This document shows positions 1 through 64,000 of a DNA stretch of 64,000 nt, one piece after another; position 1 is the first letter of the stretch, and every line of letters begins with the position of its first letter. Below the pieces are notes generated by a model. It searched no databases, was not told where the DNA came from, and saw nothing but the letters and a program-made list of their open reading frames with translations. The stretch lies in NCBI GenBank assembly GCA_017469845.1, contig JAFUFP010000056.1, positions 1 through 64,000 on the forward strand. The letters are read 5' to 3'. Position numbers and translations under genes: made by a program. This DNA comes from Bacteroidales bacterium (GTDB lineage Bacteria > Bacteroidota > Bacteroidia > Bacteroidales > UBA932).

Positions 1-348
1 GTATTTTTGTGCATTGTCTAGTTGTGTTTCGCAAATACAAAACTAGACATTTTGGGCTGAAAACCTGTGAAGGCAATCAGCCCTTTCTCATGCACACGCG
101 CGCGCGAGGATCAAAAATATGTTTACCGGACAGCATTAGATTTTGATATGGAATCAGAAGAAATCGATATGTTTTTTTGCAATTAAACCCCTAACTTGGC
201 AATTGTGAAAATACGCTCTTCTGAGAAATGATTCGCCATTTGCGAAAGATCATTTTTGTATATTGGAGAGTAACGCTTCAGGACAACGGCCTTTGGTGGT
301 CGTACTTGTAGGAACAGAAGACACAAATAACAAAAACACAATAGGCAG
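1..348. other. Intergenic region with two hairpins, no gene seen
   Basis: No convincing coding sequence is visible. A perfect 9-bp inverted repeat (TGTCTAGTT at 15-23, AACTAGACA at 41-49) is followed by a terminator-like hairpin. An alternating purine-pyrimidine run CACACGCGCGCGCG lies near 92-105. The rest is AT-rich leader upstream of the rhamnosidase gene. I could not find a clean promoter match in it. Confidence 0.5.
54..86 (+). terminator. Rho-independent-type terminator of an upstream gene
   Basis: GGGCTGA at 54-60 pairs with TCAGCCC at 77-83 and is followed by TTT. It probably ends a gene lying left of the window on the plus strand. The T run is short, so this is moderate evidence. 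Confidence 0.45.
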
Positions 349-3928
<3,580 letters not shown>

Positions 3929-3950
3929 AATATTCCGATAGTATTTTCAA

Positions 3951-3983
3951 GCCCCGCATTCACACAGATGTGGGGCTTTTTGC
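3951..3983 (+). terminator. Terminator of the rhamnosidase-esterase operon
   Basis: GCCCCGCAT pairs with ATGTGGGGC (one G-T wobble), loop TCACACAG, then TTTTT. It lies 23 nt after the esterase stop codon. Confidence 0.85.
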
Positions 3984-4041
3984 GTTCAACGGCTCTCGCT
4001 CAAATCTATTTATCGCAATAAGCGTAGTATCAAAATCATAT

Positions 4042-4206
4042 ACTAAGATCCAATTTATAGATTTCTTGAATGACCTGCTTTTTCCGGATGAACGTGGCCA
4101 TATATATTGGCAAATATGTTTTCTTCCCATCAACAGAAACGTTGTCGTTGCAAAGGATGATGGCTTTATTCAGGTTGTACTCCAAATTATTTAGAATGTT
4201 GGCATG
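4042..4206 (-). pseudogene. Possible decayed gene fragment, unidentified
   Basis: The minus strand has an open stretch of about 50 codons between stops with protein-like character: NLNKAIILCNDNVSVDGK followed by TYLPIYMATFIRK. After one frame change it continues as VYDFDTTLIAINRFE towards 3985. There is no start codon of its own, and the stretch abuts the ATPase gene upstream region. The look is of the C-terminal remnant of a degraded gene. I do not recognise the family, and chance cannot be excluded for so short a piece. Confidence 0.25.
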
Positions 4207-4229
4207 ATAATCTCACTTTTGAGCTATCC

Positions 4230-4295
4230 TGCGGAAACATCTCCGCAACTTCTTGCAAAAATTGCGGGAATTTTCCCGCAGTTTTATTACATTTG
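4230..4295 (+). promoter_or_regulatory. Promoter and palindromic operator-like sites before the AAA ATPase
   Basis: Two inverted repeats precede the ATPase start. TGCGGA-AACATC-TCCGCA lies at 4230-4247, and the perfect palindrome TGCGGGAATTTTCCCGCA at 4263-4280. A box matching the Bacteroidota -7 consensus, TACATTTG, follows at 4288-4295. A degenerate TTG at 4262 is 23 bp upstream of it. The second palindrome overlaps the region where the -33 element would sit, which would suit a repressor site. This is inference from position. Confidence 0.45.
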
Positions 4296-4320
4296 TGCCG
4301 AAACAATACCGCAACACGCC

Positions 4321-5493
4321 ATGCAAGCACTTTACGACCAATTCTATCAACTTCTGGAACTCACCCCCATGAACTTCTTTCGGGGGCAGCATAATACCAT
4401 CAACTGGGACGTTCGCATCCTTGGCATCCTGGGCCAGAAAGGTGTGGGAAAGTCCACCCTAATTCTGCAGCATATCAAGCAGCAAGGGATCAAGGAAGAG
4501 TCCCTTTATGTCGTTGCCGATGATATTTATTTCAGCGCACATACTCTGTTGGAAACAGCGAAGGCTTTCTTCGCCCGCGGGGGCAAATACCTGTACATAG
4601 ATGAGATTCACAAATACCAGGATTGGAGCAGAGAGATCAAGAATATCTATGACAGTCTACCGCTGCTGCACGTCGTCTATTCCGGCAGTTCCATGCTGGA
4701 TCTGAAAGAAGGCGGAGCCGATCTGAGCCGCCGCGTCATCGAATACCATCTTCCGGTCTGGTCTTTCCGCGAATACTTGAACCTTCGCAATGGTTGGTCC
4801 TTGAAGAGCGCCACCCTGGAGGAAGTTCTGAAAGGGGAAGTCGATTTCCCTTATGGTCCGGAGCGCCCGCTCAAATATTTCGATGATTACATGAAGAAAG
4901 GCTGCTATCCGTTCTCCTTGGAGCCTGAATTTGAGACCCGCCTTCGCCAGGTCATCAATACCACCGTCGAGGTCGATATTCCTAAGTACGCCAAGATGAC
5001 CATCGCCGCCACTCAGAAACTCAAGAAATTCATGTACTACATCTCCAAGAGCGCCCCTGTCAAAATCAATTTCTCAGATATGGCCAGGAATCTGGAGCTG
5101 GACCGTGATGAACTGCCCAAATACCTGGAGTATCTGGAGAAGGCCGAGCTGGTCTCGGTCCTGCGAATGAAGGCAAACGGCGATGCCATCCTCCGCAAGA
5201 TGGACAAACTCTACCTCCATAATTCCAATATGGCATATGTCCTCTCCGGCGAACAGCCCAACACCGGGAACAGTCGCGAGACCATCTTCTTCTGCTGGAC
5301 AAAGCAAATGTTCAAGACGCTGGAATCTCCAGTATCAGACTTCGAAATCGATGGAAGGACTTTCGAAGTGGGAGGTCGAAAGAAGGGGAAGAAACAGATT
5401 GAAGATGTCCAGAATGGGTTTGTGGTCAAAGACGACATAGAATACGTCCACGATAATCAGGTGCCTCTCTGGATGTTCGGGTTCCTATATTGA
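4321..5493 (+). CDS. AAA ATPase with DUF4143 domain
   Basis: Member of the large AAA/DUF4143 family of cytoplasmic ATP-binding proteins, whose role is still poorly defined. The start chosen (MQALYDQFYQLLEL) gives 390 aa, usual for the family. An in-frame ATG at 4204 would place the start before the promoter box and palindromes. Walker A is GQKGVGKST (Lys44), Walker B is YLYIDEIH (D94, E95), and sensor-like YSGSSM follows. The C-terminal half is the DUF4143-like winged and nuclease-like part ending PLWMFGFLY. It stands alone between two terminators. Such genes are often present in many strain-variable copies, and the flanking decayed fragment fits an insertion-prone site. Confidence 0.85.
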   Translation: MQALYDQFYQLLELTPMNFFRGQHNTINWDVRILGILGQKGVGKSTLILQHIKQQGIKEESLYVVADDIYFSAHTLLETAKAFFARGGKYLYIDEIHKYQDWSREIKNIYDSLPLLHVVYSGSSMLDLKEGGADLSRRVIEYHLPVWSFREYLNLRNGWSLKSATLEEVLKGEVDFPYGPERPLKYFDDYMKKGCYPFSLEPEFETRLRQVINTTVEVDIPKYAKMTIAATQKLKKFMYYISKSAPVKINFSDMARNLELDRDELPKYLEYLEKAELVSVLRMKANGDAILRKMDKLYLHNSNMAYVLSGEQPNTGNSRETIFFCWTKQMFKTLESPVSDFEIDGRTFEVGGRKKGKKQIEDVQNGFVVKDDIEYVHDNQVPLWMFGFLY

Positions 5494-5511
5494 AATATAC
5501 AGTTGCGATCT

Positions 5512-5541
5512 CTCCCTCGGACCTGTCCGGGGAGTTTCTTT
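5512..5541 (+). terminator. Terminator after the AAA ATPase
   Basis: CTCCC-T-CGGA pairs with TCCGGGGAG around loop CCTG with one bulged T, followed by TTTCTTT. It is 18 nt downstream of the ATPase stop. The rest of the 256-nt gap to 5750 shows no gene I can support. Confidence 0.65.
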
Positions 5542-5749
5542 GACAGTGAATTCCGGAGAGTAAAGAGGATATTGGGGCATTAATGGATCTTGCTATGAGC
5601 TATCCGTCGAGATAACGGATGGCGTATTCCAAATAGATGTGCAACACACTTCAAAAGTCAAAGATATACAATCAGTTCCACTATTCCTACTATACATAAT
5701 AACAATTATCCACAGGTGCCGGAGCAACTCCTCGATCGTCTGGACCGAA

Positions 5750-8350
5750 CTACATTGACATGCGGATTCCCGCAAGAATCCTACGTCCGAGAAGATTCCT
5801 TGAAATATGGAAAGACTGGAAAGCATTGACAATTTCTGTCCGCATCTCGGTCGCATCAATTATGTTCATGCAGCGGATGAAGACGCTGAATTTAGGTTGT
5901 TTCCACGACAATTCACTGGAAATCAGAGGGGTATTCGACACCTTCACCCCTTCTACGCTATACCAGTTCCAGAAGCAGTCCGTATTAAGCGAGACATCCT
6001 TCAATGGTTTGACTGCGAGGGAGAAAACGCATGTAACCTTGTCTGTCCGGGTAGTTGCCGACGAATACGTAAAATGCCGGAGGACGTCTGCCTTGATTTC
6101 TCCCGACAGCCAGTCGCAGGGATTGCTCCTCAGAGTCAGTCCGGCGGAATAGTCCAGGTCCTTGAATACAGCATCCCTGCCCTGAAGGAGATATTCATAG
6201 GAAGATGTAAACACTGCTCCCCTGGCTTCAGCAACCAACGTCCTGGAACCAAAGAATTTCTTGACACTGCCACGGACTCCGACATTCCTTCCAACTGTCT
6301 GTGCAGGGATGAAAGAGGCAACCATGTATCTGTCAAAATAATAGGAGGATGCTGTCCTGTCACTTGACGTCTTTCCGTAATTCGCAGAAAGAGTGGCATA
6401 AAACATTGCAACGTTGTCAGAAAATTTCAGATTGAAGTTGACGATCAGCGCCCTTGTCATTCTTAAGCTGTCCGGGATGACAAGAGAGCGGTATGACCTT
6501 GCAACTGCAGCACCCAACAGCGACTCATCAGAAGATCTTGACATCGAATAACTCATCATCACATCATAGTCCAATTTTCCGGACACCGGACCGGCAAGGC
6601 TGATCAGAGGAGAAACCAATGGAAAGACTACGTTTTCGCCTCCGAAATGAAGGTAGTTCAGGCTGGCGGGAAGACTCACCGACGCTCTTGACCTGCCGAT
6701 CTGCCTGGTAGTGGAAACAGCCACGCCAGGAGCAAAGTGCATGATGCCTGTTTTAGAATGCCTGGAGAAATATGACTCCGGTAAACCATCCAAAGAAGAC
6801 TCCAGACCGGAATACGAAAAATCCGCATTCAATGCGATCTTGAATATTAGGGAACGACTCTTTACATTGAATCTCAATGAGTTCCTTGAATCAAGACGAG
6901 ACAAGTCATACTTCTGGCTGAAAGACTCCGTACCAACTGTGAAATCAGCTCTGTGACCATCCAGCTTGAAAAACTGCGTGTCGCTCATCACCTCTACTGC
7001 ATGATGGCGGGAAGTGAGGACAGTCGAATTCAGGAGGTTTTCAATTTTGAATACCGGCAGATTACGATTATCGGACACGGGATCTTCCCTGCTGACATAG
7101 AGGAGATTATCCCTTATCTGACCGGAAAACTCAAGCTTGTCTGAGAAGTATTTTTTATCTCCATTGTTTTCCAGTTCGGCTCCGGCATTGAAATAAAGCT
7201 TCCTGTCCTGCATTGACACTCCTTCATCGATGGTCAGGGCTCCGCCGTCTTGGAAACTGATAGTCTCGCTGGAAAAGGATTCTTCTGTGTATTTCTCTGC
7301 GGCAGCATTCAAGAAAGTCCTTGACATCATTCCGTTATTGAACTTATGGAGCGCATTCATGCTTGCAATCCCGGAAGTATTCGCATACCAGTATTCCTTG
7401 GGAAGATCCAAAGCTGAAATAGTCGGTGACAATGGCGAATCGAAGTCTGGATCGATGCTTTCCTTAAGAAGATAGGCCTTTCCGGAGGTGCGACCGAAAT
7501 ATTCCTGCTCCCTGAGTTCCTGCACGATGTCTATGCCCACGTTGTTGCCCTTAAGGAGAAATAGGCTCTGGTCTGTAGGAGCGAATCGGGTCACCATAGC
7601 CCTGGCGTCAAAAAGCGGGAACATGGGTGCTCCCGCGGAAGCTGAACCTGAGAAAAGCCAGGTGCTGCGGGAAGATTCTTTCAAGATTATGTTGACGGCA
7701 CTTCTATCTGTTAATACCATGCCAGAAAGGGCTTTCACTGGTTGGTGATTCCTGTACACCTCAACACGGGAGATCTTGTCAGGAGTAAGATTCCTGACAA
7801 CTGTCCCATACCTCGCGCCCAATAGATCCATTCCCTCAACGTAGAACTTGACTATGGATTCTCCGTCCACACGTATTCCTCCAGATTCATTCACACTTAT
7901 TCCTGGAAGCTTTTCCAACAGTTCTCCTATATCCCGTTCCTGTCCGTCAGAGAAAGCGGCGACAGAAAAAACAGTGGTGTCTCCTTTTTCCTCGATGGCG
8001 CTTGCGCTAACCTTCGCAGCCGGTAGTTCGGTTTTTTGTGGAATGAGCTTGATTTCGAGCGGTTCTGTGGCTGATGCAACATCTATCCTGCATGATGCAT
8101 AGCCCATCATGGTAACCATGAGAATATCAGGAGCTTCAGTCCCTTTATAATTCAACTGGAATGCCCCGTCGGCCTCGGAGATGGAGTACCCTACGACCTT
8201 GGAATCCTTGTAGGCAGAGACGAAGGCCCCTGCGACAGGTTCGCCGGTCTTTGCATCCAACACCTTTCCGGCTATCCCGTCATAGCTTCGGGAATGGCAA
8301 CAAATGGGCAGGAGCAGAACTATAAGTGAAATCAGGATAACGCGTCCCAT
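5750..8350 (-). CDS. TonB-dependent-receptor-like outer membrane protein (GLPGLI partner)
   Basis: Large outer-membrane beta-barrel protein of 866 aa. Signal peptide at residues 1-20. A carboxypeptidase-regulatory-like domain (GKVLDAKTGEPVAGAFV) covers about 27-105. A plug-like segment with GELLEKLPGISVNESGGI and KISRVEVYRNHQPVKAL lies near 145-225, and the remainder is barrel. This is the short receptor type that occurs beside GLPGLI proteins and not with a SusD partner. It starts 14 nt after the GLPGLI gene, in one operon driven from about 9300. The ligand is unknown; transport of a peptide or metal is possible for this family but not shown here. A paralogue sits at 14981-17536. Confidence 0.78.
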   Translation of the reverse strand: MGRVILISLIVLLLPICCHSRSYDGIAGKVLDAKTGEPVAGAFVSAYKDSKVVGYSISEADGAFQLNYKGTEAPDILMVTMMGYASCRIDVASATEPLEIKLIPQKTELPAAKVSASAIEEKGDTTVFSVAAFSDGQERDIGELLEKLPGISVNESGGIRVDGESIVKFYVEGMDLLGARYGTVVRNLTPDKISRVEVYRNHQPVKALSGMVLTDRSAVNIILKESSRSTWLFSGSASAGAPMFPLFDARAMVTRFAPTDQSLFLLKGNNVGIDIVQELREQEYFGRTSGKAYLLKESIDPDFDSPLSPTISALDLPKEYWYANTSGIASMNALHKFNNGMMSRTFLNAAAEKYTEESFSSETISFQDGGALTIDEGVSMQDRKLYFNAGAELENNGDKKYFSDKLEFSGQIRDNLLYVSREDPVSDNRNLPVFKIENLLNSTVLTSRHHAVEVMSDTQFFKLDGHRADFTVGTESFSQKYDLSRLDSRNSLRFNVKSRSLIFKIALNADFSYSGLESSLDGLPESYFSRHSKTGIMHFAPGVAVSTTRQIGRSRASVSLPASLNYLHFGGENVVFPLVSPLISLAGPVSGKLDYDVMMSYSMSRSSDESLLGAAVARSYRSLVIPDSLRMTRALIVNFNLKFSDNVAMFYATLSANYGKTSSDRTASSYYFDRYMVASFIPAQTVGRNVGVRGSVKKFFGSRTLVAEARGAVFTSSYEYLLQGRDAVFKDLDYSAGLTLRSNPCDWLSGEIKADVLRHFTYSSATTRTDKVTCVFSLAVKPLKDVSLNTDCFWNWYSVEGVKVSNTPLISSELSWKQPKFSVFIRCMNIIDATEMRTEIVNAFQSFHISRNLLGRRILAGIRMSM

Positions 8351-8364
8351 CGAGTCTATCTATT

Positions 8365-9210
8365 CTATTTCCAATAACTCTCTGAAATCAGCGGCTGGAA
8401 TTTCAGATACTTGTTTCCTGGTTCAATAGAACCGTCACGCCTTCTGACCTGGGCCACGCTCCCCCCAAGCCCCCATAACTCATTCCTGTATTCAACATCT
8501 CTTCGGGCCCTGGTCTTTACCTTCTCCAACTCCTTGACTGAAAGCTTCCTGACCTCACTGTTCCTAGTGTATGCCTTCATCCCGTCCGGCCATCTCGGAA
8601 CGTCATATTGTTCAAGATTCAATATGTAAAAGTTGAAAATACTCTCTGAATCAATGGCATAGACAATCAGTCCAGGACAGCCCCAAAGTAGCCATGGGCC
8701 TGCGTTGACAGGAATATCTTCGGTGTACCACGCTGTCCAGTGCCTTCCCAGATAGTCGGCTTCCGCCATCTTCACCTCATATCCGCCGAATGTCTTGCTA
8801 GAGTCCATTTCAACTAAAGTCCATTGTGGCAGTTCAAGCTTGCCGCCTTCTCCGATAAATACGTGACCGACCTCATTAAACCCTATTTCGTACTCACCAA
8901 CAGAATAATTCACATGCCAGAAATCTGTAGTGCCACGATGCCTTGCAGCTTCGTTATAAGCCACCTGATCCTTTGTATTTCCGAACATGTCGAAAGCCAG
9001 AACACTTAAAGAGTCTCTCAAAAAGCGTCCTTCACTATAAAAATAGCTCTCTTTGCCATTGAAGTCCAACTTCATGTCCATGTCTGTCTGAAAATTCTTT
9101 TCTGTGACATCCCGCTTATGAAGAAAGGCGTATGAAACCCTAATGTTTTGCTGTGCCAATAAGTTGACACAACAGAACACCATAATAAAAACAGACTGAA
9201 AAACCTTCAT
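8365..9210 (-). CDS. GLPGLI family protein
   Basis: Exported 281-aa protein of the GLPGLI family, named after a conserved motif. Here the motif reads AGPWLLWGCPGLIVYA, with Cys in place of the usual Leu. The signal peptide covers residues 1-19 (ending NLLAQ). The family has no established biochemical role. It recurs next to TonB-dependent-like receptors, as here, which suggests a periplasmic or surface accessory to the receptor. First gene of a two-gene operon. Base composition around 8.4-9.6 kb is more AT-rich than in the housekeeping part of the window. Confidence 0.85.
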   Translation of the reverse strand: MKVFQSVFIMVFCCVNLLAQQNIRVSYAFLHKRDVTEKNFQTDMDMKLDFNGKESYFYSEGRFLRDSLSVLAFDMFGNTKDQVAYNEAARHRGTTDFWHVNYSVGEYEIGFNEVGHVFIGEGGKLELPQWTLVEMDSSKTFGGYEVKMAEADYLGRHWTAWYTEDIPVNAGPWLLWGCPGLIVYAIDSESIFNFYILNLEQYDVPRWPDGMKAYTRNSEVRKLSVKELEKVKTRARRDVEYRNELWGLGGSVAQVRRRDGSIEPGNKYLKFQPLISESYWK

Positions 9211-9299
9211 GACATCATATTATTAGGTGAATTCAATTTCATATGATATAAAAAGTACTTTTGGGATGTGATGAGGGACAGGTCCACCTATCCCCACCG

Positions 9300-9330
9300 C
9301 AAACATAGGGGGAATATTTTTAATTTCCAA
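9300..9330 (-). promoter_or_regulatory. Promoter of the GLPGLI-receptor operon
   Basis: On the minus strand TTG (9330-9328) is followed after exactly 20 bp by TATGTTTG (9307-9300). This fits the Bacteroidota consensus TTTG-N19-21-TAnnTTTG. Predicted transcription starts near 9293 and leaves a leader of about 80 nt before the GLPGLI start at 9210. Confidence 0.65.
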
Positions 9331-9414
9331 CTAAAATTGATAGTTCAACTAATTTTTTTCTTGTTTTTGCTTTTCAGGACACTGCGCAAAAGAAAAAAGC
9401 TCCGGAAATGGAGA

Positions 9415-9624
9415 ATCCGTTGTAAAGTAACCCCCTCATTCCGCACCTAAGTAACCCCCTTTATCTTTTCTTTTCATCGATATTAAGAATGCAGGCTGTA
9501 GGGAAGAAAAACCGCACTAGCCTGCATTCTCTTTATGATTTCGTTCTTATGACCAGGGGGATACTTTGCATCGGAACAGGGGGTCCCACTTACAAGAGAA
9601 CGAGGGGACTACTTTGCTTCGGAA
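9415..9624. mobile_element. 210-bp relic with inverted arrays of 24-bp repeats (insertion-sequence-end-like)
   Basis: Two direct 24-bp units on the left (9415-9438, 9439-9462) face three contiguous inverted 24-bp units on the right (9553-9576, 9577-9600, 9601-9624). The shared core reads TTCCG, four variable bases, AAGTA and a run of C. Between the arrays is a perfect 12-bp hairpin (AGAATGCAGGCT at 9486-9497, AGCCTGCATTCT at 9519-9530). No transposase is present. Tandem repeats inside both termini are a hallmark of IS21-family ends, so a non-autonomous derivative or internal-deletion remnant is likely. The family is inferred from architecture, not from a match. Confidence 0.5.
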
Positions 9625-9639
9625 TTTCCAGAACTCACT

Positions 9640-10294
9640 ATGGCAAAGAAAACAAAAGATAAGGGAGTTGAACCTTCGCAAATAATGCGACAGTTGCCGG
9701 AATCCGGAGGGATTAATGATTTCGGTGAGATTGTGATATATAACCCCGTAGATACGATCAAAATAGATGTTCATCTTGATCGAGAGACGGTTTGGCTGAC
9801 CCAACAGCAGTTAAGCGTATTGTTCGGAGTAGACCGAACGGTTATCGTCCGTCATATCGGCAATATCTATCGGTCCAAAGAGTTGGATGAGGCCTCAACC
9901 TGTGCATTTTTTGCACAGGTTCAAAATGAAGGTGGACGCCAAGTAAATGCGTATCCAGAATTATTATAATCTTGATATGATTCTCTCCGTCGGATACCGT
10001 GTCAATTCCCGAAACGCAACCTCTTTTCGCCAGTGGTCGAATTCGGTTTTGAAGGAATATCTACTTCGCGGGTACGCGATCAACCCTCGGCTTGAACAAC
10101 TCGAACGAAGGGTTACTAAGACGGAAGAGAAGATTGACTTTTTTATCAAGACCGCTCTACCTCCCGTAGAGGGCATTTTCTATGACGGACAAATATTCGA
10201 CGCTTATGAGTTCGCCTCTAAACTTATCAGAAGCGCAAAGGTTCGGATCGTGTTGATTGACAACTATGTAGATGAAACAGTGCTTACATTCTAG
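9640..10294 (+). pseudogene. Frameshifted and truncated virulence RhuM family gene
   Basis: The first part (9640-9969) encodes a RhuM-like N-terminus with LTQQQLSVLFGVDRTVI and FAQVQNEGGRQV. The second part (from 9947, another frame) continues with NYYNLDMILSVGYRVNSR, then FRQW and LLRGYAINPRLEQLERR. Removing one A from the AAA run at 9945-9947 joins the two frames without loss, so a single-base insertion broke the gene. The second frame stops after IDNYVDETVLTF, where intact relatives continue for well over 100 residues, so the 3' end is also lost. Intact members are of uncertain function, often in genomic islands. It directly follows the 24-bp-repeat relic. Confidence 0.75.
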
Positions 10295-10316
10295 GAGAAC
10301 GTAGAACTCTCTCTTT

Positions 10317-10344
10317 GGCCTCGCCTACGGAGCGGGGCCTTTTT
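10317..10344 (+). terminator. Strong terminator after the RhuM pseudogene
   Basis: GGCCTCGC (10317-10324) pairs with GCGGGGCC (10332-10339) around loop CTACGGA, followed by TTTTT. Confidence 0.85.
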
Positions 10345-10456
10345 GTATCCTGCTCTATAAATGGTGCTTGAATGTGACTGGATACGTGTGAATCTGAAAA
10401 ATGTTGATTTTTTTTCAATCGCCAAAAGTGGGATATTTTTTGTCACATTTTTACGA

Positions 10457-10488
10457 AAATGGCCCTACAGGTATCTGTAAGGCCATTT
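10457..10488 (-). terminator. Terminator of tRNA-Ser
   Basis: AAATGGCC and GGCCATTT form an outer stem, with an inner TACAG/CTGTA stem. It lies just downstream of the tRNA on the minus strand and is followed there by a T-rich stretch. Confidence 0.65.
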
Positions 10489-10491
10489 CAG

Positions 10492-10579
10492 CGGAGAGAG
10501 CGAGATTCGAACTCGCGATACCCTTTTGGGGTACACACGCTTTCCAGGCGTGCCTCTTCAGCCACTCGAGCATCTCTCC
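10492..10579 (-). tRNA. tRNA-Ser (anticodon GGA)
   Basis: The minus strand folds as a class II tRNA. Acceptor GGAGAGA (10579-10573) pairs with TCTCTCC (10499-10493), with discriminator G at 10492. The anticodon stem CACGC/GCGTG encloses loop CTGGAAA. The long variable arm is GTACCCCAAAAGGGTAT, and the T arm contains GTTCGAATC. Length 88 nt. The 3' CCA is not encoded. It decodes UCC/UCU. tRNA genes are common integration sites, which fits the mobile debris on its left. Confidence 0.95.
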
Positions 10580-10746
10580 AATAGTTCCTTATTCCCGTGT
10601 GGCGGAATTCGGGACTGCAAATATAGAAAAACTTTTTGGTTATTTGCCCTTTGTGATGTTTTTTTCGAAAATAATCACGCCCGATTACGAAAAAGGGGAC
10701 ACCGCTTTCGCAGATCCCCTTCGTTCCTGTAATCTTGCCGATTCCG

Positions 10747-12129
10747 CTAAAGCGTATTCTGTCTCAGATTCTCGACATATCTGTCTATTCTTTGGAGTTC
10801 TGTCGGTATCCTGATGCTCTGAGGGCAGTGAGGCATACACTGTCCACATCCGATGCAATGGTCAGCTTGCCTTAGGGTCGGGATAGCGCGATCGTAGCTG
10901 AGAAGATACTGTCTTTTGAGTTTTCTGTAATTCTCCTGCTCGACGCTCTGAGGGAATTTACCTTCGTTCACGCAATTGTTGTACTGCTTGAATATTTCAG
11001 GGATGTCGATTCCGTAGGGACAAGGCATGCAGTACTTGCAGTCGTTGCAGTCTACTGTCGGGAATTCCTTGATGAGGATAGCCATCTGCTCCAGGAAATC
11101 CTTTTCATCCTGGTTCAGTTCCTGGAAGTGGAGGAAGGTGTCGAGATTGTCCTGAAGGTGTTCCATATAGGTCATTCCGGACAAAGCGGTGAGCACTCTG
11201 GGATACGAGCCCACAAAGCGGAAAGCCCAGGATGCGATACTCTTTTCCGGACTCCTCTCTTTCATTGCCTTGGCAACGTTTTCCGGAACCCTTGAAAGAC
11301 GTCCTCCTTGTAGCGGCTCCATGATTGTGATGGGCAGCTCCCTCTTGTCGAGTTCTTCATACAGGTACTCGGCATTGACATTGCGTACCCCGTCCGCATG
11401 TCTCCAGTCGACATAGTTCATCTGTATCTGCACGAAATCCCAGTGGTACTTCTCGTGCAATGCGATTATCTGCTCGAATCCTTCCTGGTTCCCGTGGAAT
11501 GAGAATCCCAATTGACGGATGTTACCTTTCTCCCTTTCCTTTAGGAGGAAGTCCATGATTCCGTTTTCCTCGTATCTTCTCGCGAAGGCTTGATATCCGC
11601 CGTTTCCGATATTGTGCAGAAGGTAGTAGTCGAAATAATCCGTCTCCATCTGCTCAAAGGAGTCGTGGTACATCTTCTCGGAAGCCTCTCTCGTAAACAC
11701 ACTGAAGTTTGAGAGTTTTGTCGCAAGATAGTAACTCTTTCTGGGGTATCTGTTCAATGCGATACCGGAGGCTTTCTCCGACTGTCCCTGCAGATATGCG
11801 GGTGAAGTGTCGTAGTAGTTCACGCCATTGGCCATGGCGACATCTATGAGCTCGTTGACCTTTTCCTGGTCGATGACGTCTTTTCCGTCCTTGTCTTTGA
11901 TCATCGGCCATCTCATACAACCGTACCCAAGGATTGAGACTTTGTCTCCGTTATGCTCATTGATATGGTAAGGCATTCCGTCCGAGATGGGATTGTCATT
12001 GGTTGTGACAACGGCGGCGGTTTTCTTGGTGTCGGAAGAGCCGCAGCCGGTAAGGATAGTCGCACCGGTAGCCAGAGCTCCCGCTCCTGCAGCCTTTATG
12101 AAATCTCTTCTGTTTATGTTCTTTTCCAT
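10747..12129 (-). CDS. Tat-exported aldo/keto reductase with C-terminal 4Fe-4S domain
   Basis: Predicted periplasmic or membrane-attached oxidoreductase of 460 aa. The start at 12129 exposes the twin-arginine signal NRRDFIKAAGAGALATGA followed by a Cys in TILTGC, so it may be lipidated. The AKR domain (about 55-330) keeps the catalytic set: YYDTSPAY (Asp, Tyr), ATKLSN (Lys) and LLHNIG (His). The C-terminal part has ferredoxin-like clusters CNDCKYCMPCPYG and CIGCGQCMPHCP. AKRs with Fe-S tails take electrons from ferredoxin-type partners. The upstream gene, only 14 nt away, is a polyferredoxin membrane protein that could supply them. The substrate is unknown. Confidence 0.85.
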   Translation of the reverse strand: MEKNINRRDFIKAAGAGALATGATILTGCGSSDTKKTAAVVTTNDNPISDGMPYHINEHNGDKVSILGYGCMRWPMIKDKDGKDVIDQEKVNELIDVAMANGVNYYDTSPAYLQGQSEKASGIALNRYPRKSYYLATKLSNFSVFTREASEKMYHDSFEQMETDYFDYYLLHNIGNGGYQAFARRYEENGIMDFLLKEREKGNIRQLGFSFHGNQEGFEQIIALHEKYHWDFVQIQMNYVDWRHADGVRNVNAEYLYEELDKRELPITIMEPLQGGRLSRVPENVAKAMKERSPEKSIASWAFRFVGSYPRVLTALSGMTYMEHLQDNLDTFLHFQELNQDEKDFLEQMAILIKEFPTVDCNDCKYCMPCPYGIDIPEIFKQYNNCVNEGKFPQSVEQENYRKLKRQYLLSYDRAIPTLRQADHCIGCGQCMPHCPQSIRIPTELQRIDRYVENLRQNTL

Positions 12130-12143
12130 GGTGAGTATCCTTT

Positions 12144-13682
12144 TCAGTTCTTGATATGGGACTGCAGGCCGTTGACAGTGATGGCACTGATGGGTCTTGC
12201 AGGACAGAGGTTTTCGCAGGCTCCGCAACCGATGCAGACGCTCTCGTTCACTGCCGGGATCTTCGGGGACCTCGGATTGTCAGGATTCAGGCTTACCATC
12301 ATTATAGCGCCGGTAGGGCAGTGTCTTGCGCAGTTGCCGCAGTCGACACCGTCGGTGATGACGACGCAAAGATCCCTGTTCCACTTGGCGATTCCGATGT
12401 GGAGTTGGGTCTTTTCGGGAGGAGTTATCTTCTTGATCGCTCCGGCAGGGCAGACTTCAGAACACTTGACGCATTCGGGACGGCAGTATCCTTTCTCGTA
12501 TGACATCTCAGGCTGCATGAAGTGATTGAAGTCACTTGAAGGGCGGAGTACATTGTTGGGGCATGCGGATACGCAAAGCTGGCAAGCTGTACACCTTCTG
12601 TAGAAGTCCTTGACGCTCTCCGAACCGAAAGGAGTGATAGGTGTCTCCCTTTCGATTTTCTTCTTGGGGAGGATGTCCGCAAGTCCACCGTCGGTTTTCT
12701 TGTCATCTTGTGCGTGGAGAGCGGCGGAAGTGAGAGCTATGGCGGAAGAGGCGATGAATGCCCTTCTTCCCGCGTCATTGGAAGAGGATTGGGCGGGGGC
12801 TGAGGCCGCCTTTGCGGGAGCGGGGGCTACGGGAGCCTTTTCTTCTTTCTTGCCGTAAGCGAAACGGTATTTCATTGCACCGAACTTGCAGTTCTCGATG
12901 CAGTTGAAGCAGTCGACGCACCTTGAGTAGTCAACAGTATGCTCCTTGATGTTGATGCAGGAAGTCTTGCACTTCTTCTCGCAGATATGGCAGTTCTTGC
13001 ACTTTTCAGTGTCGATCATGGGACGGAAGAGAGAGAACCTCGAGAAGAAACTCAGAGTTGTTCCGACAGGGCAGATGGTGTTGCAGTAGGTCCTTCCGTT
13101 CTTCCATGCAAGAATAACAACTGCGATGAGGGTTACGGCGGCTACAATGAAGGTAGGAAGACTCTTGAGCCATACTTCCTTGGGGTAGAAACCGTATCCG
13201 TTTGCCCTTTCAGCGATATACGCGAGCAAGTTGTTTCCCCATTGATAAAGCGGTGCGAAAATGTTCTGGACAATTCTTCCGTATGCAGAATAAGGAGCGA
13301 GAATAGCGACCAGGGCCTGCACTCCGGCTATCAGCAGGACTACGAAGATTACCCAAATACCATAACGGAGCCATTTCTTTTCGGGCGAGGGGGTAAAACG
13401 CATTTTCTTCTTTCCTTTGTCGCGCATTCCGCTCACGTGGGAGACCACGTCCTGGAATACACCCATAGGGCAGATTACTGAGCAATAAACTCTTCCGAAT
13501 ACCAATGTGAGTAGCACCAGTAAGACTATGACGCCTACATTGAGTGCCAGTACCGCGGGTAGGAACTGCAGTTTGGCCATCCATGAGAACCATGTGTGAA
13601 GTGTCCCCGTGAAGTCAAGGAACATCAACGTAATGGCGACGAAGAAGATGGATGCCAGGGCGATTCTGATTTTCCTGAGCAT
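12144..13682 (-). CDS. Membrane polyferredoxin, NapH-like/NapG-like fusion
   Basis: Membrane electron-transfer protein of 512 aa. The N-terminal half resembles NapH. Its transmembrane helices lie at about 7-25, 38-65, 105-130 and 175-200, with GRVYCSVICPMG and GRTYCNTICPVG motifs and ferredoxin pairs CKNCHICEKKC and CVDCFNCIENC. After an Ala/Pro linker comes an internal twin-arginine motif (R306-R307, RRAFIASSAIALTSAALHA), then NapG-like 4Fe-4S motifs (CTACQLCVSACP, CVKCSEVCP, CGNCARHCP, CIGCGACENLCP). The internal Tat-like segment suggests that two ancestral genes fused. It probably carries quinol- or ferredoxin-derived electrons across the membrane to the downstream reductase. Function is inferred. 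Confidence 0.8.
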   Translation of the reverse strand: MLRKIRIALASIFFVAITLMFLDFTGTLHTWFSWMAKLQFLPAVLALNVGVIVLLVLLTLVFGRVYCSVICPMGVFQDVVSHVSGMRDKGKKKMRFTPSPEKKWLRYGIWVIFVVLLIAGVQALVAILAPYSAYGRIVQNIFAPLYQWGNNLLAYIAERANGYGFYPKEVWLKSLPTFIVAAVTLIAVVILAWKNGRTYCNTICPVGTTLSFFSRFSLFRPMIDTEKCKNCHICEKKCKTSCINIKEHTVDYSRCVDCFNCIENCKFGAMKYRFAYGKKEEKAPVAPAPAKAASAPAQSSSNDAGRRAFIASSAIALTSAALHAQDDKKTDGGLADILPKKKIERETPITPFGSESVKDFYRRCTACQLCVSACPNNVLRPSSDFNHFMQPEMSYEKGYCRPECVKCSEVCPAGAIKKITPPEKTQLHIGIAKWNRDLCVVITDGVDCGNCARHCPTGAIMMVSLNPDNPRSPKIPAVNESVCIGCGACENLCPARPISAITVNGLQSHIKN

Positions 13683-13725
13683 TGTTGGATCCTTTAATTG
13701 ATGTGAAAGTTTGTGATGTGTCTGA

Positions 13726-13733
13726 CAAATTTA
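13726..13733 (-). promoter_or_regulatory. Promoter -7 box for the polyferredoxin-AKR operon
   Basis: TAAATTTG on the minus strand matches TAnnTTTG and lies 43 bp before the start at 13682. No clear TTTG lies 19-21 bp upstream. The rest of the 183-nt gap to the patatin gene shows nothing else. Confidence 0.4.
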
Positions 13734-13865
13734 TAAAAAAACACAAAATCCGAAACACTTTGGGAGAGTATTTCGGAGATGGATGTGAAAAATCTGTCTT
13801 AAAGACGAATGGACGGCAGGGGACGGAATAAGATGGATCGGAGCCGTATCACTATAGTTCAATGC

Positions 13866-14885
13866 CTACTCCTTCTCCCAGGCGTCAAGAGCTTGAGCCA
13901 TAAGATCACGTCCTTTTGCGGAAATCTCCTCACCCCTGCCGTAATCCAGGATAGTGTCATATGAGTCGAAACTCATTTTCACAAGGATGTCTGGTTTGAA
14001 CATTTGAGCCTGGAGCTTTGCGATGGTATGGTTCATAAGACTGAAAGAACGGGACAGGATGGAGTAATAGTTGTCGTCCGCTCCAACCGGGATCTTTTCC
14101 AGTTGCCCGATGGCGTCGAGTTCTTTTTTCCTTCTCTCGTTCTCGATCGTTTTCCGAAGAATGGCCTGGCCCCGGCTTCCGGCTATTTTCACTTTGTCGA
14201 GGAGACTCTTCTTGGGGTCGTGGAGCAGCGAAATTATCGCATTCTCAGCTTCTTCACCGATTGAGTGGATACTTTTTTGCAGGGATTCCTGATCAGAAAG
14301 GAAGGAAACGATGTTTCCGGAATCCACATCGTTCACATCGAATCCTACCAGGATGTCGTGCCCGTTCCTGTGAACCTTGTCGATGGGGAAGGTGTTCACG
14401 ATGCCTCCGTCGACGAGGGTGTGAAGACCGTATTTCACGGGCCTGAACATGGATGGAATGGAGATTGAAGCCCTTATCGCATCGAAGAGTTTGCCTTCAC
14501 GGAATACGACTTCCTCTCCGGTGTAGAGATCAGTCGCGACAGCGGTGAAGGGAATGGCCATGTCTTCGATGTTGACGTCAGGGACGACTTTCTTGATCGC
14601 ATCGATGACTTTTTCTCCCTTGACAAGGTAGCGTTTGCTGATGGAGAGGTCCATAAGGGACATCACCTTGAAGTTGTCGAGGGAAAAGAGCCATTTTTTG
14701 AAAGCCTCGAGACCTCCGGCGGAATAGATGCCGCCTACCAGTGAACCTACTGAACATCCGGAGACAGACGTTATCCTGTAGCCACGGCTTTCGAGCTCCT
14801 CGATTGCCCCAATGTACGCGAATCCTCTCGGTCCTCCGCTTGAGAGAACGAGTGCGACGTCTTTGCTTTTTTCCATCTCTTTCAT
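13866..14885 (-). CDS. Patatin-like phospholipase
   Basis: Cytoplasmic or membrane-associated lipid acyl hydrolase of 339 aa. The start at 14885 (MKEMEKSKDVALVLSSGG) puts the patatin fold at the N-terminus; a longer frame upstream lacks support. The oxyanion motif is SSGGPRG, the nucleophile elbow GCSVG with its Ser, and the catalytic Asp lies in VDGGIVN. The C-terminal 120 residues are helical and without recognised motif. It appears monocistronic, with a -7 box TACCTTTG 53 nt upstream. It probably hydrolyses phospholipid or neutral-lipid acyl chains, as in the RssA-type subgroup. Confidence 0.85.
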   Translation of the reverse strand: MKEMEKSKDVALVLSSGGPRGFAYIGAIEELESRGYRITSVSGCSVGSLVGGIYSAGGLEAFKKWLFSLDNFKVMSLMDLSISKRYLVKGEKVIDAIKKVVPDVNIEDMAIPFTAVATDLYTGEEVVFREGKLFDAIRASISIPSMFRPVKYGLHTLVDGGIVNTFPIDKVHRNGHDILVGFDVNDVDSGNIVSFLSDQESLQKSIHSIGEEAENAIISLLHDPKKSLLDKVKIAGSRGQAILRKTIENERRKKELDAIGQLEKIPVGADDNYYSILSRSFSLMNHTIAKLQAQMFKPDILVKMSFDSYDTILDYGRGEEISAKGRDLMAQALDAWEKE

Positions 14886-14937
14886 GCTAAATGATTCCCT
14901 TTTATGACCTTCGGACGATCGGAGCGTCCCTTGGATG

Positions 14938-14945
14938 CAAAGGTA
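14938..14945 (-). promoter_or_regulatory. Promoter -7 box for the patatin gene
   Basis: TACCTTTG on the minus strand (14945-14938) matches TAnnTTTG. The -33 element is not recognisable. Confidence 0.4.
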
Positions 14946-14980
14946 CTTAAAAAAGAATATTTCGGTATATGGACACGGGA

Positions 14981-17536
14981 TCAAAGACTCCAGTCCAGGC
15001 CTATCAGGAATGTAAGGGGACGTATTCTGAAGCTTGTGGCGCTTTCGAGAAGCGGTGAAATTGAAAAGGTCGAGTATTCTTTCAGGTTGGAAATATTGTT
15101 GATCATCACTTTCATCCGGAAATGTCCCTTTGTCCAGGTGGCGAAAACGTCATTGAAGAGAATGTTCTTCGCCGTTGCTGAGTTCCGGTAGAAGTCGTGC
15201 TGTGTTCCTATCGACAGCTTATCGCTGAGATAGAAAGTGTTCGTCATTTTCACCGTGAGAGAAGTATTCCCTGTGTCGGTGATTCCCGAGGCTTTGATTT
15301 TCGAGAAAGACATGTTGCCGGTGGCATAGAGTCTCCAGAAAGATGTAGGCAGAGTGTTGATTTCGAAAGAAGGGGCGAGAATGTCGGAAGAGATTTCGTA
15401 AGTCTTTCCACTTTGCCGGAAGAGAGTGCTGGTCCTTATGTCGGAAAGCCTCATTCTGATATTGCCGTTGATTGAATATATACCTTTCGTCAATTCAGCG
15501 GACGAGTTCAACATATTCTGCGGGACGGACGTTCCGCCAATATATGAGAGAACGTAATTGCCGAGGATGTCCCTACCGGACAGCAGGCTTTCCGTGGCTG
15601 AGAAATCGGAAGTGATCCTGAGGTTCCATCCTCTTACGGGATCCCTGTACAGAAAACTTGCGCCGATGTTCTTTGACGGAAGGAAATAAAGGGACTCCTG
15701 CCCTTTGTACAAGGAATTGTAATCCGTCAGGAGGATCGCATTCCCCAGACTTTGGATATTGGGGGTCACGGTTCCGATGTCGGCGGAGATTTTCCCTTCC
15801 CATCTGCCGGAAGTATACCGTGCATACAAAGAGGCGTCAAGAAGCAGCTTGCCCTCTTTGTATGAGCAGAAAGCGGCAAAGTCATGATGCAGTTTTCCCT
15901 CGGACCCCAGATGCAGCAGCCCCTTGTCATAGGAGAGTTCCCATGAAAGCCCGGTGGACAAATAAGAGGAAACGGAGCTGTCGGAAAATGTTCCTTCGAC
16001 GCCTTCTTCAGAAAGTCCGGAAAGGTCGCTGTCCCGCTTGTACAGGGTATAGCTGACGGATGGCCTGAGTGAGAAGGTGAGGCGGTTGCGGCTTCGGGTG
16101 AGTCCTATGAGAGAGAGGTCCTGGAAAAGCCCCGACGAACTTATCTTCTGGAATGGATTGTCACCGATGACGTCAAGGTTCTCATTGAACCCGGACAGTT
16201 GGGTATAGCTTATTATTCCCAGGGCGTTTGATTTCCCGGCCCGGAACTGGACTCCGATCCTGTTCCCGATGTCCCAGGAACGGTTGTTTACCGAAAGGTT
16301 TCTGGACATGTCTCCCGTCGTTATCGTTTCACCGGTTCCCCGTCCTATTTCGGCAAACAGCTTTTCCGTTATGTAGATTCTGGAAGAATTGTTCACGAAC
16401 GAGAGGTTCCCCTTGAAGGATTCTTCTCTTTTTGAACGGTCTTCCGTTGTCGAAACTGTCCTTCCTTCGTCTTCACTGATGTATGTCTTGCTCCGGGACA
16501 CAGAAGAAGTCTGAAGGGAGTTCGAGTATTTGGCCGTCAAGCCGAGGGTCGAAGACTCTTTGGGGGAAAAGGTGTTGACTGACCGCAGGCCGAGCGTATG
16601 GTTGAAAAGGGAACGCTTGTTGTCCAGAGGGGCGGAAACGGGACTGATAGATAGTCTGCTGTCGAGGGAATGCTGTTTGTCCTCTATTCCGCTTGTGGAG
16701 GACGTGATGTCCGCCATGGCATTGCCTTGGGAATCGTATTCAGCCACATCGACCGAGGACGCGGATCCGGATACCCAAAAGGCGGAGAGCTCCCCGGAAA
16801 TCGGGAAGTGGTCCTTTTCGACCGCATATCCCGCACTTGCCTTCCCCATCCAGTTGATTTTCCCTTTGGCGGCATCACTGAGGAGGATGTTGATTGCCGC
16901 GTCTTCGGATTCCTTTATGCCCTGAAGGAGCTTGATGCTCTGGTGCCCTCGTATCACTTCGAGGGATTTCACGGCATCGACGGAGAGGTTCTTTGTGGCG
17001 AGATTGTAGTTTCCGCTGAGGATATCTTTTCCGTCTACGTAGAATTTTCCCAGGTCCTTTCCGTCCACTTTGATGTGTCCCGTAGATGTCATCTCCACCC
17101 CCGGAATCCTCTTGAGGACATCTCCAAGGACAAGGTCATCCCTTGTTTTGAGTGCCATCACGTTGTATTTGGTGGTATCTCCCGCCATCACTACTTTGTT
17201 GGCCTTTACGACAGATTCCTGGATTTTCTCCGCTGAAGGAGAAAGGTCTATCCTGTACGAAGTCGAAAAAGGGGAGGGAAGAGTCTTCTCTTCATACCCC
17301 AGAAGTGAAACAACCAGATATGATGCTTTCTCGGAGGGTCCGATCTCAAAACGCCCCTCAATGTCAGTCATCATATATGTCAGGGTATTCCTTTCATCGT
17401 CGGTCATGCGCACGATCGCGCCGGCAAGAGGCTCTCCGCTAAGGGAATCCCTCACCACCCCTGATATGTTTTGGGCATTCAGGGGCAGTACTGCAACCGA
17501 CACGATTGCTGCGATTGAGGTGATGATTCCTTTCAT
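14981..17536 (-). CDS. TonB-dependent-receptor-like outer membrane protein, second GLPGLI partner
   Basis: Outer-membrane protein of 851 aa and a paralogue of the one at 5750-8350, with the same order of parts. Signal peptide at 1-21. The carboxypeptidase-regulatory-like domain (GVVRDSLSGEPLAGAIV) covers about 25-100. A plug-like region with DVLKRIPGVEMTSTGHIKVD and VKSLEVIRGHQSIKLLQG lies near 135-215, followed by the barrel. It ends with an aromatic-rich strand (FLIGLDWSL) typical of outer-membrane barrels. It is the third gene of an operon, 42 nt after the second GLPGLI gene. Ligand unknown. Confidence 0.78.
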   Translation of the reverse strand: MKGIITSIAAIVSVAVLPLNAQNISGVVRDSLSGEPLAGAIVRMTDDERNTLTYMMTDIEGRFEIGPSEKASYLVVSLLGYEEKTLPSPFSTSYRIDLSPSAEKIQESVVKANKVVMAGDTTKYNVMALKTRDDLVLGDVLKRIPGVEMTSTGHIKVDGKDLGKFYVDGKDILSGNYNLATKNLSVDAVKSLEVIRGHQSIKLLQGIKESEDAAINILLSDAAKGKINWMGKASAGYAVEKDHFPISGELSAFWVSGSASSVDVAEYDSQGNAMADITSSTSGIEDKQHSLDSRLSISPVSAPLDNKRSLFNHTLGLRSVNTFSPKESSTLGLTAKYSNSLQTSSVSRSKTYISEDEGRTVSTTEDRSKREESFKGNLSFVNNSSRIYITEKLFAEIGRGTGETITTGDMSRNLSVNNRSWDIGNRIGVQFRAGKSNALGIISYTQLSGFNENLDVIGDNPFQKISSSGLFQDLSLIGLTRSRNRLTFSLRPSVSYTLYKRDSDLSGLSEEGVEGTFSDSSVSSYLSTGLSWELSYDKGLLHLGSEGKLHHDFAAFCSYKEGKLLLDASLYARYTSGRWEGKISADIGTVTPNIQSLGNAILLTDYNSLYKGQESLYFLPSKNIGASFLYRDPVRGWNLRITSDFSATESLLSGRDILGNYVLSYIGGTSVPQNMLNSSAELTKGIYSINGNIRMRLSDIRTSTLFRQSGKTYEISSDILAPSFEINTLPTSFWRLYATGNMSFSKIKASGITDTGNTSLTVKMTNTFYLSDKLSIGTQHDFYRNSATAKNILFNDVFATWTKGHFRMKVMINNISNLKEYSTFSISPLLESATSFRIRPLTFLIGLDWSL

Positions 17537-17578
17537 TGCAGAGATCAGCTGAGTGGCGGGGATTGGACGTACTCATCG

Positions 17579-18490
17579 TCAACTGGGGTCCTTTTCAAGT
17601 TCAATGACAGCGGGGAGCGGTTTCTGCTTTTCCGTCTGTATTATCCGGATTCCGGTTCTTGAAGTGTGCTGTGAACTGAAGGCGGCTCGGAGTTCCAGAT
17701 ACTGCTGCTGCATTTTCGTGTACTGCTTCCGGGCGATTTTGATGTAGGGATATTGGGCCTTGAAGATCTTCCCGTTTCCTTGGAGGACCTTTTCGGCAAT
17801 GAAGCTGCATTCTCCCGAAAAATCGCTTGCGGAAAGGATCGCACCCGGTAGTCCGCTCAATTTCCAGGGACCGGCTGATGAGGGTATCTCCTCTGTGAAC
17901 CACACTTCGTAAGTTCGTCCCCGGAAATATCCTTCGGCTTTGTGGCAAGTATATCCGCAAATGGTCTTTGATCCTTCGAGCATCTTCCAGGTTATCGCGG
18001 GAAGGGTCTCAGTATATTCATAATCTTCAGCGACGAGTCTGCCGGTGAAGGTGAGGTCGTTTGAACGCAAGTCCTTGTAGAAGCAGTCCTGCACGAACAG
18101 GAAGTTGGCTTCTTGATAGAGCCTGTATCTCGGTGTAAGATATTCCTTGCCGTTGCCGTTTACCAGCATGGAGTCACATTGATGTTGGATATGGGAGTAG
18201 AACTTGGATGTAGCCTTCCCTATCTGCAGTATGTATTCCGCTTTCAGCGGGTCTTTCCCCTTTTCTTTGAAAGAGAGCGTACAGTCGTAAAGGATTCTCA
18301 TCCTTTCGTCATCAAGGAAAGAATACTCATATGCGTAGTTGTCCGCGAAAATCGTCATTTTCACTCCGAAGTCTTCATTGGACATCATCATCGTACCCTG
18401 AGCGTGAACATTGTCGGCAAGAGGTGACAATAGAGAGAGGATGACCAAAACTCTGATTATGGTCGTAAAGCCTTTGAAACCTGTTTTCAT
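17579..18490 (-). CDS. GLPGLI family protein, second copy
   Basis: Exported 303-aa GLPGLI family member. The family motif reads AGPWKLSGLPGAILSA, closer to the canonical form than the first copy. The signal peptide ends near residue 30 (DNVHAQG). The core has the usual KTICGYTCHKAEGYFRGR and EVWFTEEIP segments ahead of the motif. It lies between the propeller lipoprotein (78 nt upstream) and the receptor (42 nt downstream). Function of the family is not established; an exported accessory to the receptor is the contextual reading. Confidence 0.87.
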   Translation of the reverse strand: MKTGFKGFTTIIRVLVILSLLSPLADNVHAQGTMMMSNEDFGVKMTIFADNYAYEYSFLDDERMRILYDCTLSFKEKGKDPLKAEYILQIGKATSKFYSHIQHQCDSMLVNGNGKEYLTPRYRLYQEANFLFVQDCFYKDLRSNDLTFTGRLVAEDYEYTETLPAITWKMLEGSKTICGYTCHKAEGYFRGRTYEVWFTEEIPSSAGPWKLSGLPGAILSASDFSGECSFIAEKVLQGNGKIFKAQYPYIKIARKQYTKMQQQYLELRAAFSSQHTSRTGIRIIQTEKQKPLPAVIELEKDPS

Positions 18491-18568
18491 GGATTCTCAA
18501 GTGTTTTTTATAGTTGTTTATGCCGTTGCCATGGCCGTTATGGCCTTGTAGAAATAAATCTTTCCGAC

Positions 18569-19609
18569 CTACTTTCCTGGCTTGACGGGGTATTTGTTGA
18601 GGAAACATTCTTCTCCGATCTTCTCCCAAGCGTACAGGAACATTTCATCTGAGGAAAAGGACACTCTTTCAATGATTCCATCGGTTCTGAAGCCATCTAT
18701 GATGTCTCCCTTCCAATTGAATATGAGCACGACCTGGTCGTTTCGCTTTTCGTCATCATAAACGAGAGAGAACATATTGTTCCCACCACATCCGGCATAA
18801 AAGCAGTCGTTTGTCGTGTCATCGGCGGCATTCAAGTACTCAAAATGTCCGTCATTGATGTCTATTTTCTGGAAACGCTGTTGTTCGTGGGGGAAAGTCA
18901 ATTTGACAAGCGGGTTCGCCTTGTTGTCATATATTACCATTTCCGGAATTCCCTCTCTCGTGCACCCTATCATTGTTTGCTTGTTGCCGGTAAAGAGTTC
19001 TCCTGACATCACGTTCAAGTAAGCGCCGACGTTGTCCCTTTTCTTCGAGGTCCAGTTTTCATCCGAAAACAAAACCAGCGGTTCTTTCCCTTCAAATGCG
19101 AAAACGTTCATGAAAACAACCCTGTCACCGAAAGGACATATCCGTTGTGTCAATATCTCAGTTTCCTTGAACAAAGGTTCATAGCCAGGTGTTTGATAAG
19201 CTTCTCTGACATCAAGTACCGCGATTTTCTGAAGTAGGGGATCGTAAATGGAGATTTTACCTTCGGCGTAATTGATGAATGGCATAGCTGACTCTCCAGT
19301 TTCGATACCGTATCTGATGAGTCCCTTATAGTTGTCAGGAGAAGAAATCTCCGAAATTCGTACTGTGGGCGTGTCTTCATGGTGGCGGTGATTGTCAAAG
19401 ATGCAGAGCAGGTCATCTACAATGAGGGCACAGGTGATGGAGTCTTTCGGAACACGGATGAGTTCTTCCGTAGGCTGCCTAAGTGTGTATCCTTCCTCAA
19501 AACCTCCTGCAAATGTTATTTCTTTTAGGTTCGTGGAACAGGAGATCAAGGAAATCAGTATAGCCGTAACAACTGATGTTTCGGAGAGGAAAGGAAGACG
19601 TGTTTTCAT
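18569..19609 (-). CDS. BF3164-like six-bladed beta-propeller lipoprotein
   Basis: Predicted lipoprotein of 346 aa. The start at 19609 (MKTRLPFLSETSVV) gives a signal with lipobox LISC near residue 24; a start 33 codons upstream would run through the promoter. The body has repeated blade-like segments, for example ISIYDPLLQKIAVLDVREAY and a terminal RVSFSSDEMFLYAWE. These resemble the BF3164-like propellers found next to GLPGLI/receptor operons. First gene of the operon behind a good promoter. The role is unknown; ligand binding or sensing at the surface or periplasm is plausible. Confidence 0.75.
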   Translation of the reverse strand: MKTRLPFLSETSVVTAILISLISCSTNLKEITFAGGFEEGYTLRQPTEELIRVPKDSITCALIVDDLLCIFDNHRHHEDTPTVRISEISSPDNYKGLIRYGIETGESAMPFINYAEGKISIYDPLLQKIAVLDVREAYQTPGYEPLFKETEILTQRICPFGDRVVFMNVFAFEGKEPLVLFSDENWTSKKRDNVGAYLNVMSGELFTGNKQTMIGCTREGIPEMVIYDNKANPLVKLTFPHEQQRFQKIDINDGHFEYLNAADDTTNDCFYAGCGGNNMFSLVYDDEKRNDQVVLIFNWKGDIIDGFRTDGIIERVSFSSDEMFLYAWEKIGEECFLNKYPVKPGK

Positions 19610-19653
19610 TTTATGACTTCTTTGAATTGTTGGAGTTAATACAAAGTTCGTTT

Positions 19654-19709
19654 CCGGAATAGAGTGTATTCCGGTTACAAAGGTAATGGTGCCATAGTGA
19701 CACAGCAAA
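19654..19709 (-). promoter_or_regulatory. Promoter of the propeller-GLPGLI-receptor operon with start-site palindrome
   Basis: On the minus strand TTTG (19709-19706), exactly 20 bp, then TACCTTTG (19685-19678) fits the full Bacteroidota promoter consensus. The predicted transcription start falls near 19671, inside the inverted repeat CCGGAATA-GAGTG-TATTCCGG (19654-19674). The repeat could be an operator or a stem at the 5' end of the mRNA. Confidence 0.75.
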
Positions 19710-19717
19710 TAACAAAT

Positions 19718-19737
19718 GTTACAAATGAAAATGTAAC
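19718..19737. promoter_or_regulatory. Inverted repeat GTTACA-N8-TGTAAC upstream of the operon promoter
   Basis: A perfect 6-bp inverted repeat just upstream of the -33 element of the propeller operon. GTTACA also recurs at about 19674 and 19774, so it may be a recurring protein-binding motif. A candidate binder is the HTH-like protein encoded next to it. Inference only. Confidence 0.3.
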
Positions 19738-19757
19738 CTTTTGAAAATTAAATAAAT

Positions 19758-19803
19758 GTGATTTTTATAGCGTTACACTATGGTTCCATGTGGGAAAAAT
19801 CAC
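19758..19803. terminator. Inverted repeat at the end of the HTH-like gene
   Basis: GTGATTTTT (19758-19766) and AAAAATCAC (19795-19803) form a perfect 9-bp outer stem with further pairing inside. It spans the stop of the minus-strand gene ending at 19800 and could terminate its transcription. Confidence 0.35.
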
Positions 19804-20663
19804 TTGTTGGAGAACAGTTCAAGTGCCGTTTCCTTCCATGAAGAATCGGGAAGAGAGGAAATCTTGGTTTTGTATCTTGACTTTCTTGTGCGAAGAGTGG
19901 GCGCCGCTATCCCCGTCAGAAAACTGATGGAAGAAGCGTTCATTCCGGAAAGGATGCATACGATGATGTTGAAATCTTCTTCCTTGAAACTTCCGTTGAG
20001 GGCATCTCGCATATTCTTCATCAATCCATCGTATATCACATCCAAGGAGCTCTCCAATTCTGAATAAAGGTTCTGGCGGTCTTTTATCCGGGTCATCTGA
20101 TTTTCATATGATGCTACCCTCTTTTTGAGATTCTCCATCTGTTCGACATGTGAAAGACTCCTTTCATCCTTGTCGAAAGACTCTTTTCCGTCACTCAAGG
20201 TCCGGATCACGGAGACTTTATCCTTTACAAGCGCCGATACGATTTCCGATATGTTGTCGGATTGCTCATTGAGCGATTTTATGCTGGATGCGAGATCGTC
20301 AATTTTATGATTTTTCCGTATCGTGAGTATAATGAGGGTAGTGGCTGCGATAAGGGCAAGTATTATCAGCGAAATGATCAGTATATGCCTGTCATTGGCT
20401 TGGATGCCCGCATCCCTGTATGAACTGTCATGAACCAGTCTGATACGGTTCGTTTGGATTACTTTCTGGATAGTGGAATCCCCTTGTTTATAGATTATGG
20501 TATCCCCTATAGTATAGATTCGGATAGGCTCGGGCTTTTGCTTGTTTTCGGAGCAGCCGATGGTCAATATGCCCCAAATGAAGATGAGGATTGTGCGGAA
20601 AAACCATCGTGTAGCGATAGGCCTTCCATGAGGTGACGTCGAATGGTTTCCTGCGGTAGTCAT
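19800..20663 (-). CDS. Membrane-anchored coiled-coil protein with C-terminal HTH-like domain
   Basis: A 287-aa protein. The start at 20663 lies 7 nt after the thiN stop; a start at 20687 would overlap it. An N-terminal hydrophobic segment ends in a lipobox-like ILTIGC near residue 37. A strong transmembrane helix (ILIISLIILALIAATTLIIL) lies near 95-115, followed by a long coiled coil (about 120-220). The C-terminus (FNIIVCILSGMNASSISFLT, then LRTRKSRYKTKI) looks like the LuxR-like HTH of Bacteroidota membrane regulators. It may sense an envelope signal and control the adjacent propeller/GLPGLI/receptor operon, but it lacks a receiver or kinase domain. Regulation is inferred from position. Confidence 0.55.
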   Translation of the reverse strand: MTTAGNHSTSPHGRPIATRWFFRTILIFIWGILTIGCSENKQKPEPIRIYTIGDTIIYKQGDSTIQKVIQTNRIRLVHDSSYRDAGIQANDRHILIISLIILALIAATTLIILTIRKNHKIDDLASSIKSLNEQSDNISEIVSALVKDKVSVIRTLSDGKESFDKDERSLSHVEQMENLKKRVASYENQMTRIKDRQNLYSELESSLDVIYDGLMKNMRDALNGSFKEEDFNIIVCILSGMNASSISFLTGIAAPTLRTRKSRYKTKISSLPDSSWKETALELFSNK

Positions 20664-20670
20664 GATCCTG

Positions 20671-21339
20671 TCAGTCCAAAATAACAATAGCCCTGGAAGG
20701 ATGGTTGAAGGTCAACTTCACGGTATCTTCCGATGCCCTGTTCAGTGTCGCCTTCCACCAGTTGTCAAACACGACATCGTCAGTCGGCCATACAAGACCC
20801 TCAGATTTGATCTTGAGGCTGTTGTCGGGAGTCAGGATAGAGATTCTTCTACCTTTGCCGACCGCAAGTTCACAACTGTCCGAAATCGCGAAAATCGTAC
20901 TGTAGTCAGAGACCATGTCCATCTCGATTCCGGAAAGGTCGAACATCCTCCGGTATTCCATAAGCAGGGAGATGTTTCCGATGGTGTGGTCCTCGCGTTT
21001 TCCTCCTGCACCCAGGATATGGATGGTGTCAACTTCCGGATAATTGCTCAAGATATACCTGACGGCCTTGGTCTGGTCGTTGTCATCCTGTTCCTCGATA
21101 TGGACGAATTTTACGGCGTCTCCATATTTTTTCCTCATCGGAACGCCGATGGAGTCAAAGTCTCCTATGACCGCATCGGGAAGCCTGTTCCGGCCCGGGA
21201 ATATCTTGTCCATCGCCTTGAGGTAAATTCTGAAGGCGCTGTCGCAACAAACTATGATGTCCGCCGTCCCGATTAGGTACCTCGGATACGGTTTCCTGGG
21301 GAAATCCCCGGCTCCTATTATTGCAGTGATCTTTCCCAT
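20671..21339 (-). CDS. thiN: Thiamine diphosphokinase
   Basis: Transfers pyrophosphate from ATP to thiamine to make thiamine diphosphate in the cytosol. The protein has 222 aa, the usual size. N-terminal GAGDFPR, then PDAVIGDFDSIG with the acidic metal-binding pair, then DDNDQTKAVRYIL and GAGGKREDHTIGNI are the family signatures. The C-terminal beta-sandwich domain follows (ISILTPDNSLKIKSEGLVWP). It starts 20 nt after the LptF/G-Fmt gene, in the alaS transcription unit. Confidence 0.9.
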   Translation of the reverse strand: MGKITAIIGAGDFPRKPYPRYLIGTADIIVCCDSAFRIYLKAMDKIFPGRNRLPDAVIGDFDSIGVPMRKKYGDAVKFVHIEEQDDNDQTKAVRYILSNYPEVDTIHILGAGGKREDHTIGNISLLMEYRRMFDLSGIEMDMVSDYSTIFAISDSCELAVGKGRRISILTPDNSLKIKSEGLVWPTDDVVFDNWWKATLNRASEDTVKLTFNHPSRAIVILD

Positions 21340-21359
21340 GGCGACACTCTTGCGGATAA

Positions 21360-23813
21360 TTATTCTTCCGAGGATATTCTCGTCTTCATGATTTCCGCAT
21401 GAGAAGTTCCTGGAGTGGCATGGAAGGATTCCGGATCACGGAAACCTGCCAGGAAAGCTTTCACTTCCATCCTCTTCTTTCCGGAGAGCTGGATGTCTTC
21501 CAGAAGGAGGGCTCCGTCGGCGGTCGTGATGGCGAAGTATGACTTCCCGTCGGAAAGGACCGTACCCGGAGTCTTGCCTTCGGGGGCGTCCTTCATTATG
21601 CTTGTGCGGAATATCTTCAGTTGAACCTCGTCTCCATCCTCTTTCTTTATAGTGGCGAAAGCGGTGGGATAAGGACTGAGTCCACGGATGAGGTTATGGA
21701 TTTCCTCGGTGGGGGAGTTCCAGTCAATGTGGCAAAGCTCCCTTGTGAGCTTGGGCGCGGGCTTGAGCACCTCCGAACCTTGGATGAAGCTTCTCTGGAC
21801 CCTCGTTTCGATGTTCTTCTCCAGAATTCCCTTGACGGTCTGCACCACCAAATCGGCGCCGACGGGCATCAGTGCGTCGTGCAGGTCACCGGCTGAATCT
21901 TCAGGTCCTATCATCACATCCTGGCGGAGCATGATGCCTCCGGTGTCGATGTCCTTGTCGATCATGAAGGTGGTCACACCCGAGCGGCGTTCTCCGTTGA
22001 TGACGGCCCAGTTTATAGGAGCCGCACCGCGGTATTGGGGAAGAAGTGCCGCATGAAGGTTGAATGTTCCCAGAGGGGGCATCTTCCAAACGACCTCAGG
22101 AAGCATCCTGAAGGCGACGACAACGAAAAGATCAGCCTTTAGGGCGGCGAGCTGCTCAAGGAACTCGGGATCTTTGAGTTTTATAGGTTGGAGTACAGGT
22201 ATGCCATGTTCGACAGCATACTTCTTGACAGGACTCTCGTTTACCTTGAGTCCACGTCCGCTGGGCTTGTCGGCCACCGTTACGACTCCGACTATATTGT
22301 ATCCTTCTTTGACGAGGGCGTCCAGAGGCGCGACCGCGAACTCCGGAGTTCCCATGTAAACTATTCTTTCTTTGCGGAAGATGCTCATTATCTTGGATTT
22401 TAGTGTTCTCCACCACTGGCCGAAGTTCTCGGTCTTGATGACGGCGGAGTCATTAATCGCCTTCCACGAAAGATAGACTCCTATCGGGAAGAGAACGAAG
22501 GTTGAAATGAATACGCCGGCAGCCGCTTTGACGGCTCCGTCGTTGGCGAGTTTTATGCCGGTTATGTCAACGACCCAATAAAGAACGAAGAACAGCACGG
22601 CGACTATCACATTCGTTCCCATTCCTCCCTTCTTGTTCACGAATGCGCCCAAAGGAGCTCCGATGAGGAACATTATGATGCAGGCCAAAGCCTGGGCTAT
22701 TTTCTTGAGGATCTCGACGGTGCTTCTCCTGATTGTCCAGTCATACTGATAGCGGTCAGTGTCGTAATTCTTGAGCCTTGAGGAAAGATCCTCGGAGGTC
22801 GTTATGGCATTCTGGAGAGCCTGCTGTTCCATGCTGATGTCAGGCCATGCTCTGTATTTGGCGATGTCATATGGGGTAGTACCTCCGAAATGAGCCGACG
22901 TGTCGATCTGGTTGTAGAACTCGAAAGTGCGGGACCGGAAGAACATCTTGTACTGCTGGATCCTTGTGGAATCCAGATTGTGGCTCGCCGAATCGACATC
23001 ATGCACAAGGTGCTTGGTGTCCTTCGCCCTTACCTGGTCACCGTACTTGTCTCCCTCGGATTTCTGGAAAGCGTAGTTCTTCAGGGGAATCACCATCTCC
23101 TGCTTGGAGAAGTCGATCTTGCTCAGCTGCAGGGTGGTGTCCTTGTACTTCATGGTGTTCGTCTCCTGATAGTTGATGCCGCTGTAGAGCTGGAACGTGA
23201 GGTAGTCCTTGCTCTTTGACATCTGCATCATGGCGGAGTCCGCCACCGTTATCGAGGTGTTGCCCTTGTTGTCGGTATGGTCATACACCATGACTCCCTT
23301 CATCATCCCGGTTTTCTTGTCCCTTTCATCTATCTTCAGGACATATCCTTCGATGCCGTCGTAGAAGGTGCCTGTCGGAATGTTTATCTCGTTCTTTGTG
23401 CTTCCGATATCGTCCCTCATCGTGAAAATCTTGTTGTATGCGATGGGGACCAGGTTGTTGGCGGCGAAGTAAGCCCCGACGAAAATGAACAGCGAACAGA
23501 TGAATATAGGGGTCATCACCCTCAGAAGGGAAGTTCCCGACGCTTTGATGGCTATGAGTTCGTTGTTCTCGGCCATCTGTCCGATCGTCATCACCGAAGC
23601 GAGAAGCGTGGCGAGCGGGAGGGAGATGGGCAGCATTGTGGCGCTGCCCCAGAGCATGAATTCCAGAATGATCTGGAGGCTGAGGCCTTTGCCGACGAGT
23701 TCGTCGATATACAGCCAAAGGAATTGCATCATCAGGATGAAAATGACGACGGCAAGGATACCGAAGAACGGTCCTATGAACGACTTCAATATGAACTTGT
23801 CGAGTTTTTTCAT
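21360..23813 (-). CDS. LptF/LptG family permease fused in frame to methionyl-tRNA formyltransferase
   Basis: One open frame of 817 aa covers two proteins that are normally separate. Residues 1 to about 470 are an LptF/LptG permease of the LPS export ABC system, with N-terminal helices, a periplasmic domain and three C-terminal helices ending in VYLSWKAINDSAV. Residues about 476-817 are methionyl-tRNA formyltransferase, starting MSIFRKERIVYMGTPEF. It keeps the formyl-transfer motif NLHAALLPQYRGAAP (Asn, His) and the Asp in MIDKDIDTGG, plus a full C-terminal tRNA-binding domain. The junction has no stop. An internal ATG at 22388 could also give free Fmt. Either a true fusion, two overlapping products, or a sequence error that removed a stop; see findings. 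Confidence 0.85.
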   Translation of the reverse strand: MKKLDKFILKSFIGPFFGILAVVIFILMMQFLWLYIDELVGKGLSLQIILEFMLWGSATMLPISLPLATLLASVMTIGQMAENNELIAIKASGTSLLRVMTPIFICSLFIFVGAYFAANNLVPIAYNKIFTMRDDIGSTKNEINIPTGTFYDGIEGYVLKIDERDKKTGMMKGVMVYDHTDNKGNTSITVADSAMMQMSKSKDYLTFQLYSGINYQETNTMKYKDTTLQLSKIDFSKQEMVIPLKNYAFQKSEGDKYGDQVRAKDTKHLVHDVDSASHNLDSTRIQQYKMFFRSRTFEFYNQIDTSAHFGGTTPYDIAKYRAWPDISMEQQALQNAITTSEDLSSRLKNYDTDRYQYDWTIRRSTVEILKKIAQALACIIMFLIGAPLGAFVNKKGGMGTNVIVAVLFFVLYWVVDITGIKLANDGAVKAAAGVFISTFVLFPIGVYLSWKAINDSAVIKTENFGQWWRTLKSKIMSIFRKERIVYMGTPEFAVAPLDALVKEGYNIVGVVTVADKPSGRGLKVNESPVKKYAVEHGIPVLQPIKLKDPEFLEQLAALKADLFVVVAFRMLPEVVWKMPPLGTFNLHAALLPQYRGAAPINWAVINGERRSGVTTFMIDKDIDTGGIMLRQDVMIGPEDSAGDLHDALMPVGADLVVQTVKGILEKNIETRVQRSFIQGSEVLKPAPKLTRELCHIDWNSPTEEIHNLIRGLSPYPTAFATIKKEDGDEVQLKIFRTSIMKDAPEGKTPGTVLSDGKSYFAITTADGALLLEDIQLSGKKRMEVKAFLAGFRDPESFHATPGTSHAEIMKTRISSEE

Positions 23814-23856
23814 CCTGACGGTCGATACTTTTCCTTATGTTCCCTCTATGGGAAAA

Positions 23857-26472
23857 TTATGCCGTGGCGACTTCCACCAGCTTTTCAAGGGCGTCCTTGA
23901 GTCCCTGGATGTTCTTTCCGCCCGCGGTTGCGAGGCCGGGCTGACCGCCGCCTCCGCCCTGGATGAATTTGGCGGCATCGCGGATATCCTTTCCGGCGTT
24001 CTTTCCCTTGGCGACGAGGTCAGGGGAGTACATGAGAACGAGGTTCGGTTTCCCGTCGAACTCGAAAGCTGCGGCGAGAACGAAGTTGCTCATTTCCTTC
24101 TGGAGGATTGTGGCTCCGTTTCTCACCATCACGGGATCCATGGAGCTGTCCACCGTGACGACGTTGATTCCGTTGACGGGAGTGGCCTTTGCGACGAGTT
24201 CCTTGGCGAATGAAGCCGCCTTTTCAGCGAGGAAACCTTCGATTTCCTTCTTGAATGAAGCGTTGTCGGAAATCATCTTCTGGATGGCCGCTTTCAGGTC
24301 CGGAGCGTTGTTGAACATCGCCTTGGCGTTCTTAAGGGTATCCTGGAGCGAAAGAATCAGGTTCTCAGCCGCTTCACCGGTCACCGCCTCGATTCTTCTT
24401 ACACCGGCGGCAACGGCGCTTTCGGATACGATTTTGAAGTATCCGATGTTTCCGGTGGCGGATGTGTGTGTTCCTCCGCAAAGCTCCACTGAATCACCGA
24501 ACTTGACGACTCTCACCCTGTCACCGTATTTCTCACCGAAAAGGGCGATGGCTCCCATCGCGTTGGCTTCCTCCATGGTGGCGTCCCTCTTTTCCTGGAG
24601 GGGGCTGTTCTTTCTGATGAGGGAGTTGACGAGGCGCTCGGTTGAGGCCAATTCCTCATCGCTCATCTTCGAGAAATGCGAGAAGTCGAACCTGAAGTAG
24701 TCCGGTCCGACGAAGGATCCCTTCTGCTCGACATGGGTGCCGAGGATTTCCCTGAGGGCTTCGTCGAGAAGGTGGGTCGCGGTATGGTTGGCGGCGATCT
24801 TCTTTCTCCTTTCACCGTCTACTACGAGGGTGAATTCCCCTTCGCAATCGTTCGGAACGGATTCGGCGATATGGACGGTGAGGTTATTCTCCTTGACGGT
24901 ATTCAGGATGGCGATCTTCTGTCCGTCGGCGGCAACCACGTATCCGGTGTCACCGACCTGACCACCCATTTCGGCGTAGAAGGGGGTGCGGTCGAACACG
25001 AGCTGGATCATGGTGCGGTTCTTCTGCTTCACAGTGCGGTGCTTCAGAAGGGTGGCTCCCTGAACTTCGAGGGTGTCATAACCGAGGAACTCGGAATCCG
25101 TGGCGTCGCTGAATACGGTCCAGTCACCGAACTCGTTGGCTGTCGCGTTGCGGGCCCTTTCCTTCTGCTTGCCCAGTTCGACGTTGAATCCGTCCATGTC
25201 GATGGTGAGCCCGGCTTCCGTAGCGATGAGGGCCGTAAGGTCGATCGGGAATCCGTAGGTGTCATAGAGGACGAAGGCGTCGACTCCGGAGATGACACCG
25301 CTCGCCTTGGATTTCTTGATATATTCATCCAGAAGCTTGATACCCCTGTCGAGCGTGCGGAGGAAAGCCATTTCCTCTTCACGGATGACGGTTTCGATGA
25401 GTTTCTTCTGGGCTACGATTTCGGGATAGGCTTCTCCCATGTCAGCGGCGAGCTGGTCGACAAGGCGACACAGGAACGGCTCGTTGAATCCGAGGAAAGT
25501 GTATCCGTAACGGACCGCACGGCGGAGGATTCGTCTGATGACGTATCCGGCCTTGACGTTGGAAGGAAGCTGGCCGTCGGCGATTGAGAAAGCGATCGCC
25601 CTGATATGGTCGGCGATGACCCTCATTGCCACTTCAGTGTCGGCGCTTTCATGGTAACGGTGTCCCGAGAACTCCTCGACCTTGGAAATGAGCCCGCTGA
25701 AAACGTCGGTCTCGTAGTTGCTGGTCTTTCCCTGGAGAATCATGCAGAGGCGCTCGAAACCCATACCGGTGTCGATATTCTTGTTGGGAAGGAGTTCGAG
25801 ATGTCCGTCGGCCTTCCTGTTGTACTGCATGAAGACGAGGTTCCAGATCTCGATGACCTCGTCATTGTCGGTGTTCACGAGCGAAGCTCCGGGAACTTTG
25901 GCCCTTTCCTCATCGCTCCTGAGGTCAATGTGGATTTCGCTGCAGGGACCGCAGGGACCGGTGTCACCCATCTCCCAGAAATTGTCATGCTTGTTTCCCA
26001 GAAGGATGTGGTCGGCGGGAAGATGGCGGAGCCATGCCTCCCTGGCCTCCTCGTCGAGGGATGTACCGTCGCTTTCGTCACCTTCGAATACGGTGGCGTA
26101 GAGGATGGATTTGTCAATCTTGTATACTTCGGTGAGAAGTTCCCATGCCCAGTCGATGGCCTCGGACTTGAAATAGTCTCCGAAGCTCCAGTTTCCGAGC
26201 ATTTCGAACATGGTGTGATGTCTTCCGTCATGACCTACGGCTTCAAGGTCATTGTGCTTTCCGCTGACACGGAGGCACTTCTGGGAATCGGTAGCCCTTT
26301 TGAATTTGGGTGTGGTGTTCCCGAGGAAGATGTCCTTGAACTGGTTCATTCCGGCGTTGGTGAACATGAGGGTAGGGTCATTCTTTATGACCATGGGGGC
26401 CGAGGGAACTACTGTGTGTCCCTTTGAGGCGAAGAAGTCAAGATACTTCTGGCGTATTTCTTTTGATGTCAT
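23857..26472 (-). CDS. alaS: Alanyl-tRNA synthetase
   Basis: Attaches alanine to tRNA-Ala. The start at 26472 ([19 protein letters not shown]) gives 871 aa, the normal length; an upstream extension of 53 codons is unsupported. Class II catalytic domain at the N-terminus ([35 protein letters not shown]). The editing domain carries the [12 protein letters not shown] metal-site motif and [10 protein letters not shown]. The C-terminal oligomerisation domain ends in the glycine-rich [15 protein letters not shown]. First gene of the unit alaS, lptF/G-fmt, thiN, HTH-like gene. Confidence 0.96.
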
Positions 26473-26546
26473 CATCTGAGTGTTTTCACTTGGGCTTTGG
26501 CACAACATTTTCATGTCGGAAGAAGGCGCTATGCCGTAGCAAACCG

Positions 26547-26584
26547 CAAAATTACAACAAATTCTCCAAAAAAGGCTATATTTG
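26547..26584. promoter_or_regulatory. Divergent promoter -7 boxes between alaS and the M23 peptidase genes
   Basis: TAATTTTG on the minus strand (26554-26547) lies 75 nt from alaS. TATATTTG on the plus strand (26577-26584) lies 69 nt before the peptidase start. Both match TAnnTTTG; -33 elements are not clear. Confidence 0.45.
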
Positions 26585-26652
26585 CGGTCTCCCCTATATA
26601 ATATAAAGGGTCCGGCAGGCCGGGAAAACACGTCAAGGTGCGGAGGTATCGT

Positions 26653-27666
26653 ATGTCATCGATGAGAAAATACAGGATCAATCCGGAGACTCTTCTCTAT
26701 GAAATAGACAAGGTCTCCGTGAAGTCGCGTTTTCTCAAATTCCTTTTCACCCTTGCGGGAACGGCCGTGATGTGCCTGGTGTATTTCTGGTTTTATACCG
26801 CCGTCCTCGGTCTTGAACTTCCCAAAACGACGATCCTCAAGAAGAAGAATGCCGACTGGGTCTCCAAGATAGAGGTTCTCAGCAAACAGATGGATGAGGA
26901 CGAGTCGACACTCGCCGGTCTACAGATGAGGGACGACCAGATTTACAGGAACATTTTCGGAATGAACGAGATTTCTCCGGAAGTGAGGAATGCCGGTTTC
27001 GGAGGAGTCAACAGGTACGAGTACCTCGACATCATGGGACCAAATTCCCTTCTGAAGAAAACGACAATCAGGCTCGACGTCCTGACGAAAAAGACCTATG
27101 TCCAGTCCAAGTCCTTCGACGAGATCTCGGCGATCTCGAAGAGGGCCGGTGATATGGCTTCATGCATACCGGCGATTTCCCCTTTCCTCACCGATGACAC
27201 CAAGTACAGACTGACGAGTCCCTTCGGCTACCGTTCGGACCCCATCAACGGTACATCCAAGATGCATACGGGATTCGATTTCGCATGTCCTCCGGGCAAT
27301 CCCATATACGCTACAGGAGACGGAGTGGTGGAGTCGGTGAAGTTCGAACTCTTCGGGTACGGAAACTCCGTTGTGATCGACCACGGTTTCGGGTACAAGA
27401 CCCGTTACGCCCATATGAGGAGTATTTATGTCGCCGAGGGAATGAGCATAAAGAGGGGTGAATGCATCGGTGAGAGCGGAAATTCCGGAAGGGTCACGGG
27501 CCCCCACCTCCATTATGAGGTGATGTACAGGGATGAGTTCGTCGATCCGGAGAACTATATGGACCTCACAATGCCCAAGGAAGAGTATGCCGAGATGGTG
27601 AAGAAAGCCGCGCAGGAGTCTTCCAAGGTCCTTACTCCGCACACGAGGGTGAAGATTCCCCAGTAG
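26653..27666 (+). CDS. Membrane-anchored M23 family metallopeptidase
   Basis: Predicted peptidoglycan endopeptidase or envelope regulator of 337 aa. The start at 26653 is preceded by GGAGG at good spacing; a GTG at 26638 is less likely. The N-terminus is cytoplasmic and the transmembrane helix lies near residues 37-57. A coiled-coil region follows near 70-110. The C-terminal LytM/M23 domain has the zinc ligands: HTGFD (H205, D209) and HLH (285-287). First of two adjacent M23 paralogues with the same layout, 15 nt apart. Such pairs act in cell-wall remodelling or division in Bacteroidota. Confidence 0.88.
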
Positions 27667-27681
27667 TCAGTAAAGCAAGCG

Positions 27682-28629
27682 ATGGCCAAATACGTATACG
27701 ACAAGGACAGTGTCCGTTTCAGGAAAGTTACCCGCTCCATCTGGGGGAGGGTACGTTCCGTGCTCGGATTCCTGCTGACTTCGATGTCCGTCTCGGTGGT
27801 GATTTACGTGGTGGCCTCTTTCTTCCTCAGTACCGATACCGAACGCCAGCTTCGACGTGAGAACAGGATGTACGAAAGGTTGTATCCTGAACTTCAGGAA
27901 AAGCAGCAGCTGGTGAGCGACGTGATAAGGGACCTCGAGAACCGCGACAACGGAATCTACAGGGAAATCTTCAATTCCGACGCTCCCGAAGTGGACCCCG
28001 TAGCCTCAATCGAAGGCCTTTTTGCGGGAGACACCCTCGGTAAGGACGACCTCATTGAATATACCGGCAGGAAGACGGCAGAGCTTTCTGCCATAGCTGA
28101 CAAGGTTGAGGAGAATTTCCTCACCATCTTCTCGGCTTTGGCCGGGGAAGGATACCGCATGCCCCCGATGTCAGCTCCTCTTGAAGAAGTAGGTTACGCA
28201 AGTACCGGAGCATCCGTCGGGCAGAAAGTGAGCCCTTTCTATAAAGTGGCCATACCCCACACCGGAATCGACCTCGTCGGCCAGCAGGGAGACCCTGTAC
28301 TGGCTACCGCCGACGGTACCGTTTCGATGGTGGAGAGGTCCGGAAAAGGTTTCGGCAATACGGTCACGATCGACCACGGCAACGGATACACCACACGTTA
28401 TTGTCACCTTTCCGACATAAAAGTTTACAAAGGGCAGAAGGTGAAAAGAGGCGCGAAGATAGCCTCCGTCGGAATGTCTGGCAGCTCTTTCGCTCCGCAT
28501 CTTCACTATGAAGTCCTCAAGGACGGGGTGGCCCAGGATCCCCTCAATTACATGTTCGGCTCAATAGGGGCTTCCCAGTACGCCGCGATGTCGTTCATGA
28601 CGGCAAGTACCGGACAGTCACTGGAATAG
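27682..28629 (+). CDS. Membrane-anchored M23 family metallopeptidase, second copy
   Basis: A 315-aa paralogue of the preceding gene with the same layout: basic cytoplasmic N-terminus, transmembrane helix near 27-48, coiled coil near 55-90, and M23 domain with HTGID (H193, D197) and HLH (273-275). Both copies keep their zinc ligands, so neither looks like a degenerate activator. A MerR-type gene follows after 26 nt. Confidence 0.88.
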   Translation: MAKYVYDKDSVRFRKVTRSIWGRVRSVLGFLLTSMSVSVVIYVVASFFLSTDTERQLRRENRMYERLYPELQEKQQLVSDVIRDLENRDNGIYREIFNSDAPEVDPVASIEGLFAGDTLGKDDLIEYTGRKTAELSAIADKVEENFLTIFSALAGEGYRMPPMSAPLEEVGYASTGASVGQKVSPFYKVAIPHTGIDLVGQQGDPVLATADGTVSMVERSGKGFGNTVTIDHGNGYTTRYCHLSDIKVYKGQKVKRGAKIASVGMSGSSFAPHLHYEVLKDGVAQDPLNYMFGSIGASQYAAMSFMTASTGQSLE

Positions 28630-28655
28630 GAAAACGCAATCATTCAGCTCAGGAT

Positions 28656-28973
28656 ATGGAAAAGATTTACTATTCAATCGGAGAAGTCGCCGAGATCCTC
28701 GGTGAAAGCACATCGCTTGTCCGTTTTTGGACCAATTCTTTCGGGAAGTTCCTCAAGCCCCGGCGCAATTCCCGCGGTAACCGGGTCTACACCAACGAGG
28801 ATATCGAGACCCTCAAGCAGCTCCATCTCCTCATCAAGTCCCAGGGAATGACTCTCGACGGGGCGGCGCAGGTGCTGGACCAGAGCCGCAAAAAGGTGGA
28901 AGGAAGGGTGAAAGCCCTCAATTCTCTGCGTGAAATCAAGTCCCAACTTGAGGAAATACGTTCAACTTTGTAG
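28656..28973 (+). CDS. MerR family transcriptional regulator
   Basis: A 105-aa DNA-binding protein with the MerR winged helix at the N-terminus (YYSIGEVAEILGESTSLVRF, then RNSRGNRVYTNEDIE). A short helical tail forms a probable dimer coiled coil. There is no effector domain or metal-binding cysteine, as in the short MerR type common in Bacteroidota next to peptidase genes. Probably co-transcribed with the two M23 genes. Target unknown. Confidence 0.85.
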   Translation: MEKIYYSIGEVAEILGESTSLVRFWTNSFGKFLKPRRNSRGNRVYTNEDIETLKQLHLLIKSQGMTLDGAAQVLDQSRKKVEGRVKALNSLREIKSQLEEIRSTL

Positions 28974-29000
28974 TTAAATCGGGAAAATTCCGTAAATTTG
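28967..29000 (+). promoter_or_regulatory. Promoter for the zinc-ribbon protein and dnaB
   Basis: TTTG (28967-28970) and TAAATTTG (28993-29000) are separated by 22 bp, slightly longer than the usual 19-21. The box lies 68 nt before the start at 29068. Confidence 0.5.
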
Positions 29001-29067
29001 CCGTCCTTTCCCCCAAAGGCGCCGGAAAGGAACAATCATTCTGACATTTTATTCGAATAAAAAACAT

Positions 29068-29886
29068 ATGGCAAAGAAAATCAAGAAAGTTGAGACCCCT
29101 ATCGATCAGAGGGAGACTTTCGTATCCATCCAGAAGAACTTTGCGGATTCCGACCTCAGTGTAGAGGAGAAGCTCAAGACCCTGTATGATCTCCAGCAGG
29201 CTGATTCGGAGATCGACAAGATCCTTCAGCTCCGCGGAGAACTCCCCTCAGAGGTAGCTGCTCTTGAGGAGGAAATCGCCGGACTCAAAGGAAAGATGGC
29301 TGCGATCAACGCCGAGATCGAAGGTTTCAACGAGGGTATCGCCCAGAACAAGGAGAATATCATCGATTGTGATACCCAGATCGCGAAGTACAACGAACAG
29401 CTCAACAACGTCTCCAACAGCCGTGAGTTCGATTCCATCAACAAGGAAATCGAGAACCAGGAACTCCTCCGCAAGATCGCCGAAAAGCATATCGGTGAGA
29501 TGAAGAACGAGATCCTTGTCCGTAAGGCTCAGCTCGAGGAAACCAAAGACGAGATTGATGTCCGTTCCGAGGACCTCAAGGCCAAGAAGGATGAGCTCGA
29601 CAACATCGTCGAGTCCACCTCCAAGGAGGAGAACGCCCTTCGCGCCAAGAGGAACAAATGCGCTTCCATCATAGACGCGAGGACAATGAGCGCCTATGAG
29701 AGGATCCGCGAGAGCGAGCACAACCACCTCGCTGTCGTTACCGTTTACAACGGAAACGCTTGCGGCGGCTGCTTCAACATGATCATCCCCCAGAGGCTCA
29801 TCGAGATTTCTTCGAACAAGAAGCTCATCATCTGCGAGCACTGCGGCAGGATCATCGTAAATCCCGACTTCTCCACTAAGGAATAA
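29068..29886 (+). CDS. Coiled-coil protein with C4-type zinc ribbon
   Basis: A 272-aa cytoplasmic protein. Residues about 30-205 form a long antiparallel coiled coil with a repeating Glu/Lys heptad pattern. The C-terminus is a zinc ribbon with C232-x2-C235 and C256-x2-C259. This is the CT398-like (DUF164-related) family found widely in bacteria, with nucleic-acid or sigma-factor-linked roles suggested for some members. It is 5 nt upstream of dnaB, so they are co-transcribed. Specific function unknown. Confidence 0.82.
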   Translation: MAKKIKKVETPIDQRETFVSIQKNFADSDLSVEEKLKTLYDLQQADSEIDKILQLRGELPSEVAALEEEIAGLKGKMAAINAEIEGFNEGIAQNKENIIDCDTQIAKYNEQLNNVSNSREFDSINKEIENQELLRKIAEKHIGEMKNEILVRKAQLEETKDEIDVRSEDLKAKKDELDNIVESTSKEENALRAKRNKCASIIDARTMSAYERIRESEHNHLAVVTVYNGNACGGCFNMIIPQRLIEISSNKKLIICEHCGRIIVNPDFSTKE

Positions 29887-29891
29887 TACCC

Positions 29892-31424
29892 ATGCCCGCC
29901 CAGAAGAAATCCAAATCCAAGGGTGGCCAGGATGTGAATCTCGATACACTGGGTCTTGAGATGGGCAACAAGCCCCCTCAGGCCCCGGATTTCGAGGAAG
30001 CCGTGTTGGGTGCCCTGCTCATCGAACCGAACTGTGTCGATGAGGCGATGGAGGAGCTCTCCCCGTCTTGTTTCTACGACCCCAAGCATCGCAAGATATT
30101 CGAAGCGATGGTGAGCCTTGTGAACGAACATGAGGCTCTGGATATCCTATCGGTTTCCCAGAAACTGTCATCCATGGGGGCACTTGAGGAAGTGGGAGGC
30201 CCCGTCCTTCTCGCCGCATTGTCCCAGAAGATAGGAGCGGCGGCCAACATAGAATACTACGTAAAGATCCTCAAGCAGAAGACGATCCAAAGGGACCTCA
30301 TTTCGGCTTCCCTTTCCATTCTGCATGATTCATACGACGATGCAGTCAATGTCGATGACCTCATCGACAACGCCCAAAGCAAGGTCTATGCGGCTATCCA
30401 GAACAACGTAAAGAAGGACGTCCAGGAAATCGGCTCCGTGATCAAGTCCGCTATGGACGAGATTGAGAAGATGCAGGGCCAGAGCGGCCTGAGCGGAGTC
30501 CCGTCCGGATACAGTTCGATCGACAGGATAACGATGGGGTGGCAGAAGAGCGACCTCATCATCCTCGCCGCCCGTCCTTCCGTCGGTAAAACCGCCTTCG
30601 CCCTCAATATCGCGAGGAACGCCGCCGTCGACCACAACATGCCGGTAGCCATTTTCTCGCTCGAGATGCCTGCCATCCAGCTCGCCAAGCGACTGATGGT
30701 CTCGGAGACCGGACTGAGCGCGGAAAAGATAAAGGGAGGAAAGACTCTCGAACCTTACGAGTGGGAACAGCTCGAGTTCAAGCTAAAGGCCCTTTCCAAA
30801 GCTCCACTCTACGTTGACGACACCCCGAGCCTTCCTATCATGGAATTCAGGACCAAGGTCAAGAGGCTGGTAAAGTCCAAGGGGGTACGCCTCGTTATCG
30901 TCGACTATCTCCAGCTCATGCAGGGTCCGGCTGAACTCCGTGGAATGAGGGAACAGGAGGTCGCGGCGATTTCAAGGACGCTCAAGGCTACGGCCAAGGA
31001 GTTGGATGTTCCCATCATCGCACTTTCCCAGCTTTCAAGGCAGGCCGTGCAGCGAACCGGCGGTACCGGAAAGCCGCAGCTCAGTGACCTTCGTGAATCC
31101 GGCTCAATCGAGCAGGATGCCGATATGGTCATCTTCGTCCACAGGCCCGATTATCTCGGCCTTTCGGAAACTCCCGACGGAAAGGAGACCACCCAGATCA
31201 TAATCGCCAAGCACCGTAATGGTGAAACCGCCGATATCCCCATGCGTTTCAAGAGCGAAATGGTACGTTTCGTCGAGATTGACGACAACCTCGTCACGCA
31301 GGCCGGGGAGATCGGATCGGCCATGAATGACGATTATCCTCCGGCGGATTTCGGCCCCGGCGGAAATTATGGCGGGAATTTTGATGGATACTCTGACGGG
31401 TTCGGCAATCCTTCTTACCAGTAA
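29892..31424 (+). CDS. dnaB: Replicative DNA helicase DnaB
   Basis: Hexameric 5'-3' helicase of the replication fork. N-terminal domain at about 30-160 (FEEAVLGALLIEPNCV), then the RecA-like domain with Walker A ARPSVGKTA (Lys233), Walker B RLVIVDYLQLM and the QLSRQ motif. The 510 aa include a lysine-rich start and a Gly/Asn/Asp-rich tail (GNYGGNFDGYSDGFG), which is a usual variable end. No intein is seen. Confidence 0.96.
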   Translation: MPAQKKSKSKGGQDVNLDTLGLEMGNKPPQAPDFEEAVLGALLIEPNCVDEAMEELSPSCFYDPKHRKIFEAMVSLVNEHEALDILSVSQKLSSMGALEEVGGPVLLAALSQKIGAAANIEYYVKILKQKTIQRDLISASLSILHDSYDDAVNVDDLIDNAQSKVYAAIQNNVKKDVQEIGSVIKSAMDEIEKMQGQSGLSGVPSGYSSIDRITMGWQKSDLIILAARPSVGKTAFALNIARNAAVDHNMPVAIFSLEMPAIQLAKRLMVSETGLSAEKIKGGKTLEPYEWEQLEFKLKALSKAPLYVDDTPSLPIMEFRTKVKRLVKSKGVRLVIVDYLQLMQGPAELRGMREQEVAAISRTLKATAKELDVPIIALSQLSRQAVQRTGGTGKPQLSDLRESGSIEQDADMVIFVHRPDYLGLSETPDGKETTQIIIAKHRNGETADIPMRFKSEMVRFVEIDDNLVTQAGEIGSAMNDDYPPADFGPGGNYGGNFDGYSDGFGNPSYQ

Positions 31425-31462
31425 AGGAAGGATCCGACCCGGAACTGATAACCATTTTCGCC

Positions 31463-32353
31463 ATGTCCGACAGGTTCTACAGCGGACTTCTGTCCGCAAT
31501 CTTCAGGTTTTCCGCAAGCGCCCTTTTGTGCGCTCTCACGGTTATCCCGGGTATCTCCCAGACCAGGGCGAAAACCTGTATTCCCACAAATGAATTGACT
31601 CCGGCCCACTTGGCATATGCCCCGGGGGAGAAGTTGACATACTCCATCCATTACAAGTGGGGGCCCATCAACGCCGATGTGGCCAATGCGACTTTCGATC
31701 TTACGCAGACCACCCTGAACGGACAGGAAGTGTATCATGTGAAACTCTTCGGAAAGAACGCCAAAGTGTATGACCCGTTCTTCAAGATGAGGGAGGATTT
31801 CAGGACGTGGTTCTCTCCGGAAGGGATCGTTCCGGTCAGATTCACCCGCGACACGAAGGAAGGCAACTGGTTTTCCACGAATGATTACGATTTCAAGTGG
31901 AACACCTCCTCTCCCCACATCGAGGCGTCCCTGGACAGCAAGAGAAAGGGTCCCCGTGTGGAGGAACTGCCCCTGACGGATTGCACTTTCGACGTCCTGT
32001 CGCTTTTCTACTACGCCAGGAATCTCGATTTCGATGCGGTGAAGAAGGATGTCAAATATCCCGTGACATTCGCCGTCGATGACGACATCTGCAACATATA
32101 TTTCATCTGGAAAGGGCGGGAAACCATAAACGTCAAAGGGATCGGCAAGGTCAAGACGATGAAGTTCGTCGTCAAGCTCGTCGCCGGCGATGTCTTCGGT
32201 GATGATGAGAACGCTGACGGAACGATGTGGTTCACAGATGACGACAACCGTCTTCTGGTGTATTTCGAGACCCCGATCAGGATAGGGGCCATTTCCGGAA
32301 GGCTCGCTTCCTATGAAGGCATCCGCTATCCTTTCTCGGCAAAAGTCCAATAG
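31463..32353 (+). CDS. Exported DUF3108 protein
   Basis: A 296-aa protein with a hydrophobic N-terminal segment (about 8-32) that looks like a signal peptide or anchor. The rest is a beta-rich DUF3108 domain (GEKLTYSIHYKWGPINADVA, FRTWFSPEGIVPVRFTRD, VDDDICNIYFIWKGRE). Function not known. It sits between dnaB and rseC and overlaps neither. Confidence 0.8.
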   Translation: MSDRFYSGLLSAIFRFSASALLCALTVIPGISQTRAKTCIPTNELTPAHLAYAPGEKLTYSIHYKWGPINADVANATFDLTQTTLNGQEVYHVKLFGKNAKVYDPFFKMREDFRTWFSPEGIVPVRFTRDTKEGNWFSTNDYDFKWNTSSPHIEASLDSKRKGPRVEELPLTDCTFDVLSLFYYARNLDFDAVKKDVKYPVTFAVDDDICNIYFIWKGRETINVKGIGKVKTMKFVVKLVAGDVFGDDENADGTMWFTDDDNRLLVYFETPIRIGAISGRLASYEGIRYPFSAKVQ

Positions 32354-32359
32354 AATAAG

Positions 32360-32782
32360 ATGAAGGACGAACTCTCCCACGAAGGTATTGTACGTGAAGT
32401 CGGCCCCAAGATAACAAGGGTCGCCATAGAAGCGAAATCAGCATGCGCGTCCTGCCATGCCGCCGGATTATGTACCTCCCTGGACGCCACGACCAAGGAT
32501 ATTGAAGTTTCCACAGCCCTCAATCCCGGATATCAGGAGGGGGACAAGGTGGAGGTCGTCCTCGGTACGTCCATGGGTGCCAAAGCGGTGCTTCTCGCTT
32601 ATGTCGTTCCCCTTTTCATATTATTGATTTTAGTAGTATCTTTGTCGTATACTTCCATTCACGAACTCCTTATAGGAGCCATCGGGTTGGGTGGAATGGC
32701 CATCTGGTACGGGGTGGTGTACCTTTTCAGGGACCGCCTCTCCAGGGAATATGTGTTTTATCTCCGCCGGCCACGGGGATAG
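32360..32782 (+). CDS. RseC/MucC family protein upstream of Rnf
   Basis: A 140-aa membrane protein. The N-terminal domain has the family Cys motif CASCHAAGLC. Two transmembrane helices lie at about 73-92 and 97-120, with a basic tail. RseC-like genes lead rnf operons in many bacteria and are thought to help the complex act on a redox target such as SoxR. It is 33 nt ahead of rnfB, so they share a transcript. Confidence 0.85.
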   Translation: MKDELSHEGIVREVGPKITRVAIEAKSACASCHAAGLCTSLDATTKDIEVSTALNPGYQEGDKVEVVLGTSMGAKAVLLAYVVPLFILLILVVSLSYTSIHELLIGAIGLGGMAIWYGVVYLFRDRLSREYVFYLRRPRG

Positions 32783-32815
32783 TGACTGTAGGAAAATATT
32801 GATTACCACATACAA

Positions 32816-33778
32816 ATGACAACAACAATTATCTGGACAATCGCAATCATCGCCATTCTCGGTCTAGTGCTTGCGGTCATCCTTTACCTTGTCGCGGAGA
32901 AATTCAAGGTTGAGGAAGATCCAAGGATCGATGAGGTTGAAAAAGTGATGCCGGGTGCAAACTGTGGAGGATGCGGATTCGCGGGATGCCGCGCATTCGC
33001 GGATGCCGCCGTCAAAGCACCCAATCTCGACAACAATTATTGCCCGGTCGGCGGTAATGAAGTCATGAAGAAGGTGGCTGCCATTCTTGGATACACAGTC
33101 CAGGAGAAGGCTCCCCAGGTCGCAGTCGTAAGATGCAACGGAACCTGTGAGAACAGGCCCAAGGTCAACGACTATGACGGATTCTCTTCCTGCAAGGTCA
33201 AGGCTGCCCTCTATGCCGGAGATACCGGCTGTGCCTACGGCTGCCTCGGCTGCGGAGACTGCGTTGCCGCATGCCAGTTCGGTGCCCTTTCAATGGATCC
33301 CGTGACCGGTCTTCCCGTAGTGGACCAGGAAAAATGTACCGCCTGCGGCGCTTGTACGAAAGCCTGCCCCAAGGGAATCATCGAGCTTAGGGCCAAAGGT
33401 CCCCGCGGCATGAGGATGTACGTTTCCTGCGTCAACAAGGACAAGGGCCCCGCCGCCAAGAAGGCTTGCGCCGCCGCATGTATCGGCTGCGGAATCTGCC
33501 AGAAGACCTGTACCCACGATGCCATCACAGTCGAGAACAACGTCGCTTACATCGATTACTCCAAGTGCAAACTCTGCCGCGAGTGCGAGGCGATGTGTCC
33601 CACCGGAGCCATCCATGGCGTGAACTTCCCCAAACCGCTTGACAAGGATGCCGTCAAGGCAAGAATCCAGGAACGCAACCGCAAGGCCAAGGAGGCTGCC
33701 GCCGCAGCCGCTGCCGCAGCGAAAGAAGCCCCCGCACCGGCTCCTGTAGCAACCCAAAATAAGGAGGAAAAGGCATGA
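32816..33778 (+). CDS. rnfB: Rnf complex subunit B (ferredoxin-type)
   Basis: Electron-entry subunit of the membrane ferredoxin:NAD oxidoreductase. One N-terminal helix (5-27) precedes the Fe-S motif CGGCGFAGC followed downstream by Cys. Several 4Fe-4S ferredoxin motifs follow (CLGCGDCVAAC, CTACGACTKAC, CIGCGICQKTC, CKLCRECEAMC). The C-terminus is an Ala/Pro-rich tail (about 275-320) with a run of alanines, a flexible end seen in other Bacteroidota copies. The stop overlaps the rnfC start by 4 nt. Confidence 0.95.
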   Translation: MTTTIIWTIAIIAILGLVLAVILYLVAEKFKVEEDPRIDEVEKVMPGANCGGCGFAGCRAFADAAVKAPNLDNNYCPVGGNEVMKKVAAILGYTVQEKAPQVAVVRCNGTCENRPKVNDYDGFSSCKVKAALYAGDTGCAYGCLGCGDCVAACQFGALSMDPVTGLPVVDQEKCTACGACTKACPKGIIELRAKGPRGMRMYVSCVNKDKGPAAKKACAAACIGCGICQKTCTHDAITVENNVAYIDYSKCKLCRECEAMCPTGAIHGVNFPKPLDKDAVKARIQERNRKAKEAAAAAAAAAKEAPAPAPVATQNKEEKA

Positions 33779-35142
33779 CAAGGACATTCTCAATGGGTGG
33801 TGTACACCCTTCAGACAGCAAGATATCACGCGGATGCGCCATCGAGGTTCTTCCTACCCCTCCGACCGTGTACATCCAGCTTTCACAGCATATCGGTGCT
33901 CCGGCCAAACCGCTCGTGGCGGTCGGTGACTCCGTCAAAGTCGGACAGCCGATAGCCGAACCCGGCGGCTTCGTGTCGGCGTACATCCATTCTTCGGTAT
34001 CCGGCAAGGTGAAGTCCATCGCTCCGAGGAAAGACCTCGCCGGCAACAATCAGATGTGCATCGAAATCACCGTCGAAGGCGATGAATGGATGGAAGGAAT
34101 CGACACTTCCGATACCCTCATCACCGATATCATAGATGACAACAAGGCCATCCTCGACAAGATCCGCCTGGGCGGAGTCGTGGGACTCGGAGGAGCCACA
34201 TTCCCCACCCACGTCAAACTCAGCCCGCCTCCGGGTAAGAAGTGCGAAATGCTCATCATCAACGGATGCGAATGCGAGCCTTACCTCACATCCGATTTCC
34301 GTACCCTTCTGGAGAAAGGTGAGCAGGTAGTCGTCGGAACCGCAATCATCAAGCAGGTTCTCGGCGTCGACAAGGCCACTATCGGTATCGAGGACAACAA
34401 GCCAGAGGCCATAGCCCATATCAACGAAGTTCTCGCTTCGCTCAGGAAAGTCTCTCCCAAGTTCGAGGGAATAGAGGTCATGAGCCTCATGAAGAAATAT
34501 CCCGAAGGAGGTGAGAAGCAGCTCATCGATGCGGTGATGGGCCGTCAGGTCGCTTCCGGCGGACTCCCCATCGATGTTGGTGCTGTCGTGCAGAACGTCG
34601 CCACGGCTCTCGCCGTCTACGATGCCGTTCAGAAGAACAAACCGATCATCGACAACTCGGTAACCGTGACAGGAGAGTGCTTCCCCCGTCAGGCCAATCT
34701 TCTCGTGAGGGTCGGAACCCCGCTCAGCTACATAGTTGACTATCTCGGAGGAATGCCCGCCGACGCCGCCAAGGTGATAAGCGGAGGTCCGATGATGGGT
34801 AGGGCCATCGCCAATATGGATGCGGCCACCCTGAAGGGAACATCCGCACTTCTCTTCCTTACCGAGAAACAGACCAGGAGGGAACCCGAAGGACCCTGCA
34901 TCAGATGCGGCAAGTGCGCACAGGCATGCCCCATGGGATTGGAGCCTTTCCTCCTGAACCGTCTCGCCAGAGCCGGAAAGGTCGAGGAACTTGAGGACAA
35001 CGCCGTACAGGATTGCATCGAATGCGGCTGCTGCCTTTACAGTTGCCCCGCCCATATTCCTCTTCTGGACATCATCCGTCCCGCCAAGGGACAGGTCATC
35101 GGCCTGATAAGGGCACGTAAAGCGGCACAGGCTGCGAAGTAG
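33775..35142 (+). CDS. rnfC: Rnf complex subunit C (NADH-binding)
   Basis: Peripheral subunit carrying FMN/NAD-binding and Fe-S domains, 455 aa. The N-terminus has a barrel-sandwich domain (PLVAVGDSVKVGQPIAEPGG). The core is NADH-dehydrogenase-like (GLGGATFPTHVKL, INGCECEPYLTSDFR). The C-terminus has two 4Fe-4S motifs (CIRCGKCAQACP, CIECGCCLYSCP). Translationally coupled to rnfB by an ATGA overlap. Confidence 0.95.
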   Translation: MTRTFSMGGVHPSDSKISRGCAIEVLPTPPTVYIQLSQHIGAPAKPLVAVGDSVKVGQPIAEPGGFVSAYIHSSVSGKVKSIAPRKDLAGNNQMCIEITVEGDEWMEGIDTSDTLITDIIDDNKAILDKIRLGGVVGLGGATFPTHVKLSPPPGKKCEMLIINGCECEPYLTSDFRTLLEKGEQVVVGTAIIKQVLGVDKATIGIEDNKPEAIAHINEVLASLRKVSPKFEGIEVMSLMKKYPEGGEKQLIDAVMGRQVASGGLPIDVGAVVQNVATALAVYDAVQKNKPIIDNSVTVTGECFPRQANLLVRVGTPLSYIVDYLGGMPADAAKVISGGPMMGRAIANMDAATLKGTSALLFLTEKQTRREPEGPCIRCGKCAQACPMGLEPFLLNRLARAGKVEELEDNAVQDCIECGCCLYSCPAHIPLLDIIRPAKGQVIGLIRARKAAQAAK

Positions 35143-35184
35143 TAGACAGATTATTCTTTTTTCAACAATATCGAACAAGAAAAG

Positions 35185-36171
35185 ATGAGCAGACTATTGG
35201 TTTCACCATCTCCGCACATCCACGCCAAGGAATCCACAGCGAGCCTTATGCGTGATGTCGTGATAGCCCTGATTCCGGCCGTCCTCGTTTCCGTGGTATT
35301 CTACGGATGGAAGGAACTTCTGGTGCTGGCGGTCAGCGTGCTTTCATGCCTTGTGCTGGAGTATGTCATCACAAGATATATGATGAAGAAGGAGAACAAC
35401 ACTCTTTGTGATTTCTCCGCAGCCGTCACCGGCATTCTTCTCGCACTCAACCTCCCATACACCACTCCCTGGTGGGTCGTTTTCATCGGAGCCGCCGTCG
35501 CTATCGGTGTCGGCAAGATGACTTTCGGAGGATTGGGACAGAATGTTTTCAACCCCGCTCTGGTGGGTAGGGTTTTCCTGCTGGTTTCCTATCCGACCTA
35601 TATGACTCACTGGGAGGCTCCTCAGAGCCTTTTCGGAGTTGACGCCGTTTCCGGTCCGACTCCCCTCGGAATCATCAAGGAAGGACTTCTCCAGGGCAAC
35701 ACCGTTCCCCAGCTTATGGCCGACAACGGCCTTAACTACGGTCAGATGCTTTTCGCCAGCGTCGGCGGATCGGCCGGTGAGATTTCAGCCATCGCGCTTC
35801 TTATCGGATTTGTGTATCTGCTCGTGAAGAAGGTGATAAGGCCCCACATCACGCTCAGCATCTGGGCTACCGTGGCTGTCGTTTCACTTATCTTCTGGCT
35901 CTGCGCTCCGGACCGTTTCACGGATCCCCTTTTCAACCTCCTTACCGGCGGTATGATCCTCGGTTCCTGCTTCATGGCGACGGATTACGTCACTTCGCCT
36001 ATGAGCGTGAAGGGCGGTATAATCTTCGGAATCGGTATCGGATTCATTACGATGATGATCCGTTACTTCGGTTCGTATCCTGAAGGAATGTCATTCGCGA
36101 TTCTCATCATGAATGCCACCGTTCCTCTTCTCAACATGTGGTTCCATCAGAAAAAATACGGGAGGGCATAG
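35185..36171 (+). CDS. rnfD: Rnf complex subunit D
   Basis: Integral membrane subunit with about ten helices and covalent FMN, 328 aa. The flavinylation-type motif appears as SGPTPLG with a central Thr. Ion translocation is thought to involve this subunit with A and E. It starts 42 nt after rnfC and ends 3 nt before rnfG. Confidence 0.95.
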   Translation: MSRLLVSPSPHIHAKESTASLMRDVVIALIPAVLVSVVFYGWKELLVLAVSVLSCLVLEYVITRYMMKKENNTLCDFSAAVTGILLALNLPYTTPWWVVFIGAAVAIGVGKMTFGGLGQNVFNPALVGRVFLLVSYPTYMTHWEAPQSLFGVDAVSGPTPLGIIKEGLLQGNTVPQLMADNGLNYGQMLFASVGGSAGEISAIALLIGFVYLLVKKVIRPHITLSIWATVAVVSLIFWLCAPDRFTDPLFNLLTGGMILGSCFMATDYVTSPMSVKGGIIFGIGIGFITMMIRYFGSYPEGMSFAILIMNATVPLLNMWFHQKKYGRA

Positions 36172-36174
36172 GTT

Positions 36175-36735
36175 ATGGCAGTAGTTTCGAATTTCAAGAA
36201 CATGGTCATCTGCCTGTTCACCACGTGTTTCATATGCGCCGTACTCCTCGCCGGAGTATATGCTCTCACCAAGGCTCCGATCGACCGTACGAACGAGAAA
36301 CTCCTCAAGGAGTCCATCGGTGCGGTTCTCCCCCAGGGCGGGGAACTGTCGGAGGCCAAAACTCTCTCCGTCGGAGGCCAGCCTTCCGAGTACTATGAAA
36401 GCACCGAAAACGGTGAGGTCAAGGCCTATGCGGTGAAATCCACCGTCGTAGGTTTCGGAGGCCCGCTTGTACTTATGGTCGGCATCACCGATGACGGCAA
36501 GGTCTACAACACTTCAGTCCTTTCCCACAGCGAGACTCCGGGTCTTGGAGCGAAGTGCAACACTGATGAACATTTCATGGCGCAGTGGAAAGGCCTTGAT
36601 CCCGCAAGCAAGATTCTCAAGGTCAAGAAGGACCAGGGAGATATTGATGCCATAACCGCTTCCACCATCACATCGAGGGCGTATACTCTTGCTGTCCAGA
36701 ATGCGGTTGACGCCGTCAAAGGACTCATGAAATAG
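36175..36735 (+). CDS. rnfG: Rnf complex subunit G
   Basis: Membrane-anchored periplasmic flavoprotein subunit, 186 aa, with one N-terminal helix (about 8-30). The covalent-FMN segment reads DAITASTITSRAY, where the Thr after S is the expected attachment site. Upstream HSETPGLGAK is a conserved Rnf/Nqr FMN-domain motif. 12 nt from rnfE. Confidence 0.94.
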   Translation: MAVVSNFKNMVICLFTTCFICAVLLAGVYALTKAPIDRTNEKLLKESIGAVLPQGGELSEAKTLSVGGQPSEYYESTENGEVKAYAVKSTVVGFGGPLVLMVGITDDGKVYNTSVLSHSETPGLGAKCNTDEHFMAQWKGLDPASKILKVKKDQGDIDAITASTITSRAYTLAVQNAVDAVKGLMK

Positions 36736-36747
36736 GAGGACAGGATC

Positions 36748-37341
36748 ATGACAAGAAAACAGCTTATTACAAAGGGATTCATAAAGGACAATCCCACATT
36801 CGTCCTCATCCTCGGAATGTGTCCGACGCTGGCGACGACAACATCGGCCATCAACGGCCTCAGCATGGGACTTGCCACTCTTTTCGTGCTCGTCCTCTCG
36901 AATATGGCGATATCCGCGATAGCCCCCGTCGTTCCCGACAAGGTGCACATCCCGGTTTATATCGTCGTCATCGCGACTTTCGTCACTCTGCTTCAGCTCC
37001 TGATGCAGGCTTTCACCCCCGGAATATATGCGACTCTGGGACTCTTCATCCCGCTCATCGTCGTGAACTGTATAGTTCTCGGCCGTGCCGAGGCTTTCGC
37101 CAACAAGAACGGGATAATTGATTCCGCATGTGACGGACTCGGAGTGGGACTCGGCTTCACCCTGTCCCTCACGGTTCTGGGTATCGTCAGGGAAATCCTC
37201 GGAAGCGGATCCGTATTCGGATGGAAGTTCATCACCGGTGACGGTATGCTCGCATTCGTGATGGCTCCCGGAGCCTTCCTCTGCCTGGGATACCTGATGG
37301 TTCTTTTCAACAAGATCGCCTCCAAGAACAAAGGGGCATAA
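36748..37341 (+). CDS. rnfE: Rnf complex subunit E
   Basis: Six-helix membrane subunit of 197 aa, homologous to NqrD. Family signatures LGMCPTLATTTSAINGLSMG and VNCIVLGRAEAFA are present. With RnfA it forms the inverted pair that holds the membrane Fe-S centre; the conserved Cys residues in both motifs are retained. Confidence 0.95.
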   Translation: MTRKQLITKGFIKDNPTFVLILGMCPTLATTTSAINGLSMGLATLFVLVLSNMAISAIAPVVPDKVHIPVYIVVIATFVTLLQLLMQAFTPGIYATLGLFIPLIVVNCIVLGRAEAFANKNGIIDSACDGLGVGLGFTLSLTVLGIVREILGSGSVFGWKFITGDGMLAFVMAPGAFLCLGYLMVLFNKIASKNKGA

Positions 37342-37353
37342 AAGCAAGGCGTT

Positions 37354-37953
37354 ATGGAAATACTGCTTATAATTGTTTCTGCGATATTCGTAAACAATAT
37401 CGTTCTTGCGCAGTTCCTCGGAATCTGCCCTTATCTTGGAGTTTCCAACAAGCTTTCCACAGCTACGGGAATGTCGGCCGCGGTATGCTTCGTCATCACA
37501 CTGGCGACCGCTGTCACCTATCTCCTGAACAAGTACCTCCTTCTGCCCTTCGGTCTTGAATTCCTCCAGACCATCGCGTTCATCCTCGTGATCGCGGCTC
37601 TCGTGCAGATGGTGGAGATCGTCCTCAAGAAGATAAGCCCTTCCCTTTATCAGGCCCTCGGAATCTTCCTTCCCCTCATTACGACAAACTGCGCCGTGCT
37701 CGGTGTAGCCATCAATGTCGTCACGAAGGAATTCACTTTCGGTCTGCCTTCACATATGCTCGGATTCGGTGAGGCCGTGCTTTACGCATTCGCTACCTCA
37801 TTGGGATACGGACTCGCCATGGTCCTGTTCGCGGGACTTCGTGAGCACCTCGCGCTCAATGACGTGCCCAAGGCTTTCAGGGGCGTTCCCATCGCCCTTA
37901 TCACCGTCGGCATCCTTGCCATGGCTTTCATGGGATTCTCGGGAATAGCATAG
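37354..37953 (+). CDS. rnfA: Rnf complex subunit A
   Basis: Six-helix membrane subunit of 199 aa, homologous to NqrE. Signatures [20 protein letters not shown] and [11 protein letters not shown] carry the paired cysteines. Last gene of the complete rnfBCDGEA operon. Together the six subunits couple ferredoxin oxidation by NAD to Na+ or H+ export, as in anaerobic Bacteroidota. Confidence 0.95.
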
Positions 37954-37974
37954 CGCTTTCCCCCATAAATATTC

Positions 37975-38048
37975 GAGGTGAGGCCATCCCTACGGCGGGG
38001 TGACCTCATCTTCCAAAAATGAACTCATTCTTCCCCACGGGAAGATGA
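37975..38048 (+). promoter_or_regulatory. Leader RNA with mutually exclusive hairpins before the polyene-type cluster
   Basis: Hairpin 1 pairs 37975-37990 with 37997-38012 (about 16 bp, some wobbles, core TGAGGCCATCCC/GGGGTGACCTCA). Hairpin 2 is TCTTCCC-CAC-GGGAAGA at 38029-38045. A third pairing, TCATCTTCC (38006-38014) with GGAAGATGA (38040-38048), is perfect over 9 bp and would disrupt both. It lies between the rnfA stop and the methyltransferase start at 38074. No T tract follows, so a plain terminator is less likely than a read-through or translation switch. Confidence 0.4.
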
Positions 38049-38073
38049 CACAAAATAACGGACCGGCAATCAA

Positions 38074-39177
38074 ATGGAACTTTTTCCGGAGTTGAAGAAG
38101 CGCTATACGGAGGATTACTATTCTGCGCGAGAGGCGCAGCGTATGGCGGAATTCATAGCATGGGGACCTGCAGTTTTCCAGGTTTCCAGGCTGATGGTGA
38201 AATACGGTATCCTCGAAGTGTTGCGGGACAATCCGGACGGGTTGACTCTGGAAGAGATCCTTCCCAAGGCGGGGATTTCCGAATACGGGCTCAAATGCCT
38301 CATGGAGGCGTCCCTTTGCATCGGGACCGTCCTTGTCGATACCGATACGGACAAATACACGCTATCGAAGGTCGGGTGGTTCCTTCTCGCCGACGGAGCC
38401 GCCAAGGTGAATCTGGATTTCAACCACTTCATCAACTATCGCGGTTTCTACGACCTTGACAAAGCGATAGAGGAAGGACGTCCCGCAGGACTTCCCACCC
38501 TGGGCCCTTGGCCGACAATTTATGAAGGACTGTCTTCCCTCGGAAAGGAAGAGAGCGACAGCTGGTTCGCTTTCGACCATTTCTATTCGGACAACTCCTT
38601 CGATCAAGCATTGGACATCATCTTCGGTGAAGGCGGGGTCAGAAACCTTCTCGACGTCGGCGGAAACACCGGCAAGTGGGCCCTCAAATGCGTTGACAGG
38701 GATCCGGATGTGAAAGTCACCATAATGGATCTTCCCCAGCAGATCGGTCTCATGAAGGAAAATGTCAAGGGAAAGAAGGGTGCAGAAAGGATTTCGGGAT
38801 ACCCCATAAACATGCTGGACGATTCCGCGCAGTTCCCCTCGTCACCTTCATTCGACGCCATCTGGATGAGCCAGTTCCTGGATTGTTTCTCCATTCCCCA
38901 GATAAAGTCCATACTGACGAGGACGGCGAAGATAATGACGTCCGATTCAAGGCTCTATATCATGGAACTCCTTTGGAACAGGCAGAGATTCGAGCCGGCG
39001 GCTTTCTGCATGGCGATGACGAGCATCTATTTCACGGCTATGGCCAACGGAAACAGCAAGATGTACTATTCCGAGGACCTGGTGGACGTGATCAAGGAAA
39101 GCGGACTGGAAGTTGAGAGAATAATAGACGGTATCGGCCAGGGGCACAGCATACTGGTGTGCAGAAAAGCCGAATGA
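38074..39177 (+). CDS. SAM-dependent O-methyltransferase (aryl-polyene-type cluster)
   Basis: Class I methyltransferase of 367 aa resembling the acetylserotonin/small-molecule O-methyltransferase type. An N-terminal winged-helix dimerisation domain (about 30-110; GILEVLRDNPDGLTLEEIL) precedes the Rossmann domain with motif I LLDVGGNTGKWAL (Asp194). A conserved late segment is GIGQGHSILVCRK. First gene of the cluster. It could methylate a hydroxyl of the aryl head group or another part of the product. The methyl acceptor cannot be read from sequence. Confidence 0.8.
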   Translation: MELFPELKKRYTEDYYSAREAQRMAEFIAWGPAVFQVSRLMVKYGILEVLRDNPDGLTLEEILPKAGISEYGLKCLMEASLCIGTVLVDTDTDKYTLSKVGWFLLADGAAKVNLDFNHFINYRGFYDLDKAIEEGRPAGLPTLGPWPTIYEGLSSLGKEESDSWFAFDHFYSDNSFDQALDIIFGEGGVRNLLDVGGNTGKWALKCVDRDPDVKVTIMDLPQQIGLMKENVKGKKGAERISGYPINMLDDSAQFPSSPSFDAIWMSQFLDCFSIPQIKSILTRTAKIMTSDSRLYIMELLWNRQRFEPAAFCMAMTSIYFTAMANGNSKMYYSEDLVDVIKESGLEVERIIDGIGQGHSILVCRKAE

Positions 39178-39208
39178 CCATTGAACAAGATAACATTGCG
39201 ATACAATA

Positions 39209-39451
39209 ATGGAAAGACAGGAAATAGTTGATAAGGTGAACGGTTTTCTGGAGGAGGAGTTCGAAATTGAGCCTTCTCTTCTCAAACCTGAAGCCAACTT
39301 CAAGAAAGATCTCGGCATCGACAGCCTCGATATCGTGGATATCGTCGTTATGGTCGATTCCGTTTTCGGTGTGAAGATCAAATCCGAGGACCTCGGCAAA
39401 CTCCTTACGCTCGGGGAGTTTTATGATTTCATAGAACAGAAGATCGCATGA
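39209..39451 (+). CDS. Acyl carrier protein, first copy
   Basis: An 80-aa acidic carrier protein. The phosphopantetheine site is in the motif LGIDSLD (Ser39). It tethers the growing chain during polyene assembly. The stop overlaps the acyltransferase start by 4 nt. A second, different ACP is encoded at 42564. Confidence 0.93.
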   Translation: MERQEIVDKVNGFLEEEFEIEPSLLKPEANFKKDLGIDSLDIVDIVVMVDSVFGVKIKSEDLGKLLTLGEFYDFIEQKIA

Positions 39452-40332
39452 GCGAACGGCAGTGGCGTGGAACGACTGACGGGACCCCGTGGATGCATAG
39501 GGCCCTTGTGGGAATGCTCAGGGTATTGCCCGTAAGGCTCATATACTTCTTCATGGGATTCTCCATTCCGGTATACATGCTGCTGCGGCCGAAGGCTTAT
39601 CTGGCGATTTATCACTACTTCCGCAGAAGGCACGGCTACGGGGTCCTGAAATCTTATATTTCCACCTGGCGGAATCACCTCCTGTTCGGTGAGGTCGTGG
39701 TTGACCGCTTCGCCGCTTTCGCCGGCCGGAAATTCACTGTCGAGCTCGGCAACAACCAGGTCTTCATGGACCTTCTGGACAGAGAGGAGGGATTCATGAT
39801 GATAGGTGCCCATGTGGGCAATGACGAGATGAGCGGCTACATGCTCAAGTCGCCAAAGAGGGTAAACGCTCTGATATACGGGGGTGAAGGGGATGAAGTG
39901 GCGATGAACCGGATGAAGGTTCTCGGACAGAACAATGTCCGGCTCATTCCTGTGAAGGATGACATGTCGCATCTTTTCACCCTGTATTCCGCCCTCGCCG
40001 ACGGCGAGATAGTGAACATCCATGCCGACCGTCTTCTTCCGGGCAGCAAGACCGTTCCCATTACCCTTCTTGGTGCCCCCACGCAAATATTGCGGGGTCC
40101 TTTTTCGCTCGCTACGACAAGGGATGTCCCCGTGGTATCCGCTTTCATCATGAAGGAGGGCGCCATGAAATACCGGATCCATATAGCCAGACTGGACGAG
40201 GGTGCTCCGGAGGGGATATCCAGGGAAGAGAAAGAAAAATATCTCGCGGAAAGGTACGCCTCGGAATTGGAGGCTATCCTAAGGAAGTATCCATTCCAGT
40301 GGTTCAATTTCCATGAATTCTGGGATGAATGA
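39448..40332 (+). CDS. LpxL/HtrB-like acyltransferase
   Basis: A 294-aa membrane-associated acyltransferase of the LpxL/HtrB type. The N-terminal hydrophobic segment lies near 25-48. The catalytic HX4E-type motif appears in IGAHVGNDEM (His followed by Glu). Then LIPVKDDMSHLFTLYSALAD and ADRLLPGSK are family-like segments. In aryl polyene loci such enzymes move acyl-type chains onto a lipid or sugar acceptor. One of three acyltransferase domains in this cluster. Confidence 0.8.
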   Translation: MSERQWRGTTDGTPWMHRALVGMLRVLPVRLIYFFMGFSIPVYMLLRPKAYLAIYHYFRRRHGYGVLKSYISTWRNHLLFGEVVVDRFAAFAGRKFTVELGNNQVFMDLLDREEGFMMIGAHVGNDEMSGYMLKSPKRVNALIYGGEGDEVAMNRMKVLGQNNVRLIPVKDDMSHLFTLYSALADGEIVNIHADRLLPGSKTVPITLLGAPTQILRGPFSLATTRDVPVVSAFIMKEGAMKYRIHIARLDEGAPEGISREEKEKYLAERYASELEAILRKYPFQWFNFHEFWDE

Positions 40333-40349
40333 AACTGATCTGAAAACGA

Positions 40350-40832
40350 ATGGAAGAAGAGCTCATATCTCAGGAGAAGATCGACTCCGAACTCGGAGCG
40401 GGTTTTGATTTCGCGAAGGTGGAAGTTTCGGAAGTGATTCCGCAGCGTCCGCCTTTCGTCATGGTCGATTCCCTTGTCCGCTTTGACGCTTCCGGTGTTG
40501 AAACTTCCTTCACGGTAAGGGAAGACAACATCCTTCTGGAGGATGGCTTCCTGGATCCTTCCGCGGTCCTTGAAAACATTGCCCAAAGCTGCGCCGTCAG
40601 AATCGGTTTCATTTCGAAATATATTCTTCACAAAGGAGTCGACATCGGTTATATCTGCGCCATCCGTGACATGAAGATCGGGCGCAGGCCCTCCGTCGGG
40701 GAAACTCTCCGCACCAGAATTTCGGTCCGGGACGAGATAATGGGCATGACCATCGTCGAGGCTGAAGTCTTCTCGGCTGAAGGGACGGTCGCTTCGGGGA
40801 CAATGTCGACGGCTCTCAAAAAGGACAACTGA
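40350..40832 (+). CDS. Hotdog-fold 3-hydroxyacyl-ACP dehydratase-like protein
   Basis: A 160-aa hotdog protein resembling the ApeP/FabZ-like dehydratases of aryl polyene clusters. The central motif is IPQRPPFVMVDSLVRFD, followed by LENIAQSCAVRIGF on the hot-dog helix. The usual FabZ catalytic His is not obvious; dehydratase activity is inferred from the family and locus. It would remove water from beta-hydroxyacyl-ACP to leave a conjugated double bond. The stop and the next start share one base (TGATG). Confidence 0.75.
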   Translation: MEEELISQEKIDSELGAGFDFAKVEVSEVIPQRPPFVMVDSLVRFDASGVETSFTVREDNILLEDGFLDPSAVLENIAQSCAVRIGFISKYILHKGVDIGYICAIRDMKIGRRPSVGETLRTRISVRDEIMGMTIVEAEVFSAEGTVASGTMSTALKKDN

Positions 40833-41971
40833 TGAAAAGGGCCGTCAAGATATCCGACAATGTGATTTCCCCTTTGGGGACCAGTACCGTGGAGAATCTG
40901 GATGCGATTCTCCGGGGCGAATCCGCCCTTCGCGTCCATTCCGGAAGCGAGAAGGACATCCCGGAGGATTTCTGCGCTTCGCTGATCGATGAGGAATCAC
41001 TTTCCGGTGAATATCTCAATGCCGGAATCCCCCTCGAAGAATACACCCCTTTTGAACGGCGACTCATCCTCTCGATCTCAAAAGCTCTTTCCGGAACGGG
41101 AATCGATCCTTCTTCACGGAGAGTCCTTTTCGTCATATCATCCACCAAGGCGAACGTGGAACTCCTCCACTCGGAAAATCCTTCCGGAAAAGAATATCCG
41201 GGTTATTCAGCCGTAAAGGTGGCTTCATTCTTCGGCAACGGAAACGCACCCCTCACCGTATCCAATGCCTGCATATCCGGACTTTCCGCCCAGATAACGG
41301 CGGTAAGGGAACTGGAGTGCGGACATTTCGATACCGCCATAGTTGCGGGGGCTGATATCCAGAGCCGTTTCATAATATCGGGCTTCCAGTCATTCAAAGC
41401 CCTTTCCCCGAATCCCTGCAGACCGTTCGACTCTTCCAGGGACGGACTCAATCCCGGTGAAGCCGCGGCAACGGTTATTTACACGTGGAAAGAACCTCAA
41501 GAAGGGGAGTGGTATGCCGAAAGGGGTGCCGTCAGGAACGACGCCAACCATATCTCCGGTCCCTCCAGAACGGGAGAAGGCAGTTACCGTGCCCTGAAAG
41601 CGGTGATGGATGACCCGGAAGAACTCGCGATGGTCAACGTCCACGGTACGGCTACGGTTTACAATGACGAAATGGAGAGCATCGCCCTTTCAAGGGCCGG
41701 TCTTTCCGCCGTTCCCGTCAACGGATACAAGGGATATTACGGTCACACGATGGGAGCCGCCGGTATAATGGAGACCGCCCTTTCGATGGCATCACTCGAC
41801 AAAGGGGTGATAGTCGGCATGAAGGGCTATTCGGAGTGCGGAGTCTCCTGTGCCCTCAACATCTCCAATGAGAACCGCCCCGCTTCGGGGAAAGCTTTCA
41901 TAAAGCTTCTGTCGGGATTCGGGGGATGCAATGCGGCGATGCTGTTCAGAAAGAAAGGAGGTGCCCTATGA
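40832..41971 (+). CDS. Beta-ketoacyl synthase, first copy
   Basis: A 379-aa condensing enzyme that extends the chain with malonyl-ACP. The catalytic triad is intact: Cys147 in VSNACISG, His271 in NVHGTAT and His305 in YYGHTMGAAG. By order and type it may correspond to one of the ApeO/ApeR-like KS of aryl polyene loci, but I cannot say which. The stop overlaps the following start (ATGA). Confidence 0.88.
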   Translation: MKRAVKISDNVISPLGTSTVENLDAILRGESALRVHSGSEKDIPEDFCASLIDEESLSGEYLNAGIPLEEYTPFERRLILSISKALSGTGIDPSSRRVLFVISSTKANVELLHSENPSGKEYPGYSAVKVASFFGNGNAPLTVSNACISGLSAQITAVRELECGHFDTAIVAGADIQSRFIISGFQSFKALSPNPCRPFDSSRDGLNPGEAAATVIYTWKEPQEGEWYAERGAVRNDANHISGPSRTGEGSYRALKAVMDDPEELAMVNVHGTATVYNDEMESIALSRAGLSAVPVNGYKGYYGHTMGAAGIMETALSMASLDKGVIVGMKGYSECGVSCALNISNENRPASGKAFIKLLSGFGGCNAAMLFRKKGGAL

Positions 41972-42576
41972 AGTACTCTTCCTACGTGAGGATGACACCT
42001 TCACGGGTTGTCCTCAACGAAAAAATGCTTACCTTTGAAGATTCCGGAAAGAACCTTCTTTTGGAGATTTACCGCAAAGCGGTAGGGGACTGGCCCAAGT
42101 TCTTCAAGATGGACCCTCTTTCGAAGGTGGGATTCGTAAGCACGGAACTTCTGCTTTCGACAGAAAGTCCCAGAGTGAAGGACTGTGAAGACAGGGCCGT
42201 AATCCTTTTCAACAGGAGCGGTTCTTTGGCGGATGACAGGATTTATGAAGGGACCATACGCTCCAGGGAAGAGTTTTATCCTTCACCCGCAGTGTTCGTA
42301 TACACTCTTCCGAATATCCTGACCGGAGAAATCGCCATACGCAACAAGTACTACGGCGAGACTTCGTTCTCCGTGCTGGAGAAGTTCGATGCCTCAGTGA
42401 TGCTCCGCACCTTGGAGGCCGCTTTCGTCGACCCCATGACCCGGTCAGCCGTTTTCGGATGGGTCGAATGCGGTAGCGAAGAGGAATTCGACGTGTGTCT
42501 TTTCCTGGTACATCGCGAAGGGGAAGGAATGAAAGAACTGGACGAAAAAGAATTTGAAAGAATATGGAAGATCTGA
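41968..42576 (+). CDS. Short KS-like (thiolase-fold) protein without catalytic residues
   Basis: A 202-aa protein. The start at 41968 follows an AAGGAGG site and overlaps the previous stop. Phrases such as VGFVSTELLLSTES, AVILFNRSGSLADD, VYTLPNILTGEIAIRNKY and AVFGWVECG resemble the first half of a ketosynthase fold. The nucleophile elbow and both histidines are absent. I read it as an accessory or chain-length partner of a KS in these clusters, possibly structural. Its function is not established. Confidence 0.6.
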   Translation: MKYSSYVRMTPSRVVLNEKMLTFEDSGKNLLLEIYRKAVGDWPKFFKMDPLSKVGFVSTELLLSTESPRVKDCEDRAVILFNRSGSLADDRIYEGTIRSREEFYPSPAVFVYTLPNILTGEIAIRNKYYGETSFSVLEKFDASVMLRTLEAAFVDPMTRSAVFGWVECGSEEEFDVCLFLVHREGEGMKELDEKEFERIWKI

Positions 42577-42821
42577 AACAGGAACTCAAGGAGAAGATCA
42601 TCGCCGCCCTCAAGCTGGCCGACATGACTCCTTCAGATATCGACAACGAAGCACCTCTTTTCGGTGATGGCCTCGGGCTTGATTCCATCGACGCCCTTGA
42701 ACTGATGCTGCTGCTGGAGAAGAACTACGGTATCCGTCTGCAGAACCCCGCTGAAGGTAAGAAAGTCTTCGTCAATATCGACACCATGGCCGCATACGTG
42801 GCCGAAAACCGTACCCGATAG
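42564..42821 (+). CDS. Acyl carrier protein, second copy
   Basis: An 85-aa ACP with attachment Ser41 in GLGLDSIDALELMLLLE. Its start overlaps the preceding gene by 13 nt. Two distinct ACPs occur in the best known aryl polyene loci, one probably for the starter and one for elongation; which is which is unknown here. Confidence 0.93.
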   Translation: MEDLKQELKEKIIAALKLADMTPSDIDNEAPLFGDGLGLDSIDALELMLLLEKNYGIRLQNPAEGKKVFVNIDTMAAYVAENRTR

Positions 42822-42827
42822 TTCCCG

Positions 42828-44033
42828 ATGCCGCTCGGTATTCCCATAGTTGGGGCGGGAGTGATTTCCGCGATAGGGAACGGCATGCACCGGACTCTTG
42901 AATCGCTTCTTGAAAAAAGGAGCGGAATAGGTCCTGTCCGTTACCTTACCACTGAACACGGGGATCTGCCGTGCGGTGAAGTGCCTCTTAGCAATGCCGA
43001 GTTGAAAGAGTTGGCCGGAATACCTCAGGATAGGATCGTCCCAAGGACGGCCCTTCTCGGTATCCAGGCACTCCATGAAGCTCTCGGGACCGCCGGTCTT
43101 TCGAGGGAAGACATCTCAAAGGCCGCGTTCATCTCCGGAACGACAGTCGGAGGAATAGACATAACTGAGGACAGGTTCCTTGACTATCTTTCAGGTAAAG
43201 GAGACCCTTCCCTCATCCTTCTTCATGACTGCCGGGGAACTACCGATGCAACTTCGGCTCCTTTCGGGGATTTCGCGTTCTCTACCACCATTTCGACCGC
43301 ATGCTCATCGGCCGCAAACGCCATAATCTATGGGGCGGATCTCATCCGTGCCGGCCTTTTCGACATCGTCGTGGCGGGAGGAGCGGAAAGCCTTTCCAGG
43401 TATCACCTCAACGGATTCAATTCCCTCATGATACTCGACCGGGAAAAGTGCCGTCCTTTCGATGAAACGAGAAACGGACTCAATCTCGGCGAGGGCGCCG
43501 GATATGTCGTCCTTGAAAGTCCTTCCCATGCGGAAAAAAGGGGAGCGAAGCCTTTGGCCTTCCTCTCCGGATACGGCAATGCGTGTGACGCTTTCCATCA
43601 GACGGCTTCTTCTCCGGAAGGGGATGGGGCCTTCCTTGCAATGAAGGAGGCGCTGCAAACGGCCGGATTGACGCCGTCGGACATCGATTATGTGAATGCC
43701 CACGGGACTTCGACCCCGAACAATGATGCGAGCGAGAGCGCCGCTCTCCGTCGTATTTTCGGGGACAACATGCCTCCCGTTTCCTCGACGAAGGGATATA
43801 CGGGACATACGACAAGCGCATCAGGAAGCATTGAAGCCGTTTTCTGCATCCTTGCGATGAGGGAAGGCTTCCTTCCCGTCAATATAGGCTGGAAAACTCC
43901 TTTTGAAGGAGGCATAGTGCCGGTCCATGAAGACAGCCGTGGAGTCCGGATCGGACATGTGCTCTGCAATGCATTCGGTTTCGGGGGAAATGATTCATCG
44001 TTGCTGCTTTCATCAGTAAATACCATGAAATGA
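42828..44033 (+). CDS. Beta-ketoacyl synthase, second copy
   Basis: A 401-aa condensing enzyme with an intact triad: Cys159 in STACSSAAN, His292 in NAHGTSTPNND and His327 in KGYTGHTTSASG. The next gene overlaps it by 4 nt and is a KS without the nucleophile. The pair is therefore likely a KS/chain-length-factor heterodimer, as ApeO/ApeC are in aryl polyene synthesis. Confidence 0.9.
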   Translation: MPLGIPIVGAGVISAIGNGMHRTLESLLEKRSGIGPVRYLTTEHGDLPCGEVPLSNAELKELAGIPQDRIVPRTALLGIQALHEALGTAGLSREDISKAAFISGTTVGGIDITEDRFLDYLSGKGDPSLILLHDCRGTTDATSAPFGDFAFSTTISTACSSAANAIIYGADLIRAGLFDIVVAGGAESLSRYHLNGFNSLMILDREKCRPFDETRNGLNLGEGAGYVVLESPSHAEKRGAKPLAFLSGYGNACDAFHQTASSPEGDGAFLAMKEALQTAGLTPSDIDYVNAHGTSTPNNDASESAALRRIFGDNMPPVSSTKGYTGHTTSASGSIEAVFCILAMREGFLPVNIGWKTPFEGGIVPVHEDSRGVRIGHVLCNAFGFGGNDSSLLLSSVNTMK

Positions 44034-44944
44034 TGCCGGAGAGGATTTTCATAAAGTCGGCTTGCCAGATTTCCTGCCAAAGCCCCCTTGCCGAGGAATG
44101 GATCGATTCCCCGGTAGCTCTTTCCGGCAATTATCTCAGAAGCCAGGACCCCAAGTTTTCGGACTTCATCCCTCCGATGCACTCACGCCGTATGGGACTT
44201 CTGCTGAAAAGGGCGGTAGTCACTTCTGAGGTCGCGTTGCGGAAAGCGGGAATCACCGTCCCGGACGCGATAATAACCGGAACGGCCCTCGGCTGTATGG
44301 AGAACACCGAGAAATTCCTCGGCAAGATATGCCGTGAAGGTGAGAATATGCTGAGCCCGACGGATTTCATGCAGTCGACCCACAACACGATAAGTTCCCT
44401 CATCGCCATAAGGCTTCATGCCAACGGGTACAACTGCACCTATTCGCATGGTGAATCATCCTTCGGAAGCGCCCTTCTCGACGCCGCCGTCCAGATGCGT
44501 CTGGGGAAAATCAGGAACGCTCTTGTCGGCTGTCACGATGAAACGACCGAAGAAACTTTCCGTATCCTTACCCATGCGGGGTATTTCTCCGAAGGGGAGG
44601 CTCCCGCAACGGAACTTTCGGTCTCAATGGTCCTTTCCACAGATCCGGACGGAGCCCTTTGTGAACTGAGGAGCGTGTCGGTAGAGAACTCTCACTCTCG
44701 GACGGCTGATGATGTCTACCGCGAAGCCTTGGCCAAGGCGGGACTTGCCGACTTCAGAGGGGATGTGAAGATCCTTTCGGACGAAGGATTCTCTCCGATT
44801 TTCGGAAAGAATCTTTCCCTGCCTGCGGCTGAAGTGTATGCAGGGGCGCAGATGGTCGGAAACGGCAGGTGTTCCGTCGCCGTCATCGTGGGCGGATCAT
44901 GCGGGAGAAGCCGTACGGTCGTAGTATTGTCGGAAAAATGCTGA
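44030..44944 (+). CDS. Chain-length-factor-like ketosynthase, catalytic Cys replaced by Glu
   Basis: A 304-aa KS-fold protein encoded head-to-tail with the second KS. The segment TYSHGESSFGSALLDA aligns with the nucleophile elbow of the neighbour (STACSSAAN), and Glu142 stands where Cys is expected. In classic chain-length factors that position is usually Gln. The C-terminal catalytic histidines are also missing, and the protein is about 100 residues shorter. Expected role: non-condensing partner that shapes the chain tunnel. The start may be 44030 or 44033 (two ATGs). Confidence 0.75.
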   Translation: MMPERIFIKSACQISCQSPLAEEWIDSPVALSGNYLRSQDPKFSDFIPPMHSRRMGLLLKRAVVTSEVALRKAGITVPDAIITGTALGCMENTEKFLGKICREGENMLSPTDFMQSTHNTISSLIAIRLHANGYNCTYSHGESSFGSALLDAAVQMRLGKIRNALVGCHDETTEETFRILTHAGYFSEGEAPATELSVSMVLSTDPDGALCELRSVSVENSHSRTADDVYREALAKAGLADFRGDVKILSDEGFSPIFGKNLSLPAAEVYAGAQMVGNGRCSVAVIVGGSCGRSRTVVVLSEKC

Positions 44945-44948
44945 AGCC

Positions 44949-45302
44949 ATGTTGAAACTGATTTCATTAGCGGTAGTGCAGAGCGCCCTCCTTTCGGGAG
45001 GACAGGTGCTCCTGAAGTTCGCCCTCGAGAAGATGGGGAAATTCGAATGGACATGGCGTTTCTTCGGAGATCTTCTTGTGAACTGGTGGTTCCTCGGAAC
45101 GGGAATATGCTACGCCTCCGCCACGGTGCTTTGGATGTATATCCTGAAGAAGTTCCCCTTCAGCATGGCGTATCCGATGATAAGCCTAAGTTACGTTTTC
45201 GGCATGCTGGCCGCGGTCTTCATTTTCCACGAGAGCATACCGCTCACAAGGTGGCTGGGAGTTCTTCTGATAATGGGAGGATGCGTCCTTATCGCAAGGT
45301 GA
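44949..45302 (+). CDS. Small EamA/SMR-like membrane transporter
   Basis: A 117-aa protein with four predicted helices and the EamA/small-multidrug-resistance look (FALEKMGKFEW, YPMISLSYVFGMLAAVFIFH). Similar four-helix proteins act in pairs to move undecaprenyl-phosphate sugars or drugs across the inner membrane. In this cluster it could flip a lipid-linked intermediate together with the downstream GT2 enzyme. This is inference from context. Confidence 0.7.
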   Translation: MLKLISLAVVQSALLSGGQVLLKFALEKMGKFEWTWRFFGDLLVNWWFLGTGICYASATVLWMYILKKFPFSMAYPMISLSYVFGMLAAVFIFHESIPLTRWLGVLLIMGGCVLIAR

Positions 45303-45347
45303 AAAGTGGTCCAATATTTGCCATTTTTCAGTAAAAACGGTAGAAAA

Positions 45348-45983
45348 ATGAGATTGTCCAGATATACAAGGTTGTCACTCGTCGCTTTCATGATGGCCCT
45401 TTTCTTTCCCTTCGCGATGAGGGGACAAGGAGCTTCGTCTGATGTCCTTTCCAGGGTAGTGGCGAAAGCTTCGACGGTGAAGACGATTTCGGCGGACTTC
45501 GTCCAGGAAAAGGATCTGTCCATCCTCAATGACAAGATGGTGTCAAAAGGTAAGATGTATTACGACGGAGGGATGCTCCGTTGGGAATACCTTACCCCGT
45601 ATCAGTATCTTTTCGTCATGAACGGGTCGAAGGTCCTTCTCCAGAGCTCCAATTCAACGGTATCTTCATCGGTCCAGTCGAATGAAATGTACCGTGAGAT
45701 AGCGAAGATCATTTCCGAAACGGTGACCGGAAAAGGTTTGGGGGATGCGGGAGGCAATTTCACCGTGAAGATGGACTCTTCCTCGAAGGGGAATGTCGCC
45801 GTCCTGACCCCGAAAAAAGGACAGATGAAGAAATTCTTCAAGGAAGTGAGGCTTCATTTCGGTGATGATGACGGGGTGAAGAAAGTTGAACTGGTTGAAG
45901 CGACAGGAGACAAGACAGAAATATCCCTTACGGACATAAAGTACAACACGCAAATTGACAAGGCCCTTTTTGAAATACGTTAG
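45348..45983 (+). CDS. LolA-like lipoprotein carrier
   Basis: A 211-aa periplasmic protein of the LolA/outer-membrane lipoprotein carrier type. The start at 45348 exposes a signal peptide ending near ALFFPFAMRGQG. The N-terminal strand motif (VKTISADFVQEKDLSILNDK) and LRWEYLTPYQYLFVMNGSKV match the family. Aryl polyene loci carry LolA-like genes, thought to bring the lipid product across the periplasm. Confidence 0.85.
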   Translation: MRLSRYTRLSLVAFMMALFFPFAMRGQGASSDVLSRVVAKASTVKTISADFVQEKDLSILNDKMVSKGKMYYDGGMLRWEYLTPYQYLFVMNGSKVLLQSSNSTVSSSVQSNEMYREIAKIISETVTGKGLGDAGGNFTVKMDSSSKGNVAVLTPKKGQMKKFFKEVRLHFGDDDGVKKVELVEATGDKTEISLTDIKYNTQIDKALFEIR

Positions 45984-46443
45984 CACTCTTTTGATGCTGC
46001 TGCCGATACTGTTGTCGTGTTCCGCTTCACGGAATACGACTTCGTCATATTCTGCGGGGCCTGCCGGGGCGGCTCCGGACGGCGGACGCCGCTCCTGGAG
46101 CGTTTCCGTCTTCCGTGACGGTTCACCGATGATAACGGGAATCATGATCGCGGACCTAAGGGACATATATTCCGGCGGAGAGATAGCCGCAACGATGGTG
46201 AACGAATTCGGAGTCAGGGCATTCGATTTTGAGGCTTCGAGAAGCCTCTCCGGCAAGGTCAAGGTGAAACTCCTTTCCCCGATGAAGGCCCTTTCCAATC
46301 CGTTCATCAGATGTATGCTCAGGAAAGACCTCAAGGGAATCCTTTCTTTGGGTGGACTCCTCGAGACGTCTGAAGGGGATTACCCGTACAGGTACTCGTC
46401 TTCTTCGGGAATGGAATATGTGTTCTCCCTTTCGGGGATGTAG
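45970..46443 (+). CDS. Putative lipoprotein of the cluster
   Basis: About 157 aa. A TTG start at 45970 gives LKYVSTLLMLLPILLSCSA, a good lipoprotein signal, and overlaps LolA by 14 nt. A TTG at 45955 is also possible, and an ATG at 45994 lacks the basic N-terminus. The mature part has no recognised domain. By place and size it could correspond to the DUF3261-type lipoproteins of aryl polyene clusters, but I see no decisive motif. Confidence 0.6.
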   Translation: MKYVSTLLMLLPILLSCSASRNTTSSYSAGPAGAAPDGGRRSWSVSVFRDGSPMITGIMIADLRDIYSGGEIAATMVNEFGVRAFDFEASRSLSGKVKVKLLSPMKALSNPFIRCMLRKDLKGILSLGGLLETSEGDYPYRYSSSSGMEYVFSLSGM

Positions 46444-46456
46444 AACTTTTATTGGA

Positions 46457-46828
46457 ATGCTGAACGGAAGTTTTTATAGGATAATGAGCGAATCGGAGAC
46501 TCCCGAAGGGGATTCCGTCTTCGTGGTGAGGGTCAATCCCGATCACGAAATATACAAGGCCCATTTCCCCGGATATCCCATTACTCCGGGAGTGTGCATC
46601 GTAAAGATCGCGACGGAACTCCTCGGACGGAAGATTCCCCGGGCCGTGCTCTCGTCCGCCGACAACGTGAAGTTCCTCACTCCGCTCATCCCCGATCCCG
46701 AAGAGGATCTGGAGTTTTCGTTCAGGAAAAAAGGGGAAGATGTGTTCATGGTGTCCGTAAACGGAAGGCAGCTTTATTCGAAAATGAAGATCGGGATTTC
46801 CCGGTCCAAGGTGTTGGATCAGAATTGA
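46457..46828 (+). CDS. FabZ-like 3-hydroxyacyl-ACP dehydratase
   Basis: A 123-aa hotdog protein. The start at 46457 (MLNGSFYRIMSESE) is preferred over an upstream in-frame ATG that would overlap the lipoprotein gene. The motif NPDHEIYKAHFPGYPITPGV carries the FabZ-type His, followed by CIVKIATELL. Second dehydratase of the cluster and the likelier catalytic one. The stop shares a base with the GT2 start (TGATG). Confidence 0.8.
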   Translation: MLNGSFYRIMSESETPEGDSVFVVRVNPDHEIYKAHFPGYPITPGVCIVKIATELLGRKIPRAVLSSADNVKFLTPLIPDPEEDLEFSFRKKGEDVFMVSVNGRQLYSKMKIGISRSKVLDQN

Positions 46829-47598
46829 TGGCGGAAGACAAAGGACAGTTGTGTCAGGAAAAGATGGCCTCAGCGGGCATCTGTGTCATAATACCCACTT
46901 TCGAAAATGCGGGTACGGTCGGAGATGTCGTATCCCGGACCCTTCTTTATTGCCGTGACGTTATCGTTGTCAATGACGGCAGTACCGACTCCACGGATGA
47001 CGTGCTTTCTTCTTTGCCGATAACCCTCGTGTCGTATCCCGACAACAGGGGCAAGGGCCATGCCCTCAGGGAAGGATTCCGGAAGGCGAAGGAGATGGGC
47101 TTTTCCAAAGCCGTCACCCTCGATGCCGACGGACAGCATTTCCCCGAAGACATTCCTCTTCTTGTCGAAGCGCTCGGAAAGAATCCCGGAGCTATGATAA
47201 TAGGAAGCCGCAGTCTCCGCAACGACAACATGCCCCAGGGCAACACTTTCGCCAACAAGTTCTCGAACTTCTGGTTCTCCGTGCAGACAGGTAGGTCCCT
47301 TCCCGATACGCAGACCGGTTTCCGTCTGTACCAGCTTGACCGTCTCGGCAAGTTGAATCTTCTTACCTCGAGATACGAAGCGGAATTGGAGCTTCTGGTC
47401 TTCCAGTGCTGGAAAGGGGTACCGGTTGTGCCCGTTCCGATAAGGGTTTATTATCCTCCGAAAGAGGAAAGGGTGTCTCATTTCCGTCCGGGATGGGATT
47501 TCGTGCGGATAAGCATACTCAACACTTTCCTCTGTATCCTCGCCATCGTCTACGGACTGCCTTCAGTCCTTCTCCATAAAATCTTCCGCTCAAGATGA
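46828..47598 (+). CDS. Family 2 glycosyltransferase
   Basis: A 256-aa GT-A glycosyltransferase. The start at 46828 overlaps the dehydratase stop; a longer frame upstream is not supported. Motifs are VIIPTFENAGTV, VVNDGSTDSTD, NRGKGHALREGF and the metal-binding LDADGQH. A C-terminal hydrophobic segment (ISILNTFLCILAIVYGL) gives membrane attachment. It resembles polyprenyl-phosphate glycosyltransferases, which would match the EamA-like flippase. It may decorate the polyene or its anchor. Overlaps the MMPL gene by 4 nt. Confidence 0.85.
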   Translation: MAEDKGQLCQEKMASAGICVIIPTFENAGTVGDVVSRTLLYCRDVIVVNDGSTDSTDDVLSSLPITLVSYPDNRGKGHALREGFRKAKEMGFSKAVTLDADGQHFPEDIPLLVEALGKNPGAMIIGSRSLRNDNMPQGNTFANKFSNFWFSVQTGRSLPDTQTGFRLYQLDRLGKLNLLTSRYEAELELLVFQCWKGVPVVPVPIRVYYPPKEERVSHFRPGWDFVRISILNTFLCILAIVYGLPSVLLHKIFRSR

Positions 47599-50500
47599 CG
47601 AAATTTTTCCTCGGCATATACGATTTCCTTTCGGAGAGGAAAGGTCTTGCGGTGGCACTTGTCGTGATCCTTTCCGCATTGAGCCTTTTCTTCGGCCTGA
47701 GGATGGACTTCGAGGAAGACATATCGAAGTTCCTCCCCGGTGACCCGGAGAGTGCGAGATATTCCGAGATTTACGAGGCGATGTCGGAAAGGAACAACAT
47801 AATGGTCCTTTTCAAGCCGTCGGAAGATTCTCCCGAAGATGATGAGGAGAGAGGGTATCTTGTCGAAGAGGCGATGGACCTTTTCGGGGAAGTCTGGGAA
47901 GAGGAAGATACCGAGGACCTTGTCACGGAAGTGAATGTCACGGTCGATGAGGAAATGTCCCTCGAGATGATTGAAAAGGTCGAGGAGTGCTATCCTCTCT
48001 TCATGACCGAAGAGGACTACCGTAGGATCGATTCCCTTCTCTCCGTTCCCGGGTATGTCGGAAAGACTCTCCAATCTGACCATGAGATGCTCCTCTTCCC
48101 GACCGGTTCCGCCGTCGTCAGAAACATGATGGGGGATCCTCTCCACCTTTTCTCGCCGGTCCTTTCGAGGGTCAGGGAGTCTTCAGCCCAAGGCGGTTAC
48201 AATGTGCGGGACGGTTATCTTTTCACCCCGGAAGGATATGGACTCGCTTTCTTGACTTCTCCCTACGGTACCAGTGAATCCTCCTTCAACGGAAAGATCT
48301 CCCTGGCGATGGAGAGAGCCATCGGGAGAGTTTCACAGCAATGTCCGGATGTGAAGATCTCCGCAGTCGGAGCCCCTCTCATAGCGGCATCGAACGCTTC
48401 CAGGATAAAGAAAGACAGTGTCCTAGCCATAATAGTCGCTATAATCCTCATAGCGGTGGTGCTCTTCTTCACGTACCGCAGATTCTCGGATATAGTCTGG
48501 ATAATCGTGTCAACGGCGGTGGGCTGGCTTTTCGCTTTCGGACTCATAGCCATTCTGAAGGACTCTATGTCGATCATAGTCCTCGGAATAGGGTCCGTGA
48601 TAATAGGAATAGCGGTAAATTATCCTCTCCACTATGTCGATGCGCTCAAGAGCGGGTCCACTCCGAGGGAGAATCTCCACGAGATGGTGATGCCGCTCCT
48701 TATCGGCAACATCACGACTGTGGCGGCATTCCTGTGCCTTCTTTGGATGGATGCGGCCGCGATGCGCGACCTCGGCCTTTTCGGTTCGCTGATGCTCGTG
48801 GGAACAATCATTTTCGTGCTGGTTTTCCTTCCCGTATTCGCGAAAAGAAGGAACAATACCCGCTCCACCCTTGAAATCGGACGCCTTCTTCCGGAGGAGG
48901 TTCCTTTCAAAGGATGGACTCTTGTCGCAGTCCTTCTTGTCACTGTAGTGATGGTGTTCCTATCCCGAAGGACTTCCTTCGATTCGGACATGCAGAACAT
49001 AAATTACATGACTGAGGGGCAGAGAAGTGACCTCGCTCTTCTTCAGGGCGGCATTTCTCCGGAAGGGAAGTATGAGCTTTACTCCGTGGCGGAAGGCAAG
49101 ACTCTGCAGGAGGCTGTTAGGGTAAATGACGAAATTACGAAAAGGCTGGAAGGTCTTGTCCGGAGCGGTGACGTCACATCCGTAAAGGGGATAGGGGACA
49201 TGATTCCCGGAGAGGACCTCCAGAAGGAAAGGATCTCGCGGTGGAACAGCTTCTGGTCCGGCGGCAGGAAAGAAAGGCTGCTTTCCGAGTTGGAGAAAGA
49301 GGCACCGAAAGCCGGCTTCTCTGAAAGTGCATTCGCCCTTTTCGCTGAAAGACTCTCTCGGGATTATTCTCCGCAGGACGCCTCTTCGGAAGTGTTCTTG
49401 CCGGCAAGTGAGGTCTTCAGGGGAACGTATCTCCTTTCCAGCGGCGGCAAAGTGTGCATCCTTTCGAAAGTGGGTTATGATGACCCTTCACTTTCTACGA
49501 AGATAAAGGAGACATTGACCGGGGGCATCCCCTCTGCGATGTCTTTCGGGACGGCGGACATAAGCAACCAGTTGGCGAAGGTGCTGTCGGAGAGTTTCGA
49601 CTGGATCGGATCCATCTGCGGACTGGTGGTCTTCATCTTCCTTTGCCTGTCGATGAGAAGGCTTGAACTGGCCGTCCTTTCATTCCTTCCCCTGGCTTTC
49701 GGATGGTACTGGATTCTCGGCACGATGGGGCTTCTGGGAATAAAGTTCAATGTCGTGAACGTCATTCTGGCCACATTCATTTTCGGTCAGGGCGATGATT
49801 ACACCATCTTCATAACTGAAGGTCTCGTATACGAATACGCATACGGGAAGAAGCGCCTTTCCACATACAGGAACAGTGTGGTCAACTCCGCTATCATAAT
49901 GTTCATCGGAATAGGTGCCCTCATCCTGTCGAAGCACCCAGCCATGAAATCCCTCGCCCAGGTCACCATGATAGGAATGCTTTTCGTGATGATATTCGCA
50001 TTCTATCTTCCACCTGTGATATTCCGCTGGCTGACGATGTCGAAAGGGCAAGTGAGGGACGTGCCGGTCACTTTCCGGAGGATAGTCTACTCCCTGTACG
50101 CGATAACTGTTTTCGCAGGGATGATGTTCCTGTTCGTGTATCCTTACACTTTCTTCTATTTCCTGGGAAAGAACAGCGAGGAGAAGAAACTCAGGTATCA
50201 TATCCTTCTTCAGAAGCTGTCACGTTTCTCCGTGACCCATATCCCCGGTGTGAAATACAAGGTCAAGGGATTGGAAAATGCCGATTTGTCGGAGCCTTCG
50301 GTCATCATCTGCAACCACCAGTCCCATCTTGATATCGTCGCCCTCATGGCCCTTTCTCCCAAGATGGTTTTCCTGACCAATGACTGGGCGTGGAGCAATC
50401 CTCTCTACGGCTATGTCATCCGCAAGGCGGAATTCTACCCCGCTTCTGACGGAATGGACGCCAATCTTGAAAGGATAAGGGACCTTACCTCCAGGGGTTA

Positions 50501-51074
50501 TTCGGTGGCGATCTTCCCGGAAGGGACGAGAAGCGCGGACTGCAGGATCGGCAGGTTCCACAAGGGGGCCTTCCTCCTTGCCGAGACCCTCGGCGTTCCG
50601 ATAAGGACAATGTTCCTCCACGGTCCGGGATATGTTCTTCCGAAGAAGGACTTCATGCTCCGTGAAGGGGAAATCAACGTCGAAGTCGGGGAGATGTTCA
50701 TGCCCGAGGGAGATTGCCACAAAGTGGCCCGTTCCTTCACCGCAATGTACAGGGAGCGCTATTCCCTGATGAGGGACAGGATAGAAACTCCCGAGTATTG
50801 CGCGCGGTACGTCTCTTACAAGTACATATACAAGGGGACCGAAATCGAATCCGCCGCAAGGAAGGCTCTCCGCAATCTCCCTGATGAGAGTTTCTTCGCG
50901 AAGGTTGAAGGTACGAAGCATATCGAGAACTGCGGACAAGGGGAGTATGCCCTTCTTTACGCCCTTGTAAACAGGGACGTCAAGGTCGTCGCCACCGATC
51001 CTTCCCCGGACAATATCGCAATCTGCAGGAACATATCTTTCCTCCCGGACAATATCGTTTTCGAGGTGGGCTGA
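47595..51074 (+). CDS. MMPL-type exporter fused to a PlsC-like acyltransferase and a short Rossmann-like tail
   Basis: A 1159-aa multidomain membrane protein. Residues 1 to about 835 are an MMPL/RND-type exporter with a first helix at 16-36, a periplasmic loop, and helix groups near 280-420 and 665-820. Residues about 860-1070 form a PlsC-like acyltransferase with HX4D NHQSHLD (H908, D913) and FPEGTRS (from 974). The last 50-60 residues (GQGEYALLYALVNR, ATDPSPDNIAICRN) look like the start of a SAM-methyltransferase Rossmann fold that stops short. It probably acylates and exports the lipid product. Start coupled to the GT2 stop by ATGA. Confidence 0.85.
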   Translation: MTKFFLGIYDFLSERKGLAVALVVILSALSLFFGLRMDFEEDISKFLPGDPESARYSEIYEAMSERNNIMVLFKPSEDSPEDDEERGYLVEEAMDLFGEVWEEEDTEDLVTEVNVTVDEEMSLEMIEKVEECYPLFMTEEDYRRIDSLLSVPGYVGKTLQSDHEMLLFPTGSAVVRNMMGDPLHLFSPVLSRVRESSAQGGYNVRDGYLFTPEGYGLAFLTSPYGTSESSFNGKISLAMERAIGRVSQQCPDVKISAVGAPLIAASNASRIKKDSVLAIIVAIILIAVVLFFTYRRFSDIVWIIVSTAVGWLFAFGLIAILKDSMSIIVLGIGSVIIGIAVNYPLHYVDALKSGSTPRENLHEMVMPLLIGNITTVAAFLCLLWMDAAAMRDLGLFGSLMLVGTIIFVLVFLPVFAKRRNNTRSTLEIGRLLPEEVPFKGWTLVAVLLVTVVMVFLSRRTSFDSDMQNINYMTEGQRSDLALLQGGISPEGKYELYSVAEGKTLQEAVRVNDEITKRLEGLVRSGDVTSVKGIGDMIPGEDLQKERISRWNSFWSGGRKERLLSELEKEAPKAGFSESAFALFAERLSRDYSPQDASSEVFLPASEVFRGTYLLSSGGKVCILSKVGYDDPSLSTKIKETLTGGIPSAMSFGTADISNQLAKVLSESFDWIGSICGLVVFIFLCLSMRRLELAVLSFLPLAFGWYWILGTMGLLGIKFNVVNVILATFIFGQGDDYTIFITEGLVYEYAYGKKRLSTYRNSVVNSAIIMFIGIGALILSKHPAMKSLAQVTMIGMLFVMIFAFYLPPVIFRWLTMSKGQVRDVPVTFRRIVYSLYAITVFAGMMFLFVYPYTFFYFLGKNSEEKKLRYHILLQKLSRFSVTHIPGVKYKVKGLENADLSEPSVIICNHQSHLDIVALMALSPKMVFLTNDWAWSNPLYGYVIRKAEFYPASDGMDANLERIRDLTSRGYSVAIFPEGTRSADCRIGRFHKGAFLLAETLGVPIRTMFLHGPGYVLPKKDFMLREGEINVEVGEMFMPEGDCHKVARSFTAMYRERYSLMRDRIETPEYCARYVSYKYIYKGTEIESAARKALRNLPDESFFAKVEGTKHIENCGQGEYALLYALVNRDVKVVATDPSPDNIAICRNISFLPDNIVFEVG

Positions 51075-51162
51075 TCTCTCACATTGCGCGGGGAAAACAT
51101 TGCCCTTCTTTTTCTTGCCGCTTAGCGGAGTTTTTGTTTTATTTGCCGAAAAGAGAGACGAA

Positions 51163-51438
51163 ATGAAACTCAGCGACCAATACTCACTGATAGAGTTCCG
51201 GGGGAATCATCTTCTTGTCCGGAAGGGGAAAGGTCAAGGGAGCGTATCCCTTGACAAAGGCCTTCAGGTCAACGGGAGTTTCGCATTCCTTTGGCGAAGG
51301 TTCAAGGGAGTTGACTTTTCCGGGAAGGATATCGTCGATGCACTTGTCTCGGAATATGAGATTTCGGAGGAAGAGGCTTCTTCTGCCGCAACGGATATAA
51401 TAGGATTATGGCGCAGTTACGGTATGATAGTGGAATAG
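51163..51438 (+). CDS. PqqD-like protein
   Basis: A 91-aa PqqD-family protein; the start at 51163 matches the family N-terminus and other starts are weaker. The family normally binds a precursor peptide for a radical-SAM enzyme, but no radical-SAM gene and no obvious precursor is near. It overlaps the nucleotidyltransferase-like gene by 31 nt, and this pairing points to a joint job. Its role inside a polyene-type cluster is unclear. Confidence 0.7.
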   Translation: MKLSDQYSLIEFRGNHLLVRKGKGQGSVSLDKGLQVNGSFAFLWRRFKGVDFSGKDIVDALVSEYEISEEEASSAATDIIGLWRSYGMIVE

Positions 51439-52502
51439 TTGACCATTTCCTTGTTCTCCTGAGGAGCGGTATGGGAAAAGGCCAACCTGAATCTTTCCCC
51501 GATCTGTCCGAGGAAGAATGGAATGATATCCTTGCCTTGGCCAAGATCCAGACCGTTACCGGTCTTGTGTATCAGGGGGCAGCCACTCTTCCCCCGTCGG
51601 TGGAAGTCCCCGAAAGCGTGTCTCTCCAACTCATGCTGGAATCCTCCCGCATAAAGTCAAGAAGTCTTGAGATCCTTTCGGCTCTCAAGGAAATCTTCGC
51701 TATCCTAAGGGAAAAGGGGTTCCATCCCCAAGTCCTGAAAGGTCCCTCCGTAGCGAGAATGTATCCCCATCCTGAACTTCGTGAAAGCGGAGATCTTGAC
51801 ATCTTTCTTCCTCCGTCAGAATACGGAGAAGCCGTTTTCGTCCTCGGTGACCCTTCGTTCACTCTTCCTGACGGGAGTGTCCACTATAACTGGAAAGGAG
51901 TTGACGTGGATCTTCACAGGCATTATTTCGACCTGCATACGGGCGAGGAAAACCTTCCTCCTGTACCTTCTCCGTACGCTGTCCTTGTCCTTCTGTCTTC
52001 ACACATCCTCAAGCACTGCATGGGGCCGGGGATAGGTCTCCGTCAGATGTGTGATATGGCCATGGCGTACGATTTCTTCTCAGGAAACAGCGCAAAGGGG
52101 AGCGACAATAGGGGCGCCGCCTCGGATAATCCTCTGGACAGGGAACTTCTTCTTCGGTATTATGAAAAAGCCGGTATCCTCAAATGGAACACTCTTCTTT
52201 CTTCCTTCATCAAAGAGTATCTCGGAGGAAACGGCTATCCGTTCACCGATCCTGACGGAAAGGAGGAAGAGTTGCCCTCTCCTTCCTTTCTGATGGAAAG
52301 CATCCTCAAGGGAGGAAATTTCGGGCATTTTGACGCCGAGAGGGAATCCGCGATCCATGGCGGAGCCTTTAGAAGGAAACTCAATACCCTGTGGCTTTAT
52401 CTCAAGAAGATGCCTTTTTCGTTGAAATACGCCCCTTCCGAATTCTGGAGCGAATTCCGTGAACTGGCGCTCGGGAACCTTCGGAAGAAGGATATCCTTT
52501 AG
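51408..52502 (+). CDS. Nucleotidyltransferase-like family protein (NTP_transf_5 type)
   Basis: A 364-aa protein with the pattern HPQVLKGPSVARMY, then ELRESGDLDIFLPPSEY, where the Asp pair in DLD fits the metal site of the uncharacterised NTP_transf_5 family. Later VDVDLHRHYF supplies a third acidic residue. Such genes commonly neighbour PqqD-like genes in natural-product and surface-glycan loci of Bacteroidota. The substrate is not known; a nucleotide- or sugar-linked modification is possible. Confidence 0.7.
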   Translation: MAQLRYDSGIVDHFLVLLRSGMGKGQPESFPDLSEEEWNDILALAKIQTVTGLVYQGAATLPPSVEVPESVSLQLMLESSRIKSRSLEILSALKEIFAILREKGFHPQVLKGPSVARMYPHPELRESGDLDIFLPPSEYGEAVFVLGDPSFTLPDGSVHYNWKGVDVDLHRHYFDLHTGEENLPPVPSPYAVLVLLSSHILKHCMGPGIGLRQMCDMAMAYDFFSGNSAKGSDNRGAASDNPLDRELLLRYYEKAGILKWNTLLSSFIKEYLGGNGYPFTDPDGKEEELPSPSFLMESILKGGNFGHFDAERESAIHGGAFRRKLNTLWLYLKKMPFSLKYAPSEFWSEFRELALGNLRKKDIL

Positions 52503-52543
52503 TTTCGGGGCGGTTTTCCGGAGAGTCTTGTTGTCTTCAGGGA

Positions 52544-52574
52544 TTGGACAAGCCGAATCTATTGCGTAACTTTG
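52544..52574 (+). promoter_or_regulatory. Internal promoter before the esterase-ligase-acyltransferase genes
   Basis: TTG (52544-52546), exactly 20 bp, then TAACTTTG (52567-52574) fits the Bacteroidota consensus. Transcription would start about 15 nt before the TTG start codon at 52597, so the last three genes of the cluster may have their own control. Confidence 0.7.
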
Positions 52575-52596
52575 TTTCCCCAAAGAGATACGAAGG

Positions 52597-53424
52597 TTGA
52601 AACATTTTTCCGACAATATAAGGTTATTGTTCATATGTTTGTCCGTCTTGTTCATGACGGGCATTCATGCTTTCGCCCAGAAGGTCATCCCTTTCATCCC
52701 TGACCCTGAAAAGGCTACGGGTGAAGCGGTGATAGTATGTCCGGGCGGAAGCTATCACTGGCTTTCGCGTGAGGTCGAAGGAACTGACGTCGGCCGGAGA
52801 CTCCGCGAAGACGGCATCGCCGCCTTTGTACTTAATTACCGCCATGCGGGAACAAGGTACCTTCTTTTCGGTCCCCTTGCCATACCGCAGACCCATTATC
52901 CTGCGATGCTGGAGGATCTGCGTTCGACGATAAAGGATGTACGGGAAAACGCTTCCCGCTACGGCATAGACCCCGACAAGATAGGTGTGATGGGCTTTTC
53001 GGCCGGAGGACATCTCGTCCTGAACCTGGGAGAGGATCCGGGGGAGGTGGAGTGCAGACCGGATTTCATCGTGTCAGTCTATCCGGTCGTCACCATGTCC
53101 GATGAAGAGATCGTCCATCACCGTTCCAGGAGGGGACTTCTCGGAGGGAAGAAGAATGACGAGACTATGCGGGATCGGCTTTCAATGGAAAAACATGTTC
53201 CTGCGTATATGCCTCCGGTCCTTCTTGTCAATTGCAAGGATGACCCCACGGTGGATTACCGCAACAGCGAAGTGATGGACCTTGCCCTTACTGAGAAGGG
53301 CATTTACCATAAATATCTGCAATACGAAACCGGTGGACACGGATTCGGTACTTCCTCCCAGTCGGCGCCATGGTATGGCGAATTGAGAGGATGGATGGAT
53401 TCCATACCGTCGTTCAGCAGGTGA
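52597..53424 (+). CDS. Secreted alpha/beta hydrolase (acetylesterase-like)
   Basis: A 275-aa exported esterase. The likely start is TTG at 52597 because it alone gives a complete signal peptide (KHFSDNIRLLFICLSVLF, ending GIHAFAQ) right after a promoter. The nucleophile motif is GFSAGG, the acid lies in NCKDDPTVD and the His in GGHGFG. It resembles the acetyl-xylan-esterase-like and short-chain esterase group. In this cluster it might trim an acyl group from the product, or it could be unrelated. Confidence 0.8.
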   Translation: MKHFSDNIRLLFICLSVLFMTGIHAFAQKVIPFIPDPEKATGEAVIVCPGGSYHWLSREVEGTDVGRRLREDGIAAFVLNYRHAGTRYLLFGPLAIPQTHYPAMLEDLRSTIKDVRENASRYGIDPDKIGVMGFSAGGHLVLNLGEDPGEVECRPDFIVSVYPVVTMSDEEIVHHRSRRGLLGGKKNDETMRDRLSMEKHVPAYMPPVLLVNCKDDPTVDYRNSEVMDLALTEKGIYHKYLQYETGGHGFGTSSQSAPWYGELRGWMDSIPSFSR

Positions 53425-53446
53425 CAGACCAACGATCGAACCAGAA

Positions 53447-54802
53447 ATGACCAACGAGTATTTTTCCCACATGTGGGACAATTTCTCTCCGGAGAATGAT
53501 ATTGAGTTCCGTAGCGTAGAGGAAATCCGTGATTTCCAGGAAGAGAGGATGCGATCGGCGATTTCCTTCCTGGAGAAGAATTCCCCCTTCTACAAAAGGA
53601 TGTTTTCCAAGTGCGGGATAGATCCTTCCCGCATCCGCCATATCGACGACCTTGTGAAAATCCCTTTCACAACAAAGAAGGATCTCCAACTTTTCGGAGA
53701 AGATTTTCTCTGCGTTCCGAGAAGGAACGTGATAGACTATATAACGACCTCGGGAACCCTTGGAGATCCGGTCACTTTCTGCTGTACGGAGAATGACCTC
53801 CAGAGGCTGGCCTACAATGAGATGAAGTCTTTTTCCTGTGCGGGGCTGACACCTGACAGTACGGTTCAGCTGATGACCACCATCGACAAGAGGTTCATGG
53901 CCGGATTAGCCTATTTCCTGGGCCTGAGAAAACTCGGCGCTGGAGTGGTCAGAGTCGGGAACGGCATTCCGGAGCTTCAGTGGGATACGATAAGGAGGAT
54001 CAAGCCGGACACCATCATGTGCGTCCCTTCCTTCATCCTGAGGCTTCTTGACTATGCCAAGGAACACGGGATAGATTACAAGTCTTCAAGTGTGCGCAAG
54101 ATAATCGGCATAGGGGAAGGGCTCAGGAATCAGGATTTCTCTTTGAATCTTCTCGGCTCCAAGATACAGTCGCAATGGGATGTGGAACTCTACGCCACGT
54201 ACTCCTCGACCGAGATGGGCGCTACTTTCTCGGAATGTCCTGCGGGCAAAGGAGGACATGTCCATCCCGAACTGATAATCGTCGAAATAATAGGGGAAGA
54301 TGACCTTCCCGTTCCTGACGGTGAACCCGGAGAAATCGTCGTCACGACATTGGGTGTCGAGGGTATGCCGCTCCTCAGGTTCAGAACCGGAGATATCGCC
54401 TCCAAAATCGTCGAAAAGTGTGACTGCGGGCGCAATTCCTACAGGTTGACCCCTCTCGTGGGCAGGAAGAACAATATGATCAAACTGAAGGGCACCACCC
54501 TTTATCCGCCTGCAATCAACGATGTGCTTGACAATGCTGAGTATGTCGGCAATTACGTCATCTATGTCCAGGACAGCGAAGCCGGAACGGATGACGTGCT
54601 GGTGAAGGTCAGCCTCCGCGGGGAACCGGATTTCGATGCGGTCAAGGACCTGAAGGACCGTTTCCGCTCCAGGCTCAGGGTGGCTCCCAGGGTTGAAGTT
54701 TCCTCCTTTGATGAAATAAGGCGTATAACTATGCCTGAAGCCGGACGCAAGCCGGTGAAGTTCATCGACAGGAGGGCTTCTCATCAGCCCCAATCAAAGT
54801 GA
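53447..54802 (+). CDS. PaaK-like AMP-dependent acyl-CoA/ACP ligase
   Basis: A 451-aa adenylate-forming enzyme resembling phenylacetate-CoA ligase. The P-loop segment is TTSGTLGDP (residues 100-107), followed by ATYSSTEMG and FRTGDIASKI, and a C-terminal domain with VGRKNNMIKLKGTTLYPPAI. It could activate the aromatic or carboxylic starter for loading onto an ACP, a step that aryl polyene loci need (ApeH-like role). No aromatic ammonia-lyase is present to make a coumarate-type starter, so the substrate is open. Confidence 0.82.
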   Translation: MTNEYFSHMWDNFSPENDIEFRSVEEIRDFQEERMRSAISFLEKNSPFYKRMFSKCGIDPSRIRHIDDLVKIPFTTKKDLQLFGEDFLCVPRRNVIDYITTSGTLGDPVTFCCTENDLQRLAYNEMKSFSCAGLTPDSTVQLMTTIDKRFMAGLAYFLGLRKLGAGVVRVGNGIPELQWDTIRRIKPDTIMCVPSFILRLLDYAKEHGIDYKSSSVRKIIGIGEGLRNQDFSLNLLGSKIQSQWDVELYATYSSTEMGATFSECPAGKGGHVHPELIIVEIIGEDDLPVPDGEPGEIVVTTLGVEGMPLLRFRTGDIASKIVEKCDCGRNSYRLTPLVGRKNNMIKLKGTTLYPPAINDVLDNAEYVGNYVIYVQDSEAGTDDVLVKVSLRGEPDFDAVKDLKDRFRSRLRVAPRVEVSSFDEIRRITMPEAGRKPVKFIDRRASHQPQSK

Positions 54803-54831
54803 TACCATCAACTGCAGAAAGAGAAAGTGAA

Positions 54832-55974
54832 ATGAAAATCGATTCCCGTTTCGACGACATAAGGCCATATTACGACAGCGAAATCCCCGCGGCGATGAGA
54901 AGAATCGCCGAGGATGGCACCTTCCATATCCTGGCGTCATACGTTTTCCCGGGACAGGACCATGAGACCCTAAAGAAGATGGTAAGCTCCATCAGGACTG
55001 TGAAGGAATTTCAGGGAAAGGTCATGTGGCATGTCAATGACATGGTCGAAAAGAAAAGCATCACCACTCTCACTTTCGAGGGAATTGAGAATATCGAAGC
55101 GTCGAAGGCGTACCTTTTCGTGTCCAATCATCGTGACATAATGCTCGACGCGTCCCTTCTCCAGAACAAACTTTTCGACAACGGATTCCCCACGACGCAG
55201 ATAACTTTCGGGGCGAACCTCATGACCGGCCAGCTGATAATCGATATAGGCCGTTCCAATAAGATGTTCAGAGTCGAAAGGGGCGGTTCTCCCAGGGAGT
55301 TCTACATGAGTTCCGTCCATTTGTCGGACTACATCCGCCATGTCATCACCGAGTGCGGTGAATCCGTCTGGATAGCCCAGCGCAACGGCAGGACCAAGGA
55401 CGGGAACGACGCTACGGACCAGGGCATCATCAAGATGTTCGGGATCAGCAGCCGCGCGGACAAGATTTCCGCGATCGCCGACCTCAATATAGTTCCCGTT
55501 TCCATATCTTATGAATGGGAACCGTGTGACATTCTGAAAGCTCTGGAACTCTATCAGTCCCGTAGCGCCCGATATGTCAAAAAACCCGGTGAAGACCTCA
55601 ACAGCGTCCTTACCGGAATAACCCAGCAGAAAGGTCAGGTGAACATCTCTCTGGGTAAACCTATCCTCAGGGAAGACCTTGAGCCGTTGGATTCACTCAC
55701 CAATATAGAGTACAACAAGGCTGTCGCCGCCCTTCTTGACAAGAGTATCCTTTCCAGGTACATGCTGTACCCCAACAACTTCATCGCTCATGATCTGAGG
55801 TTCGGAAAGAAACGGTACGTGTCGAGATATACTCCCGCCCAGAAGGCGCTTTTCCAGGCGAGACTTTCGCTCCTGGACGGATATGATGTGGAAGAACCGG
55901 ATGTCCTTCGGGACATTTTCCTCGGAATCTATTCCAATCCGGTAGACAATTGCAGGCGTTTTCAGGAACTGTAA
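54832..55974 (+). CDS. 1-acyl-sn-glycerol-3-phosphate acyltransferase-like protein
   Basis: A 380-aa lysophospholipid acyltransferase relative. The start at 54832 follows the PaaK-like stop by 29 nt. The catalytic region is SNHRDIMLDASLL, a variant of the HX4D block, and VERGGSPREF and WIAQRNGRTKDGND are the substrate and phosphate blocks. Third acyltransferase domain in the cluster, so a glycerolipid-type anchor for the product is plausible. It could equally serve general phospholipid synthesis. Confidence 0.78.
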   Translation: MKIDSRFDDIRPYYDSEIPAAMRRIAEDGTFHILASYVFPGQDHETLKKMVSSIRTVKEFQGKVMWHVNDMVEKKSITTLTFEGIENIEASKAYLFVSNHRDIMLDASLLQNKLFDNGFPTTQITFGANLMTGQLIIDIGRSNKMFRVERGGSPREFYMSSVHLSDYIRHVITECGESVWIAQRNGRTKDGNDATDQGIIKMFGISSRADKISAIADLNIVPVSISYEWEPCDILKALELYQSRSARYVKKPGEDLNSVLTGITQQKGQVNISLGKPILREDLEPLDSLTNIEYNKAVAALLDKSILSRYMLYPNNFIAHDLRFGKKRYVSRYTPAQKALFQARLSLLDGYDVEEPDVLRDIFLGIYSNPVDNCRRFQEL

Positions 55975-56019
55975 CCTCCCTGCATATTTATGGGGAATGG
56001 TTTTTGAAGGAATTTTTGT

Positions 56020-56027
56020 TAGGTTTG
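56020..56027 (+). promoter_or_regulatory. Promoter -7 box for the beta-barrel-like protein
   Basis: TAGGTTTG matches TAnnTTTG and lies 40 nt before the start at 56067. The -33 element is not clear. Confidence 0.45.
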
Positions 56028-56066
56028 CAAAAGGAAAACAAGTTGAACTTACATAATTGAGAAAAA

Positions 56067-56552
56067 ATGAAGAGAACAATTCTTGTAATCGCAACCGTTC
56101 TTTGCCTCGGCATCGCGGCTTCCGCTCAGCCCAAGGCAATCGGTGGAAGGCTCGGCTCAGGCCCTATAGCCCTCAGCTATGAACATTACCTGGGTGGTAT
56201 CAATTTCGGAGAACTCAATCTCGGAGTCTATACCGCTCATGAGCAGGTCGGTTTCATGGCGGAGGCCATCTACAACTGGGTGCTCTATGAGCCCGAGTGG
56301 ACTTCAAGGGGAGAATGGGCATGGTATGCCGGCCCCGGTCTGACTTTCGGATCGGTCCCTTACAACAAAGTTGATAACCCCGCCGCCATGTTCGGTGTAG
56401 TCGGTCAGGTTGGCCTTGAGTACACGTTCTGGTTCCCCCTTCAGCTCTCGGCTGATCTCCGTCCAAGGCTCTGCTATGTCAATGACAGCCTTTGGGAGCA
56501 TGGCCTTAGCCATGGATTCATCCCTACGATCAGCGTGAGGTATCATTTCTAG
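56067..56552 (+). CDS. Small outer-membrane beta-barrel-like protein
   Basis: A 161-aa exported protein with signal peptide MKRTILVIATVLCLGIAASAQ. The mature part has alternating hydrophobic strands (GPIALSYEHYLGG, NLGVYTAHEQVGFMAEAIYN, GPGLTFGSVPY, GQVGLEYTFWFPLQLSADLR) and ends in Phe (TISVRYHF), which is the mark of an outer-membrane barrel with six to eight strands. No family name can be given. Between the polyene-type cluster and the beta-helix lipoprotein, and not clearly part of either. Confidence 0.65.
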   Translation: MKRTILVIATVLCLGIAASAQPKAIGGRLGSGPIALSYEHYLGGINFGELNLGVYTAHEQVGFMAEAIYNWVLYEPEWTSRGEWAWYAGPGLTFGSVPYNKVDNPAAMFGVVGQVGLEYTFWFPLQLSADLRPRLCYVNDSLWEHGLSHGFIPTISVRYHF

Positions 56553-56577
56553 GAAACATCCTTTATGTCATTTGATG

Positions 56578-56616
56578 TCGCCTGTCACTTTCCCGAGTGG
56601 CGGGCGATGTTCTTTT
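56578..56616 (+). terminator. Terminator after the beta-barrel-like gene
   Basis: TCGCCTGTCACT (56578-56589) pairs with AGTGGCGGGCGA (56596-56607) with two wobbles and loop TTCCCG, then a T-rich run. The rest of the gap to 56800 shows no gene I can support. Confidence 0.7.
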
Positions 56617-56799
56617 ATGCGGGGACATCAAAACCGCAGTTCACCGGACAATTCCGCCTATTCGCTGAAAACTTTTTGCCGCGTTTTTTAAAAGATTCAT
56701 TTTCGCACATGGAAACCCGCCCCGGTGACCCGGACGTGTACGAACCTTTTCCCTTTTTCCCGGGTGGGCAGGGCTTCTTGACAATAAACCGTGCGAGTC

Positions 56800-58539
56800 A
56801 TGAAAAAGTCAATGTTCATTATGATGATGGCGGGGGCGGTTGCGGTATCGCTTTCGTCATGCTCGGAAGACACGATTTGGCCCGAGTATCCTGAATCTTC
56901 TTTCACCCAAGGAGGAACCTTCCCCGGGGGCGGTTCTTCATCTTCCGGTACCGGCGGCAGCGGAACAAGCGCCACGGCCGGAGCCGACAATACTGATGTC
57001 TATACGGATTCTGATGACGAAATTTCCGGAACCTCTTTTGACAGGACAATCACCATCACGTTCGCTTCCGGCGGAGCATCCGTCTCGGGAGACAGTAACG
57101 GGATCGTTTCCGTAAGCGGAAATGACGTCGTTGCGAACAATACCGGAGATGAGAAGATCATGTATGTCCTCAAAGGCACTGCTTCGGACGGCTTCTTCAA
57201 GCTGTACAGTTCCAAAAAGCAGGCTATAAAGCTCAGCGGACTTTCTCTGACGAACAAGAGCGGAGCCGCAATCAACAACCAGAGCGGCAAGCGTACCTTC
57301 GTTGTAGTTGAAGGTAACAACACCTTGGCCGACGGATCATCTTATTCGGATGAAACCGACTCAGAGGACATGAAGGCCGCTTTCTTCAGTGAGGGTCAGC
57401 TCATCTTCAGCGGATCGGGTTCCCTTACTGTTGACGCCAAGGGCAAAGCCGGCATCACGTCGGACGATTATATCCGTTTCATGGATGACAATACTACGGT
57501 CAAGGTCTCCTCAAGCGCGGGTCATGCCATCAGGGGCAAGGATGCCATTATCGTATCGGGAGGCAACATCGAGGCCACCGCTTCCGCAGAGATGAAGAAA
57601 GCCTTTTCTTCGGACAGCCTTGTCCAGCTCGACGGCGGAATCGTATCCCTGAAGGTTACCGGAAACGCTGCTTATGATTCTGAGGAGAAGGATGTGACGG
57701 GAACCGCAGGTATAAAGGCTGACAAGATCATTGTTGTCAATGACGGTGAAATCACCATCTCCAATACCGGAGCCGGTGGAAAGGGCATCAGCTGCGACGG
57801 TCCCGCCTATTTCAAGGGAGGAAAGGTGTCGGTTACAACGACCGGGAAGACCTACAAGTATTCTTCTTCGGCGGTCGCATATCCCAAAGGAATCAAGGTT
57901 GACGGAGACCTGTTCGTTTCCGGCGGAGAAGTGTCCGTCAAGTGCTCCGGGTCGGAAGGAATCGAGAGCAAGGGTGCCATATCGATAACGGGAGGTTCCT
58001 TGTACAGCTACTCTTCCGATGACGCCATAAACTCCAAATACAATCTTGTGATAGACGGAGGAACAGTTTATGCGCATTCTACCGGCAATGACGCCATCGA
58101 CGCCAACAACAATCTGATCATCAACGGTGGTGTTGTCATCGCTGAAGGTGCCGCTGGCGCGGAATCGGGAATTGACGCGGCGGAGAGGTTCACGGTTGAG
58201 ATCAACGGAGGCACAGTCGTTTCCGTAGGCGGCCGGAATGACGGAATCTCTTCCGTCAAGCAGCCTTGCATCTCCTCTTCGGTGAAAACGGATACCTGGA
58301 TCGCGGTGTATGATGACACGAAGCTCATTTTCGCTTACAAGACTCCTTCCACCGCGAATGCATCCACTTTCATAGCATCATCACCCTCGTTCAATAGCGG
58401 ATCTTCTTACACTCTGAAGAGCGGAGTGAGCGTAAGTGGAGGCACGGGTTATTTTGACGTGCTTTATACCGGTGCATCCGCCTCAGGAGGCTCTTCGTCA
58501 ACGGTCAAGGCCGCGACTTCTTTCCGGGGAGGATTCTGA
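56800..58539 (+). CDS. Lipoprotein with Cthe_2159-type beta-helix domain
   Basis: A 579-aa putative lipoprotein. The start at 56800 gives a signal with lipobox near residue 21 (VSLSSCSED). After a Gly/Ser linker the body has many short repeats (GITSDDYIRF, GHAIRGKDAIIVSGGN, GIKADKIIVVNDGEI, AINSKYNLVIDGG, AIDANNNLIINGGVV), typical of the right-handed beta-helix carbohydrate-binding Cthe_2159 family (PF14262-like). In that family the domain binds calcium and polysaccharides such as pectin. Adhesion or substrate binding at the cell surface is plausible. It is followed by a LytS/LytTR pair. Confidence 0.75.
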   Translation: MKKSMFIMMMAGAVAVSLSSCSEDTIWPEYPESSFTQGGTFPGGGSSSSGTGGSGTSATAGADNTDVYTDSDDEISGTSFDRTITITFASGGASVSGDSNGIVSVSGNDVVANNTGDEKIMYVLKGTASDGFFKLYSSKKQAIKLSGLSLTNKSGAAINNQSGKRTFVVVEGNNTLADGSSYSDETDSEDMKAAFFSEGQLIFSGSGSLTVDAKGKAGITSDDYIRFMDDNTTVKVSSSAGHAIRGKDAIIVSGGNIEATASAEMKKAFSSDSLVQLDGGIVSLKVTGNAAYDSEEKDVTGTAGIKADKIIVVNDGEITISNTGAGGKGISCDGPAYFKGGKVSVTTTGKTYKYSSSAVAYPKGIKVDGDLFVSGGEVSVKCSGSEGIESKGAISITGGSLYSYSSDDAINSKYNLVIDGGTVYAHSTGNDAIDANNNLIINGGVVIAEGAAGAESGIDAAERFTVEINGGTVVSVGGRNDGISSVKQPCISSSVKTDTWIAVYDDTKLIFAYKTPSTANASTFIASSPSFNSGSSYTLKSGVSVSGGTGYFDVLYTGASASGGSSSTVKAATSFRGGF

Positions 58540-58565
58540 AAGTGGAGGAATTGGTAGAAAAACGC

Positions 58566-58573
58566 TATATTTG
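58566..58573 (+). promoter_or_regulatory. Possible promoter -7 box for the LytS/LytTR pair
   Basis: TATATTTG matches TAnnTTTG. No good -33 element lies at the expected distance. About 93 nt before the kinase start at 58667. Confidence 0.35.
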
Positions 58574-58604
58574 AAATGCCCATCGGCAAAGCATGAACGG
58601 ATGC

Positions 58605-58639
58605 GGAACCCAGGGGGAGGGGTGCTCCCTCCGGGTTCC
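58605..58639 (+). promoter_or_regulatory. Strong hairpin in the leader of the LytS/LytTR pair
   Basis: GGAACCCAGGGGGAG (58605-58619) pairs with CTCCCTCCGGGTTCC (58625-58639), with one A-C mismatch and one G-U pair, around a short loop. Only TTGTTG follows, so it may terminate the lipoprotein transcript weakly or act as an attenuator in front of the kinase gene. Confidence 0.5.
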
Positions 58640-58666
58640 TTGTTGCCGACAAATTTATACCCTGTT

Positions 58667-60016
58667 ATGGCACTTAGCGATAGGACCGCAAGAGAATCAC
58701 TTTTAAAGAGAGTCGGAAAATACTTTTCTTCCCTGCCGAGACTGGCTCTGGAGGAAAACCTCCTGTATCTTGTAATCTGGCTGGTTGTCGGCTTGACTTT
58801 TTCGGCATTGGGGAGTTTCAGGTCGTTTCTGCCCTTCCTGGTACTGTTCCTGCTGCATAATTATGTGGTATTCCCGTTACTCTTCGGCAAAGGCAATAAA
58901 GCCTGGTACTGGATATCGACGGCACTGCTTCTGGTCCTTTTCAGCCTGTATGTGTTGAACGGGAACCTTTCCGCCCAAAGAGGGGGAGAAAGGGTACCTG
59001 CGGATGGAAGGGGGCGTGGAAATCCTCCCGGTATGGTCGAGATGGATCCTTCGGAGAGAGGGCGTCCCGCACCTCATCAAATGAGACGGAACGGTGGAGA
59101 TGGAATGCGTGAGGGAATGGATGGACGCGGAGATTCTTCTGCGGTCGCTCCCTTTATTGGGGGACCGGAATCCTTCCCTCCTGGGGATGGACGTTTCCAG
59201 GACGAAAAATTCCGTCCCGGCCACTCCGGCGGTGAAAGACGCCCCGAAGATGTTCCGCCGCCTCCATTCGGCCCGGGACTTATGCGCATCATGATGGGGA
59301 TCCTTCTGATTATGACAAACTTGGGCTCCAAGATGTTCTTCAAGTCCCGGGAGAATGAACAGAAGATGATTGAATTGGAGAAGGAGAACCTTGATCAGCA
59401 GCTTCAGTACCTCCGCTACCAGATCAATCCCCACTTCTTCATGAATACCCTGAACAATATCCATGCTCTTGTGGACATTGATCCGGAGCAAGCGAAGTCG
59501 AGTATCCTTGAACTATCCAGGATGATGAGGTACATCCTTTACGAGGGAGACAAGCCGACTATTCCGCTTTCCAAGGAGACCGAATTCCTCAGGCACTATA
59601 TTTACCTGATGCGTCTCAGGTATTCTGACTCGGTGAAAATTGATGTCGACCTTCCCGAAGAGTGCGGGAACGTGGAAATCCCGCCCATGATGTTCGTGTC
59701 CTTCGTCGAAAATGCCTTCAAACACGGCATCAGTTACGAGAAGGAGTCCTTCATAAGGGTATCCATGTCGATTGAAAACGACAAGCTCATTTTCAGGTGC
59801 GCGAATTCCCGTCACGGCACCAACTCCGACAGAAGCAGCGGCATAGGGCTCGCCAATGTCAGAAAGAGGATGGATCTTCTATACGGCAAGGATTACACAC
59901 TGCATATAGACGAGAGCGGCGAAATCTACGATATCCTCGCCGTCATTCCCGTGACGAGAATGGGATCGGCACCGTTGCGGGACTCTTCAAGTGACAACCG
60001 ACAATCAACAGTATAA
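58667..60016 (+). CDS. LytS-type sensor histidine kinase
   Basis: A 449-aa kinase. The start at 58667 precedes the first helices (LLYLVIWLVVGLTFSALG); upstream in-frame codons lie in the hairpin leader. Membrane helices are near 30-45, 52-68 and 75-95, and one more is at about 207-225. Residues about 103-205 form a Gly/Pro/Arg/Met-rich low-complexity loop between them. The His_kinase domain has the phosphoacceptor in YQINPHFFMNTLNNIHALV (His256), then FVENAFKHGI as N-box and GIGLANVRKRM. It pairs with the LytTR regulator 19 nt downstream. Confidence 0.85.
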   Translation: MALSDRTARESLLKRVGKYFSSLPRLALEENLLYLVIWLVVGLTFSALGSFRSFLPFLVLFLLHNYVVFPLLFGKGNKAWYWISTALLLVLFSLYVLNGNLSAQRGGERVPADGRGRGNPPGMVEMDPSERGRPAPHQMRRNGGDGMREGMDGRGDSSAVAPFIGGPESFPPGDGRFQDEKFRPGHSGGERRPEDVPPPPFGPGLMRIMMGILLIMTNLGSKMFFKSRENEQKMIELEKENLDQQLQYLRYQINPHFFMNTLNNIHALVDIDPEQAKSSILELSRMMRYILYEGDKPTIPLSKETEFLRHYIYLMRLRYSDSVKIDVDLPEECGNVEIPPMMFVSFVENAFKHGISYEKESFIRVSMSIENDKLIFRCANSRHGTNSDRSSGIGLANVRKRMDLLYGKDYTLHIDESGEIYDILAVIPVTRMGSAPLRDSSSDNRQSTV

Positions 60017-60035
60017 CCCTTTGAACTTATCCTTT

Positions 60036-60755
60036 ATGCGTTGCATAGCAATTGACGATGAGCCTTTGGCTCTCAAACAGATTGACACTTATATAAGCAA
60101 GGTTCCGTACCTTGAGAAAGTGGCGCTTTGCCACAGTGCCGCCGAGGCCGCCAAGGTTCTTTCATCGGAGCCCGTTGACCTCATGTTCGTGGACATCAAC
60201 ATGCCCGACCTCACGGGGATGGATTTTGTGAAGTCCCTTTCTTCGCCTCCGATGGTGGTATTTACCACAGCCTATTCGGAGTATGCACTGGAGGGATTCA
60301 AGGTGGATGCGATAGATTATCTTCTGAAGCCTTTCGGATTCGATGATTTCCAGAAATCGGCGGCGAAAGCCAAGAAACTCTATGACCAGGCGAATGCCGT
60401 CTCGGCTATTTCCGCTCCGACAGATGATGCCCTTTTCTTCAAGACTGACTACAAGGTCGTGAGAGTCCCGATGGACAAGATCGTATTCGTGGAAGGGATG
60501 AGCGAATATCTGAAGATACATATCGAAGGGGAGAAGGATCCGGTAGTTGTCCTTCTAAGCATGAAGAAGCTTCAGGACCGGCTTCCCTCCGACAAATTCA
60601 TGCGCATCCACAAATCCTACATCATCTCCCTGTCGATGATACGTGAGGTGACGAAAGGAAGGGTCGTCGTAAACGGCGGTTATACCATTCCGATAGGGGA
60701 TATGTACAAGGACGAATTCAACGCATATCTGGATTCGAAGTTCCTCGGAAGATAG
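60036..60755 (+). CDS. LytTR family response regulator
   Basis: A 239-aa two-component regulator. The start at 60036 (MRCIAIDDEPLALKQI) is the usual one; a GTG at 59991 would overlap the kinase. The receiver domain is about residues 1-120, with the DD pair, phospho-Asp53 in MFVDINMPDL and Lys of LLKPF. The LytTR DNA-binding domain is at about 140-235 (FMRIHKSYIISLSMI). Presumably activated by the adjacent kinase. Confidence 0.92.
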   Translation: MRCIAIDDEPLALKQIDTYISKVPYLEKVALCHSAAEAAKVLSSEPVDLMFVDINMPDLTGMDFVKSLSSPPMVVFTTAYSEYALEGFKVDAIDYLLKPFGFDDFQKSAAKAKKLYDQANAVSAISAPTDDALFFKTDYKVVRVPMDKIVFVEGMSEYLKIHIEGEKDPVVVLLSMKKLQDRLPSDKFMRIHKSYIISLSMIREVTKGRVVVNGGYTIPIGDMYKDEFNAYLDSKFLGR

Positions 60756-60776
60756 TCGCGGAAAGAATCCATAAAC

Positions 60777-60806
60777 AAAAAGGGTGACCATCCGGCCACC
60801 CTTTAT
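60777..60806. terminator. Bidirectional terminator between convergent genes
   Basis: AAAGGGTG (60779-60786) pairs with CACCCTTT (60797-60804), with an A run on the left and a T-rich stretch on the right. It serves the LytTR gene on the plus strand and the Dcu gene on the minus strand. Confidence 0.8.
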
Positions 60807-60825
60807 CGGTCTTTCACCTCACCCT

Positions 60826-62193
60826 CTACTGCATGAAGGATGCGAAATAACTGTGGAAGAATACGTTGGTTATCAGGTATCCGACAATGGTTGAGGTTAT
60901 CACGCAAATAAGACCCGGCATCATGAAACTGTGGTTCAGCAGATACTTTCCGATGACGGTGGTACCTGAACGGTCAAAGTTCACTGTCGCGATATCGGAA
61001 GGATAGTTCGGGATGAAGAAATACCCGTATACGCTGGGAAGAACGCCGAGGAGAACCGGTCCGGGGATACCGAGGGAATATGCCAAAGGCAGCATCGCCA
61101 CCACAACGGCACCCTGCGAGTTGATGAGGACTGAAACCAGGAAGAACACAAAGGCTATGGACCAGGGATATTTTGAGACTATACCGGCGAGGCCTTCCTG
61201 CATCACATCCGTGTAGTTGGAGAAGAACGTGTCGGCCAGCCATGCAATACCATAGATTGCGACAACCGCTACCATTCCCGACTGCCATACCGCTCCCGCT
61301 ACCGCCTTCTTGGGCTGTGCCTTGAAGAAGATGATCATAAGAGCGGCTGCACTAATCATGATGATCTGGATGATGGTGTTCATCTTCGGTATCCTGGTTA
61401 TGGTGCTCAGGGTTTCGGAATCAACGAAGAACTGGACGCAAGCGAATGCGACGATGACGAAAAGTGCGGTGAGGAATACGAATACGGAGCCCATCGCCTC
61501 TTTGGTGATTTTCCTGTCAAGGGTAGTGGCGGTTTCACCGTACATGTATTTGTAAGTCTCGGGGTCGGCCAGTCTCTTCTGGAATTCGGGATCCTTGTCA
61601 AGGTCCTTACCGCGATGGTAGGATGCGGCAGCCGCAGCCATAAGTCCGATAAGGCATGAAGGGATAGTGACCATCAGGATCTGGGGGATGGCGACATCAT
61701 AGCCGTTCGCGTTTGAAATCGTCATGAATGCAACTACGGCAGCTGCGATAGGGGAGCATGTGATGCCGACCTGTGAAGCGATTGATGCGACTCCGCAAGG
61801 CCTTTCCGGTCGTATACCCTTCTTGAGTGAAATGTCGCAGATGATCGGCATCAGAGTGTAAACCACATGTCCTGTTCCTACGAGGACCGTCAGGAAGAAT
61901 GTGCAAAGGGGTGCAAGGAAAGTGATGTGGTCCGGGTGCTTTCGGAGCATTTTCTCCGCCACCTGGATCATCCAGTCCATACCGCCGGAAGCCTGCAAGA
62001 TACCTGCGCACGTCACAGCGGCGATGATGATGTAGATTACGTCTGTGGGAGGGGTGCCGGGTTTGAGACCAAAGCCGAACACCAGGATCGCCAGACCGAT
62101 TCCGGAAATGGCTCCGAGTGCGAGTGATCCGTATCGGGATCCCACATAAAGCGCTGCAAGGACTATCAGCAGCTCCAAAATCATTGTTACCAT
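60826..62193 (-). CDS. Anaerobic C4-dicarboxylate transporter (DcuA/DcuB family)
   Basis: A 455-aa inner-membrane carrier with about twelve helices. Signatures include GHVVYTLMPIICDISLKKGIRP, ASIASQVGITCSPIAAAVV and a C-terminal YGYFFIPNYPSDIATVNFD. The family exchanges fumarate, malate or aspartate for succinate, which fits fumarate respiration in Bacteroidales. It lies 46 nt downstream of a PPC-domain gene, so the two are probably one operon. Whether it is DcuA- or DcuB-like cannot be decided here. Confidence 0.88.
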   Translation of the reverse strand: MVTMILELLIVLAALYVGSRYGSLALGAISGIGLAILVFGFGLKPGTPPTDVIYIIIAAVTCAGILQASGGMDWMIQVAEKMLRKHPDHITFLAPLCTFFLTVLVGTGHVVYTLMPIICDISLKKGIRPERPCGVASIASQVGITCSPIAAAVVAFMTISNANGYDVAIPQILMVTIPSCLIGLMAAAAASYHRGKDLDKDPEFQKRLADPETYKYMYGETATTLDRKITKEAMGSVFVFLTALFVIVAFACVQFFVDSETLSTITRIPKMNTIIQIIMISAAALMIIFFKAQPKKAVAGAVWQSGMVAVVAIYGIAWLADTFFSNYTDVMQEGLAGIVSKYPWSIAFVFFLVSVLINSQGAVVVAMLPLAYSLGIPGPVLLGVLPSVYGYFFIPNYPSDIATVNFDRSGTTVIGKYLLNHSFMMPGLICVITSTIVGYLITNVFFHSYFASFMQ

Positions 62194-62239
62194 ATGAAAA
62201 ATGTTTTGTGTTTCAGATAGATTGGAGGGGGCTGCCCGC

Positions 62240-62680
62240 TTATGCTTCAGTTACGCTGAAATCATAAAGGTTCAGACCGGTTTCCGGATCGAACTTCCTT
62301 CCGACAGTCCCTTTGCCGAAGTCTTCGACTACAAGTTCGCAGGCTCCGTTGAGAACGGCTGACATCAGGTGTCCGCCGATGCAGGTGTAGTCGCGTCTTC
62401 CGAAAGTGGCGTGGATGTGAAGATAGAGTTCCCCGTCTTTGGTGGAAATGTTCCCTATGAGGTTGGAAATCTCCATCTGCTCGGTGAAAACGCCGTCGAC
62501 GTAATTCTTTATGGCGGGGTCCAGGAAACGGAGCGTCGCTTCGCTTACCGCGCCTATTCCGCTGACCGTTCCGATGGTGATATGCTTTTCTTCGCAAAAT
62601 GCCTTGATTGCGGAAACTATCTCCTCGTGGTTATCGATGCTGAGGACATATCTGTCCCCGAACTTTCTGTATTTGTACAT
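62240..62680 (-). CDS. PPC/DUF296 domain protein
   Basis: A 146-aa cytoplasmic protein of the plant-and-prokaryote-conserved (PPC, DUF296) family. Motifs are GTVSGIGAVSEATLRFLD, LHIHATFGRRDYTCIGGHL (metal-binding His pair and His of GGHL) and a C-terminal strand. Bacterial members form trimers and often precede transporter genes. A link with the downstream Dcu transporter is suggested by the 46-nt spacing. A near-consensus -7 box (TAACTTTA) lies near 62715 on the minus strand. Confidence 0.85.
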   Translation of the reverse strand: MYKYRKFGDRYVLSIDNHEEIVSAIKAFCEEKHITIGTVSGIGAVSEATLRFLDPAIKNYVDGVFTEQMEISNLIGNISTKDGELYLHIHATFGRRDYTCIGGHLMSAVLNGACELVVEDFGKGTVGRKFDPETGLNLYDFSVTEA

Positions 62681-62800
62681 GTTTGTGCTTTTGGAAAATG
62701 GAGGTTTTCCGTAAAGTTAGCAAAAAAAGCCATCCTTGTTCCATATTCGAAGAAGAACTTTCGGCGGGTGATGTTTTTTCGGCAATTTGACGGGAATTGC

Positions 62801-62808
62801 TAACTTTG
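62801..62808 (+). promoter_or_regulatory. Promoter -7 box for the small membrane protein gene
   Basis: TAACTTTG matches TAnnTTTG, 28 nt before the start at 62836. A TTTC at the right distance is a weak -33 element. Confidence 0.5.
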
Positions 62809-62835
62809 CGGACCAATTGAGAAAAAGAGATTTGT

Positions 62836-63321
62836 ATGGAATTCGATACCAAAATCAACCTCAGGAAAGTTGATGCACTTTCCGTAGTCTCTTCACTTGG
62901 AGAAGAGGATTTCATGAAGAAGGTCAGGGAAATCCTTTCTTCAAAGGCCTCCGCGGTCGGTGACGATGCCGGAGGTGCCTTCTGGGCGGATTATTCCACC
63001 TCGCTCGTGACCAGGCATCTCAAATGTGACGTCACCCTTCCTGAAGGCAGCGGAGAAGAAAAGACGAAGTACAATGTGAAGATAAGCGCCGGCAAGAAAC
63101 CAAGCTACATTCTTGATGTGATCCTTTGTTTTCTGGCATTGGCGGTGGTTTGGGGATTCTCGAAAGCGTTGGTGCCTGAACCTCCGACGTATTCATATGT
63201 CGTCATCTTATGCGCTTGTTGCGCCCTTGGCCTGATCATTGCCATGTTTGGCAAGGCTTTTGGAGTGAAAGAGGGCAAGGAAGTCGGAGATGCTATCCGT
63301 TCCCAATTGGGCGGAAAATGA
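62836..63321 (+). CDS. Small membrane protein, function unknown
   Basis: A 161-aa protein that I do not recognise. A soluble N-terminal part (about 1-95) is followed by two hydrophobic helices (ILDVILCFLALAVVWGF near 96-112 and YVVILCACCALGLIIAMF near 120-138) and a short tail. The N-terminal section contains a predicted helix LSVVSSLGEEDFMKKVREIL. It is 37 nt upstream of the partial gene at the right edge, so both may belong to one operon. Confidence 0.6.
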   Translation: MEFDTKINLRKVDALSVVSSLGEEDFMKKVREILSSKASAVGDDAGGAFWADYSTSLVTRHLKCDVTLPEGSGEEKTKYNVKISAGKKPSYILDVILCFLALAVVWGFSKALVPEPPTYSYVVILCACCALGLIIAMFGKAFGVKEGKEVGDAIRSQLGGK

Positions 63322-63358
63322 TTTCCGGCGGAATTCTATTGTGGACTTATTACAGGAG

Positions 63359-64000
63359 ATGAAAAAATTTCTTTTGGCGGCTATGGCCGCACTGCTCTTT
63401 GTGAGCGCTTCAGCACAGGACCTTCTGCGCTACAACTATAAGAAGAACAATTATATCTATACCGGCACCGAGAGGGTGAGAGTTGTAGGAACAACCCCTC
63501 TTGAGGTGAAGCTCAACCGGGTCACTTTCCCTGACGGGGAGAATATCTATATCCTCAGGGTGGAGTATGAAGAGGCCACGGCATGGAAGATGCCGAAGAA
63601 CGCCCCTCTTACCATCTTCACCACGGACGGAAAGAACGTGACTCTCAAGAACAACGCGGATTCGCCCAATCTTGTCGCTCCCTCCGGAATCAAGACTTCC
63701 GCCGGAAAGGTATACTGGAACTACGGTGAGTATTATATGGAGGAAGCCGACCTCAAGAAGATCGCGACAGGTGTTTCATCTATCGACGCGACAAAGAGAT
63801 GGTCTTCAGAGGGCGTCATCAAGGTGTCCTACAAGAATGACGAATTCGGTAACGCCATCCGCCGTCAGATGCAGGCCATAAATGCCGCTCCCGCACCGAA
63901 GAGCGAAGTCGGCAATTACCTCAAGTCAATCAGCGACCAGGGCGGCAACCGTCTTGTTGAGACCGAGAAAATCCAGGTCAACGGTCAGCTCTCAGTATCG
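63359..64000 (+). CDS. Exported protein, truncated by the window edge
   Basis: Open frame from ATG at 63359 to the last base without a stop, 214 codons so far. The N-terminus is a signal peptide (MKKFLLAAMAALLFVSASAQ). The mature part is beta-rich and lysine/asparagine-rich (LLRYNYKKNNYIYTGTERVR, NAPLTIFTTDGKNVTLKNN). I cannot name a family. The gene continues beyond the window, so its size and end are unknown. Confidence 0.7.
   Translation, partial: MKKFLLAAMAALLFVSASAQDLLRYNYKKNNYIYTGTERVRVVGTTPLEVKLNRVTFPDGENIYILRVEYEEATAWKMPKNAPLTIFTTDGKNVTLKNNADSPNLVAPSGIKTSAGKVYWNYGEYYMEEADLKKIATGVSSIDATKRWSSEGVIKVSYKNDEFGNAIRRQMQAINAAPAPKSEVGNYLKSISDQGGNRLVETEKIQVNGQLSVS

Follow-up and report, generated by a model that had tools for sequence, protein, structure and literature searches.

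The locus and the fusion gene

In the window, by which we mean the whole 64,000-nucleotide stretch of Bacteroidales DNA that was analyzed, one open frame on the minus strand encodes an LptF/LptG-family permease followed by methionyl-tRNA formyltransferase (Fmt). The features of the locus, in the direction of reading, are as follows.

23857..26631, minus strand: alaS (alanyl-tRNA synthetase), upstream neighbour; translation read by eye; the coordinates are those of the frame, within which the true start may lie
21360..23813, minus strand: lptF/G::fmt fusion gene, 817 codons plus stop in a single open frame
22476..23813, minus strand: LptF/LptG-family permease part, residues 1–446 (PF03739, PDB sequence matches, AlphaFold2)
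22371..22475, minus strand: linker, residues 447–481, net positive, with a predicted helix at 461–479
22386..22388, minus strand: in-frame internal ATG (Met476), position –8 relative to the Fmt core
21429..22370, minus strand: Fmt part, residues 482–795 (TIGR00460, PF00551, PF02911, Foldseek)
20671..21339, minus strand: thiamine pyrophosphokinase-like gene (thiN), downstream neighbour; translation read by eye

The fusion frame starts at an ATG and runs for 817 aa with zero internal stops, and the order along it is permease, basic linker helix and complete Fmt. Pfam places LptF_LptG at residues 7–451 (E 5.6e-71; 239.9 bits against a cut-off of 27.9; profile positions 2–353 of 353), Formyl_trans_N at residues 483–659 (5.3e-33) and Formyl_trans_C, full length, at residues 688–792 (2.9e-25). 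The initial annotation of this DNA had proposed a single-frame fusion of two full-length halves, and both parts of that proposal are borne out; the presence of two full-length domains in one open frame excludes chance. The AlphaFold2 model of the fusion protein has a mean pLDDT of 80 and a pTM of 0.47, and the linker helix at residues 461–479 is modelled at low pLDDT (about 50), so that the placement of the permease and Fmt halves relative to one another is uncertain.

The permease half

The permease half has a periplasmic domain flanked by two TM bundles, with the helices and strands of the AlphaFold2 model in the order expected for the family. Like the LptF/LptG permeases of the LptB2FG LPS exporter (PF03739), it is a complete permease domain, and its PDB sequence matches include both LptG and LptF; unlike them, it carries a translation-initiation enzyme on its C-terminus. 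We name it at the family level only, because it falls below both the LptF and the LptG equivalog cut-offs (TIGR04407, 159.1 bits against 230; TIGR04408, 114.4 bits against 240). A second LptF/LptG-family permease, unfused, is found in the window's genome (G000:C57:2353-3399). Proteins of the LptF/LptG family have both the N- and the C-terminus in the cytoplasm, which would put the Fmt half on the same side of the membrane as its substrates.

The Fmt half

The Fmt half scored 244.4 bits against the NCBIfam fmt equivalog TIGR00460, passing the cut-off of 201.5. In an alignment with E. coli Fmt (1FMT), the catalytic residues correspond to Asn585, His587 and Asp623, none of which varies across 56 fused homologues; the earlier statement that the catalytic Asn, His and Asp are kept is borne out. 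The C-terminal tRNA-binding domain (PF02911) is full length, the Fmt fold is well formed in the AlphaFold2 model with most blocks at pLDDT 85–93, and Foldseek comparison with solved Fmt structures gave TM values of about 0.87–0.91 when normalised by target. The predicted function of this half is the formylation of Met-tRNAfMet. It thus resembles stand-alone Fmt (TIGR00460; E. coli 1FMT/2FMT) in its full-length N- and C-terminal domains, its catalytic residues and its sequence (E 1.1e-59 to 1FMT), and differs in being the C-terminal half of a membrane protein that lacks a conserved start codon of its own for Fmt. Among proteins of the Cryptobacteroides clade (described below), the stretch at residues 701–790 (about 21444–21713, in the Fmt C-terminal domain) varies in length from 87 to 131 residues; outside it, Fmt length is almost unchanged in the clade.

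A formyltransferase of the Fmt superfamily also occurs in natural fusion, and tied to LPS chemistry, in ArnA (a bifunctional formyltransferase-dehydrogenase). In contrast to the window protein, ArnA is soluble, formylates a sugar nucleotide and has an oxidative decarboxylase as its fusion partner, and the window protein, which is above the Fmt cut-off, is far under that for ArnA (154.5 bits against 777). We therefore ruled out that the Fmt half is a sugar formyltransferase such as ArnA.

A profile search of the contigs of the window's genome found no second Formyl_trans_C match, making the fused Fmt the sole Fmt, and each of the near-complete fused genomes tested (21/21) likewise has a single match, always in the fused frame. 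These searches rule out a dispensable fused Fmt with a backup Fmt elsewhere. The window's genome also has two peptide deformylase genes (G000:C17:27835-28308 and G000:C7:27776-28210), which, like the presence of a sole Fmt, bear indirectly on the predicted formylation of Met-tRNAfMet.

Distribution of the fusion among relatives

Wherever both the permease half and the Fmt half could be located, a stop-to-stop frame scan classed the locus as fused or unfused. With duplicates included there were 187 such loci, 115 of them fused, 64 adjacent but separate and 8 with the two genes apart; with duplicates removed, the 150 remaining rows comprise 100 fused, 44 adjacent and 6 apart. At the junction, which the initial annotation had wanted compared in relatives, every classifiable congeneric genome in the sample has the fusion, at 57–69% identity (a few congeners with contig fragments only were not classifiable), and neither of the refuting outcomes, separate proteins only or a stop codon dividing the domains, occurred. 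The window's genome (G000) is 3.66 Mb, and the listed congeners are all smaller (1.4–3.4 Mb). One congener locus (L023:665-3150, in G025:C269) has the permease half split between residues about 222 and 271, leaving frames of 297 and 601 aa; this break probably reflects a pseudogene or an error of assembly.

The named records in the window's clade are 'Candidatus Cryptobacteroides' species. A fusion confined to the window or to its genus is ruled out, since several further genera are fused. We saw no fusion in the other sampled families of the order Bacteroidales, and none in 147 other Bacteroidota genomes, judged by frame length. Apparent fusions in G050 and G053 (from other families) and in G106, with frame values near 800, have stops between the halves or are separate genes. 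With 100 distinct fused loci of diverged sequence, spread over tens of independent assemblies that come from separate projects, an assembly or sequencing artefact is ruled out as practically inconceivable, the one point in its favour being that most of the genomes are MAGs. We found no published report of an lptF/G-fmt fusion in the open-access literature, and the membrane-tethered formylation enzyme that the fusion predicts appears to be undescribed so far.

Number of origins and the ancestral gene pair

We built trees from concatenated permease and Fmt sequences, with the linker omitted. Fused rows stand in four places in the tree of one Bacteroidales family, with unfused genera in between:

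C1: the window's genus plus g42 (the Cryptobacteroides clade)
C2: genera g28, g30, g40 and g41
C3 with C4: g31 (including Candidatus Coprenecus) plus one g27 genome
C5: a single MAG, G120, with unfused sister genomes

C5 is the weakest of these placements because it rests on one MAG. The fused or unfused state requires four changes on the tree, no unfused member was seen inside a fused clade, and constraining C1–C4 to one clade cost 67.6 log-likelihood units and was rejected (p-AU 0.0012).

The gene order alaS-lptF/G-fmt-thiN is kept in unfused relatives. alaS is in the flank of 64/66 C1 loci and 37/44 unfused loci, and thiN in that of 56/66 and 34/44, respectively; the presence of the same neighbours around fused and unfused forms indicates that the fusion took place in situ. 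In the 44 distinct unfused loci, the Fmt core starts anywhere from 16 nt ahead of the end of the lptF/G stop codon to 40 nt past it, and fmt frequently has its start codon within lptF/G. The predicted ancestor had lptF/G and fmt as two genes that overlapped or abutted. Genes with a short overlap are coupled in translation, and subunits of complexes are overrepresented among such pairs (PMC10666635); lptF/G and fmt were probably translationally coupled before they were fused. An indel or the loss of a stop would then join the two coupled genes. In four unfused loci (L038, L078, L167 and L168) the two genes already share a frame and are separated by a stop and a few codons, which makes these loci candidates for one-step fusion or readthrough. 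In two unfused loci of genus g46 (L090 and L091), the permease C-terminus extends about 110 residues past the usual tail and is followed by fmt.

Because the unfused outgroups already abut, mostly in different frames, repeated fusion is a simpler history than repeated fission, and abutting genes probably gave rise to the fusion on at least four occasions. The converse history, a single ancient fusion that was later undone by fission several times, draws on the fact that the tree by itself, and parsimony alone, cannot orient the changes as gains or losses, and that one gain with several losses is just slightly longer for C1–C4 than separate gains. However, with the unfused outgroups abutting in different frames, every fission would need to bring back a frame shift, a stop and a start; linker lengths differ from clade to clade; and a single clade of C1–C4 is rejected. 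We consider this history unlikely and favour several fusions. The initial annotation was partly supported overall; it had missed both the recurrence of the fusion in several clades and the ancestral overlapping or abutting pair.

The linker and the internal ATG

To the Fmt core, the linker measures 36 residues in 62 of 65 C1 proteins, 37 in two and 35 in one, and across the different fused clades linkers are unlike in sequence and range in length from 35 to 51. The linker has a pooled dN/dS of 0.16 (0.13 in C1); the values for Fmt and the permease C-terminus are 0.07 and 0.10, respectively. The linker is evolving as protein, under purifying selection, and synonymous conservation within it is not raised (pS 0.47–0.50 versus 0.53 in Fmt). 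The share of proteins whose linker helix beat shuffled sequences in amphipathicity at p<0.05 was 0.76 in C2, 0.17 in C1 and 0.18 in C3; we therefore rejected a strongly amphipathic helix as a general feature of the linker, since it is clear in C2 and weak in C1 and C3.

The in-frame ATG at 22388 is present, as the initial annotation had stated, and it had been put forward as a start from which Fmt could be released separately. One mRNA would then give two products, the full-length fusion and a free Fmt made from a start in the linker. In keeping with this, 38 of the 66 C1 genes have an ATG at the window's position, unfused relatives frequently start fmt at –4 to –10, and A is enriched at the synonymous sites that precede the ATG (0.45, versus 0.24 elsewhere), a composition that would fit an internal start in Bacteroidota. 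However, species without the internal ATG show the same synonymous A excess (0.32 versus 0.19), which leaves the codon evidence on internal initiation ambiguous, and the ATG has undergone 11 changes on the tree. Among the 100 fused genes, 44 lack an ATG in the last 20 codons ahead of the Fmt core, 22 lack any ATG, GTG or TTG there, and 7 have none of the three anywhere in the linker; the unraised synonymous conservation also argues against a second signal of this kind. A conserved internal start as a general mechanism is thus unsupported, with the ATG patchy in C1 and no ATG at all in that 20-codon stretch in 44 of the 100 genes. The proposal of a free Fmt is weakened although the ATG itself exists, and we judge two products from one mRNA to be unlikely. 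The ATG at 22388 is predicted to be dispensable and may be a relic of the ancestral, separate fmt start codon; a free second Fmt product is possible in the species that keep it.

A membrane-anchored Fmt as the predicted product

The fusion is real, selected and recurrent. We give a probability of about 0.68 to the reading that the gene makes one bifunctional, membrane-anchored protein that would supply the cell's Fmt and that was born of overlapping genes. The product would be an inner-membrane LPS-export permease subunit bearing the sole Fmt on its cytoplasmic C-terminus, joined by a basic helical linker of ~36 residues. The full-length protein would be a working Fmt at the cytoplasmic face of the membrane that diffuses with the transporter, and the fusion would fix the ratio of permease to Fmt. 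That the full-length protein matters follows from the sole fused Fmt, the selection on the linker and the unconserved internal start, taken together. Membrane tethering, which the initial annotation had already raised, follows from the anatomy of the protein and is the best reading of it; from sequence, we infer a single product, a membrane location and co-expression as the driver. Tethering need not be adaptive in itself, and the variety of linkers from clade to clade points to a co-expression device that is tolerated, more than to a machine for specific docking.

If Fmt were instead held at the LPS transporter or the inner membrane for a specific benefit, such as local fMet-tRNA for membrane-bound ribosomes or the linking of initiation to envelope growth, one might point to the recurrence of the fusion in four clades, to the lack of any unfused member seen inside them, and to the selection on linker sequence and length within clades. 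However, overlapping genes alone would also give repeated fusion, linkers differ between clades in both length (35–51) and sequence, and sister genera are still unfused. Such selected coupling seems to us improbable. The stronger claim that in this Bacteroidales family initiator-tRNA formylation is obligately bound to the membrane and held in stoichiometry with the LPS exporter, with the convergent origins (at least four) reflecting a coupling of initiation to the envelope beyond mere overlap, is distinctly doubtful. Proteolytic release, in which the fusion would be cut in the linker to give a permease and a soluble Fmt, would make use of an exposed, basic linker of low confidence in the AlphaFold2 model, and the differences between clades would be of little consequence if the linker were cut; the near-constant length in the Cryptobacteroides clade (62/65 at 36), the purifying selection and the lack of an evident cleavage motif common to the clades make it very unlikely.

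For a single membrane-anchored product, the consequences reach beyond this locus. Fmt is usually pictured as a soluble enzyme that makes fMet-tRNA for the whole cytoplasm. A large group of gut Bacteroidales would formylate initiator tRNA solely with the tail of an LPS-export membrane protein. A sole Fmt joined to a membrane transporter in a widespread gut lineage would mean either that formylation is workable from the membrane or that little of it is needed. The recurrent fusion of unrelated overlapping genes, together with selection on the linker, offers a natural test of the assumption that fusion implies coupling, which underlies 'Rosetta stone' function prediction. Annotation pipelines are likely to label such a gene either as a permease or as Fmt and to miss the other half.
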